Below, piece after piece: positions 1 through 43,064 of a DNA stretch of 43,064 nt (positions are counted from its first letter, which is position 1; every line of letters starts with the position of its first letter). Source of the DNA: Candidatus Limnocylindrales bacterium (GTDB lineage: Bacteria; Chloroflexota; Limnocylindria; Limnocylindrales; CSP1-4); assembly GCA_025450915.1 (NCBI GenBank), contig JANWLH010000055.1, positions 1 to 43,064 on the forward strand. Reading direction: 5' to 3'. Both the position numbers and the translations under genes were made by a program. The notes below the pieces were generated by a model. That model was not told the origin of the DNA and searched no databases. It saw only the letters and a list, made by a program, of their open reading frames with translations.

Positions 1-349
1 GCGCCGTGACGGCGGTGATCTTGCCCGCCGCCATGGTGATCTGGACCTGGACCAGGCCGAACGGCTCGGAGACCACGGACCCCGTGAACGTGCCGCTGCC
101 CTTGGAGGGAGCCTTGGTCGGCGCCTTGGTGGGTGCCGGCGTCACCCCGGGACGCGCGGACGCCACCGGAGCCGGTGTCGGACTGCTCCCGTCACCCAGC
201 GTGCCCGGATCGCTCGACGCCTGGGGCGCGAGCGAGACGAGGCCCGTGCCTCCAAGTGCTGCGGCAGTGTCGGAAGGCGTCTTGAAGCTGAACAGCAGGG
301 CAAGGGCGATTGCCGTGATGGCAATCGCGGCGACGGCGCGTTTTGGCAT
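1..349 (-). CDS. FMN-binding domain protein (C-terminus beyond window edge)
   Basis: Reverse-strand translation from ATG at 349: MPKRAVAAIAITAIALALLFSFKTPSDTAAALGG...APSKGSGTFTGSVVSEPFGLVQVQITMAAGKITAVTA. Signal/TM N-terminus, then a 'GtftGsvv..pfG.vqVqit...GkItaV' FMN-binding pattern. Adjacent to a ferric-reductase-like gene. Confidence 0.75.
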   Translation of the reverse strand, partial: MPKRAVAAIAITAIALALLFSFKTPSDTAAALGGTGLVSLAPQASSDPGTLGDGSSPTPAPVASARPGVTPAPTKAPTKAPSKGSGTFTGSVVSEPFGLVQVQITMAAGKITAVTA

Positions 350-363
350 GGGATGACTCCGGA

Positions 364-1779
364 TCAGAACTCGAAGCGCTCGAAATGGATATGGCGGCGG
401 GGAATCCCCAGGAGCTGGAGGCCATCGCGAACGGCCTCCATCATCGGAGTCGGCCCGCACAGGTAGACCTCGCGCTCGCGCACATCCGGCACGAGCTGCT
501 TGAGGGCCGGCGGAGCGAGGGGATCCGCGGGCATCGCTCGCGAACCGCGGGCGCCGATCAGGTAATGGACGACGGCGCCCCGGGCCGCGGCCAGATGGTC
601 GAGCTCCTCGCGGAAGACGATGTCCTTCGGCCGGCTGGCCCGGTAGAGGAGGGTCAGGTCGCCCGGACCGGCGGGCATCTCCTCGAAGAGCGCTCGCAGC
701 GGCGCGATCCCGATCCCGCCGGCGATCAGCAGGACCCGCCGGCGCTTGCGGCGGGCGCCGGTGAGGAGGCCGTACGGGCCTTCCAGGTAGACCCGCGTGC
801 CGACGGCCAGGTTGGCCATCGAGGTCGTGTCGTCACCGAGGTCCTTGACCGTGAGACGCAGCCAGCGCCCATTCGGGGCGGCCGAGATCGAGAAGGGATG
901 GCCACGCCACCAGCCGTCGCGGACGAGGAACCGGACGATCACGAACTGGCCGGCCCGGATCGCGAACCGATCGAGGTCGCGCCCGCCAAGGTAGATCGAG
1001 ACGACGCCGGGGCCCTCCCGCTCGACATTGACCACCCGGAACTGGTGGCGCAGCGAGACCACCAGCGGATGGATGAACCGGAAGACGAGGATCGTCGCCC
1101 CGGCAAGGACGTAGAGGGCGACCCAGTAGGCCCAGGCGATCGGGTCGTGGGCGAAATCGTTGCCGGTCACGAGCTGGTGGCCGAGCCCCAGGGCGATCGC
1201 CAGGTAAGCGTAGAAGTGGATCCCGTGCCAGGTCTCATACGACAGGTGACGCCGGGCGAGCTTGACCGAGCTGATCGCCACCGCCACGAACAGGACCAGC
1301 GAGACGCCGGCCATCAACATGAACTCGTAGGTGGTCAGGAGCGTCCACAGCTCGACGATGACGTTGGACCCGTCGGCAAGGGCGAAGCCAACCGTCGTGA
1401 ACACGACGTGGCCGACGATGAACCAGACGCAGGTGAAGCCGACCCAGCGGTGCGCCGCGGTCAGGGCGTCCTGGCCGACGACCTGCTCCAGCCACGGGCT
1501 TCGGGACATCAGGATCAGCTGGATCAGGGCGAGGTAGCCGCCGAGGAGCGCGGTCAGCTCGCCGGCCGCGATGAACCAGCCGCTCGGCGAATCGAGCAGG
1601 TCGAGGCCCCCGTGGCGCAGCCACATGGCCCCGATCAACAGGCCGTTCGCGACGAGGACCGCCACGATCTCGCGGGTACGCAACGACCAGCCGCGGGGCA
1701 GCGGCACGGCACGGCGGGCTCCGGTCATTGCAGTCATCGCCCCCGAGTCTGGGAGGGCGTCCTGAGATGAGTCTGACAC
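364..1779 (-). CDS. Ferric reductase-like transmembrane / ferredoxin-NADP reductase-type oxidoreductase
   Basis: 471 aa. Multi-TM N-terminus with His residues, then FAD-binding (GHPFSISAAPN) and NAD-binding (LLIAGGIGIAPLRALFEE, YLCGPTPMMEAVRDGL) motifs. Confidence 0.9.
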   Translation of the reverse strand: MSDSSQDALPDSGAMTAMTGARRAVPLPRGWSLRTREIVAVLVANGLLIGAMWLRHGGLDLLDSPSGWFIAAGELTALLGGYLALIQLILMSRSPWLEQVVGQDALTAAHRWVGFTCVWFIVGHVVFTTVGFALADGSNVIVELWTLLTTYEFMLMAGVSLVLFVAVAISSVKLARRHLSYETWHGIHFYAYLAIALGLGHQLVTGNDFAHDPIAWAYWVALYVLAGATILVFRFIHPLVVSLRHQFRVVNVEREGPGVVSIYLGGRDLDRFAIRAGQFVIVRFLVRDGWWRGHPFSISAAPNGRWLRLTVKDLGDDTTSMANLAVGTRVYLEGPYGLLTGARRKRRRVLLIAGGIGIAPLRALFEEMPAGPGDLTLLYRASRPKDIVFREELDHLAAARGAVVHYLIGARGSRAMPADPLAPPALKQLVPDVREREVYLCGPTPMMEAVRDGLQLLGIPRRHIHFERFEF

Positions 1780-1812
1780 CCAGGTCGGGGCGCCGGTCGG
1801 AGGGCGACCACC

Positions 1813-3180
1813 TCAGCCGTGCGCCCCGGACGTCGCGGTCGCCGGCAGGTGGACGTCGAACCGGGCACCGCCAGTCGTGCGATTGGTCACCGCGATCCGG
1901 CCACCGTGGCGCTCGACGATCCACTGGGCGATCGCGAGGCCGAGCCCGGTGCCGCCGGGGGGTGCCCCAGGGGCGCGCCAGAACCGGTCGAAGACCCGCG
2001 GCAGGTCCTCCGGCCGGATCCCGGCGCCCTCGTCCTCCACCGACAGGTCGGTCGACCGGCCGTTGGCTCGGACGGCCACCCGGACCTCGCCGCCGGACGG
2101 GCTGTGGCGAATCGCGTTGTCGACGAGGATCGCGACCAGCTGGCGCAGCCGGATCGGGTCGCCGGTGACGGCCGCGGGCTGGGGATCGACGACGATCCGG
2201 ACGTTGCGGTCGGCAGCGGGCTGGACGAGGGATGAGGCCGCCTCGCCGGCAAGGTCGCCGAGGTCGAGGGGCAGGCGATCGAGCTCGATCGCCCCGGACT
2301 CCGATCGGGCGAGGAGGAGCAGGTCCTCGACGAGCGTCGAGAGCTGGTCCACCTCGGCGTCGATGTCCTCGAGCGCGTCGCCCACCGACGCGACGGGCTC
2401 GTTGCGATGGCGGCCGAGATACTCGACCGAGCTGCGGATGACGGTCAGCGGGGTCCGCAGCTCATGGCTGGCGTCCGCGGCAAACTCGCGCTGCCGGCGG
2501 AGGGCGATCCGCTGGGTCGCGAGCGAGCTGCGGATCGGCGCCAGCGCCCGGCGCGCGTAGAGGGCCCCGAAGCCGCTCGCGACCAGGACCGCCAGGATCC
2601 CGCCGAAGATCAGGACATCGGAGATCACGTCGAGCGTCTTCTGCTCGTCGGTCCGGTCCTGGACGACCTGGATGACGATCGTGCCGAGCCGGCTGGGCGC
2701 GGTCTCGCTCAGGATCCGTACGGGGACATCGGCCAGGGTCGAATCCCGGACGTCGCGCCCCGACTGGAAGGCCGCGTTGACCGACGCCTGGTTCGGCAGG
2801 CCCGGCGGGACGCCGTCGTCGAGGTCGCCGATCCGCTGGCCGTCCGCGGTGACGAGGATCGCGAACGTCCCCGACGATCCGCCGCCGAAGACCAGGCCGG
2901 TGGGCGTCCCCGTGGCCGGGTCGTCGCTGCCGCTGAGGAAGTCCTTGAGTGAGCTCGCCCGGGCGTCGAGCTGCGTCACCCCGGCCATCTGGAGCGAGCT
3001 CTCGACCCGGAGGTAGAGGAGCGCCCCGAGGGCCAGCAGGATCAGGAGCGTCGTCCCGCCGCTGAACAGGACCAGTCGCCAGCCGACGCCGCGAACGAGC
3101 CGGGCGTCGCCCTCGAGCGCCTGCCGGTCGACTCGATCGTCGGCCGACGGGCCCTCGTACTCGTCCCCCGGCTCAATCAC
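1813..3180 (-). CDS. Two-component sensor histidine kinase
   Basis: H-box FAADASHELRTPLTVIRSSVEYL, N-box LVAILVDNAIRHSP, G-boxes DEGAGIRPED and GGTGLGLAIAQWIVERHGG. Likely GTG start at 3180, overlapping the stop of the response regulator gene. Confidence 0.95.
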   Translation of the reverse strand: MIEPGDEYEGPSADDRVDRQALEGDARLVRGVGWRLVLFSGGTTLLILLALGALLYLRVESSLQMAGVTQLDARASSLKDFLSGSDDPATGTPTGLVFGGGSSGTFAILVTADGQRIGDLDDGVPPGLPNQASVNAAFQSGRDVRDSTLADVPVRILSETAPSRLGTIVIQVVQDRTDEQKTLDVISDVLIFGGILAVLVASGFGALYARRALAPIRSSLATQRIALRRQREFAADASHELRTPLTVIRSSVEYLGRHRNEPVASVGDALEDIDAEVDQLSTLVEDLLLLARSESGAIELDRLPLDLGDLAGEAASSLVQPAADRNVRIVVDPQPAAVTGDPIRLRQLVAILVDNAIRHSPSGGEVRVAVRANGRSTDLSVEDEGAGIRPEDLPRVFDRFWRAPGAPPGGTGLGLAIAQWIVERHGGRIAVTNRTTGGARFDVHLPATATSGAHG

Positions 3181-3850
3181 CGGCCAACCGGTAGCCGATC
3201 CCGCGGACCGTCTCGAGCTGGCCGCTCGCCGAGCCGAGCTTCGAGCGGAGGTAGTGGACGTAGGCGTCGACCGCATTCGGCGTCACCGCGACGCTGAACG
3301 GCCAGGCCTGGTCGAGCAGCTGGTCCCTGCTCAGCGTCTGGCCGACGTGGCGCAGGAGGCACTCAAGCAGGGAGAACTCGCGCGGGCTCAAGTCGACCGG
3401 GCTGCCGCCGATCGTGACCTGGCGGGCGGTCTCGTCGAGCTCGATCGCGCCGGCGACGAGCTTCGATTCGGCCCGCCGGGCTCCGGCGCTGCTCCGCCTC
3501 GAGAGCGCCCGCAGCCGGGCCGAGAGCTCCTCGAAGGCGAACGGCTTGACCAGGTAGTCGTCGGCCCCGGCATCGAGGCCGCCCACCCGGTCACCAACGG
3601 TGTCGCGGGCGGTCAGCATCAGGATCGACAGGTCGATCGCGGTCGCCCTGATCCGGCGGGCCACCTCGAGGCCACTGAAGTCGGGCAGGCCGACGTCGAG
3701 GATGATCGCGTCGATTCCGGGTGTTCCCGTGGCGATCGCTACCGCCGTCGCGCCGTCGCCGGCGACTTCGACAACATGGCGGTCTTCCTCGAGCAGCCGC
3801 TTGAGGAGGCGCCGCAGGCGCTGGTCATCTTCGACGACGAGGAGGTGCAT
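3173..3850 (-). CDS. OmpR/PhoB-type winged-helix response regulator
   Basis: MHLLVVEDDQRLRRLLKRLLEED...DAIILDVGLPDFSGLEVARRIR...YLVKPFAFEELSARLRAL plus C-terminal Trans_reg_C (VDLSPREFSLLECLLRH...VDAYVHYLRSKL). Start taken at the internal ATG (3850). Confidence 0.95.
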   Translation of the reverse strand: MHLLVVEDDQRLRRLLKRLLEEDRHVVEVAGDGATAVAIATGTPGIDAIILDVGLPDFSGLEVARRIRATAIDLSILMLTARDTVGDRVGGLDAGADDYLVKPFAFEELSARLRALSRRSSAGARRAESKLVAGAIELDETARQVTIGGSPVDLSPREFSLLECLLRHVGQTLSRDQLLDQAWPFSVAVTPNAVDAYVHYLRSKLGSASGQLETVRGIGYRLAGD

Positions 3851-4015
3851 GACCCTGTTGTACGCCCGCATTCTGAGAAGCGCCTGAGAGAATCGCCGCG
3901 ATGCGTCGTCGCGGCCCGCGACCTTCCGTCGCGACCGGTGCCCGCCGCGGTATCGTGTCGTCCTGCTTGCGCGCGCCGTTCGGCGTCGCATCAACGCGAG
4001 AAACGGAGGTCCATC

Positions 4016-4084
4016 GTGGGTGACAAGACGCCAAAGCGACCACCGAAGCCGAAGAAGCCGAAGGCGCCAGCAGTCTCGGCCTGA
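4016..4084 (+). CDS. Lys/Pro-rich microprotein (22 aa)
   Basis: GTG start with a GGAGG-like RBS (aaacggaggtccatcGTG). Translates M(V)GDKTPKRPPKPKKPKAPAVSA*. Too short for the ORF track. Confidence 0.5.
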   Translation: MGDKTPKRPPKPKKPKAPAVSA

Positions 4085-4123
4085 GACCGGCCAGGATCGG
4101 ACAGAGGAGGATCGAAAAGACGC

Positions 4124-6640
4124 ATGAGCGGGCTACCTGACCGGGCAAGGGTCGTCGTGATCGGTGCCGGCATCGTCGGCAACAGCATGGCCTACCACCT
4201 GGCCAGGCTGGGCTGGCGGGAGATCGTGCTGATCGACAAGGGCGCCCTCCCCAACCCCGGCGGTTCGACCGGTCATGCGTCGAACTTCATCTTCACCACC
4301 GATCACTCCAAGGAGATGACGGCGTTCACGCTCGACAGCGTGCGCCAGTACAAGGAGCTCGGCGTCTTCACCCAGAGCGGCGGGATCGAGGTCGCCCGAA
4401 CGCCCGAGCGCATGGAGGAGTTCAAGCGCCGCCTCGCGTCCGCTCACTCGTGGGGCATCGACGCCGAGCTCATCGACCCGGCCCGGATCAAGGAGCTCGT
4501 CCCGTACATCGAGGCGTCGATCCTCCTCGGCGGCTTCTACACGCCCGGCGTGGGCGTTGTCGACTCGCTCCGGGCCGGGACGCTCATGCGCGAGGCCGCG
4601 ACGGCGATGGGCGCCCTGACGATCTCGGCCCAGACCGAGGTCACCGGGATCGACGTCGCCGACGGCCACGTGACGGCCGTGCGGACCGACAAGGGCACGA
4701 TCGAGACCGGCACGGTGGTCATCGCCTGCGGCATCTGGAGCCCGCGGATCGCCCGGATGGCCGGAGCCACGATTCCCCTGACCCCGGCCGTCCACCAGAT
4801 GATCAGCGTCGGCCCCGTGCCGGCCTTCGCCGACACCGTCGGCGAGATCACCTTCCCGATCGTCCGGGACATGGACACGAACATGTACGAACGCCAGCAC
4901 GGCGGCGACCTCGAAGTCGGCTCGTATGCCCACCGGCCGATCCTCATGTCACCCGACGAGATCCCGTCGATCGCCGAGTCGGCCCAGTCGCCCAGCGAGC
5001 TGCCGTTCACCGACGACGACTTCGACCTCCAGATGGAGCAGGCGCTCGAGCTCGTCCCGGAGATCCTGCGCGACGAGCGGGTCGGCGTCCGCTACGCGAT
5101 CAACGGCTTGCTGTCACTCACCCCGGACGGCATGCCGATCCTGGGCGAGACGACCGAGGTCCACGGCCTGTGGTCGGTGGCGGCGGTCTGGATCAAGGAG
5201 GCACCCGGGATCGCCAAGGCCGTCGCCGAGTGGATGACCCACGGCACGCCGGAGATCGACCCGCATTCGTCGGACATCGCCCGCTTCTACGACCACCACC
5301 GGGTTGCTGCGCATATCGACGCCCGGAGCGCCGAGGGCTTCAACAAGACCTACGGCATCGTCCACCCCATGGAGCAGTGGGCCTCGAACCGCGACGTCCG
5401 GCTCAGCCCGGCCAACATCCGCCAGCGCGAGCTCGGCGCCGTCTTCTTCGAGGCGGCCGGCTGGGAGCGGCCGTTCTGGTATGGCTCGAATGAGCACCTC
5501 CTCGCCGAATACGGCGAACGGGTGATGCCCCGGGCCGCCGAATGGGAATCGCGCTGGTGGTCGCCGATCGTCAACGCCGAGCACCTCGCGATGCGCGACC
5601 GGGTGGGCATGGTCGACCTCGCCGCATTCGCGATCTTCGACGTCCTCGGACCGGGCGCGATGGACTACCTCCAGGGCCTGGTGGTCAACCAGGTCGACGT
5701 GAAGAACGGCCGGGTGATCTACACCCCCCTGCTGAACACGGCCGGCGGGATCGTCGCCGACCTCACGATCATCCGGCTCGGCCGCGATCACTTCCGGGTG
5801 GTGACCGGCGGCGGGCTGGGGATGCGCGACAAGAAGTGGTTCACCGACCACCTGCCGCCCGACGGCGCGGTCCAGGTCCACGACCTGACCTCGTCCCTGT
5901 ACACGGTCGGCGTGTGGGGGCCACGAGCCCGAGACCTGGTCCAGTCGGTGACGAGCACGGACCTCTCGAACGCGGCGTTCCCGTTCGGAACGGCCCAGAC
6001 CGTCGAGATCGGCGGCGTGCGCACCCTGATGTCCCGGATCTCGTACGTCGGCGAGCTCGGCTGGGAGATCTACGCGCCGATGGAGCAGGGCCTGCGGCTG
6101 TGGGACACGCTGTGGGCCGCCGGCCAGCCGTTCGGCGTCGTGCCGGTCGGGATCGGCGTCTACGCCACGACCGGAAGGCTCGAGAAGGGTTACCGCGCCC
6201 ACGGCAACGAGCTCGAGCTCGACTTCAACCTCGTCGAGGCGGGGATGACCCGGCCGACCGTCAAGGACGCCGAGTTCGTGGGCAAGGCGGCCTACCTCGC
6301 CCAGCGGGCCACGCCGCCCGCCGCGATCCTGTGCACCCTGACCGTCGACGACCCGACCTCCTCGACCGGCATTCGCCGCTACATGCTCGGACGGGAGCCG
6401 ATCACCACCCCCGACGGCACGTTCCTCGTCGATGCCCGCGGACGGCGCTCGTACGTCACGAGCGCTGGTTCTGCGCCTTCGATCGGCAAGCACGTCCTGA
6501 TGGCCTACCTGCCACCCGAGTACGCCGTCGAGGGCACGAAGCTGGCGGTGGAGTTCTTCGGCGAGCGCTACCCCGTCACGGTCGCCGTCGTTGGCAGCAC
6601 GCCGATCTTCGACCCGGAGAACGCCCGGATCCGGGCGTGA
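4124..6640 (+). CDS. FAD-dependent oxidoreductase fused to GcvT/aminomethyltransferase domain (dimethylglycine/sarcosine dehydrogenase-like)
   Basis: 838 aa. N-terminal Rossmann RVVVIGAGIVGNSMAYHLARLGW, DAO domain, then GcvT-like C-terminal half (MVDLAAFAIFDVLGPGAMDYLQGL...SYVGELGWEIYAPMEQGLRLWDTL). Confidence 0.9.
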   Translation: MSGLPDRARVVVIGAGIVGNSMAYHLARLGWREIVLIDKGALPNPGGSTGHASNFIFTTDHSKEMTAFTLDSVRQYKELGVFTQSGGIEVARTPERMEEFKRRLASAHSWGIDAELIDPARIKELVPYIEASILLGGFYTPGVGVVDSLRAGTLMREAATAMGALTISAQTEVTGIDVADGHVTAVRTDKGTIETGTVVIACGIWSPRIARMAGATIPLTPAVHQMISVGPVPAFADTVGEITFPIVRDMDTNMYERQHGGDLEVGSYAHRPILMSPDEIPSIAESAQSPSELPFTDDDFDLQMEQALELVPEILRDERVGVRYAINGLLSLTPDGMPILGETTEVHGLWSVAAVWIKEAPGIAKAVAEWMTHGTPEIDPHSSDIARFYDHHRVAAHIDARSAEGFNKTYGIVHPMEQWASNRDVRLSPANIRQRELGAVFFEAAGWERPFWYGSNEHLLAEYGERVMPRAAEWESRWWSPIVNAEHLAMRDRVGMVDLAAFAIFDVLGPGAMDYLQGLVVNQVDVKNGRVIYTPLLNTAGGIVADLTIIRLGRDHFRVVTGGGLGMRDKKWFTDHLPPDGAVQVHDLTSSLYTVGVWGPRARDLVQSVTSTDLSNAAFPFGTAQTVEIGGVRTLMSRISYVGELGWEIYAPMEQGLRLWDTLWAAGQPFGVVPVGIGVYATTGRLEKGYRAHGNELELDFNLVEAGMTRPTVKDAEFVGKAAYLAQRATPPAAILCTLTVDDPTSSTGIRRYMLGREPITTPDGTFLVDARGRRSYVTSAGSAPSIGKHVLMAYLPPEYAVEGTKLAVEFFGERYPVTVAVVGSTPIFDPENARIRA

Positions 6641-6658
6641 CCATCGGATGAGCGTCGA

Positions 6659-7438
6659 ATGAATGTCCTGGTCTGCGTCAAGCGGGTCCCCGAGACCGGC
6701 GGCCGGGTGACCCTGACCGCCGACGCCCGGGACATCGACACGCGCTATCTCGGCTTCACGGTCAGCCCTCACGAGGAGTGCGCCGCCGAGGAGGCCGTCC
6801 GCCTGATCGAGGCGAACGGCGGTAGCTCGACGGTCCTGACCCTCGGACCCGAGGCCGCCTCGGATCAGCTTCGGGCAGCGATGGCGATCGGCATCGACCG
6901 GGCGATCCTGCTCGAGACCGACGGCCAGGACTGGGATCCCGTCGCGACGGCCGCGGCGATCGTCGCTGCGATCCAGGCGGAGGCCGCGGCAGGCGTCTCA
7001 TACGACCTCCTGCTGTTCGGCAACGAGGCCGCGGACTCCGGCGATTTCCAGGTCGGGATCCGGGTTGCCCTGGCCCTCGGCCTGCCCTGCATCAGCGGCG
7101 TGAAGTCGCTCGAGATCAACGACGGCGTGGCCACGGCTCGCCGCGAGGCCGGCGGCGGATGGGACGTGTTCGAGGTGCCCCTGCCGGCGGTTGTCGCCGT
7201 CCGCGAAGGGATCAACCTGCCGCGCTATCCCTCGGTCCCGGGTCGCCTGCGGGCCAAGAAGAAGGAGATCGAGCGGATCGTCCCGACGGCTCCTGCCGCC
7301 GGGCTGACCGGCCCGGCGAAGATCCGGCTCCGCCTGCCGGCCGAGACCGAGGGCCGGGTCGAGGTCCTCGGGACGGGGGCAGAGGCCGCGCCGGCCGTCG
7401 TCGACGTCCTCGTGCGGATCGGGATCCTGTCGGCATGA
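6659..7438 (+). CDS. etfB: Electron transfer flavoprotein subunit beta
   Basis: MNVLVCVKRVPETGG...DLLLFGNEAADSGDFQVGIRVALALGLPCISGVKSLEI...PAVVAVREGINLPRYPSVPGRLRAKKKEIE. ATGA overlap with the next gene. Confidence 0.93.
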   Translation: MNVLVCVKRVPETGGRVTLTADARDIDTRYLGFTVSPHEECAAEEAVRLIEANGGSSTVLTLGPEAASDQLRAAMAIGIDRAILLETDGQDWDPVATAAAIVAAIQAEAAAGVSYDLLLFGNEAADSGDFQVGIRVALALGLPCISGVKSLEINDGVATARREAGGGWDVFEVPLPAVVAVREGINLPRYPSVPGRLRAKKKEIERIVPTAPAAGLTGPAKIRLRLPAETEGRVEVLGTGAEAAPAVVDVLVRIGILSA

Positions 7439-8409
7439 TCCTCGTGCTCGTCGAGCAGGACGGCGGCCAGCCGAGCCGCTCGTCGCTCGAAGCCGTGACC
7501 GCTGCGCGCCGCCTGGCGGTTGCCGCCGGCGTGCCGCTCGAGGCCGTGCTGTTCGGGGCAGGCGCTTCGGGGGCGGCGGCTGCGCTTGGCGCGTACGGGG
7601 TCTCGTCCGCCCATGTCGTCGAGCACGCCCGCCTCGATGCCTATGCGCCGGCGGCGTGGGGCCGGAGCGTCGCCGAGCTCGTGAAGGCAGGGTCGCCGTC
7701 GATCGTCGTTGCCGTCGGCAGCGACCGCGGCCAGGAGGTCCTGGCGTACGCCGCGGCGATGCTCGATGCGCCGATGGCCGCCAACTGCGTCGAGGTCCGG
7801 CCCGGCGAGCTGTTCGAAGTGGTCCGCCAGCGCTGGGGCGGCAGCCTGCTCGAAGAGGCCCGGCTTGACGGCCCGGTTCGGCTGCTCACGATCGCCGAGC
7901 ACGCCACGCAGCTCGAAGAGGCGGCCGCCCCATCTGTCGTCGCGGTTGCTCCGTTCACGCCCACGCTCTCGGACGCCGATCTGCGCGTGCGCGTCGTGGC
8001 CCGCGTCGCGCCCGAGGCGGGCAAGGTCTCGCTGGCCGATGCCCGGGTCGTGGTGGGCGGCGGACGCGGCGTCGGCGGCTCGGAGGCCTTCGGCGAGCTC
8101 GAGGAGCTGGCGGCCCTGCTCCACGGGGCGGTCGGCGTGTCGCGCGTCGTGACCAGCGCCGGCTGGCGCCCGCACAGCCAGCAAGTCGGCCAGACCGGCA
8201 CGCGGATCGCGCCCGACATCTACATCGCCTGCGGGATCAGCGGCGCCATCCAGCACATCGTCGGCTGCAAGGCCGCCAAGGCAATCCTGGTGATCAACAC
8301 CGACCGCGAGGCGCCGATCATGTCGCGGGCCGCCTACGCGGTCATCGGCGACCTGCACACGGTCGTCCCGGCGATCAGCGCCGAGATCAGGCGCCGCCAG
8401 GCTTCCTAG
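7435..8409 (+). CDS. etfA: Electron transfer flavoprotein subunit alpha
   Basis: MILVLVEQDGGQPSRSSLEAVTAARRLA... with C-terminal FAD-binding signature RVVTSAGWRPHSQQVGQTGTRIAPDIYIACGISGAIQHIVGCKAAKAILVINTDREAPIM. Confidence 0.94.
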   Translation: MILVLVEQDGGQPSRSSLEAVTAARRLAVAAGVPLEAVLFGAGASGAAAALGAYGVSSAHVVEHARLDAYAPAAWGRSVAELVKAGSPSIVVAVGSDRGQEVLAYAAAMLDAPMAANCVEVRPGELFEVVRQRWGGSLLEEARLDGPVRLLTIAEHATQLEEAAAPSVVAVAPFTPTLSDADLRVRVVARVAPEAGKVSLADARVVVGGGRGVGGSEAFGELEELAALLHGAVGVSRVVTSAGWRPHSQQVGQTGTRIAPDIYIACGISGAIQHIVGCKAAKAILVINTDREAPIMSRAAYAVIGDLHTVVPAISAEIRRRQAS

Positions 8410-8420
8410 GGTCGCGGTCC

Positions 8421-8531
8421 GTCCCGTTCTGGCCGCGTTCTGGCCGCGTTCCGGCCGCGTTCTGGCCGCGTTCCGGCCGCGTTTCGGGCCGTTTCGCGTT
8501 TTGGGCCGTTTCGCGTTTCGGCCGCGTCTTG
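8421..8531. repeat. Degenerate short tandem repeat (11-bp unit GGCCGCGTTCY)
   Basis: Consecutive ggccgcgttct / ggccgcgttcc units that decay to gggccgtttcgcgttt units, starting just after the etfA stop. Confidence 0.8.
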
Positions 8532-8537
8532 GCGCTT

Positions 8538-8741
8538 GGTCTTTCTCACGCAACAAATCGCGTGTCTTGGTCCCAGCGACCGAGGCATTCTGGCCCGCGG
8601 CTCCAGAATCCATCCCGGGCCACGCTCAGCCTGGGATCAATCCCCAACGCGCCACACCGGCGCCGGCCGTGAATGGCAGGACCGTGCCCGATTTCGGCGA
8701 TTTCGACCCGGTTTGTCGCCGTTTGTTGCGTGAGAAAGACC
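8538..8741. repeat. 204-bp element bounded by a perfect 20-bp terminal inverted repeat
   Basis: GGTCTTTCTCACGCAACAAA at 8538-8557 and its exact reverse complement TTTGTTGCGTGAGAAAGACC at 8722-8741. Internal hairpins include ATTCTGG/CCAGAAT. Confidence 0.85.
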
Positions 8742-8817
8742 GACAGCCCAGGGCCCCCTGCCCAACGCACCGTCCGCAGATACGTCGCAGCGCAGAGCCG
8801 GCTGCTTTGATACGGCG

Positions 8818-9593
8818 ATGCCGGTCAATCGCAAGGCACTCGGGGAAGCGGAGCGCAGCCTCCGGCGTCAGTCGACCAGGGCCGCCGATGAGCTCCGCTC
8901 GCTGCGCCTTCGCGCCGGCCTGAGCCAGGCGGCGGTCGCTCGCGAGATCGGGGTCGCGCGCTCGGTCGTCACCAGGCTCGAGGCCGGCGACCCGGGGATC
9001 ACGCTCCGGACACGATTTCGGATCGCAACGGCGCTCGGCGCAGAACTCCGCTTGAACGTCTACGCCGGGTCCGGGCCGCTGATCCGTGACGCAGCCCAGG
9101 CCGGGATCATCGAAACGATCCTCGCCAAGGCGGATGCTCGCTGGCCACAAACAGTCGAAGCGGCCGTTCCAGGACCCGGCAGTCGGTCTGTCGACCTCCG
9201 ACTCACCGCGCCCGGCGCCATCGTCCTGATCGAGGTGGAAAGTCGCGTCGGCAGCCTCGAGGAGATCGTTCGGGAGCTCCATTCGAAGCGCGAAGCTGTC
9301 GCGCGAGCCGATTCGGGCGACAGTCCGCCGATCCACGTGGTCCTCGGCCTGCCGCGGACCCGGCATCACGAATCGATCGTGAAGACGCACCCGAGAACGA
9401 TCGCCGCCGCGTTCCCCGCTGGCTCGACCGCCATCGAGGCCGCGCTCCGGGACGTGTCGCTCCCCTGGCCGGGGACGGGATCCTGTGGATCAGCCTGCCG
9501 AAGTCGGCCAGCGGCAACGCGTCGAGCAGCGCGGCTGTTGCGCTTCGTGGACGGTCCGCCAGCGTTCGATCGCCGGGGCCTGCCCATCCGTAA
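8818..9593 (+). pseudogene. XRE-family helix-turn-helix protein with an apparent 1-nt frameshift
   Basis: LRLRAGLSQAAVAREIGVARSVVTRLEAGDPGITLRTRFRIATALGAEL is an HTH_3/XRE domain. After ALRDVSLPWPG (about 9471-9474, GGGG) the downstream frame reads DGILWISLPKSASGN...*, ending at TAA 9591-9593. One extra G restores PWPGDGILWISLP. Confidence 0.65.
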
Positions 9594-9627
9594 CCCTTCC
9601 GTGCCGCCCTGGGGAGGGTAGGAGGGG

Positions 9628-10140
9628 CTAATCCAGGCGCTTCTCGAACCAGTGGTGGGCGTACGGCTCGTCGTTGAACGCCGGAACCTCGACGAAGCCG
9701 CTGGCTCGATACAGGGCGATCGCCTCGGTCAGCGACTCGTTCGTCTCGAGGTGGAGCGTTTCGACTCCCGCGGCTCGAGCCTGCGCCTCGAGCTCCGCCA
9801 GGAGCCTCCGGCCAAGCCCCACCCCCCGGGCGTCCGGCGCGACCCACCTCCGCTTCAGCTCGGCCGGGGCACCGGGGTGGAACTTGAGGGCACCGCAGCC
9901 GACAGGCCGGCCGTCCGCCCTGGCGACCAGGAAGAGGCCGGCCGGCGGCGTGAGCTCGGCGGTATCGGCCGAGATGCTGAGCGCTGGGTCGAAGCCGGTG
10001 CTGAACCGCCCGTTCAGCTCGGCGAAGTACTGCCGGACGCACCACTGAGCATCGTGCGAGCCGGGATCCTCCACCGCGAACTCGAGGGCAGCCTGCATCT
10101 CTGGCGGCGTCGTGATGAGTCGATCCTCAGTGCTGCTCAC
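9628..10140 (-). CDS. GNAT family N-acetyltransferase
   Basis: LFLVARADGRPVGCGALKFHPGAPAELKRRWVAPDARGVGLGRRLLAELEAQARAAGVETLHLETNESLTEAIALYRASGF is a classic GNAT motif A/B pattern. Confidence 0.92.
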   Translation of the reverse strand: MSSTEDRLITTPPEMQAALEFAVEDPGSHDAQWCVRQYFAELNGRFSTGFDPALSISADTAELTPPAGLFLVARADGRPVGCGALKFHPGAPAELKRRWVAPDARGVGLGRRLLAELEAQARAAGVETLHLETNESLTEAIALYRASGFVEVPAFNDEPYAHHWFEKRLD

Positions 10141-10273
10141 ACGGATTCACGTCGACACCCACTGGAGGGCTGCAATTCGCGAGGCCGGTGACCCCCAGGG
10201 TGGACACGTACATGACTACCACTAGCACCACCACCGCTGCGAGAAACAGGATCAGGCTTCGCACCGTCGTCAC
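10127..10273 (-). CDS. Small single-TM protein (48 aa) overlapping the GNAT start
   Basis: Reverse-strand V/MTTVRSLILFLAAVVVLVVVMYVSTLGVTGLANCSPPVGVDVNPCEQH*. The stop overlaps the GTG start of the GNAT gene by 14 nt. Confidence 0.4.
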   Translation of the reverse strand: MTTVRSLILFLAAVVVLVVVMYVSTLGVTGLANCSPPVGVDVNPCEQH

Positions 10274-10322
10274 CCCCGGCCGCACACTCAGCCGTGGCCC
10301 GTTGTGCGTGGCTGACGAGTGT

Positions 10323-10367
10323 TGGAGCGGGAGACGAGGTTCGAACTCGCGACATTCAGCTTGGAAG
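10323..10367 (-). other. tRNA-Gly 3'-half fragment (outer attachment site copy)
   Basis: tggagcgggagacgaggttcgaactcgcgacattcagcttggaag is identical over 45 nt to 11326-11370 of the intact tRNA-Gly (CCA end through anticodon loop). Identity stops at the anticodon. Confidence 0.92.
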
Positions 10368-10523
10368 TAGGCACTTACGGTGACCCATTGGACAGTAAGG
10401 CTGACTGTCTCTCTGCTCTTGGCGGCCGTTTCAGTGGTGATCCTACGCTGACTGTTGTTGTCTCGGGCTTTCTATCGCTCCGAACCTCGCCTTCGAGCCG
10501 CAGACTTCGTGCAGACTGCTCAG

Positions 10524-11180
10524 ATGTTCGCGTGGATCCGACGATACCCGGGCCGAGGCGTTGCTCTGCTCGCGATCATTGCGATCGGTGCCCTCGGACT
10601 CGTTCGCGCATACCTTGAGTCCCCACCGACTTTCGTTGCTCTTGCCCTGATCACCGGGATTGCGGCGGTCGGGGTTGCACTCGAGCGGCCCAAGTGGCGC
10701 CGCAACTACCACGAGTTTGCCGAGCGGATGAAGGCCCGCGAGCCGGGCACTGTTTACCTGGAAGCGGCGATCTTGAGCGATGGCCTCCTACGTGAGGCGA
10801 GGGCCGATCAGGCCGCTGATCGACCGACCACGATCGACGCCGATCGGATGCCAGGGGTCTCCTCGGGCGGTGAGATGCTCATCGCGCTGGTGGCAGCGCC
10901 GTCGGGCATTCAGTTGTGGCGGTTGAGATCACTCCTCCGAGGTGAGCCGGTTCGGTTCGCGACGTTCTACTGGAAGGACATCGCCTCGATCGGCCTAGGC
11001 AAGACCCCATGGGGCTTGACCGATACGCTGCCACTCGTTACTGCTCGGCGCACGGGCAGTCCACTGACGCTGTGGTCCCTAAGCACACCGTTGGGACAGG
11101 GATGGTGGAAGTTCAAGACCAGCCCGGACGCCGCGACAATCGCCCGGCTCGAGGACCTCAGAAGCACGTCCGATTCATGA
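10524..11180 (+). CDS. Hypothetical membrane protein (two N-terminal TM segments)
   Basis: MFAWIRRYPGRGVALLAIIAIGALGLVRAYLESPPTFVALALITGIAAVGVALERPKW...WRLRSLLRGEPVRFATFYWKDIASIGLGKTPWGLTD... Only sizeable ORF in the ~1 kb segment between two att copies. Confidence 0.55.
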   Translation: MFAWIRRYPGRGVALLAIIAIGALGLVRAYLESPPTFVALALITGIAAVGVALERPKWRRNYHEFAERMKAREPGTVYLEAAILSDGLLREARADQAADRPTTIDADRMPGVSSGGEMLIALVAAPSGIQLWRLRSLLRGEPVRFATFYWKDIASIGLGKTPWGLTDTLPLVTARRTGSPLTLWSLSTPLGQGWWKFKTSPDAATIARLEDLRSTSDS

Positions 11181-11325
11181 TCAGGTGGCTGCAAAAGTGC
11201 CTAAACCGCGCGGCCAGATCCCCGACAAACGCGACACGCATTAGAACAGGCTGAGTGTCCGGAGGCGATTTCGGCACTCTGCGCAGCCGGGTCACCTGCG
11301 GGCTGACTGTCCAATTGAGCGTAAA

Positions 11326-11401
11326 TGGAGCGGGAGACGAGGTTCGAACTCGCGACATTCAGCTTGGAAGGCTGACGCTCTGCCAACTGAGCTACTCCCG
11401 C
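11326..11401 (-). tRNA. tRNA-Gly (anticodon TCC), CCA encoded
   Basis: Reverse strand GCGGGAG TA GCTC AGTTGGCA GAGC G TCAGC CTTCCAA GCTGA ATGTC GCGAG TTCGAAC CTCGT CTCCCGC T CCA folds as a cloverleaf. Confidence 0.95.
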
Positions 11402-11419
11402 CGGGATTCGTGCTCAACT

Positions 11420-11483
11420 ACAGCGGATAATCGTCGATTCTGGCCCTCACCAGTTGACCATACTGCTTGAACAGCGGATAATC
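11420..11483 (+). repeat. Pair of 13-bp direct repeats ACAGCGGATAATC (11420-11432, 11471-11483)
   Basis: Exact 13-bp direct repeat spaced 51 bp, between the tRNA/att site and the integrase. Candidate arm-type binding sites. Confidence 0.7.
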
Positions 11484-11576
11484 ACGCCAGATTCGTTCGG
11501 CTCTGAGCGTGAGACAGCGTCAAAGTATGCGCTGTCCGCTCCCCCGCTGAGTTCGGGCAGAGAGGCAGACTTTTCG

Positions 11577-12527
11577 ATGGCCAGAACGTCTCGCACGCCC
11601 CGTATCGTAGCCCAAGGAGGCCTTCCGGCAACGGGCCCCACGATCGACTCGGCGATCGATTCGTACCGGCTCAGCCTCCGAGCCGGCAACAAGAGCCCAG
11701 CGACGATCAAGACCTACCTCGCGGCGCTGGCCCGCTTCAGCCGGTTCCTGACCGAACAGGGCATGCCCCCGACCCTCCGGGCGATCCGGCGCGAGCACGT
11801 CGAGGCGTTCATCGTCGCGCTACAAGATGCGGGCCAACGCCCCGCAACCGTGTCGATCGCCTACCGGAGCCTCCAGCCGTTCTTCAAGTGGGCCCTGGGC
11901 GAGGACGAGATCGCGGGCTCCCCGATGGAGCGAATGACCCCGCCGATCGTGCCTGAGGAACCGCCAGCGATCCTGCGCGACGAGGAGCTCAAAGCAGTCC
12001 TCAACGCCTGCGCTGGCTCGGACTTCGATGCTCGCCGCGACACCGCCATCATCCGGCTCTTGCTCGACACCGGGATGCGCCGGGCCGAGCTGGCCGGGCT
12101 CAAGGTCGACGACATCGACATGGACCAGCAGGTCGGGATCGTCTTGGGCAAGGGCCGCCGACCGCGGGCCTGCCCATTCGGCAACAAGACCGCCCAGGCG
12201 ATCGACCGCTACCTGCGGCTGCGGTTGGCCCACCCGTTCGCCGACCGACCGGAGCTTTGGCTGGCCCGCAAGGGCGTCCTCACCGACAGCGGCGTGCTGC
12301 AGGTGCTGCGGCGTCGCGGGGCCACAGCCGGACTTCCCAAGCTCCACCCGCACCAGTTCCGCCACACATACGCCCACCTATGGCTCGCCGATGGCGGGAA
12401 CGAGGGAGACCTGATGCGCCTCGCCGGCTGGAAGAGCCGCCAGATGCTCAGCCGCTACGGCGCCTCAGCGGCGGACGAGCGAGCGCGTGATGCATACCGA
12501 CGCCGGAGCCCAGGAGACCGAATCTGA
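11577..12527 (+). CDS. Tyrosine recombinase / phage-type integrase
   Basis: N-terminal SAM-like domain ([33 protein letters not shown]) and catalytic motifs: TGMRRAEL (R), LGKGRRPR (K), [15 protein letters not shown] (HxxR), [17 protein letters not shown] (W/Y). Confidence 0.95.
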
Positions 12528-12595
12528 CGTGAGATTGAGTGCACTACTACCAGGTTGCCAAGTGTGTCGTGCAGACCTCTAGTATTATCGGAGGA

Positions 12596-13210
12596 ATGAA
12601 CGACACAACCGCGCCAAGGCGGCCCAACTCGGAGGCCCTCTTTGGGACGGCCAGCGAGCAGGCGGGCTACTTCACGGCCGCTCAGGCGAGCACGGCAGGC
12701 TACAGCTGGACGCTGCTCTCGTATCACGCGAGACACGGCCGCTTCACGCGCGTCGCCAGGGGGCTGTATCGCTTCCGAGACTATCCCTCCTCCCCGCGTG
12801 AGGAGCTCATCGCCGCTTGGCTACGGCTGGCACCTGACGCCGCGGTCTCGCACGAGTCGGCACTCGAGGCTCTTGGCCTCTCCGATGTCATCCCGGACTC
12901 GATCCATCTGACGGTCCCGCGCGCGCGCCGAAAGCTGAGTCGAACGCCCGGCGTATCGATCCACACCACCATCCGACCCCTGGAGCTCACCGACGTCCTC
13001 AAACGTGACGGGGTTCGACTCACTGCGCCAGCTCGGACGATCGTGGACGTCGCCGAGGCTGGCACAGCCCCCGAGCAGGTGGTGCTTGCCACGCGCCAGG
13101 CGGTGGAGCGCGGACTGACGACCCCATCCCGAGTTCGGGCTGCAGCACGGTTTCGAAGCCGTCGAGTCCGGGATCTGATCGAGACCGCACTGGCCGAGGC
13201 TGGGAGGTGA
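12596..13210 (+). CDS. AbiEi-family antitoxin (type IV toxin-antitoxin)
   Basis: FTAAQASTAGYSWTLLSYHARHGRFTRVARGLYRFRDYP winged helix; DAAVSHESALEALGLSDVIPDSIHLTVP...RDGVRLTAPARTIVDVAEAG. GTGA overlap with AbiEii. Confidence 0.9.
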   Translation: MNDTTAPRRPNSEALFGTASEQAGYFTAAQASTAGYSWTLLSYHARHGRFTRVARGLYRFRDYPSSPREELIAAWLRLAPDAAVSHESALEALGLSDVIPDSIHLTVPRARRKLSRTPGVSIHTTIRPLELTDVLKRDGVRLTAPARTIVDVAEAGTAPEQVVLATRQAVERGLTTPSRVRAAARFRSRRVRDLIETALAEAGR

Positions 13211-14121
13211 GGTACACCTCTGCGTCGGTCTTTCGCCAGGCACTCGAGACGCGGCTGCAGACCCTAAGCCGCGAAGACGGCGTCTCCATCGTCAGGCTCC
13301 GAAAGCAGGTCGCGTTCGATCGACTGCTGGCCAGGCTTCTCGTTGCCGCGCCGGGCCGGTGGGTGCTTAAGGGCGGACTCGCTCTCGAGTATCGGTTCGG
13401 TACCCGCGCCCGATCGACCAGAGACATGGATCTTGCGGGCTCCGCAGACGAGGACACAGCGACAGCCGACCTACTCGCCGCCCAAGATCTCGGCCTTGGC
13501 GACTACCTCGGATTCACGATCGAACGCACAGCCCGGCTCGATGACCTTGTCGAGGGATCGGCGGTCAGGTACCACGTTCGAGCGGACCTGGGCGGCCGTC
13601 GCTTCGAGGACTTCGTCGTCGACGTCGGCTTCGATCTGGCGCCCGGTTGGGACGCGGAGATGCTGAAGGGCACGGATCTCCTCGCGTTCGCCGGGATCGA
13701 CGCAGTAGAGGCGCCGTCGCTCGCGCTGGAGCTGCAGGTTGCCGAGAAGGTCCATGCCTACACCCGTGCCTACGGCCCAAAAGGCATCCGCAGTACGCGA
13801 GTCAAGGACATCGTGGATCTCGCTCTGATCGCGTCGACGGTCAGCCTGGACGCCGAGCGAATCCATCGCGCTCTGCGTGATACGTTCGGGCAGCGCGGCG
13901 ACCGCGATCTCCCCGTCTTGCTTGCTGCTCCGCCAAGTGACTGGGAGGTGCCGTTCCGACGCCTGGCTGCAGAGATCGGGATGAAGGTGGACCTCGGGCG
14001 GGGGCATGAGCTCGCGTCCCGGCTACTGGACCCGATACTCTCCGGCGAGATTGAGACTGGCACCTGGAGTGTTGCGACCGCGGGCTGGGTCACCGATCAT
14101 GCGGTGCGGGGACCACGATAG
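13207..14121 (+). CDS. AbiEii/AbiGii-family nucleotidyltransferase toxin
   Basis: WVLKGGLALEYRFGTRARSTRDMDLAGS (KGG...R.T.D.DL NTase motif); ALELQVAEKVHAYTRAYGPKGIRSTRVKDIVDLALIA. Confidence 0.92.
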   Translation: MRYTSASVFRQALETRLQTLSREDGVSIVRLRKQVAFDRLLARLLVAAPGRWVLKGGLALEYRFGTRARSTRDMDLAGSADEDTATADLLAAQDLGLGDYLGFTIERTARLDDLVEGSAVRYHVRADLGGRRFEDFVVDVGFDLAPGWDAEMLKGTDLLAFAGIDAVEAPSLALELQVAEKVHAYTRAYGPKGIRSTRVKDIVDLALIASTVSLDAERIHRALRDTFGQRGDRDLPVLLAAPPSDWEVPFRRLAAEIGMKVDLGRGHELASRLLDPILSGEIETGTWSVATAGWVTDHAVRGPR

Positions 14122-14625
14122 TCGCCCCGATTTCGTATGTCTCAGAGGCCGAACCGTGGTCGCGCGCATACCCCAGACCGCGCGAGCCGTCCTGGCCGCG
14201 CTACGACTTGGTCCAACGGCCCAGGAGCAGTCGATCGGGACGCGACCGCACCGGAGTCGACCGTAGACATCAGATCGCCGAAGGTCCGCACGATGTAGTC
14301 GGCGAGCAGGCAGAGGATGAGCTGCTGGTCACGAGCCGGCAGGGCGGTCCAGATGGCACCGGCCCGCGTGGAGCGTAGTGAGTCGGGTTTCGGGCCAGCC
14401 TGCGTCTGCGCACGATCGGGTGTCGTGCTCGTCGTCACCCTGCTGTCACCTATGGTGTTACGGAGCGCGTTACGGAGTGCGTTGCGTGGCGCGACACTGT
14501 CGTGACCCTCAACACTCACTCCCCGGCGGGCGTGGCCGTTCGCGCTCGTCGCGTGGTCGAATCGGTGGCCTTCCCGAGGCATGTGTTCGAGAATCGGGCG
14601 GTCCGGGCACAGGCTCAGTCGGCCT

Positions 14626-14883
14626 TCATCTATTCTCGCGACGCTTCCGAGCCGACAGGTATGCGAGTCGCGTGAAGTAGGCGCGGCGGGCAGCTCCGGC
14701 ACGACGGTGGCGCTCGGCTTCGGGCAGGCGGCCCTCAGGGTCGACCTGATCGAGGAAGCGCTGGTTGAACGCGCGCCGGGCGGCCTTCGTGGTCTCGCGC
14801 GGGTCGTAGCGGGCGTGGAGCATGTAGGCGGCCATCCGGGCGCGCATGACGCGCTCCGAGGGCGTGAGTGATTCGCGTCTCAC
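14626..14883 (-). CDS. Small basic hypothetical protein (~85 aa), coupled to the Replic_Relax-like gene
   Basis: GTG at 14883 overlaps the TGA of the upstream gene. VRRESLTPSERVMRARMAAYMLHARYDPRETTKAARRAFNQRFLDQVDPEGRLPEAERHRRAGAARRAYFTRLAYLSARKRRENR. Confidence 0.6.
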   Translation of the reverse strand: MRRESLTPSERVMRARMAAYMLHARYDPRETTKAARRAFNQRFLDQVDPEGRLPEAERHRRAGAARRAYFTRLAYLSARKRRENR

Positions 14884-15776
14884 CGCAACGCCTCGGTGAG
14901 ATCTTCGTTGCCGCCGAGGCCGAGGACCTGGAGCCAAGCGTGGGTCCCGACTGGGGTCGGGCAGCGCCGGGACGTCGGATCGGCGAGGAGGGCCCCGAGG
15001 GTCGTCGACGCCAAATTCGCGTTGAGGGCGACGACGCGCGCGTCGAGGCCGCGGGTCCGCAACTCCGGCAGGTCGAGCGCCCAAGCTTGACCGGCGAGTC
15101 CCGGGTAGCCGCCCCTGTGACTTGCGTGCCTCGCGAGGGAGGCCGCCCGCTCGGCCGACGGGACGACGAACAAGAGGTGCCAGCCGGTCTTGGAGCGGAG
15201 CGCGGTCTCGTACCGGCCGAGCTTGTCCCGGATGACCGGACAGCGCTCAGTGTTTTGGTCGATCTCGAGGCACAGGACCGCCGAGCCCGTCGCCGCCTGG
15301 AGGACGACGACCGCATCGGGGTAGACCTTGGGCAGGAGATCGTGGGCCATCATCTCGGTCAGCCATGCCTGCACGAGCGGCTCGGCCGGCCCGCCCCCAG
15401 AGGCTGCCACGAGCGCACAGACCGTCTCGACCCCGTTGAGGCTGTGGCGGAGCTGGGTGCCGGCGCGCGAGCGGGTGAGTGGGTCATAGCCCAGACGTCG
15501 ACGTCCGCGGGGCGAGATGCGGAAGGCGTGGGGAGCACCACCGCGAGAGGACGGCGGCAGGATCGCTCGTTCGAGGTAGCCCGCATGATAGAGGCGGCTG
15601 AGCCGTTCTTGGGCGGTTTGACGACGAGCGTAGGCGAGGGTCATGAGTTGGGCGGTGGTGGCGACGTCGGCGCGATAGAGGATCCGTAGCGCAGCGCGAT
15701 CACGGTAGGGTAGGAAGCCTGGATCGACGATGACCCGACGAGCTGGTGCGGGTGCGGAGCTGAACGCGCCGATCAT
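14880..15776 (-). CDS. Replication-relaxation (Replic_Relax-like) family protein
   Basis: LPYRDRAALRILYRADVATTAQLMTLAYARRQTAQERLSRLYHAGYLERAILPP...RRRLGYDP...RHSLNGVETVCALVAA...HDLLPKVYPDAVVVLQAATGSAVLCLEIDQNTERCPVIRDKLGRYE matches the family pattern from integrated plasmids/ICEs. Confidence 0.75.
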   Translation of the reverse strand: MIGAFSSAPAPARRVIVDPGFLPYRDRAALRILYRADVATTAQLMTLAYARRQTAQERLSRLYHAGYLERAILPPSSRGGAPHAFRISPRGRRRLGYDPLTRSRAGTQLRHSLNGVETVCALVAASGGGPAEPLVQAWLTEMMAHDLLPKVYPDAVVVLQAATGSAVLCLEIDQNTERCPVIRDKLGRYETALRSKTGWHLLFVVPSAERAASLARHASHRGGYPGLAGQAWALDLPELRTRGLDARVVALNANLASTTLGALLADPTSRRCPTPVGTHAWLQVLGLGGNEDLTEALR

Positions 15777-16573
15777 GGGCCTGTAGGGTCTCGGCGCGGA
15801 TCGTGCATTCCCCCGCACGGAACCGGGGGCAGCAAACCGGGTCCCGAAACCCCGATCGCGGGCCCCATTCCCGCCGACGGGCGGTGGCTGGATGAGGAGA
15901 TGTCGATCTGATACGGATGGAGAGAGTGCTGAACCATCTGGAGGGCGACCTCAAGCTAGGACCTTGCGTACCGGTTTTTCGACGACTGGCCACGTTCAAC
16001 CCGTTGGGGCGCTCGATCTCGGGAGCCGTCACGCCTGGGACGACCAGCCTTGAGCTCGACGCTCCAGCGGAGCAGTCGCGACGCGGACGCTTCGGAGCTC
16101 GACCCGAGAACCGTCAGCGACCGCCGGAGCGTGACTCCTGGACGGTCGACGCGGCAGACCGCAGCGCATGCTGCTCAGCCGACCGAGACGGCACGGGCGA
16201 CCGACCGAGGCGTCAGCCGCCGAGGCTCCATGCTAGAGCGGAGGATTGGCGAGCAGCAAGGCCATCCGTGTACGAGATTGTGTACGGCGGAATCCCTCCT
16301 GGAGGGGAGCTTTCGTCAAATTGCGTGGAAATCCCTTCCGTACATCACCTCTCGTTAGGCAGCAGTCACGCGCCGTCAGGGACGGCCAGCTTCTGGTCGT
16401 CGTCCTCGAACCTGACTTCAGTGAACGGTCGGAGGTTGCCACCTGGCGCACCGATTAAGTCGAGGATTGCCCGTCCCCAGCCTCCCGGGCGCTTCTCATG
16501 TTCGTCTCAGGTTCGTCCGCGACCATGGACCCGTCCGGCCGACGGCCTCCACAGTTTGTCGGCTGGACGTGTC

Positions 16574-16606
16574 AACGCCCGGGACGGCTCCACTATCCCG
16601 GGCGTT
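16574..16606 (+). terminator. Perfect 11-bp stem hairpin followed by TTT
   Basis: AACGCCCGGGA-cggctccacta-TCCCGGGCGTT then tactc; upstream of the 16656 ORF. Confidence 0.6.
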
Positions 16607-16655
16607 TACTCAGCTTCCGCTAGACGAACCGGCAATTTAGGCGAGGGCCGACGAC

Positions 16656-17012
16656 ATGGACCCCGTTGTCCTGTGCGCACTCCAAGAACTCACGTCGGCC
16701 GTCAACCCCGAATACGGGCTCGTGCATCCAGCGGACACGACGAGAACGGTCTCGACATTCGAGGTCCTGAGGGCGTCTGGCTATCGCTGGGACCCCGCCG
16801 AGGTTCGACGTTGGGCAAAGCAGAGCACGAGGCTGCATCCGCGAACGCTTGACGCCCTGTGTGCGTATGCGCGAGGCGTCGCCGATGGTCGGCGGTATCA
16901 ACTCGGCCCGAGGACTGTCCGCGTCGGTCCTGGCGCACTCCGTCGATGGCGGCAGGACTACCCAACCTCGGCACGGGCCAGATCGTTGCTCACCGCGCCG
17001 CAGTCCCGTTGA
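16656..17012 (+). CDS. Hypothetical protein (118 aa)
   Basis: MDPVVLCALQELTSAVNPEYGLVHPADTTRTVSTFEVLRASGYRWDPAEVRRWAKQSTRLHPRTLDALCAYARGVADGRRYQ... reads as a plausible globular protein. Confidence 0.55.
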   Translation: MDPVVLCALQELTSAVNPEYGLVHPADTTRTVSTFEVLRASGYRWDPAEVRRWAKQSTRLHPRTLDALCAYARGVADGRRYQLGPRTVRVGPGALRRWRQDYPTSARARSLLTAPQSR

Positions 17013-17134
17013 CTACTAGACGGCAGAAGGGCGGTTCCGCGACGGACCGTCTCAAGACGAGCCTGCCGAGCCTCTTGCTCGTGTTAGCGATCGTGCTCGT
17101 GATCGCCTACCTGGCGCATTTGTCGTTGATCTGA
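17009..17134 (+). CDS. Small single-TM protein (41 aa), translationally coupled
   Basis: TTG start overlaps the TGA of the upstream ORF (TTGA). L/MTTRRQKGGSATDRLKTSLPSLLLVLAIVLVIAYLAHLSLI*. Confidence 0.4.
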   Translation: MTTRRQKGGSATDRLKTSLPSLLLVLAIVLVIAYLAHLSLI

Positions 17135-17176
17135 CCGGCAACAGGATGTTTCGATAACCGCCCGAGGTCACGGTAC

Positions 17177-18646
17177 GTGAGTCTGAGGTTCCGCCGCTCC
17201 CTGCACGCCCCGATCGTTCGCCTATCGCCCGTTCCTGGGATGGCCGCGAGCTCAATCGTCCTCGCCCTGCTCCTCATCGGCCTTCTCTTTACGGGTCGAG
17301 GGGGCGGCTACCACGGGTTGACGTTCACGACCCTGATGATCGTCGTGGTCGCGGGTCTCGCGATCGGGTGGGTGGTGCTCGATCGACTTGCGGCATTGGC
17401 CCTCGCACCCGAAGTGATTGCCATCGTCGCCACGACGGTCGCGATCGCCGGCTGGATCATCGCGGATCGCGCCTTCCACGGGGGCGAGCAGGCGGCGGGC
17501 TCCAGCCTCGCGCTGGGCGCTGCCTTGGGTGGCCTGATCCGGGGCGTGACCGACGATCGCCGCAGCATGGCCACGCTCGTCGCGCTCGCCGCCGCAAGTG
17601 CCTGGCTGGCGTATGACATCCCCAACCTCGCCTTTCAGCCGATCCGGGACTTCCACCTCTACCTTGAGGCCGGTACGAGCGTGCTCAGCGGGGCATCCCC
17701 GTACTTGACCCAGCCCCTCACCGTGGCCCCGGCGCTCGTCGAGCTGCCGTTCGTCTACCCGCCCCTCACGATCCCGCTGTTCGAGGTCCTCGCGAGCCTG
17801 CCCGGCCCGATCGCCGATGGCCTCTGGGAGATCAGCTCCGTGGTCGCGGTCATCGTGGGGCTGTGGCTGCTTGGCGTCCGCGGCCGATGGCTGGTCGTCC
17901 TGCTCGCCTGGCCACCGCTCGCCCTCGGGATCGCCGTCGGCAACGTTGCCTCCTTCACGTTCCTGCTGTACGCCGCCGGCTTTCGCTTCGGCGCCGCGCT
18001 CCTCCTGAGCGGCGTCTTCAAGGTCCAGTCGATGATTCCCACGCTCTGGCTGGTCCAACAACGGCGCTGGCGCGAGCTCGGTATCGGCTTGGCGATCGTG
18101 GTCGGGCTGGCAGTCCTCAGCCTGCCGATCGTCGGCGTCCACACGTGGTTCGCCTGGCCCACTGGGCTGCAGGCGTTCGCGGCGAGCCTCGTCAATCTCC
18201 CGAGCTTCACGGGTCCGGCGCTCGATCGCTGGCAGGGACCGATCGTGGCGCTGGCGATCACCGCTGGGCTCGTCGTCTTCGCCTGGGTCGGACGCGGCCG
18301 GAATAGCTTGGCGCGCTTCGGGCTCGCGTCGGTCGTCGGGTCGCCGACCCTCTATCTTCACGGGCTTTCGCCGCTCCTCGCGGGTGCCCTGGTTCTGGGG
18401 CCGGAGTTGCTGTGGTTCTTCCTCGGCCTGGGCACTCGGGGCGCGGTCCCGTTCGGGCTCAACTCGGCCTGGCTGGCCATCGGAATGGTCGGACTGACGT
18501 TGGTGATCGCCAGCCACGAGCTCCATCTGCCCGGTGACCTGACGCCCGCAAGGGCCGACCTGCACCCGCTGGGCCAGAGCCGTCAGGTGTGGCCGCCTGC
18601 CCGGATCGCGGCAGATGAAGGGGCTTCGGTCTCGTCCGACCGCTGA
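17177..18646 (+). CDS. GT87/DUF2029-like polytopic membrane protein
   Basis: Many TM segments. FHLYLEAGTSVLSGASPYLTQPLTVAPALVELPFVYPPLTIPLFEVLASLPGPIADGLWEISS resembles the GT87 lumenal motif region. Confidence 0.75.
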   Translation: MSLRFRRSLHAPIVRLSPVPGMAASSIVLALLLIGLLFTGRGGGYHGLTFTTLMIVVVAGLAIGWVVLDRLAALALAPEVIAIVATTVAIAGWIIADRAFHGGEQAAGSSLALGAALGGLIRGVTDDRRSMATLVALAAASAWLAYDIPNLAFQPIRDFHLYLEAGTSVLSGASPYLTQPLTVAPALVELPFVYPPLTIPLFEVLASLPGPIADGLWEISSVVAVIVGLWLLGVRGRWLVVLLAWPPLALGIAVGNVASFTFLLYAAGFRFGAALLLSGVFKVQSMIPTLWLVQQRRWRELGIGLAIVVGLAVLSLPIVGVHTWFAWPTGLQAFAASLVNLPSFTGPALDRWQGPIVALAITAGLVVFAWVGRGRNSLARFGLASVVGSPTLYLHGLSPLLAGALVLGPELLWFFLGLGTRGAVPFGLNSAWLAIGMVGLTLVIASHELHLPGDLTPARADLHPLGQSRQVWPPARIAADEGASVSSDR

Positions 18647-18829
18647 TGACAGTCGATCTGGCAGGACGCCCGCAAAGGGCGAGCGGTGCGTTCCGGCGTT
18701 GGGACTGGATGACCGAACAGCGCCGCCGCCGCTAGACAAGACGATCTGCGCCCGGCGCTGATAGGGCATCGAGGATGCCCAGGTGCGGGCCAGCCGCGTC
18801 GCTCGCGGTTGCCGCGGTATCTCGCTGGC

Positions 18830-19268
18830 TCAGCGCCTGCGAGGGCTGTGCGGGGCACCCGCCGACAACTGCGCGAGTCGAGCGTCTCGCGCTGCGTTGG
18901 CGTCCCGTCCGCCAGCGATCTCGTCGCGACGGTCGGACACTCGATCCCGTTGGTCCGCGGAGCCATCGCGCTCGATTGCCGTCCGTTGGCGGGTGCGCCG
19001 GGTCACCTTGCGTGCGGCCGTCCGGGAGTCTCGGGCGGCGCGGGCGTCCTCGTAGGCAGACTCCGCCTCGGGGCTCAGGTGCTCGCGGTCCGCAGCCGCC
19101 TGGTCGCCATCGGCCGCAATCTGGTCCTGGTTCGAATAGGCCTAGGTCCGTGTTCGAAAGCGACTGGTCCGTCTCCGAGCGGCCCTGGTCCGCCGTGCTC
19201 GAGGCCTGGTCGGCGTTCGAGAGGAGCTGGTCCTCAGCCCGTAGTTCATCCATCGGAACGTTGCCCAC
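18830..19268 (-). pseudogene. Coiled-coil D/Q-repeat protein with apparent frameshift
   Basis: Frame 1 MGNVPMDELRAEDQLLSNADQASSTADQGRSETDQSLSNTD, then near 19135-19150 the pattern continues in another frame: NQDQIAADGDQAAADREHLSPEAESAYEDARAARDSRTAARKVTRRTRQRTAIERDGSADQRDRVSDRRDEIAGGRDANAARDARLAQLSAGAPHSPRRR*. Confidence 0.6.
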
Positions 19269-19338
19269 TATCGGACCGGGAGGTTGTCAACGATCGGCGA
19301 CAGACGACCTGTCAGGTCTCTGGCCTACCCTTTCGGTT

Positions 19339-19554
19339 ATGGCCCGACGACCCGACGCCGAGCGTCTCTACCAGGCTCGCCGGGCCACCCTGACCGCGCG
19401 GCTCATCAACCAGGCCGGACTCAGCCCGGAGAGCGCCGAGATGTGGGTTATCGCCTGGGAGGACGAGGCCGAGCTCCGTGGCCGGAGCGGCTGGTCCGTG
19501 TCGTTCTGGGACGGGGCATGGGGATGGATCGAGAAACAGCGCGCGGCTAGCTGA
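19339..19554 (+). CDS. Small W-rich hypothetical protein (71 aa), paralog of 20501-20713
   Basis: MARRPDAERLYQARRATLTARLINQAGLSPESAEMWVIAWEDEAELRGRSGWSVSFWDGAWGWIEKQRAAS; TACCCT 7 nt upstream of ATG. Confidence 0.7.
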   Translation: MARRPDAERLYQARRATLTARLINQAGLSPESAEMWVIAWEDEAELRGRSGWSVSFWDGAWGWIEKQRAAS

Positions 19555-19668
19555 TCTAGCCGTCCACCGCCGCAGACGGGCGCCTTGGCGTTCTCAATAC
19601 ACCTCTCTTGACGCGCCCGCCACACTCATCTTCTGCCCGCCTCCTGCTCGCGGCGGGCGCGCCACGAG

Positions 19669-19701
19669 ACGCCCGGAGTAGCCCCACCCTGCTCCGGGCG
19701 T
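19669..19701 (+). terminator. 10-bp stem hairpin ACGCCCGGAG...CTCCGGGCGT
   Basis: ACGCCCGGAG-tagccccaccctg-CTCCGGGCGT followed by tctc; a second GCCCGCC/GGCGGGC hairpin lies at 19635-19658. Confidence 0.6.
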
Positions 19702-19778
19702 TCTCATGATCCAAAAGCGCGATCTCTGCGAGACTCGGGGGCCCGTAACGCCGAGCCATTCGGGAGACCGAACAAACA

Positions 19779-19985
19779 ATGGACCCCTTCGACCCGGTCG
19801 TGACCCTGGAGTCACTGCACCGCGCCTGGCAGCAGGCCGAGCGGCGCTACCGGGAGCTCCCGCCGGGCTCGCCCGAGGCCGCCGAAGCCCTTGCCGGTGT
19901 CAACGCACTCTGGGCGGCGTACGAGGAGGCACTCGGCAAGGCGCCCCGCCACGGCGCCGTCCGACCGCCCGAGTCCGAGGGCTAG
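19779..19985 (+). CDS. Small hypothetical protein (68 aa)
   Basis: MDPFDPVVTLESLHRAWQQAERRYRELPPGSPEAAEALAGVNALWAAYEEALGKAPRHGAVRPPESEG; helical composition. Confidence 0.55.
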   Translation: MDPFDPVVTLESLHRAWQQAERRYRELPPGSPEAAEALAGVNALWAAYEEALGKAPRHGAVRPPESEG

Positions 19986-20183
19986 GCGCCGGGCCCCCGC
20001 AAGATCCTCGGCCGATTGAGCGGCGGCCGCCATAGGCCGGACCGGGATACGACTGCAATACCGATGGGCTCCGTGACAACCTCTACTGGCGGGTGAGCTC
20101 GGTACAGTCGTCTCCACCACCGGTCGGCCCGGGTCGTCACATTCCCAGTCGGCCGGAGGTCTATCTCCCGCATATCCCTTCAC

Positions 20184-20221
20184 CCGAGAGCCCGACGCCT
20201 GGGGGCGTCCAGGGCTCTCGG
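20184..20221 (+). terminator. Strong terminator hairpin
   Basis: CCGAGAGCCC-GACGCC-tggg-GGCGTC-ca-GGGCTCTCGG (10+6 bp stem, tetraloop) followed by cgtgttt. Confidence 0.75.
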
Positions 20222-20500
20222 CGTGTTTACTGCCGATGGCCCCGCAGACGAGGAGCGGACGCGAGGCCGGCTGAGTAGACGCAGTAACGCCGGCAACCTC
20301 GGGAGTGGAGGGTCCGAGGCGCCGGCGCTACCGCAAGGAGGAACCCGGACCGACCGGTTTGCGAGGAGCCGGTCCGGATGGCGCATATGATCGGTGGCTG
20401 AGTCGTTCCTTCCGATCACAAAAGACCAAGGCCCGTATCAGGCGCCTTGCACGTGGCCGCGCCGTCTGAGGTGACACGTGGACCGCGCTACCCTGCGGCC

Positions 20501-20713
20501 ATGTCCCGCCGTCCTGATCCCCTGAAGCTGTACGCGGCCCATCGCGCCGGCCTCTTCCAGCGGCTCGTCCGTGAGGCGAGGATCGGCGAGGCGAGCGCGG
20601 AAGCGTGGATCGTCGCCTGGGAGTCAGAGGCCCGCCAGCGTGGCCTGGACAGGCGCACAGGCGATTGGTGGGCTCCTGCGTGGGATTGGATCGCGGCGCA
20701 GCCGCGGGACTAG
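20501..20713 (+). CDS. Small W-rich hypothetical protein (70 aa), paralog of 19339-19554
   Basis: MSRRPDPLKLYAAHRAGLFQRLVREARIGEASAEAWIVAWESEARQRGLDRRTGDWWAPAWDWIAAQPRD; TACCCT 6 nt upstream of ATG. Confidence 0.7.
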   Translation: MSRRPDPLKLYAAHRAGLFQRLVREARIGEASAEAWIVAWESEARQRGLDRRTGDWWAPAWDWIAAQPRD

Positions 20714-21232
20714 CCTTGCGACGAGGTCGCCTTCTTGGAGCGGGCCGCGCTGGCAGGCCGCTTCTTGGGCGGACTGCCCGGAGCGGCTCCCCACGGGACA
20801 TGCGACCCGGCGAGTTCGGCCAGAGCCTTCGCCCTGTCGGACATTGCTACGTTGAAGTTCATGCCGGGCTCCATTTCCTCGTCGTCCAGCATGACTACGA
20901 TGCGATGGACCGACTTGAGTCACGGCGGCACCGATATCAAGGGCGATCGGCATGACCGTGGTCGGGGTCGATCCGAAGTCGGGCTTCCGCGTTGAATTGA
21001 ACGCGACGCCGGTGCTCCCTAGATCATCGCCGTCCGGTCCTACGACGTTGAGCCTCAGAACTTGGAGCTTGTCCAGTTCGGCCTCATCGAGCTCGATGAG
21101 CAGCGCTGCCGAGAGTCGTGGGACGGCTGGAAAGGTTGAGGCGAGCACCACGTTGATACCGCCGTCGACAACGTTCAACAGACCGCCCGAAGCGGTCGCG
21201 AAGTCGGCGAGGAATGCCCCGATGACCCTCAC
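20710..21232 (-). pseudogene. DUF6941-like protein with apparent frameshift near 20905-20915
   Basis: MRVIGAFLADFATASGGLLNVVDGGINVVLASTFPAVPRLSAALLIELDEAELDKLQVLRLNVVGPDGDDLGSTGVAFN...MPIALDIGAAVTQVG, then in the neighbouring frame VHRIVVMLDDEEMEPGMNFNVAMSDRAKALAELAGSHVPWGAAPGSPPKKRPASAARSKKATSSQG*. Confidence 0.55.
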
Positions 21233-21579
21233 GCTGGGCCCGTGCGGACCGAGATGTGGGCCATGGTGGTGGTGGTCGCCAGTGTTCCGGCGTTGGCCGT
21301 CGCCCAGATCGTTTCGCGCTGCGGCAGCAGTCTCGCGACGATCGACTTGACAGCGAGCCCTAGAGAGAGCGGTTCCGGCTCGAATTGCTGGACAGTGAGG
21401 GCTGTCGCCGTCTCGGGCAGACGTGCCAGCACCTCAAGGCCCTCCATGACCTGGACGAATGCGCCTCCTGGCTCTCCCTTTAACAGAACAAGGTCGAGCG
21501 CATCGAGGGAATTGAACTCGTCCCGCACAAATGCAAGGGCCTCGTCCCCGGCTCCAGTCGCGCTTCCTGCCACGGCCAA
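21229..21579 (-). CDS. Hypothetical protein, overlaps the DUF6941-like gene
   Basis: GDEALAFVRDEFNSLDALDLVLLKGEPGGAFVQVMEGLEVLARLPETATALTVQQFEPEPLSLGLAVKSIVARLLPQRETIWATANAG...; 4-bp overlap with the following gene. Confidence 0.5.
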   Translation of the reverse strand: MAVAGSATGAGDEALAFVRDEFNSLDALDLVLLKGEPGGAFVQVMEGLEVLARLPETATALTVQQFEPEPLSLGLAVKSIVARLLPQRETIWATANAGTLATTTTMAHISVRTGPA

Positions 21580-21680
21580 TCGAGACCAGTGACGACCAAC
21601 CTAGCGACTTCCACGTGGCCGTCCAATAGCAGCCATACCGCGTCGACTGGCGTTCCGGCCTCCTCACTTCGCCCAGGTGA

Positions 21681-21730
21681 TGCAAGTCGCGTGCCCCACC
21701 ACCCCGCGACACTCGTTTCACCGGGTCGCC
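21681..21730 (+). repeat. Intergenic repeat family copy R1
   Basis: tgcaagtcgcgtgccccaccaccccgcgacactcgtttcaccgggtcgcc; shares CGCGACACTCGTTTCAC with R2. Confidence 0.65.
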
Positions 21731-21750
21731 TCTGAAGCCCGGGCTCGTTG

Positions 21751-22164
21751 CTAGCGATGACGGACGCGCCTATCTCGAGCCAGACCCGCCACCCAAGAAA
21801 CGGCGAGTACCACGATGCCGGCGAGCAGCACCTCGCTGGTATCCGCCGGACCGACCGCCCCGAGGAAGGCATAGAGCAACCCTGCCGCGATCACGAGCGC
21901 ATGTCCGCCCGTTCGATACCTTGTCCAGATCGTCTCCGTCGGAACGTCCCACGACTTCCACGTCCCGCGCGAAATCCAGCGCTGATAGACAAGCATCTGG
22001 CCCCCGCAGAAGAACACGATCATTGCAAGGCCGATGGGCGTCCGGCTCCCAGGAACACGATTGAGGAGCAGCGTCGCAGCGCCGGTAACGAACAGCACCT
22101 CGCCGAGGGCCGTCAGCCACGTCAACGGTGATCGCAGCGGGTTTGGGCGACTCGCGGCCTGCAT
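21751..22164 (-). CDS. Small membrane protein
   Basis: MQAASRPNPLRSPLTWLTALGEVLFVTGAATLLLNRVPGSRTPIGLAMIVFFCGGQMLVYQRWISRGTWKSWDVPTETIWTRYRTGGHALVIAAGLLYAFLGAVGPADTSEVLLAGIVVLAVSWVAGLARD; 4 TM segments. Confidence 0.65.
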   Translation of the reverse strand: MQAASRPNPLRSPLTWLTALGEVLFVTGAATLLLNRVPGSRTPIGLAMIVFFCGGQMLVYQRWISRGTWKSWDVPTETIWTRYRTGGHALVIAAGLLYAFLGAVGPADTSEVLLAGIVVLAVSWVAGLARDRRVRHR

Positions 22165-22185
22165 CGTCACCGCAGAGTACCCCTC

Positions 22186-22240
22186 GCCTGACCCGTGTCC
22201 CACCCCGCGACACTCGTTTCACTCGTTCGACGTGGTGACC
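22186..22240 (+). repeat. Intergenic repeat family copy R2
   Basis: gcctgacccgtgtcccaccccgcgacactcgtttcactcgttcgacgtggtgacc. Confidence 0.75.
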
Positions 22241-22256
22241 GGGCAGGGCCGAGTCC

Positions 22257-22742
22257 CTACCCGGAAATCCTCGCCGGCCCGATGACCGAAGCCGCCGAGT
22301 ACCAGACCAGCGACACAGCGATCTGCGCCGCACATGTGACCCAGAAGCCCCGTGGCGCTCGCCAGACCCAGATCGCCCAGAGGCCGGCCTCGATGAGCAG
22401 GCCCACAACAGCCCCGAGGATGCGTGGTCCATCGCCGACGAACCCTGACGCCTGGGCGGCCGGGAACGCGAGCCCGGTTAGGCTTTCGAACGCGAGAATG
22501 ATCAAGATCGCCCCGGACAGAAACATCCCGACGACTGTGCCTTTCAACGATTGAAGCTGGCGCCGCATCAGCTCCAGTCGCGGCTCCGGGCGAGCCGTCG
22601 CCTCAATCCGAAGAAGGTCGAGGGTCTGCCCCGGCGACATCGGGATGAAGGCCGCAAGGAGGTCGCTTAGGCTCGTTGGACCCTCGATGCAGCGATCTGC
22701 TCGAGAAATTGCGACCCGATACCTGGCGCTCCAGGCCAGCAT
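22257..22742 (-). CDS. Small membrane protein
   Basis: RQLQSLKGTVVGMFLSGAILIILAFESLTGLAFPAAQASGFVGDGPRILGAVVGLLIEAGLWAIWVWRAPRGFWVTCAAQIAVSLVWYSAASVIG. Confidence 0.65.
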   Translation of the reverse strand: MLAWSARYRVAISRADRCIEGPTSLSDLLAAFIPMSPGQTLDLLRIEATARPEPRLELMRRQLQSLKGTVVGMFLSGAILIILAFESLTGLAFPAAQASGFVGDGPRILGAVVGLLIEAGLWAIWVWRAPRGFWVTCAAQIAVSLVWYSAASVIGPARISG

Positions 22743-22886
22743 CAGGACAATAAGGGACCCCCAGCAAGGGGTAGCCCAAAGTCAACGGATCCATCACTAG
22801 GCGCCTCGCATCCCCGGCATTCTGCGCCCCGCCGACACCGCCTAACGAGATAGCACAGGTCGACCCAAGCTTTACTCGTCACCAGG

Positions 22887-22940
22887 TGCCTGACTCGCGT
22901 CACCGGGCGACAGTCGTTTCACAGGTTCGACGTGGTGGCC
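22887..22940 (+). repeat. Intergenic repeat family copy R3
   Basis: tgcctgactcgcgtcaccgggcgacagtcgtttcacaggttcgacgtggtggcc. Confidence 0.75.
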
Positions 22941-22962
22941 CCTACCCAGGGACGGCGGCAAT

Positions 22963-23385
22963 CTATCGGTGCGGCGGGTCAAACCCGCGGGACTGGATCC
23001 ACTCCTCAAACGTTCGCTCCTGCTCGGCGACCGTAGTGACCTGCGCTCTTTCCGCGCGGTCGAAGGTCTCAACACGTTCGTCGTCCGTCGGCCCCCGGCC
23101 CGGAGTAAGCACGTAGGCGATCAGGCCCGCCCCCGTTGACCGTGACATACCGGATGGCCAAACGTCACGGCGAGCGCCTTGGCAGAGGACAAACGCACCG
23201 TCCTGCTCGAGGACCCGTCGGATCGCCAGGAGGCATTCGAAGTAGTCGCGATCGTCTGCCGACAGCGTGCGTCCGTCTTCGAGTCGAAGGTCTAAGTGGC
23301 AGCGCCCGCCCTCCGCCCTAAGCGTCACTGTGGACGAGAGGGTCTCAGCAGCCCAAGCGACTTCCAGTTGCTTCGGTTCACTCAC
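22963..23385 (-). CDS. Hypothetical protein (140 aa)
   Basis: MSEPKQLEVAWAAETLSSTVTLRAEGGRCHLDLRLEDGRTLSADDRDYFECLLAIRRVLEQDGAFVLCQGARRDVWPSGMSRSTGAGLIAYVLTPGRGPTDDERVETFD... Confidence 0.7.
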   Translation of the reverse strand: MSEPKQLEVAWAAETLSSTVTLRAEGGRCHLDLRLEDGRTLSADDRDYFECLLAIRRVLEQDGAFVLCQGARRDVWPSGMSRSTGAGLIAYVLTPGRGPTDDERVETFDRAERAQVTTVAEQERTFEEWIQSRGFDPPHR

Positions 23386-23430
23386 CGCAGCAGCATAGGT
23401 GCTCCCCCTTGAACGCCTCGCGCCCCCACC

Positions 23431-23475
23431 CCTTGCTTGACTCGTGTCACCGGGTGACGGTCACGGTCGGCTAGG
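23431..23475 (+). repeat. Intergenic repeat family copy R4
   Basis: ccttgcttgactcgtgtcaccgggtgacggtcacggtcggctagg; contains palindrome GTCACC-G-GGTGAC. Confidence 0.65.
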
Positions 23476-23529
23476 TATTGCGTCCCGCTCATCATTTGAG
23501 TACGGCAGGGCGGGTGATACCGTCCGTGC

Positions 23530-23865
23530 GTGACTCCCGTCCCTAATGAGCCTCCGACGCTGCTTCCCGGTCGATCTGCTCAGTCATGGATGTGGCGCGG
23601 CGGAATTTCCACTCTCGTGGCCGTGCTCTCGCTTCTCACGTTTCCGGTGGTGTCGGGCTTGCCGGCCGCCATCCAAGTCATCGATGTGGTGATCTTCGGC
23701 ATCGGCTGCATTGTCGCCTTTGCCTCATTCATCCTTGCGACCGGTGCAACGACCCGCGAGGCGGCTGCCGGCTACACCACCCAGAACGGGAGGCAGTATC
23801 GGCATCTGTGGCGGCTCGACCCGCGGACCGGGGCCGCTGTGCGCCGACCTGAGGACGCAGGATGA
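23530..23865 (+). CDS. Small membrane protein (111 aa)
   Basis: MTPVPNEPPTLLPGRSAQSWMWRGGISTLVAVLSLLTFPVVSGLPAAIQVIDVVIFGIGCIVAFASFILATGATTREAAAGYTTQNGRQYRHLWRLDPRTGAAVRRPEDAG. Confidence 0.65.
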   Translation: MTPVPNEPPTLLPGRSAQSWMWRGGISTLVAVLSLLTFPVVSGLPAAIQVIDVVIFGIGCIVAFASFILATGATTREAAAGYTTQNGRQYRHLWRLDPRTGAAVRRPEDAG

Positions 23866-23921
23866 CCGCGCGACCTTGAGCTGACCGTTCTCACCCGAGC
23901 CGCCTGGCGTCCCTGGTCACC

Positions 23922-23960
23922 CCTTGCCTGACTCGCGTCGCCGGGTGACACTCCTGGCGT
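23922..23960 (+). repeat. Intergenic repeat family copy R5
   Basis: ccttgcctgactcgcgtcgccgggtgacactcctggcgt. Confidence 0.65.
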
Positions 23961-24103
23961 GGAGGACGGGACAGGTTCGGAATCGAAGCTCGCGAAACCA
24001 GCTGACAACGCGAGGCCTGAAAGTCAGGCACGGCCTGAGGCCAATCGCAAAGGTGGCTGCAACCTCGGATCCACGTGATCTGATCGGGTTCGGCCATGAT
24101 GAG

Positions 24104-24475
24104 CTAGCGCCGACGCAGACCGACCAGGACCGCCCCCACGACGACGAACGGCAGTAGGCTGACTCCGGCCAGGATGTAGGTGTCCCGCTGCGCGGTCGGG
24201 ATGTCGCGAAGGACCCGGGCGCGAACATCAGCGCGAAGCATCGCCCGAAACCCGACGTCGGGTTCGCCGGCCCGGACCGCGAACCAGACGACCGGGACGG
24301 TGTTCGCCGCGATCCCGGTCGCCGCGATGGCGTAAAGCGGCGCCCCGTCGGTCCCGAACAGCACGGCCAGTCCCAGGCAAAGGACCCCGCCGACGCCGAA
24401 CTCCAGAGCCGAGAAACGGGCGCCGTTCAATCGATTGTGGTTGCGGATGATCTGGATCACAGCCGCATAATGCAC
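24104..24475 (-). CDS. Small membrane protein
   Basis: V/MHYAAVIQIIRNHNRLNGARFSALEFGVGGVLCLGLAVLFGTDGAPLYAIAATGIAANTVPVVWFAVRAGEPDVGFRAMLRADVRARVLRDIPTAQRDTYILAGVSLLPFVVVGAVLVGLRRR. Confidence 0.65.
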   Translation of the reverse strand: MHYAAVIQIIRNHNRLNGARFSALEFGVGGVLCLGLAVLFGTDGAPLYAIAATGIAANTVPVVWFAVRAGEPDVGFRAMLRADVRARVLRDIPTAQRDTYILAGVSLLPFVVVGAVLVGLRRR

Positions 24476-24572
24476 GTGACCAAGACCCAGCGAATCGCCG
24501 TTCGACACCTCTCGGCGACCGGCGGAGCAAGCCGGCTCCGCCCTATCGCTCCGCTCGTGTGCTCGGCAGGAG

Positions 24573-25490
24573 GTGGCCGTGGCCGTTGGCAGGGATCTCG
24601 AGTTGGACGGGATATCCAAACGCTACGGCGATGTCGTTGCGCTCGACGACTTGAGCCTTGAAGTGCCCGCAGGCGAGCTGTCCGGCTTCGTTGGCCGCAA
24701 TGGGGACGGCAAGACGACGGCGATGCGGATCGTCGTGGGCGTCCTCACGCCCGATGCCGGAGCCGTCCGGTTCGGTGGAACGCCGCTGATGGCCGATGCC
24801 CGGCGACAGCTCGGCTACATGCCCGAGGAGCGTGGCCTCTACCCGAAGATGCGCTTGGCCGAGCAGCTGACGTATCTCGCCCAAGTGCATGGGATGGACG
24901 CCTCCGCGGCGCGAGTCGCCGCCGGCACCTGGCTGGAGCGGTTCGGTCTCGCTGATCGGGCAAAGGATGAGGTCCAGGCCTTGAGCCTGGGCAACCAGCA
25001 GCGGGTCCAGCTCGCGGCCGCGCTCGTCTTCGGACCAAACCTGCTGATCCTCGATGAACCGTTCTCGGGACTCGACCCGGTCGCGGTCGATGTCATGAGC
25101 AGCGTCCTCCGAGAGCAGGCGAACGCGGGGGTGCCGGTCCTCTTCTCGAGCCACGAGCTCGAGCTCGTCGAACGGTTGTGCGATCGGGTCGCGATCATCA
25201 ACAAGGGCCGTCTGGTCGCCCATGGCACGGTTGCCGAACTGCGCGTGGGAGCGCCCGAGCGTCGCTGGGTGGACGTGCCCAACGCATCGGCTCGGTGGGG
25301 TGATGGAATCGCCGGCGCGAAGCTGATCGAACGGGCAGGCTCACGCCGGCTCTTCGAGCTCCAGCCGGCCGCGAGTGACCAGGAGCTCCTGCAGGCTGCG
25401 CTCGCGACAGGTCCTGTGGCCGAGTTCCATCGGGTCGAGCCGACGCTCGGCGAGATCTTCCGGGCCGTCCTCGAGGAGGATGCCGCGTGA
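24573..25490 (+). CDS. ABC transporter ATP-binding protein (NatA-like)
   Basis: Walker A GRNGDGKTT, signature LSLGNQQRVQLAAAL, Walker B LLILDEPFSGLDP, H-loop SSHELELVERLCDRV. Confidence 0.96.
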   Translation: MAVAVGRDLELDGISKRYGDVVALDDLSLEVPAGELSGFVGRNGDGKTTAMRIVVGVLTPDAGAVRFGGTPLMADARRQLGYMPEERGLYPKMRLAEQLTYLAQVHGMDASAARVAAGTWLERFGLADRAKDEVQALSLGNQQRVQLAAALVFGPNLLILDEPFSGLDPVAVDVMSSVLREQANAGVPVLFSSHELELVERLCDRVAIINKGRLVAHGTVAELRVGAPERRWVDVPNASARWGDGIAGAKLIERAGSRRLFELQPAASDQELLQAALATGPVAEFHRVEPTLGEIFRAVLEEDAA

Positions 25491-26674
25491 GCGGTGGCCA
25501 GCCGATCATCTACCTCGTCGCCCGGCGCGAGATCCTCCTCCGATTGCGCTCCCGAGCGTTCAAGATCGGGACGGTCGCGATGATTGTGCTGATCGGGATC
25601 GGCATCGTGCTCTTCGACGCACTCGCGCCGAACAGCTCGCCCTCGAGCTCGAGCGTCGGCTTCGTCGGCCCTGCAGCGGCGCTCGAGCCGGTGTTCAAGG
25701 CGGAGGCGGCAGCGGCGGGCACCGCGGTTGTTGTCACTGACGTCGCCGATGTCACCGCCGGCACCGCACAAGTCGATGCCGGGACACTCGACGTGCTGGT
25801 CAGCGGCTCACCCACGGCTCCGGTGGCCGTCGTGACCGACACGGTCCCAGCCGACGTTGAGCAGGCGCTGATTACCGCGGTGCTCGAGGCGCGGCTCGCG
25901 GCCGTCGGCCTGACCCCGACGACGGTGGCGAGCGTTGTGGACGGGACGAACGTCGTCGTCCAGAGCCGCAACCCTGCGGCGCCAGCCGATCCGCAGCGTA
26001 CCGGGGAACTGCTGAGCGCCCTCGCTGTCGCGATCCTGCTCTATGTCTCGCTCGGCTTGTACGGGAGTTTCGTGTCCCAGGGGGTAGTCGAGGAGAAGGC
26101 AACCCGGATGGTCGAGATCCTGCTCGCGACGATGCGCCCGAGCCAGCTGCTGGCGGGTAAGGTCATCGGCATCGGCTTGGTTGGATTGCTCCAACTCTCG
26201 ATCGTCGGGGCGGCCACCCTGGTCATCGTGGCCGTGACCCATGGCGTAGCCCTGCCGGCCGTCGGACCGCTCGCCGTGCTGGGCGACGTGGGCTGGTTCA
26301 TGTTGGGCTTCCTGTTCTATGCCCTCGCGTTCGCGGCGCTGGCGGCAACCGTCTCGCGCCAGGAGGAAGCCACCAGCGCCACGACGCCGATCACGGTCTT
26401 TCTCGTTTTGGGCTACCTCCTCGTCTTCCTGGTCCTGCCCGATCCGAGCAGCGCCTTCAGCACGTTCGTCTCGATCCTGCCGCCGTTCGCACCGGTCGTC
26501 ATGTCGCTGCGGATCGCGACCGGCGACGCACAGCTCTGGCAGGTGGCCCTCGCGATCGTCCTCATGGTCGCCAGCATCGGCGGCTTGACCTGGGTCGCCG
26601 GCCGGATGTACGCCAACTCGGTCCTGCGGATCGGCAAGCGCGTGCAACTCAGCGACGCGTTCCGAGGCCACTGA
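25487..26674 (+). CDS. ABC-2 type permease (NatB-like)
   Basis: ABC-2 architecture: TM, large extracytoplasmic domain, then LYVSLGLYGSFVSQGVVEEKATRMVEILLATMRPSQLLAGKVIGIGLVGLLQL. 4-bp overlap with the ATPase gene. Confidence 0.95.
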   Translation: MSGGQPIIYLVARREILLRLRSRAFKIGTVAMIVLIGIGIVLFDALAPNSSPSSSSVGFVGPAAALEPVFKAEAAAAGTAVVVTDVADVTAGTAQVDAGTLDVLVSGSPTAPVAVVTDTVPADVEQALITAVLEARLAAVGLTPTTVASVVDGTNVVVQSRNPAAPADPQRTGELLSALAVAILLYVSLGLYGSFVSQGVVEEKATRMVEILLATMRPSQLLAGKVIGIGLVGLLQLSIVGAATLVIVAVTHGVALPAVGPLAVLGDVGWFMLGFLFYALAFAALAATVSRQEEATSATTPITVFLVLGYLLVFLVLPDPSSAFSTFVSILPPFAPVVMSLRIATGDAQLWQVALAIVLMVASIGGLTWVAGRMYANSVLRIGKRVQLSDAFRGH

Positions 26675-26708
26675 GCACAGGGTGAGACGATGAACGGATC
26701 GTGCACCC

Positions 26709-27065
26709 TCAGGAACCCCGAGGTGCCTGCCCTTCCTCGCGGAGGTGCTCGACGTGGTAGATCGCTTCGTTGAGCATGATCGCCACGTGGTCGTCACGGA
26801 GGGAGTACACGATCGTACGACCCTCTCGCTTCGCCCGGACCAGGTCGAGATGCCGAAGCAGGCGGAGCTGATGAGAGACGGCGGACTGCTCCATGCCGAT
26901 CTCGTCGGCGATGACCGAGACCGATCCCGCCGCCCGCCAGAGCCGGGCCAGGATCCGTACGCGGCTCGGCGTCGCGAACGCCTGGCTCAGCTCTGCTACC
27001 GATTCGGCAAGCTCGTCATCGACTACAGGTGGGGCCGGAACTGGACGTTTGACGCGGTGGCTCAT
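26709..27065 (-). CDS. ArsR-family winged-helix regulator
   Basis: LSQAFATPSRVRILARLWRAAGSVSVIADEIGMEQSAVSHQLRLLRHLDLVRAKREGRTIVYSLRDDHVAIMLNEAIYHVEHL. Confidence 0.95.
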   Translation of the reverse strand: MSHRVKRPVPAPPVVDDELAESVAELSQAFATPSRVRILARLWRAAGSVSVIADEIGMEQSAVSHQLRLLRHLDLVRAKREGRTIVYSLRDDHVAIMLNEAIYHVEHLREEGQAPRGS

Positions 27066-27090
27066 CGCTCCTAGCCTAACAGGTGATGCT

Positions 27091-27114
27091 GTGAACGTAT
27101 GAATTGGCGTTCAC
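27091..27114. promoter_or_regulatory. Candidate ArsR operator in the divergent promoter region
   Basis: GTGAACG-tatgaattgg-CGTTCAC, a perfect 7-bp inverted repeat with 10-bp spacer between divergent starts 27065 (-) and 27164 (+). Confidence 0.6.
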
Positions 27115-27163
27115 GCTTCTACAAGACTCGGTTCCTCCTGGTCTGCGCGATCGAGGGCGCCAT

Positions 27164-27862
27164 ATGACCCAATACCTCACGACGCTGCTCGGCGTCCCGA
27201 TCGCGACTCCAAGCGGAGCCGTCGTTGGCGAACTCGACGATCTGCTCGCGGACGCCCGGCAATGGCCAGTGCCTCGGGTTCTGCGGGTAGAGGTGCGCTT
27301 TCCCGACCGCGACCGTGGCTGGCTGCCGCTCGATGCGGTCCGCATCGGTCCAGACCGGGTCAGCGTTGACGCGGGTGCCAGCCGGAACCCGCCCGACCGG
27401 ACCCATCTTCTGCGTCTGCGGGCGCAGCTCCTCGATCATCAGGCAATCGATCTCGTCGAGGCCGCCGTCGTGCGGGTCAACGATGTGGTCCTGACCCAGA
27501 CTTCGGCCGGCCTCGAGGTGACCCGGGTCGACGTTGGGCTCACAGGCCTCGCTCGTGAGCTGGCTCCCCGATCGAGCCGGGGTCTCCTAGGCCGTCTGAC
27601 GCCCAGGGCCCCCTGGCAGCACGAACTCGCGTGGACCGACATCGACCCGGTCGAGTCGGCGATCGACCATTTCCAGCTCTTCGATGCTCATGCCGGCATC
27701 CGACGCCTCGCGCCGGCGGCCATCGCAAGGATCCTGCCGCCACTGCGGCCGGGCGATCGGATGGCGATCCTCGGGGCACTCGGTGGCGAGACCGTCGCCG
27801 CGGTCCTGGTCGCATCTGATGCACGTTTCCGGCGGCTCCTCATGACCAAGCTCAACCAGTAG
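27164..27862 (+). CDS. PRC-barrel-like / MgtE N-terminal-domain-like protein without transporter domain
   Basis: Two PRC-like segments (LLGVPIATPSGAVVGELDDLLAD...; AAVVRVNDVVLTQTSAGLEVTRVDVGLTGLARELAP), then RRLAPAAIARILPPLRPGDRMAILGALGGETVAAVLVASDARFRRLLMTKL resembling MgtE_N helices. Confidence 0.65.
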   Translation: MTQYLTTLLGVPIATPSGAVVGELDDLLADARQWPVPRVLRVEVRFPDRDRGWLPLDAVRIGPDRVSVDAGASRNPPDRTHLLRLRAQLLDHQAIDLVEAAVVRVNDVVLTQTSAGLEVTRVDVGLTGLARELAPRSSRGLLGRLTPRAPWQHELAWTDIDPVESAIDHFQLFDAHAGIRRLAPAAIARILPPLRPGDRMAILGALGGETVAAVLVASDARFRRLLMTKLNQ

Positions 27863-27879
27863 CCCCTGAAGCCGCGCCG

Positions 27880-29220
27880 ATGCCCGACCTCCCGCCCATT
27901 CCGCAACGTCCCCGATTTCCGGCCAGCCCTCGGCCGCACCTCCGCCCCCGGCCTCATCCGCACCTGCCGAATCGAACGCGAGGTGGGGCGGTTCGGCTGG
28001 GTCTGTTGCTCGCGATCCTCGGTCCCGGCCTTGTGTCTGGCTTCGCTGACAACGACGCAGGCGGGATCGCGACCTACTCACTCGCGGGGATCCAGTTCGG
28101 CTATGACCTGCTGTGGGTCATCTTGGCGAGCCAGATCGTGTTGTTCTTCACCCAAGAGGTCGGGGCCCGGCTTGGCCTCGCGACCGGGCAGGGCTTGACC
28201 GGGCTCGTCCGTGGTCGGTACGGGGTGCGCTGGGCCGCGTTCGTCGCCGTCCTGATGCTCATCGCCAACCTCGGCACGACCCTAGCCGAGTTCGCCGGGA
28301 TCGGCGCTGCCCTGAGCCTGTTTGGGGTGCCGATTGCAGTCAGCGCCGTTCTCTCCGCGGTAGCGATGGTCCTCCTCGTCTCGCGCGGCAGCTTCGGAAA
28401 AGTCCAGTTCCTGTTCGTGGCTGTCGGGATCGCCGTTTCGATTGCGTACCTCGCTTCGGCGATCCTCGCGAAACCCGACTGGGGGTTGGCAGTGACCCGG
28501 CTGGTCATCCCGAAACTCAGCGGCGCACCGGTGTATTGGCTCGCGGTCGTGGGCACGGTCGGGACGACGATTACGCCTTGGGGCCAGGCGTTCATCCAGG
28601 CCTATGTCGTGGACAAGGGGCTGGGGGTGAAGGCGCTCCTTGGCGAGCGGATCGATGTCGCGTTGGGCTCATGGCTCACCAACGTGATCGCTGGGTTCAT
28701 CGTCGTCGCCTGCGCGGCGACGTTGTGGGCCTCGGGTCAAACGAACATCACGGATGTGGCCCAGGCGGCCAAAGCGCTTGGCCCGCTGGCCGGCAGTTCG
28801 GCGACGCTCCTCTTCGCCGGCGGCCTCCTCGCCGCCTCGCTCCTGGGCCTCGGGGTCGTCCCGCTGACAAGTGCCTACACCGTCTGCGAGGCGTTCGGTT
28901 GGGAGGCCGGCGTCCAGTGGCGCTGGCGCGACGCCCCGGTGTTCTATGGCCTCCTTGCCTTCTTTGTCGGATTCGCGGCCCTCGTCGTATTGATCCCAGG
29001 CTTACCGCTGTTCCAGGTGATCGTGCTTTCGCAGGTGCTCAATGGGCTGCTCCTGCCGTTCATCCTCGTGTTTGTGATGTTGCTCGCCCGGGACCGGTCC
29101 CTGATGGGCGCGCTGCGGAGCGGGCGTTTGCTAACTGTGATCGGCTGGGCGGTCACGGTGATCCTCGCCGCCATGTCGGTGGTGCTCGTGTACGTCAGCC
29201 TCGCACCGCCGGCGTCATAG
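27880..29220 (+). CDS. Nramp/SLC11-superfamily transporter, noncanonical motifs
   Basis: LGPGLVSGFADNDAGGIATYSLAGIQFGYDLLWVILASQIVLFFTQEVGARLGLATGQGLTGLVR is Nramp-like. TM1 motif is DAGG rather than DPGN; TM6 region is TTITPWGQAF rather than MPH. Confidence 0.88.
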   Translation: MPDLPPIPQRPRFPASPRPHLRPRPHPHLPNRTRGGAVRLGLLLAILGPGLVSGFADNDAGGIATYSLAGIQFGYDLLWVILASQIVLFFTQEVGARLGLATGQGLTGLVRGRYGVRWAAFVAVLMLIANLGTTLAEFAGIGAALSLFGVPIAVSAVLSAVAMVLLVSRGSFGKVQFLFVAVGIAVSIAYLASAILAKPDWGLAVTRLVIPKLSGAPVYWLAVVGTVGTTITPWGQAFIQAYVVDKGLGVKALLGERIDVALGSWLTNVIAGFIVVACAATLWASGQTNITDVAQAAKALGPLAGSSATLLFAGGLLAASLLGLGVVPLTSAYTVCEAFGWEAGVQWRWRDAPVFYGLLAFFVGFAALVVLIPGLPLFQVIVLSQVLNGLLLPFILVFVMLLARDRSLMGALRSGRLLTVIGWAVTVILAAMSVVLVYVSLAPPAS

Positions 29221-29395
29221 TGCTCTCGGCGCGATTGGTCGCTTCCTGTGCGGCCCGAGCATCAGGAGAACCCAGTCGGGGCGACGACCGACCTTTCATC
29301 TGCCTAGCGACCGAACACCTCGATGATCGTCATCACACTGGCGAGAGTCGGAAGAGCCACATTCGATGGGCTGCGCGAGAAGGTGGGGAGCGCTC

Positions 29396-30745
29396 ATGAC
29401 TGAGCCAGGGCCGTCAACGACCGCCGCCGAACCGCGAGTGGACCCCAATCGCCCGGTCGATCCCAAGACGGCTGAACTACGGGCCGAGAAGAACCCCCTG
29501 AAGCGGTTTGCGAAGGTCCTCGGGCCAGGCCTGATCACCGGCGCCTCGGACGACGATCCATCGGGCATCGGAACGTATGCCCAGGCCGGTGCCCAATATG
29601 GCTATGCGACGCTCTGGACGACGGTCGTGATGCTGCCGATGATGATCAGCGTCCAGTACATCTGCGCCAAGATCGGCCTGGTGTCGGGCAAGGGTCTCGC
29701 CGGTGTCCTGCGCGAGCATCATCCGCGACTCCTCTACCCTGCGGTCCTGGCCCTCGTCGTCGCCAATACCCTCAACGCCGGGGCGGACATCGGGGCGATC
29801 GCTGCGGCGATCAACCTGCTCGTGCCGATCCCCGCGATCGTGTTCATCGTGCCGGTGAGTCTGGCGATCGTCGCCCTCCAGGTCTTCGGCGGCTATCACC
29901 TGATCGATCGGGTCTTCAAGTGGCTGGCCCTCGCGCTGCTGGCGTACCTAGGGGCGGCGCTCTTCGCCCGGCCGGACGTCGTCCGGGTCCTGGCGGGCAC
30001 GCTGATCCCGACGATTCGGCTGGACCCGGCGTTCATCGGGATCCTCGTTGCCATCCTGGGGACGACGATCTCGCCGTACCTATTCTTCTGGCAGGCGAGC
30101 CAGGAGGTCGAGGAGCAGATCAGCATCGGCCGACGCCGCCTGCGTCAACGCCAGGGCGCCTCGGGCTTCGAGCTCAAGTACGCCCTCTGGGACACCGTCG
30201 CCGGGATGGTCTTCTCCGAGGTCGTGGCCTACTTCATCATCCTCGCGACCGGGGCCACCCTGTTCGTCGCGGGCAAGACCAATATCACCTCGGCGACCGA
30301 TGCCGCGCAGGCCCTTCGGCCATTGGCCGGCGACGCTGCTGCGATCCTGCTCGCGATCGGGCTCATCGGCGCCGGGGTGCTGGCGGTCCCGGTCCTGACC
30401 GGGTCCGCGGCCTATGGCGTCTCGGAGGCGTTCGGCTGGAAGTCGGGCCTCGACAGCAAGCCCGGCCGCGCACCGCAGTTCTACGCTGTGATCGTCGCCG
30501 CGACCCTGGTCGGTATGGCGCTGAACTTCCTGGGGATCAATCCGATCACGGCGCTCGTCCTGAGCGCGGTCCTCAATGGTCTGCTCGCCGGACCGCTGCT
30601 GGTCCTGGTGATGCTCGTCTCGAACGACCGCCGGGTGCTCGGTGAGCGGACGAATGGCCGGCTCCTGAACACCATTGGCTGGGTAACGACGGGCGTGATG
30701 AGCTTGGCGGCGGTCGGCCTGGTCGTGACGACGATCTTCGGGTGA
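29396..30745 (+). CDS. Nramp/SLC11-superfamily transporter, noncanonical motifs (second copy)
   Basis: VLGPGLITGASDDDPSGIGTYAQAGAQYGYATLWTTVVMLPMMISVQYICAKIGLVSGKGLAGVLREHHP; TM6 GTTISPYLFFWQASQEVEEQ. GGGGAG RBS before ATG 29396. Confidence 0.9.
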   Translation: MTEPGPSTTAAEPRVDPNRPVDPKTAELRAEKNPLKRFAKVLGPGLITGASDDDPSGIGTYAQAGAQYGYATLWTTVVMLPMMISVQYICAKIGLVSGKGLAGVLREHHPRLLYPAVLALVVANTLNAGADIGAIAAAINLLVPIPAIVFIVPVSLAIVALQVFGGYHLIDRVFKWLALALLAYLGAALFARPDVVRVLAGTLIPTIRLDPAFIGILVAILGTTISPYLFFWQASQEVEEQISIGRRRLRQRQGASGFELKYALWDTVAGMVFSEVVAYFIILATGATLFVAGKTNITSATDAAQALRPLAGDAAAILLAIGLIGAGVLAVPVLTGSAAYGVSEAFGWKSGLDSKPGRAPQFYAVIVAATLVGMALNFLGINPITALVLSAVLNGLLAGPLLVLVMLVSNDRRVLGERTNGRLLNTIGWVTTGVMSLAAVGLVVTTIFG

Positions 30746-30861
30746 CCGGATTCTAACGAGGGAGACGCTTAGAAGGTCTCGATCCGCCACGAGCCACGCG
30801 GGAGGCGGCTCCGTGCCCGCGGGAACAGTCGGGGGCCAGCCGTCACGAAGGGAGACCGAAC

Positions 30862-31302
30862 ATGCCAGGAACGTTCGAGCGTAAAGCCCATCCGTACATC
30901 GCCGAGCGGAGCAAGGCCGCAGATACGAAGGAGCAGGTCGGAATCAACAGCAAGATCGCCACGCTGGTCACAGGCGCCGTCGGGACGATGTGGTGCGCCT
31001 ACGCGTTCGCGATCCTCGCCCTCGTCGCCCTGCCCTCGGCGCTCAAGAGCGGCGACCCGCTCGCGGTCGTCCAGTGGATCAGCCAGACCTTTCTCCAGTT
31101 GGTCCTGCTGAGCGTCATCATCGTCGGCCAGAACATCACGTCCCAGGCATCGGACAAGCGAGCCCAGATGACCTACAAGGACGCCGAGGCCACGTTCTAC
31201 GAGGCGCAGCAGATCCAGGACCACCTGCAGGCACAGGATGACGCGATGAGCACCCTTCTCGACAAGCTCCTCAAGTTGGAGGCGGCCTCGACGCAGGCCT
31301 GA
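30862..31302 (+). CDS. DUF1003-like small membrane protein (divergent)
   Basis: INSKIATLVTGAVGTMWCAYAFAILALVALPSAL...WISQTFLQLVLLSVIIVGQNITSQASDKRAQMTYKDAEATFYEAQQIQDHLQAQDD; same TM-TM-coiled-coil plan as 31605-32126. Confidence 0.7.
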   Translation: MPGTFERKAHPYIAERSKAADTKEQVGINSKIATLVTGAVGTMWCAYAFAILALVALPSALKSGDPLAVVQWISQTFLQLVLLSVIIVGQNITSQASDKRAQMTYKDAEATFYEAQQIQDHLQAQDDAMSTLLDKLLKLEAASTQA

Positions 31303-31418
31303 GCGCGAGCCGTTGCCGTCTCGGCGTTGCGCGTCATTGCGATCCCATGTCCCATAGCCAACGTCGAGCGCCACCTGCTCAGGGCCCGATCGAGTGCGGA
31401 GGCGAAGGACTGGGCGAC

Positions 31419-31517
31419 CTAGCCGTGAGAGCCCACGAGGATGGCGAGCCCGATCGTAGCCAAGATGAGCGCGACCGCTGCGAGTGCCAACAGGACGTAA
31501 GCAAGCTGGCGGCGCAC
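31419..31517 (-). CDS. Possible single-TM microprotein (~32 aa)
   Basis: Reverse strand V/MRRQLAYVLLALAAVALILATIGLAILVGSHG*, in an otherwise non-coding gap. Confidence 0.25.
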   Translation of the reverse strand: MRRQLAYVLLALAAVALILATIGLAILVGSHG

Positions 31518-31604
31518 GGTCTCTGCCCTCGGCTGTGCCGGGTTCGTCCCACCCTACCATTCGTCGAGATCCCGATATCAGGGACGTGCTGGAGGACCGA
31601 CGTA

Positions 31605-32126
31605 ATGGCGCGAACCAAATATCAGCACCCGGTCAACAAGGCCCTCGTGGAGAACGCGCCAACAGGTGCGCGGATCGCCGACATGGTCACCGGGTTCATG
31701 GGCAGCTGGCGGTTCATCATTGTCCAGACGGTGATCGTGGCGATCTGGCTCGCCGGCAATATCTACCTGCTGGGCAAGCCCTTCGACCCGTTCCCGTTCA
31801 TCCTGCTGAACCTCGCCTTCAGTACCCAGGCTGCTTATGCTGCACCACTGATCCTGCTCGCCGGCAACCGCGCCGCGGCCCACGACCGGGCAACCCTCGA
31901 GCATGCGGCGACCCAGGCCGATGTCGAGGAGAAGCAGAATGAGAAGCTGATCGCGGACGCCAAGCAGTCCCTGGCCCACCTGACGGAGGTCGCTGAGCGG
32001 ACCCTCGCCATCGAGGAGGCCCTCAAGGTCCAGGGCGACCAGCTCATTCGGATGGAGAAGGCGATCCTGGCCTTCGAGAGTCAGGCGGCCGTCGAGCGCA
32101 CGGCAGGCGAGCCACCCACCTCCTAA
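31605..32126 (+). CDS. DUF1003 family membrane protein
   Basis: ADMVTGFMGSWRFIIVQTVIVAIWLAGNIYLLGKPFDPFPFILLNLAFSTQAAYAAPLILLAGNRAAAHDRATLEHAA is the DUF1003 signature. Confidence 0.9.
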   Translation: MARTKYQHPVNKALVENAPTGARIADMVTGFMGSWRFIIVQTVIVAIWLAGNIYLLGKPFDPFPFILLNLAFSTQAAYAAPLILLAGNRAAAHDRATLEHAATQADVEEKQNEKLIADAKQSLAHLTEVAERTLAIEEALKVQGDQLIRMEKAILAFESQAAVERTAGEPPTS

Positions 32127-32406
32127 CCCCCCAGCCGACTACCCGAATGTTCGTCGGATCGCGCAGGCTCCCCTCGGCGACCCCGACACTATGACCATAT
32201 GGTGGGTACCGGGTTGAGGGGACCACGTCGGCGAGCTCCTGCTCGGAGTTCCAAAGCGCAAGTCGTAGCTGGTGCTGGTCTCGCCTAGGCTGAGGCGCGT
32301 GGGAGCTCACGGGGGCCTCGGTACCTTGGCAGGTGGGCCGACCAGCGGGTTTGCGTTCCTGCAGCCACTCGACGTGAGCGTCGGTCGCTCACTCAAGGGC
32401 CGCCTC

Positions 32407-33276
32407 CTAAACCCTGCGCACGGCCCGCCGGGGCATGCGACTAAAGCTGCCGAGGTCTCGGTGACTCCTGAGCCGGTAGGCCATGACCCGCGCCGGCGAC
32501 GGCATGTTTGGGACGTCGAGGCTTGCGAGGGTATCTAGGGTTGCAATGACCACCTTGAGGACTTTGCGAGCGTCGTTATAACCGACAAAATCCGGGACCA
32601 CGTTGAGTCTGTGGCGCTTCGTCTGACGCCGATCCGGCGTCGCATGTCGCTTAGTCAGAAAGTCCGCGCGACCAACGAGAACCTCCACCGACGCCGTGGA
32701 CGCGAGGTCGTCGACCAGGGTTTGACGCATGAGCCAGATGTGGTTGTGAGCGAGCGCATTTCGCAGAACCAGGACCTCGCCAATGTCCGTCAAAAGTGCC
32801 GTCGGGAAGCCGGGCAACTCTCCTAGGAATGCCAGCACGGTGTCCTTCGGACCGCTGGTCGTGATTGTCGGCACCCATTTCTTGACTGCCCTGAGCCGTG
32901 CCGCGCTGGACTCCAGCGCGAAAGCTCCCAGGACAACAGCCGCCATCGCGTGTGACTGTTCCCGCGGTGACGGCGGCCGAGACGGCCGCTTGAGTGCCAA
33001 GAGCTCCTTGAGATGCGGCTCCAACGCCGCGATCCAGTTTCTTACGAGCACCGACCAGTAATCGGTGACAAGCGACGCCGGCTGGTCTCCGAGTTCGAGC
33101 TGGCCAACATCGGTCAAAGTCATTGCAGACGCATGATCGCTGATTGGGCCGAACATTCCGCGAGTCAGATCCGTTGGTAAAGAGGCGCCCGCGACCGTCA
33201 CGATGACATCATCGTGAGGGCCTTGTGGGTCCGCTCCCTTCAAATGCAGCGGTCCGTACCCAGCCGATGACGACAC
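32407..33276 (-). CDS. Hypothetical protein with candidate HEPN motif
   Basis: 289 aa. LLTDIGEVLVLRNALAHNHIWLMRQTL contains R-N-A-L-A-H, matching the HEPN Rx4-6H pattern after a helical region with E residues. Confidence 0.6.
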   Translation of the reverse strand: MSSSAGYGPLHLKGADPQGPHDDVIVTVAGASLPTDLTRGMFGPISDHASAMTLTDVGQLELGDQPASLVTDYWSVLVRNWIAALEPHLKELLALKRPSRPPSPREQSHAMAAVVLGAFALESSAARLRAVKKWVPTITTSGPKDTVLAFLGELPGFPTALLTDIGEVLVLRNALAHNHIWLMRQTLVDDLASTASVEVLVGRADFLTKRHATPDRRQTKRHRLNVVPDFVGYNDARKVLKVVIATLDTLASLDVPNMPSPARVMAYRLRSHRDLGSFSRMPRRAVRRV

Positions 33277-33349
33277 GAACCGTTACATCTGAACCTCGAC
33301 ACCGAGGGCTACGCTTCAGACCTCGACCATTCAGGACAGTCGTTCTGAT

Positions 33350-34342
33350 CTACCCATGGGCAAGCGCCTGCTCGAGGGCATCAAGCTGGGCAAGCTGCCA
33401 GGCCTGGAACGTTGAGTAGGCCGCCGGGATCGTCTCCGCGACGCCGACGACCGGGATCCCGTTCGCGACTGCCAGATCGTGGATCGAGCTCGTGATCGGC
33501 GAAACGACCTGACTGTTGTAGAAGAGGACCCTGACCTTCTTGCCAGTGAGCAGGTCCTCCTCGGCCGCGACATCGCCGGGAGCCGGGTCGGTGCCGTCCT
33601 CAATCGACTTCTGAAAGCCTTCGGGCGTCAGGACTTCTAGCCCGATTGCTGCGGCCAGGTAGCCCGCCACGGGCTCGGTGAACGCCACCGGAGTCCCCGA
33701 GTCGGCCGCCTTGAGCTTGGCGATCTCGGCCGTGACCGGGCCGAAGGCCGCGAGGTACTTCTGTTCGCAGGCGCTGAAGTAGGCGGCATTCGCTGGATCG
33801 AGCTTGGCCAGGTCAGTCGTCGCAGCCGCCGCGACCTTCGGCATCGTCCCAGGGTCATACCAGATGTGGGCGTTCGCGCCGTCGGCGATCCCGAGCAGCT
33901 GCTGGACGTTGATCACGATCCGGGTGGCGTTCGGTGACGCGTTGAGCAGCTTCTCCATGAAGTCGTCGTAGCCGATTCCATTGACGATCACGAGCTGGGC
34001 ATCGGCGACGTTCGCGGCATCCTCGGCGCTGCTCTCGAAGGCATGGGGGTCGGCGTTCGGGTCATTGAGCAGGCTCGACACTTTGACCCGAGCGCCGCCG
34101 ATCTGGCTCAGGAGGTCGGCGTAGAAGTTCTCGGTGCCGAGCACGACGAGCGGTGGAGCCGAGCCGACGGGGCTTGGACCCTCCACGGACGCGCCAGCTG
34201 CTGTCGGGCCGGCTGATGCACTCGGAATGCCTGCCGACGGCCCTTGCGTCGTCGTCGCCTGACAGCCGATTAGGGCGGTCGTCCCTAGGAGCACGGCGAG
34301 CCCCTGGAGCCAGTTGCGACAGAGTCTCACTTGTCGGTACAC
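33350..34342 (-). CDS. Metal ABC transporter substrate-binding lipoprotein (ZnuA/TroA-like)
   Basis: Lipobox TALIGCQ. VVLGTENFYADLLSQIGGARVKVSSLLNDPNADPHAFESSAEDAANVADAQLVIVNGIGYDDFMEKLL...ANAHIWYDPGTMPKVAAAATTDLAKLDPANAAYF. Confidence 0.9.
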   Translation of the reverse strand: MYRQVRLCRNWLQGLAVLLGTTALIGCQATTTQGPSAGIPSASAGPTAAGASVEGPSPVGSAPPLVVLGTENFYADLLSQIGGARVKVSSLLNDPNADPHAFESSAEDAANVADAQLVIVNGIGYDDFMEKLLNASPNATRIVINVQQLLGIADGANAHIWYDPGTMPKVAAAATTDLAKLDPANAAYFSACEQKYLAAFGPVTAEIAKLKAADSGTPVAFTEPVAGYLAAAIGLEVLTPEGFQKSIEDGTDPAPGDVAAEEDLLTGKKVRVLFYNSQVVSPITSSIHDLAVANGIPVVGVAETIPAAYSTFQAWQLAQLDALEQALAHG

Positions 34343-34397
34343 GCGAACCCCATTTCGTTTTCTCGGGCGGATCGACGACTTGCGTCCTTGCTTAAAA

Positions 34398-34838
34398 TCA
34401 GGCGTCGAGCGCGGTCTTCACCTGGCAGTGACGGCAGAGCCCGAAGAGCTCGAGCCGATGGGTACTGATCTCGTAGCCGGTTTGGTGGGCGATCTCCGCG
34501 ACGGCCTCGGCGACGCCCGAGTCGGTGACTTCGGCGGTCCGCCCGCAGCGCGAGCAGACGACGTGGTGGTGATGGGCGCGGGCGCAGGGGACATAGGCAT
34601 GATCGCCGCCGGGCAAATCGAGTCGCTCGATGACCCCCAGCTCGATCAAGAGGTCCAGAGCGCGGTACAACGTCGCCCGACTCAGTCCCAGGCGGCGCTC
34701 GCGGGCGGCCAGCTCAAGTTCGGCAGCCGTGAAGTGGCCGCCGTAGCCGGCGATCAGCGCGGCAATGGCCCGCCGCGGGGCGGTCAGGCGATAGCCGCCG
34801 AGATCGAGGACGGCGATGATCGGATCAGTCTGGGTCAT
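34398..34838 (-). CDS. Fur-family metalloregulator (Zur-like)
   Basis: MTQTDPIIAVLDLGGYRLTAPRRAIAALIAGYGGHFTAAELELAARERRLGLSRATLYRALDLLIELGVIERLDLPGGDHAYVPCARAHHHHVVCSRCGRTAEV...FGLCRHCQVK with two CxxC pairs. Confidence 0.95.
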   Translation of the reverse strand: MTQTDPIIAVLDLGGYRLTAPRRAIAALIAGYGGHFTAAELELAARERRLGLSRATLYRALDLLIELGVIERLDLPGGDHAYVPCARAHHHHVVCSRCGRTAEVTDSGVAEAVAEIAHQTGYEISTHRLELFGLCRHCQVKTALDA

Positions 34839-34885
34839 CCCCGCGATGCTATTGCACTTCCCCGCCCTCTGTCTAGACTGAGTCG

Positions 34886-34897
34886 CAATAATTATCG
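34886..34897. promoter_or_regulatory. Candidate Fur/Zur operator core (AT-rich palindrome)
   Basis: caATAATTATcg: 8-bp palindrome ATAATTAT (34888-34895) about 50 bp upstream of the Fur-family start, an AT island in GC-rich DNA. Confidence 0.35.
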
Positions 34898-35181
34898 AAC
34901 CTTGTTCAATCCGAAGAGAATTGACGGGACACAATCTCATGATGATCGGACCAGACTGGCAGGACCGCGGCGTGCGGCTGCTGGAGGCGCCTCTGGCGGC
35001 GTCGAGCCCTCGTCGCCGTCGGGCGGCAGTTCGGCATCGTCGTCGTCGCGGTCGCGCAGGCGGCGATCGTCCGGAACGTTGCCTGCAGCGCCATCCACCT
35101 GATGGGGCTGAGGAGACACGATGAGTGAACGGTGTCGATCGACAGCGGCCTGGGGATGAACCGGAACCTGGTTGGAGTCGG

Positions 35182-36054
35182 CTACCTGGCGACCATTGGG
35201 TCTGCCGGCGTAGCTGCCGTCGCGCTGGGGATCCGATGGATGGTGCGGGCCGCCCATAGGACCGCTAGTGCCATCGGGAGGAGGGCGAGGATCTCGGCCC
35301 GCATCGACGGGGCCTCAAGGGACACGCTCAAGTCGAGCACGACGCTACCCGTCAGGGTCACCGCCAGGCCGATGGCGCCGATCCGGCCAAGCGCCAGACC
35401 CCGACCGACAAACGTCGGGTCTGGTGCCTGGGCCCCGATCATCCGCACGGCACACCCTGTGCCAACCGCCCAGGCAAGGACGGCTAGGAGCAGGAACTGG
35501 CCGCCATCCGCGAGGTTCTCCATCCCGGCGCCTGCCATCCGAACCAGCCAGACAAAGGCCGCGGCGACGACCAGCCCGACACCGAACGTGAGTGCCAGCT
35601 CGCCCCGCTGCTTCCCTCGCCGCCTGGTGGCCGCCGCAACGAGGACAGCGCCGGCCAGGATCGCCACCAGACTCAAGGCACCTACGACCTGAACGAAGCT
35701 GATCGCACGACCAATGTCAACGTGAACCAGAAGGTCGTTCGCGTCACCGATCGAGGAGCGCAAGCGGACGCTGAGCACTGCCGCCCAAGCCAGGGCAAAG
35801 GCAACGCCCGCGAGCAGCAACGAGACGAAGCTGGATCGCAGGTGGCCCGAACTCGAGGTCAACTCGCTTATTGCGAGTTCGGAGTGTCGCTGAGCATCGA
35901 ACGCACCGAGCGCAAGATCGACCACCGTCGATAGCGTGAGCCGGTGCTGATCGAGGGCATCGTCGAGCTCAGCACCGTAGCGTGCCCGCCAGCTCGCCGG
36001 ATACACGGCGAGGATCAGTCCGCATGTCGAGCGGATAAAGCCGCTGCACTTCAT
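35182..36054 (-). CDS. Polytopic membrane protein adjacent to PadR regulator
   Basis: LILAVYPASWRARYGAELDDALDQH N-terminal motif typical of PadR-linked membrane proteins, then several TM segments. 4-bp overlap with the PadR-like ORF. Confidence 0.8.
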   Translation of the reverse strand: MKCSGFIRSTCGLILAVYPASWRARYGAELDDALDQHRLTLSTVVDLALGAFDAQRHSELAISELTSSSGHLRSSFVSLLLAGVAFALAWAAVLSVRLRSSIGDANDLLVHVDIGRAISFVQVVGALSLVAILAGAVLVAAATRRRGKQRGELALTFGVGLVVAAAFVWLVRMAGAGMENLADGGQFLLLAVLAWAVGTGCAVRMIGAQAPDPTFVGRGLALGRIGAIGLAVTLTGSVVLDLSVSLEAPSMRAEILALLPMALAVLWAARTIHRIPSATAATPADPMVAR

Positions 36055-36377
36055 GGCCGCACCTTCGAAAGCACGCCGTCCGTTCGTTCCCGCCCGATAG
36101 CGAGGACACGCTCCATGGTTGCGAGCCGTGCCTCGAGCACGGCGTGACCTGCCGGGGTGAGCGCATAGGGCCGTCGTCGGCCCGCGGGCTCGAGCGCGAC
36201 GATCAGGCCCTCATGCTCGAGTCGGGCGAGCGCCCCGTATAAGGTGCCGGGCTCGAACCGGACATGGCTGAAGCCGGTGATGTCCTCGAGGATCCCATAG
36301 CCGTGCTTCTCGCCGCCGGCGAGACTGGCCAGGATCAGGAGGCCCGGGTCGGAGAGCCGCCCGATCTCGTTGTCCAC
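36051..36377 (-). CDS. PadR-family transcriptional regulator
   Basis: LLILASLAGGEKHGYGILEDITGFSHVRFEPGTLYGALARLEHEGLIVALEPAGRRRPYALTPAGHAVLEARLATMERVL. Confidence 0.95.
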   Translation of the reverse strand: MDNEIGRLSDPGLLILASLAGGEKHGYGILEDITGFSHVRFEPGTLYGALARLEHEGLIVALEPAGRRRPYALTPAGHAVLEARLATMERVLAIGRERTDGVLSKVRP

Positions 36378-36622
36378 GCTGCACCTCTAGTCAGTCACGC
36401 GTAGTAAGTGCAACTGAGTATATGGCCGTCAATCCAGGTGTCAAGCGGCGAACGATCTCCGCGGCCTCGCACCATGAGTGCGTGGCCGGTAGCGCAGAGA
36501 GAGCGCTCCAGTCCTGAACTGATCGTCCGGCCACGTAGTCGTTCGTGAACCGCTGGGCAGGAGGGAGCCCAGGACGCAATATGCCCGCGATCCCGGCTCT
36601 GGCCACTCTCCGGCCGCGACGC

Positions 36623-37105
36623 CTAGGTCGAGCTCGCCCCGTACTCAAGGTCGAGACTGTCGGTCCGATCACCCCAGCTCAACGTGAAGCGCCAGCAGCC
36701 AGCCGCCGGTAGGTCCACGATCGACGGACCCGGCCCACCGGCGACCGACCGTTTCACGGGATCACCAACGGCCGTCGCCCCGTCCATCCGCTGGGCGCTG
36801 ATATCAAGTCGATCGGCCACCGTTGGCTCATGCATGACCCACAGGATCTTGTTGTTTCGGAGCTTAGAGGGTGGCGCTTGGAGTGGGAATCCGAAGACGA
36901 GCGCGGCGATTTCGCCGGAGCGTCCGACCTCGTAGGGCATCGTCGGCGCAGGGTCGCTGAACCCAGCTCGTGCCCATCCGGGCAACACCGCGGTCACGAC
37001 ATTGGGACTGCACGCCGACCCGCCCGGACTGGGTGATACGACCGGCGCGGACTGCCCACAACCCGCGATGACGAGCGCAGCGAGAAGGAGTGCAAAGCCT
37101 CGCAT
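36623..37105 (-). CDS. Putative lipoprotein
   Basis: MRGFALLLAALVIAGCGQSAPVVSPSPGGSACSP... lipobox VIAGC; DLPAAGCWRFTLSWGDRTDSLDLEY. Confidence 0.75.
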   Translation of the reverse strand: MRGFALLLAALVIAGCGQSAPVVSPSPGGSACSPNVVTAVLPGWARAGFSDPAPTMPYEVGRSGEIAALVFGFPLQAPPSKLRNNKILWVMHEPTVADRLDISAQRMDGATAVGDPVKRSVAGGPGPSIVDLPAAGCWRFTLSWGDRTDSLDLEYGASST

Positions 37106-37453
37106 GATGCCGATTGTATGCAGCGAGTCGAGACTGAGTTCAGGAGCGCTTCGACGTTTCCATTGATCTAATCGGCCAGCCTCGTCGCCATCGGCGGGCC
37201 GAGTCGGGCTGGCGAGGAGCCCGATGATCCTCGGGGCGTCGCCAAAGATGCGGAAGAGGGAGCGGGTCCCCGACGGCATCTCGTCTTTGAGCCCGCCGTC
37301 GTCCGCGGGCAGGAGGTCAATCCGTGCCCGAGCATCGGCGCGTTGGTGCTGCTCCACGGCTTAACCATAGCGACCGGGGCGACCGGCACGATGAACCCAT
37401 CGTCGCACCCGTAGCTGCCCCAGGCGGCAGGCTCCGCTGGTCGCGATTGGCCG

Positions 37454-38266
37454 TCAGCTGGATGCTAGGGTCGGAGGACCGAGGAGGTTCCGAAGGTCGG
37501 GTAGAGGCATATCCGGAGCCGATCTCCTCGTTCGAGCCAAGTCCAGGAATCTCTGGGCGAGGGCAACCACCTCGTCAGGAGTCAGCCCCAAGCCGCGCAG
37601 TGAGATCGGGATCCGGTCACGCGGAGTGAAGAAGGAGCCCAAGAAGGACGCAGCACCAGCACCGCCAGACCGGACGACCGCACCAGGATCCGAGAGGAGC
37701 ACATAGAGTTGCGGGCTGCCTGACCGGTCCCAACGGGCGACCGAGCCGAAAGCAACCCAAGGGATGTACGTCGTTGCTCCGGCCCAGCTCAACGTGAGAC
37801 CGACCGCGGCAAACGTCAGCTTGTCCGCTCCCTTCGAGTTGCCGCGGATCCGGATCGCCAGCACAGCTGCGAAATAGGCTGCCCCCAAACCGACGATGGC
37901 GCGAGCCCCGAGCGAGTCGATGCCCGCTTCGGGTCGTGGCACGAGGGCAAACACTACTGCCCCCGCGGTCACGCCGAGCCCGCTGATCACCCGCAGAACG
38001 GGGTTTAGCCTGCGGTACGCAAGAATCACCGCCGGGGCCGGCGAGCCGTCAGGGAGTGCCGTCGTCCCAGAAACCGGGCCGGTCGGGGGCGGAGCCAGCG
38101 CCTGAGCGACAAGTACAGAGCCGAGGCCGACGCCGAAGAAGAGGACGCAGAACCAGCCGATCACCCGGGCTCCTTGATCACCGGCCACACCGAACGCGAG
38201 GCCGACAATCAAGAACGCGAGCGTCAAAGCCGGTAGGAACCACCGGGTGGCAACCAAGCGAGTCAC
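37454..38266 (-). CDS. Membrane protein (hypothetical)
   Basis: VTRLVATRWFLPALTLAFLIVGLAFGVAGDQGARVIGWFCVLFFGVGLGSVLVAQAL...LGVTAGAVVFALVP...IVGLGAAYFAAVLAIRIRG...LYVLLSDPGAVVRSGG. Confidence 0.7.
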   Translation of the reverse strand: MTRLVATRWFLPALTLAFLIVGLAFGVAGDQGARVIGWFCVLFFGVGLGSVLVAQALAPPPTGPVSGTTALPDGSPAPAVILAYRRLNPVLRVISGLGVTAGAVVFALVPRPEAGIDSLGARAIVGLGAAYFAAVLAIRIRGNSKGADKLTFAAVGLTLSWAGATTYIPWVAFGSVARWDRSGSPQLYVLLSDPGAVVRSGGAGAASFLGSFFTPRDRIPISLRGLGLTPDEVVALAQRFLDLARTRRSAPDMPLPDLRNLLGPPTLASS

Positions 38267-38358
38267 CGCCGAACCATCAGTCTCCCTCGAGCCCACGTCA
38301 AGGTTGGGCGACCACAATCCCCGGCATCGCCATGCACGATGAACGGATCGTGCCTCTG

Positions 38359-39054
38359 TCACGCCTTACGTTTTGCGCCAACAGGCCGCCCGAGCTCCCG
38401 GTCGATCGCATTCGCCGCCCGCGTCTCTCCAGCTCGTCGGAGGGCATCAATGGCTTTGTCGAGGATCCCGGTAACGTGGGCGAGCTCCTCCCGGAGCGCC
38501 TTTGCCTCGTCCCAGCGCTCCAGCTCGGCAGCGCCGCACCAGGCTCGCAGGATGTCGCGGCAGGGCTTGCAATGCTCGGCGTCGTACTCCTGGCAGCGTT
38601 CGGGAGGCACGAGCTGGGGCGGCTCGCCACGCCACTCGACGTACCGCCCATGGAGGGCCTCGTCGCGGGCCTTGGCTTCCTCCTTCTCGACGTAGCGAAG
38701 GATCGGATCGGGATCCCGACTTGCGGCTCGAGCCGCGATCGATCGAGCGATCGCCCATGGAGCCACCAGCCAGCCGTCTTCGATGAACGAGAGTTCGCTG
38801 GCAAACGAGTCAGTACTCGCGTCGAGGAACATGGCGAGCGCTTCTGGATCCGGGATCGTCACCGTCGTGCATCGTCCCTCCCAGCCCATCACTGCCAGAC
38901 GCGGGTCAATGAGCTTGTCGAAGACCGTCGAGGCAGCCGAACTCCCGGGTGAATCGCCAGTCTCGGAAGCATCAAGGAGCGCGTCCCATCGCGCCTCGCG
39001 AGCCCGGAAGGTCTCGAGTCCTGACCAGAGGCACTTGAGCCGACCGGTCGGCAC
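38359..39054 (-). CDS. Hypothetical protein (start uncertain)
   Basis: VPTGRLKCLWSGLETFRAREARWDALLDASETGD...CQEYDAEHCKPCRDILRAWCGAAELERWDEAKALREELAHVTGILDKAIDALRRAGETRAANAI. The ORF-track start at 39165 overlaps a recombinase remnant antisense, so the start is probably internal. Confidence 0.55.
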   Translation of the reverse strand: MPTGRLKCLWSGLETFRAREARWDALLDASETGDSPGSSAASTVFDKLIDPRLAVMGWEGRCTTVTIPDPEALAMFLDASTDSFASELSFIEDGWLVAPWAIARSIAARAASRDPDPILRYVEKEEAKARDEALHGRYVEWRGEPPQLVPPERCQEYDAEHCKPCRDILRAWCGAAELERWDEAKALREELAHVTGILDKAIDALRRAGETRAANAIDRELGRPVGAKRKA

Positions 39055-39094
39055 CCACTCAGCCCGACCTTCGAACTCGTCGGCGACCCAGCTC

Positions 39095-39883
39095 GTCACC
39101 CCGGCCCTCTGGTCGGCCGCCCAGGAGACGCTCGCCCGCAATCGCCGCGTCGTTCGCAACAGCACTCGGTCGTATCTCCTGCGGGGCGTGATCCATTGCG
39201 CCGAGTGCGGCCTGACCTACATCGGCTCGCAGGCCCGGAAAGGCCGCGGCTGGTACCGCTGCGGTGGCCGGAACCGCGACCGAGGACCGCTCCAGGGCCG
39301 CTGCACCGGGCCGATGGTCCAGATGGACGCCATCGATGATGTCATCTGGGGCGACATCGAGCGCTGGCTGCGCAACCCGGGCGATGTCCTCGACGAGCTG
39401 GCCCAGGAGCGCGACTCCGGTGCCGCAGTCGCCGAGGCAGAGGCGATCACGATCCGGCGGGCCATCGCCGCGCTCGATGACCAGAAGGCCACCGCCATCA
39501 GCCTCGTCGTCCGGGCTCTGGCGCCCGAGACCGACCTCCAGCCGGAACTTGCCCGGATCGCCGCCGAGCGGTCGCGCCTCGAGGCCCGCCTGACCGCCGT
39601 GGACGGCCCAGAAGAAGACCATCTCCCCGACACGGCCACTGACCTGCTGTCAGAGGTTCGGGCCCGTCTGGACGCCGGGTTGCCGATCGAGGCGCGGCAG
39701 GAGATCGTGCGGCTGCTGGTCGGCCGGATCGTGATCCACGGCGAGACCGCTGCCGATGGCAAGAAGTCGGTCCGGGCCGTCGTCGAGTACCGCTTCCCCG
39801 GTGCACTCAATGTCCACACGGTCATTGGTTCATCGCCGCGACAACAATATTTGGGGTATCGATCCAAACAGTCCCCACCGTGA
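39095..39883 (+). pseudogene. 5'-truncated large serine recombinase (zinc-ribbon and coiled-coil C-terminal region)
   Basis: LVTPALWSAAQETLARNRRVVRNSTRSYLLRGVIHCAECGLTYIGSQARKGRGWYRCGGRNRDRGPLQGRCTGPMVQMDAIDDVIWGDIERWLRNP... Recombinase and Zn_ribbon_recom-like. No resolvase catalytic domain upstream. Confidence 0.82.
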
Positions 39884-40026
39884 CCTGAAGTACCTTGAAA
39901 ACCTCCCGTGAAATTCTGCGCTGTAAGGCACATCTTGAGTTCTGGTTAGAGCGTCAAAGAAAACCAGATTCGGGGTCATTCGAGCGTGAAGTCCACGATC
40001 AGAGCACAGCGCTCGACAAATGGAGA

Positions 40027-40065
40027 CTTGGAAGGCTGACGCTCTGCCAACTGAGCTACTCCCGC
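40027..40065 (-). other. tRNA-Gly 5'-half fragment (outer attachment site copy)
   Basis: cttggaaggctgacgctctgccaactgagctactcccgc is identical over 39 nt to 11363-11401 of the intact tRNA (anticodon loop through 5' end). Confidence 0.92.
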
Positions 40066-40122
40066 GAAGGTTGGCCTGCACGAAACGCTACCACGGCCCG
40101 CGCGCCCCAGGCCATGGTCCCT

Positions 40123-40254
40123 TTACCGGGCACCTGCTGGGCGCGCCGGCCGGACCGGCAACATGAGCGCGAGCGCCCCGTATACCAGGGCGAAGCCACC
40201 CGCCGTCAGGAGCGTCGCGACGAGCGGCTGGCCCACGCGACGCCCGGGGCGCAT
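40123..40254 (-). CDS. Possible small single-TM protein (43 aa)
   Basis: MRPGRRVGQPLVATLLTAGGFALVYGALALMLPVRPARPAGAR*; divergent from the GNAT at 40269. Confidence 0.3.
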   Translation of the reverse strand: MRPGRRVGQPLVATLLTAGGFALVYGALALMLPVRPARPAGAR

Positions 40255-40268
40255 GGCAGACTTGGAAG

Positions 40269-40724
40269 ATGACGATGGCGATCCGGACGATGAAGGTGGG
40301 CGAGGGAGCCGAGATCGTCGCGGCCGGGCACCTTTTCGACGCGCCTCCCGACCTCGCCACGGCCGAGCGCTTCCTCGTGACGCCGGGCCACCACCTCCTG
40401 ATGGCCTACGAGGACGGGTTGCCGGCCGGATTCGTCAGCGGCGTGGAGCTGACCCACCCCGACAAGGGCACCGAGATGTTCCTCTACGAGCTGGCCGTGG
40501 ACGAGACCTTCCGGCGGCGGGGCATCGGCACCGCGCTCGTTGACGAGCTGCTGGGCATCGCCCGGAACCGCGGCTGCTACGACATGTGGGTTCTGACCGA
40601 CCGCGACAACGACGCCGCCCTGGCCACGTACCGAACGACAGGAACGACCGATGAGTCGAGCCACGTGATGCTCACCTGGGACCTGCCCGAGGCTGCGCCC
40701 GGCCCAACCGAGGCAAGCGAGTGA
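40269..40724 (+). CDS. GNAT acetyltransferase, aminoglycoside AAC(3)-I-like subgroup
   Basis: MAYEDGLPAGFVSGVELTHPDKGTEMFLYELAVDETFRRRGIGTALVDELLGIARNRGCYDMWVLTDRDNDAALATYRTTG. Confidence 0.85.
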   Translation: MTMAIRTMKVGEGAEIVAAGHLFDAPPDLATAERFLVTPGHHLLMAYEDGLPAGFVSGVELTHPDKGTEMFLYELAVDETFRRRGIGTALVDELLGIARNRGCYDMWVLTDRDNDAALATYRTTGTTDESSHVMLTWDLPEAAPGPTEASE

Positions 40725-41623
40725 GGTTGCGCGGGACCTGGTACATCGTGCCGACGCCGTTCGATGCGGACGGGGAGCTCGACCTTCCGTCGCTTGGCCG
40801 GCTCGTCGAGGCGGCGATCGCCTGGGGCGTCGACGGCCTGACGGTGATGGGCGTGATGGCCGAGCCCGGCGCCCTCACCCCTGACGAACGCAACACCTGC
40901 CTGCGGGCGATCTTCGATGCGGCGGCGGGACGCTTGCCGATCGCCGTCGGTTGCTCCGGGGCCGCGCTCGCGGCGACGCTCGAGCTCGTCGGCCAGGCTC
41001 GTGGGCTCGGGGCATGCGCCGCGATGGTCGCGGCCCCGCCACTCCTGCGGAACGTCGACCAGCTGCCCGCGTACATGAAGGGCGCCGCCGCTGGTGGCTT
41101 GCCGCTGATCATCCAGGACGAGCCCAACGCGACCGGTGTCCTCCTGCCGGTGAGCATCCTCCTCGCGGCGTCGGTTGCGAGCGGCAGCAGCACGATGAAA
41201 ATCGAGGACCCGCCGACGCCGCCCAAGATCGCCCGGCTGCTGGCCGCCGACTCCAGGCTCGACCTCTTCGGCGGTCTCGGCGGGGTGTCGGCCCTCGGTG
41301 AGCTCCGCCGCGGTGCCTGCGGCACGATGACCGGCTTTGCCTACCCGGAGATCCTGCGCGGCATCCGGGAACGCCTCGATGCCGGCGATTCGCGCCGCGC
41401 GGCCCTGCTCTTCGATCGCTACCTGCCCCTGATCCAGTTCGAGGCGCAGCAGGTCGTCGGCCTGGCGATCCGCAAGGAGGTCCTCCGCCGGCGCGGGGTC
41501 TTCTCGACGCATCGCACGCGCGGCCTGGCACCGGGCCTGGACGCGACGACCGTCGAGGAGCTCGATGACCTCTTCGACCGGCTCGGGATCACGCCAGCGG
41601 CCGGGCCGTTCACGCCGGCCTGA
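40721..41623 (+). CDS. Dihydrodipicolinate synthase (DapA/NAL) family protein
   Basis: RGTWYIVPTPFDADGELDLPSLGRLVEAAIAWGVDGLTVMGVMAEPGALTPDER... candidate Schiff-base Lys in SSTMKIEDPPTP. GTGA overlap with the GNAT. Confidence 0.9.
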   Translation: MRLRGTWYIVPTPFDADGELDLPSLGRLVEAAIAWGVDGLTVMGVMAEPGALTPDERNTCLRAIFDAAAGRLPIAVGCSGAALAATLELVGQARGLGACAAMVAAPPLLRNVDQLPAYMKGAAAGGLPLIIQDEPNATGVLLPVSILLAASVASGSSTMKIEDPPTPPKIARLLAADSRLDLFGGLGGVSALGELRRGACGTMTGFAYPEILRGIRERLDAGDSRRAALLFDRYLPLIQFEAQQVVGLAIRKEVLRRRGVFSTHRTRGLAPGLDATTVEELDDLFDRLGITPAAGPFTPA

Positions 41624-41687
41624 CGGCGCGTCGTGCCGCGTCGCAGAATAGGCACGCCCACTCGCCGAGCACCTGGAGGGATGCGCC

Positions 41688-42176
41688 TTGAGTCCACTAG
41701 CGACCATCTTCCTGTTCCTGCATGTCATGGGGGCGATCGCGGCATTCGGGCCGTCGTTCGTGCTGCCGATCATCGCCAGCCAGGCGCGCAAGATGCCCTC
41801 GGGCGGGCTCTTCGGCCTGAAGCTGACCGACGTCATCGAGCGCCGCCTGATCATCCCGCTTGGCCTCTTCCAGGCCGTCACCGGCATCGGCCTGATCTGG
41901 ACAGTGGGCTTCAACCTGACCGCCACCCACTGGCTGGCGACCGGAATCGTGCTGTACGTGATCGCGATCGTCTTCGCCATCGCGGTCCAGGCGCGCACGG
42001 TCGAGTCGATGATCCACCTGGTCGAGTCCGCGCCGCCGCCCGCCCCGGGCACGCCTCCCGGGCCGCCTCCGCCGGCCTTCCTCGCCCTCGCGAAGCGCGC
42101 CCAGAACGGCGGGATCTTCCTGACCGTCCTGCTCGTGCTGATCGTCTTCTTCATGGCGGTCAAGCCGCAGTTCTAG
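41688..42176 (+). CDS. DUF2269-like integral membrane protein
   Basis: IFLFLHVMGAIAAFGPSFVLPIIASQARK...DVIERRLIIPLGLFQAVTGIGLIWTVGFNLTATHWLATGIVLYVIAIVFAI. Confidence 0.75.
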   Translation: MSPLATIFLFLHVMGAIAAFGPSFVLPIIASQARKMPSGGLFGLKLTDVIERRLIIPLGLFQAVTGIGLIWTVGFNLTATHWLATGIVLYVIAIVFAIAVQARTVESMIHLVESAPPPAPGTPPGPPPPAFLALAKRAQNGGIFLTVLLVLIVFFMAVKPQF

Positions 42177-42218
42177 GCCGCCCCGTGGCTTTGGCCCCTG
42201 GCCCGGGGCCGGCTGTCG

Positions 42219-42335
42219 GTTCTTGCCGATTAGCGCTCCCGATGCTCGTATTTTCCCGGCTTCGTCGGGGTCGCGGGCATCGGCGATCCCAAGGTTCGGC
42301 GAATACCAGCACGCCGGCCACGATTCGGCAAGAAC
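42219..42335. repeat. 117-bp structured intergenic element with 11-bp terminal inverted repeat
   Basis: GTTCTTGCCGA (42219-42229) and TCGGCAAGAAC (42325-42335). Internal CCGATGC/GCATCGG and CCCG/CGGG pairings; sits between convergent genes. Confidence 0.6.
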
Positions 42336-42336
42336 T

Positions 42337-43064
42337 CTAGGCCGTGCCGTCCGCCGTCGCCCAGATATCGGTCAGGGTGTAGCCCGTCGGGAACGGGTCG
42401 TCGGGGGCGACGACGTAGTTGGCGAAACCGGTGATCCAGCCCCGGCCGGTGATCGTCGGGACGACCGCGGGTCGATCGCCGACCTTCGCCTCGGCGACGA
42501 GCCGGCCGGTGAACGTGGTCCCGAGGATTCCCTCGTGGACGAAGTCCTCGTTGAGCGCCAGCCGGCCACGGGCGTGCTCGCAGGCCATCTTGGCGCTCGT
42601 GCCGGTGCCGCATGGCGATCGGTCGATCGCGCCCGTCCAGCTCTCGGGCCGGTCCCAGGAGGCCTGGCCCGTCGACACGATCACCGCGTTGCGCCGGGCC
42701 GAGCCGGCGCGATGGGCCTTGCCGGAGATCTGCGAGATCGTCACCCCGGTGGTGAGCTCCGGGTTCTCGGGATGCTGGACCGGGAGCTGCTCCTGGGTCG
42801 CAAGCTTGACCATCTCGCCGATCCGGACGATGTCCCGTGCCTCGTCGGGCGTGATCCGAAGCCCGAACCGCTCGGCGTCGGCGATGACGTAGAACATCCC
42901 ACCCCAGGCGACGTCGACCGTCACCGATCCCAGGTGGGGGACCTCGACGACCGCGTCGAGGTGGACCGCGAACGCGGGCACGTTCCGGAACGTGACGCTC
43001 ATCACCCGGCCGTCACGGACCTCGGCGTTGACCTCGATCAGCCCGGCCGGTGACTCGAGACGCA
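42337..43064 (-). CDS. Proline racemase / hydroxyproline epimerase family protein (N-terminus beyond window)
   Basis: WTGAIDRSPCGTGTSAKMACEHARGRLALNEDFVHEGILGTTFTGRLV is the PRAC signature DRSPCGTG; GGMFYVIADAERFGL. Confidence 0.92.
   Translation of the reverse strand, partial: RLESPAGLIEVNAEVRDGRVMSVTFRNVPAFAVHLDAVVEVPHLGSVTVDVAWGGMFYVIADAERFGLRITPDEARDIVRIGEMVKLATQEQLPVQHPENPELTTGVTISQISGKAHRAGSARRNAVIVSTGQASWDRPESWTGAIDRSPCGTGTSAKMACEHARGRLALNEDFVHEGILGTTFTGRLVAEAKVGDRPAVVPTITGRGWITGFANYVVAPDDPFPTGYTLTDIWATADGTA

Follow-up and report, generated by a model that had tools for sequence, protein, structure and literature searches.

We asked why copies of one short repeat lie in the gaps of a row of small, unrelated genes in a soil Chloroflexota bacterium. 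The window, by which we mean the whole 43,064-nucleotide stretch of DNA that was analyzed, is an entire contig (G000:C55) of an assembly of 2.48 Mb that is about 70% complete. A preliminary description had proposed that the genes form a cassette array that grew by repeat-mediated recombination. We found that the repeats are confined to this array, that a sister species has a second array with other genes, and that one of the genes is homologous to an immunity protein. Our preferred reading, tentative and in our judgment somewhat short of an even chance, is that the locus is a small cassette-like array of accessory genes, partly orphan immunity genes, with the repeat as the seam and with a function like that of the rAID arrays discussed below.

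The five repeats (R1-R5, 21675-23960) were all found close to where they had first been described. Each is intergenic and on the plus strand, with a single copy per gap, a length of ~40-60 bp and a spacing of 490-700 bp (Table). The single consensus first proposed for them held in part. The shared sequence is well above chance: the longest identical runs were 23 consecutive bases for R1 and R2, 15 for R3 and R5, and 10 for R4 and R5, whereas for random pairs of 100-mers from the window the median is 7, and 0.3% of pairs reach at least 12. The core pattern matched the window three times and none of 100 shuffled versions. The copies are nonetheless not uniform, as R1 lacks the left half, R2 has two extra nucleotides and R4 and R5 diverge directly after the centre. 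They are better described as two overlapping subtypes, one with the left part and centre (R2-R5; ACCCCTTGCCTGACTCGYGTCACCGGGYGAC) and one with the right part (R1-R3; CACTCGTTTCAC); GTTCGACGTGG is in the right part of R2 and R3.

Table. Coordinates of the repeats, the small ORFs and the candidate recombinase in the window.
Feature	Coordinates	Strand	Description
R1	21675-21735	+	Right half conserved (23 identical bases in common with R2); left half diverged
R2	22178-22240	+	Both halves; 2-nt insertion in centre; 36.3 bits (copy included in model)
R3	22879-22940	+	Most complete copy; 43.4 bits (copy included in model)
R4	23426-23466	+	Left and centre; 21 identical bases in common with a G082 copy
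R5	23917-23958	+	Left and centre; blastn with R5 found the G082 locus
ORF1	21751-22164	-	Small membrane protein; weak YhhN match, no family above the cut-off
ORF2	22257-22742	-	Small membrane protein; no family found
ORF3	22963-23385	-	Soluble; homologous to immunity protein TriX (PDB 8s2m)
ORF4	23530-23865	+	Small membrane protein; an RHS toxin tip directly precedes one homologue
ORF5	24104-24475	-	Small membrane protein; homologous proteins in G083 and G030
Additional pair of small ORFs to the left of R1	20624-21232 (DUF6941), 21229-21579	-	No repeat between the two
XerC/D-like tyrosine recombinase	11454-12527	+	Candidate enzyme only; R1 is ~9 kb away, with other genes between

The repeat was found in two places, each time in a cluster. 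Pattern and profile searches of the G000 assembly, which is about 70% complete, gave no confident copy outside the cluster, so that all confident copies lie within 2.3 kb. Among the 177 genomes of the class, the only other carrier was the congener G082 ('Chloroflexi bacterium palsa_1033'), and an exact-pattern scan of the genome contig collection returned a single match, PNAZ01000128.1 ('Chloroflexi bacterium isolate palsa_1033'). In G082, two copies lie 494 bp from each other (G082:C155, ~17295 and ~17789) on a contig of 22,987 bp, which brings the total in the searched data to seven, in two incomplete draft assemblies. Profile matches in other genomes of the family were weak (about 21 bits or less), and the seven that were inspected, three of them checked for repeats, were not array-like. 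Plasmid and phage records gave no match or matches at the level of chance. Based on the searches of G000 and the class, we conclude that the repeat is not scattered through the genome and not common in the family, and that it forms two independent clusters with different genes.

The G082 locus supports the idea of a seam. Its repeats flank small plus-strand ORFs unrelated to those of the G000 array. The two loci are not syntenic; the best G082 counterpart of the ABC transporter that neighbors the G000 array is on another contig, with other genes beside it and no match to the array. Two copies around different small genes in a non-syntenic place favor a cassette-like seam over a REP element spread across the genome. 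We rejected the genome-wide REP element because searches by pattern and by profile revealed a single cluster in each of the two incomplete genomes and no copies dispersed beyond it; the first condition that the preliminary description named as refuting its proposal thus did not hold. Additionally, R4 is closer to one G082 copy (21 consecutive identical bases) than to its array neighbors R3 and R5. The G082 contig also carries a second near-palindromic repeat, CCACACGATTGAGTCATCGTGTCGG, at 8251-8275, 11525-11549 and 16162-16186.

A repeat that is itself mobile might also produce such clusters. A REP-like or MITE-like repeat, or the end of an insertion element, could have inserted or multiplied repeatedly within a single permissive island with no role in gene gain. 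The copies are degenerate with a variable right end, and the region is plastic, with a tRNA-linked element, a recombinase and toxin-antitoxin genes, as such hitchhiking would predict. However, the five copies lie within 2.3 kb with none elsewhere in the assembly, the G082 copies are likewise clustered, and no transposase-linked parent copy was found by the exact-pattern scan of genome contigs or in plasmid and phage records. We consider hitchhiking doubtful.

The centre of the repeat is a dyad, GTGTC-N7-GACAC, a general form for sites of tyrosine recombinases or dimeric regulators. The near-palindrome reported earlier, GTCACC-G-GGTGAC, is exact in two copies, R4 and one from G082, and inexact in the others; one G082 copy has an exact 17-bp palindrome in its dyad centre. 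The dyad and this palindrome would suit an operator at which a shared regulator binds and controls the local accessory genes. So would the confinement of the repeats to gene gaps and the conservation of bases with no compensatory changes, as in a bound double-stranded site. On the other hand, the repeats stand at variable distances and orientations to start codons, and R5 is flanked on both sides by 3' ends, those of ORF4 and ORF5. We found neither sigma-70-like promoters nor terminator-like sites at the repeats, and no regulator gene visibly accompanies both loci. We therefore regard regulation as an unlikely function of the repeat, one that still merits consideration.

The locus resembles an integron cassette array, and we find it very improbable that it is one. 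Sites 490-700 bp apart, one in each gap between small ORFs that are unrelated, are what would be seen if the locus were an array lacking its integrase (a CALIN) with the repeats as attC sites, and the G082 copies have modest predicted hairpins (z of -1.65 and -2.23). The integrase IntI is not required for a CALIN, and attC sites consist of inverted RYYYAAC and GTTRRRY cores and fold as single strands. This core pair was absent from R1-R5 on either strand, and the fold energies of the repeats were within the range of neighboring DNA. The core of the repeat is conserved, not just its ends, and the repeats do not keep one polarity with respect to the genes. None of 107 family genomes, including the about 70% complete G000, had an integron integrase (TIGR02249) over the cut-off; the recombinase at 11454-12527 scored 55.6 bits against a cut-off of 265. 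The check for RNA structure covariation proposed in the preliminary description revealed none: no pair of positions had changed on both sides, in a comparison of five sequences with low power, and the repeats thus give no support for a selected hairpin. An Rfam search returned nothing credible. On these tested features (integrase, attC cores, folding and covariation) we rejected a standard integron or CALIN.

The five ORFs of the array appear to be genuine, unrelated genes. They have 111-161 codons and are separated by gaps of 92-238 bp, with four on the minus strand and one on the plus strand. Codon use is coding-like and unlike that of competing frames, with scores mostly below those of the long genes of the window. 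Comparison of the five revealed no significant similarity that would indicate common ancestry, and ORF1, ORF2, ORF4 and ORF5 have 2-3 TM-like segments each; the original view of unrelated ORFs, four of them membrane proteins, was thus borne out.

Evidence for immunity was found mainly for ORF3. It matched the 'Immunity Protein TriX' (8s2m) with E=8e-13, including a conserved LCxGA..V.PS.MSR stretch. TreX is an ADP-ribosyl transferase of Xenorhabdus bovienii (PMC12605009), and from the names TriX is probably its partner. A single-sequence structure model of ORF3 had a mean pLDDT of 50.5 and was left out of our reasoning. Homologues of ORF3 are patchy, occurring in 3 of 399 genomes of the phylum (G000 counted) and on some plasmids. 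One is found close to small genes carrying DUF2019 and DUF4259 and, by a weak match, DUF4279, a family tied to immunity (PMC13304343).

For the other ORFs, an immunity role would be an extrapolation. One ORF4 homologue is directly behind an RHS core-plus-tip fragment, and the other homologues inspected had no convincing RHS motifs nearby, which weakens the claim of immunity for ORF4; we rejected ORF4 as a consistent RHS immunity gene. The RHS locus concerned (G094:C279, 1-3709) consists of tandem core-tip-immunity-like units, with the ORF4 homologue behind one tip. ORF5 homologues in G083 and G030 are about 59% identical over 109 aa and in an unrelated genomic place. Separately, G083:C87 and G030:C342, from genomes placed in different genera, have 8.8 kb in common at 99.8% DNA identity, which suggests recent transfer or a mis-binned contig. 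Homologues of ORF3, ORF4 and ORF5 are all patchy and in unrelated contexts. No support for immunity was found for ORF1, ORF2 and ORF5.

The recombinase at 11454-12527 is the only tyrosine recombinase found near the array, and none was present among the G082 ORFs scanned, which covered parts of the repeat locus. It adjoins a tRNA-Gly gene and is followed by AbiEi/AbiEii and a Replic_Relax gene, and this row next to a tRNA (11454-15818) suggests a mobile element or its remnant. The 3' part of the tRNA-Gly gene (11326-11401, minus strand) has an exact 45-bp duplicate at 10323-10367. The roughly 1 kb between the duplicates (10323-11370) contains a single ORF (10455-11180) and lacks an integrase, as though a very small element were seated at the end of the tRNA. 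Elsewhere in the window, an ORF at 38783-39883 has a recombinase zinc-ribbon domain, with no catalytic serine recombinase domain detected.

We compared the array with two known kinds of immunity locus. Recombinase-associated acquired interbacterial defence (rAID) systems of Bacteroidales contain orphan immunity genes, a conserved intergenic motif and a tyrosine recombinase directly upstream of the array (PMC12247911). The G000 locus is likewise an array of short genes with a conserved intergenic motif and at least one orphan immunity homologue (ORF3), and its genes are slightly lower in GC than the surroundings, as in rAID (64.5-65% for four of the five versus 67.5%). It differs in that the host belongs to another phylum, ORF4 is oppositely oriented, firm immunity homology is limited to ORF3, and the recombinase is not adjacent to the array. 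Because the motif is present, gene orientation and immunity content agree in part, and the adjacent recombinase is absent, we liken the array to rAID and do not class it as such; by this analogy it may function in a similar way. Heterogeneous polyimmunity loci of polymorphic toxin systems have short gaps, one orientation and diverse recognized immunity families (PMC3482391). The G000 array is similar in its cluster of unrelated small proteins with no toxin families found between them, but it has gaps of 92-238 bp, mixed orientation and four of five ORFs with no evidence of immunity.

We weighed these results for and against a cassette-like array. Clustering, one repeat per gap and recurrence with other genes are what one would see if each unit carried the repeat or was joined to the next at it. 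We counted in favor the single orientation of the repeats, their absence elsewhere in the assembly, the likeness of R4 to the G082 copy, the TriX match and its DUF-rich neighborhood in a relative, the ORF4 homologue behind an RHS tip, and the patchy homologues of ORF3-ORF5. We counted against it the variation in copy length and centre (R1, R2), which is unusual for compatible recombination sites, and the orientation of the repeat relative to genes, which are mostly on the minus strand in G000 and on the plus strand in G082. The distance of the recombinase, the failure to find one among the scanned G082 ORFs, the lack of immunity evidence for ORF1, ORF2 and ORF5, and the position of most inspected ORF4 homologues away from RHS genes also weighed against it. 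The proposal of growth by repeat-mediated recombination thus survives in part: clustered repeats around different ORFs make cassette-like growth plausible, while the integron route was rejected on the features tested, and we observed neither excision nor circles nor a reshuffled allele.

We infer that horizontally spread accessory genes would pile up side by side in a plastic region of the Chloroflexota chromosome, with a short lineage-specific repeat marking every junction between them. The repeat would be the seam at which genes enter and leave, used either by a site-specific recombinase that acts on it or by recombination from copy to copy. The host would thereby keep a changing stock of accessory genes, those for toxin immunity among them, and the array would resemble rAID in function. 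It is rather improbable, in our estimation, that the locus represents a Chloroflexota gene-capture system distinct from integrons and rAID-like in strategy although outside the Bacteroidales. In such a system a recombinase, of the tyrosine or another type, would swap cassettes of one gene each, orphan immunity genes as well as other accessory ones, at a dyad repeat of roughly 40-60 bp. If the reading as a cassette array with immunity genes is true, short accessory genes with an immunity homologue among them and a repeat at all junctions would be present in a second lineage unrelated to the first, and the recombination seam could be defined and tested there independently.

Follow-up and report, generated by a model that had tools for sequence, protein, structure and literature searches.

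A 28.7-kb integrative element at a tRNA-Gly gene carries a truncated form of the soluble MgtE-like protein that is encoded beside NRMT-type transporters in many phyla, with an NRMT-type Nramp gene directly behind it and a divergent gene for an ArsR repressor in front. The element lies within the window, by which we mean the whole 43,064-nucleotide stretch analyzed here; this is contig C55, and the draft genome to which it belongs has 2.48 Mb and is assigned to Chloroflexota by way of its close relatives. Our preferred reading, to which we give somewhat less than an even chance, is that the window holds a mobile version of a known Mg2+-uptake pair, sensor plus NRMT, in which the partner would no longer provide feedback and control would be transcriptional, through the NmtR/CzrA-like ArsR protein.

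Gene layout of the locus

On the + strand, the module runs from a PRC/MgtE_N-like protein (hereafter the short partner) through two Nramp genes, NrA and NrB, to two genes for small membrane proteins, D1 and D2, with the ArsR gene divergent (Table 1). The gaps between consecutive genes from the short partner to D2 are 17, 145, 116, and 302 bp, which argues against the five genes forming one operon; only the short partner and NrA are an obvious pair by spacing, and gaps of this kind would be no demonstration of a single transcript for the module. The first-pass annotation had listed an ArsR regulator, a soluble PRC/MgtE_N protein, two Nramp proteins, and two DUF1003 proteins. These genes are real and their coordinates were close, with one DUF1003 protein rather than two; the family of D1, the start of D2, and the completeness of the MgtE_N domain needed correction. 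D2 most likely starts at 31605 and not at 31347, because GGAGG precedes the later start and both the Pfam match and the homologues begin there.

Table 1. Features of the module and of the element that carries it (window coordinates)
Feature	Position	Strand	Evidence
Left 39-bp repeat, 5' half of intact tRNA-Gly(TCC) (11326-11401, - strand)	11363..11401	.	Exact repeat; ARAGORN
Tyrosine integrase	11454..12527	+	PF00589 E 8.5e-26; starts ~50 bp from intact tRNA
ArsR/SmtB repressor, NmtR/CzrA-like	26709..27065	-	NCBIfam HTH_metalloreg 75.7 bits; best PDB match NmtR 2lkp E 4.8e-27
Candidate repressor site TGAATTGGCGTTCA	27100..27113	.	TGAA-N6-TTCA in ArsR-PRC gap
Short partner, two PRC barrels plus first half of MgtE_N, without CBS	27164..27862	+	Alignment to full-length relatives; AlphaFold2 mean pLDDT 86
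NrA, NRMT-type Nramp (DAGG...TTIT-PW, E133 and Q379 equivalents)	27880..29220	+	EleNRMT 7qia E 2.8e-93; PF01566 E 2e-81
NrB, distinct Nramp subclass (DPSG...TTIS-PY, D133, A379)	29366..30745	+	7qia E 1.2e-60; PF01566 E 7e-82
D1, small DUF1003-like membrane protein	30862..31302	+	PF06210 E 0.0045, 17.6 vs cut-off 27.4 bits
D2, true DUF1003 membrane protein	31605..32126	+	PF06210 E 3.2e-28, 98.4 vs cut-off 27.4 bits
Second recombinase (serine-recombinase zinc ribbon), near right end	38783..39883	+	PF13408 E 2e-12
Right 39-bp repeat, displaced 5' half of tRNA-Gly	40027..40065	.	Exact repeat

The module is cargo of an integrative element

That the module is mobile-element cargo, as first proposed, was borne out. 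Exact repeats of half of the tRNA-Gly gene bound the element, an integrase gene adjoins the intact tRNA, and the empty site is preserved in a sister genome (G003), in which the intact tRNA is joined straight to the same right flank. No match to the short partner or NrB was found in G003 at the cut-off used. GC content is 63-70% inside the element and mostly 68-72% outside it. A second copy of the 3' half of this tRNA-Gly lies ~1 kb leftward (10323-10367 vs 11326-11401) and has only 8 bp (CTTGGAAG, anticodon loop) in common with the right repeat; a similar 1.1-kb tRNA arrangement is seen in G003, and the site may go back to an older insertion or to a tRNA-replacing element. An AbiEi/AbiEii type IV toxin-antitoxin pair (12539-14121) follows immediately behind the integrase, and genes for a ZnuA-family metal-binding protein and a Fur-family regulator (33350-34940, - strand) lie past the module, still within the element.

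A conserved pair of MgtE-like partner and NRMT transporter

Homologues of the short partner were present in 43 of 61 relatives' genomes, mostly as open frames of 400-500 codons with ~30-35% identity, and those full-length homologues that were tested consist of PRC, MgtE_N, and two CBS domains. For most of the full-length homologues, the gene that follows abuts and encodes an Nramp. We found 80 loci of this sensor family when scanning public genomes, 76 of them with room downstream; an Nramp gene lies directly behind the sensor gene on the same strand in 60 of the 76, and the remaining 16 showed no NRMT elsewhere in the retrieved stretch either. By their record titles, the 80 loci come from Chloroflexi, Armatimonadota, Actinomycetes, Thermoleophilia, Bacillota, Nitrospirae, Dormiibacterota, Acidobacteria, and others. 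The pairing of partner and NRMT is thus old and widespread over many phyla. Two NrA-type NRMT genes share a locus with the PRC-MgtE_N-CBS gene in several Chloroflexi (L155, L156, L167, and L173), and on actinomycete plasmids MgtC/SapB genes come shortly after NRMT-CBS sets (L243, 5262-6044; L244, 7508-8218).

The central idea of the first-pass annotation, a stand-alone sensor that gates a neighboring transporter in trans, is not new, since both the pairing and the gating were already published: Shin et al. (2014; PMC4072509) described NrmT magnesium transporters and observed that the neighbor of most of them encodes a protein homologous to the cytoplasmic domain of MgtE, for which they suggested, as speculation, feedback control or gating in trans. 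In the same work, co-expression of the Acidobacterium capsulatum NrmT with its MgtE fragment gave no better rescue. In the literature we examined, we found no later test of the effect of this MgtE-like partner on NRMT transport.

The window partner lacks the sensing half

The short partner is homologous to the full PRC-MgtE_N-CBS proteins from residue 4, and the homology stops at about residue 215-232. It ends in the middle of the MgtE_N domain, reaching no better than E 0.18 against the Pfam MgtE_N model, over model positions 2-50 of 102, and the CBS pair is absent. In MgtE, the MgtE_N and CBS domains are the Mg2+-sensing part. The AlphaFold2 model has beta-rich N-terminal domains, which we read as two PRC barrels, followed by a few short helices. 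The first-pass label of a sensor with no TM domain was right as to a soluble, PRC/MgtE_N-related protein, and a role as Mg2+ sensor is not supported, given the missing CBS domains and half of MgtE_N. A leftover sensor remnant between the short partner and NrA was ruled out, the room there being 17 bp only.

The same short form, with the same end position, occurs in a sister species (G002), where it adjoins an NrA 94% identical to that of the window. Over the readable part of the short form, dN/dS between the two copies was 0.13, with dS saturated. One frameshift in the G002 copy, close to the end of its contig, may mean that the short form is decaying; a plain pseudogene is nonetheless not favored, given the open frame in the window genome, the shared end in G002, and the low dN/dS, and the G002 frameshift weakens this rejection. 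The window genome also has a full-length PRC-MgtE_N-CBS gene joined to another NRMT (contigs C66 and C140, with identical coding sequence at their overlapping ends). With a full-length pair kept elsewhere in the genome, the short form is an extra copy and no replacement.

Could the short partner still sense metal or act as a regulator, and so gate NrA in trans? We consider this quite improbable. Conservation of the NRMT pairing, purifying selection on the short form between the two species, and a predicted model that is well folded (pLDDT 86) would all suit such a role; the protein nevertheless has no CBS domains and half of MgtE_N only, Foldseek with its model returned PRC-barrel folds and no MgtE among the best 50 matches listed, and the published co-expression of a related pair was without effect. 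What stands of the gating proposal is the functional link between partner and adjacent NRMT.

NrA, its substrate, and the divergent repressor

The closest solved structure for NrA and NrB alike is EleNRMT (7qia). Work on that protein defined the NRMT metal-site motif DxxG-TxxA/T (Ramanadane et al. 2022; PMC8806188), which NrA carries as DAGG in helix 1 (DxxG) and TTIT in helix 6 (TxxA/T). The equivalents of Glu133 and Gln379 are present (E, Q), all EleNRMT site residues checked match, and the methionine and asparagine that favor transition metals are absent. Judged by these residues, the substrate of NrA is likely to be Mg2+. The metal is the weakest point of our preferred reading, because one NrmT that has a partner gene, that of A. 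capsulatum, is reported to prefer Mn2+ and probably carries mainly this metal (PMC4072509). Rfam scans upstream found no M-box or other Mg2+ riboswitch, and a sigma-70 promoter scan gave nothing, a result that is uninformative in this phylum.

Among solved structures, the ArsR protein ranked NmtR first, followed by CzrA and SmtB. NmtR senses Ni and Co. Aligned to NmtR and CzrA, the ArsR sequence contains the α5 motif D-x-H-x10-H-x2-H (DDHVAIMLNEAIYHVEH), in agreement with the DxHx10Hx2(E/H) signature, and has no cysteine. This α5 signature and the 12-2-12 operator class were set out in work on AzuR (PMC8790569). The candidate operator in the gap between ArsR and the short partner is of the SmtB type and is the single TGAA-N6-TTCA in the 43-kb window, where 0.11 would be expected. 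A divergent ArsR gene also lies beside the plasmid-borne NRMT-CBS pairs of Citrobacter and Cellulomonas, in whose ArsR gaps no exact site of this type was found. By analogy with NmtR, we infer that the window ArsR would sense Ni or Co and control the pair; the repressor alone suggests Ni/Co-type induction.

These features also bear on a reading of the locus as an island for Ni/Co/Zn tolerance or trace metals, in which the Nramps would move transition metals under the NmtR-like repressor and the Mg2+ label would be wrong or secondary. The kind of repressor, the heavy-metal ATPases that adjoin the similar pairs on the Citrobacter and Cellulomonas plasmids, the ZnuA and Fur-family genes next to the module, and the apparent liking of the A. 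capsulatum NrmT for Mn2+ (PMC4072509) all point that way. Against it, NrA has the full NRMT signature and lacks the two residues of transition-metal transporters, and we regard such an island as unlikely.

NrB, D1, and D2

NrB has DPSG and TTIS at the metal site, keeping the glycine and having Ser in place of Ala/Thr. We have not filed it as an NRMT because it has Asp at 133 and Ala at 379 where the NRMT has Glu and Gln, and the substitution Q379A strongly compromises EleNRMT (PMC8806188). D133 and A379 recur throughout the NrB clade, except for S in place of A in one member (G027), and the clade stands on its own in the tree with support of 100/100, long branches being a caveat. On a Mycolicibacterium plasmid, an NrB-type gene, a full-length sensor gene, and an NRMT gene stand in a row. 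In G002, a reversed C-terminal fragment of NrB lies behind NrA (L038, 2957-3052), a trace of rearrangement.

D2 is a true DUF1003 protein; D1, below the PF06210 cut-off, is DUF1003-like only. Of 107 family genomes, 55 have a D1 homologue, with identities mostly of 60-67%. D1 was rejected as a paralogue of D2, no profile match joining them (small alignments). Neither protein belongs to a conserved set with the pair: among the 107 family genomes, DUF1003 was near an Nramp at 1 of 24 DUF1003 loci above the cut-off, that of the window, NrB-D1 adjacency was confined to the window and G002, as was D1-D2 adjacency, and DUF1003 occurred at none of the 80 sensor loci scanned, with a profile that does detect distant actinomycete DUF1003 proteins. 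The full gene set as a conserved system is therefore rejected.

The idea that DUF1003 is linked to the sensor fared better outside the scanned loci. In three actinomycetes, Tsukamurella, Nocardia, and Nonomuraea, a DUF1003 gene follows directly behind a full-length PRC-MgtE_N-CBS gene (L249, 5260-5856; L250, 5196-5675; L241, 5269-5796, for the DUF1003 genes), so that the sensor family appears to have DUF1003 and NRMT as alternative partners. Of the places seen here, only the window has a sensor-family gene, DUF1003, and NRMT together. Judging by titles, a search of the DUF1003 literature gave nothing on transport.

The cluster may also have arisen by chance, recombination within a mobile element having joined a conserved pair to a stray Nramp gene and to genes for two small membrane proteins of common kinds, with no joint function beyond the pair. 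This account is compatible with our explanation of the pair, and we take it seriously while holding it short of probable. In relatives, NrB, D1, and D2 mostly stand alone, and the genes in the window are loosely spaced; set against this are the recurrence of the NrB-D1 and D1-D2 adjacencies in G002 and the DUF1003 genes directly behind full-length sensor genes in the three actinomycetes.

Proposed mechanism and comparison with known systems

In our preferred reading, that of a mobile variant of the Mg2+-uptake pair, NrA would be an importer of the NRMT type that takes up hydrated Mg2+, and possibly Mn2+ too, without proton coupling. A full-length partner would dock on the transporter, in our proposal by way of the PRC barrels, and would sense cytosolic Mg2+ with its MgtE_N-CBS half and lower transport. 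Having no sensing half, the window partner would serve in docking or stabilizing only. Both the docking of PRC barrels on NrA and the loss of Mg2+ feedback in the short form are plausible. Control would shift to transcription, with ArsR bound at the site in front of the short partner and released by Ni, Co, or Zn, so that competition from toxic cations would bring about higher Mg2+ uptake; NrB and the DUF1003-type proteins would be accessory additions. It is unusual for an importer to be under a repressor that metal releases, and this counts against our reading. The fuller picture, of an Mg2+ importer rewired on a mobile element, which lost the sensing half, kept the docking subunit, escaped feedback, and came under a Ni/Co-type repressor switch for protection from competing metals, we hold to be doubtful.

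The closest known system is the pair of NrmT/NRMT and a gene for MgtE cytosolic domains (PMC4072509; EleNRMT, PMC8806188), which the window set resembles in the pairing itself, the transporter family, its signature, and the adjacent soluble MgtE-like partner. It differs from the published pair (PMC4072509) in its truncated partner, the absence of an M-box riboswitch, the NmtR-like repressor, its seat on an integrative element, and the extra NrB and DUF1003-type genes. Relative to prior art, what is new is a partner that lacks half of MgtE_N and both CBS domains. Full-length relatives of the short partner match the N and CBS domains of the MgtE channel (2yvx/2yvy) at E 7e-52; unlike the channel, the window set has no MgtE membrane domain. 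The actinomycete pair shares with the window the sensor family and a DUF1003 gene and differs in a sensor of full length and, in the annotated Tsukamurella stretch, in having no Nramp beside it. NmtR of Mycobacterium tuberculosis, CzrA, and SmtB are the closest solved relatives of the repressor, whose α5 motif is kept; unlike them, the window ArsR, which may respond to metal in a like manner, has no efflux pump gene beside it.

A natural partner that has PRC barrels and lacks the sensing half offers a ready test of which part docks and which senses. The action of the MgtE-like partner on NRMT transport, a question left from 2014 (PMC4072509), is now directly testable, and the actinomycete pairing of sensor and DUF1003 gives a testable lead for a part of DUF1003 in divalent-cation control.
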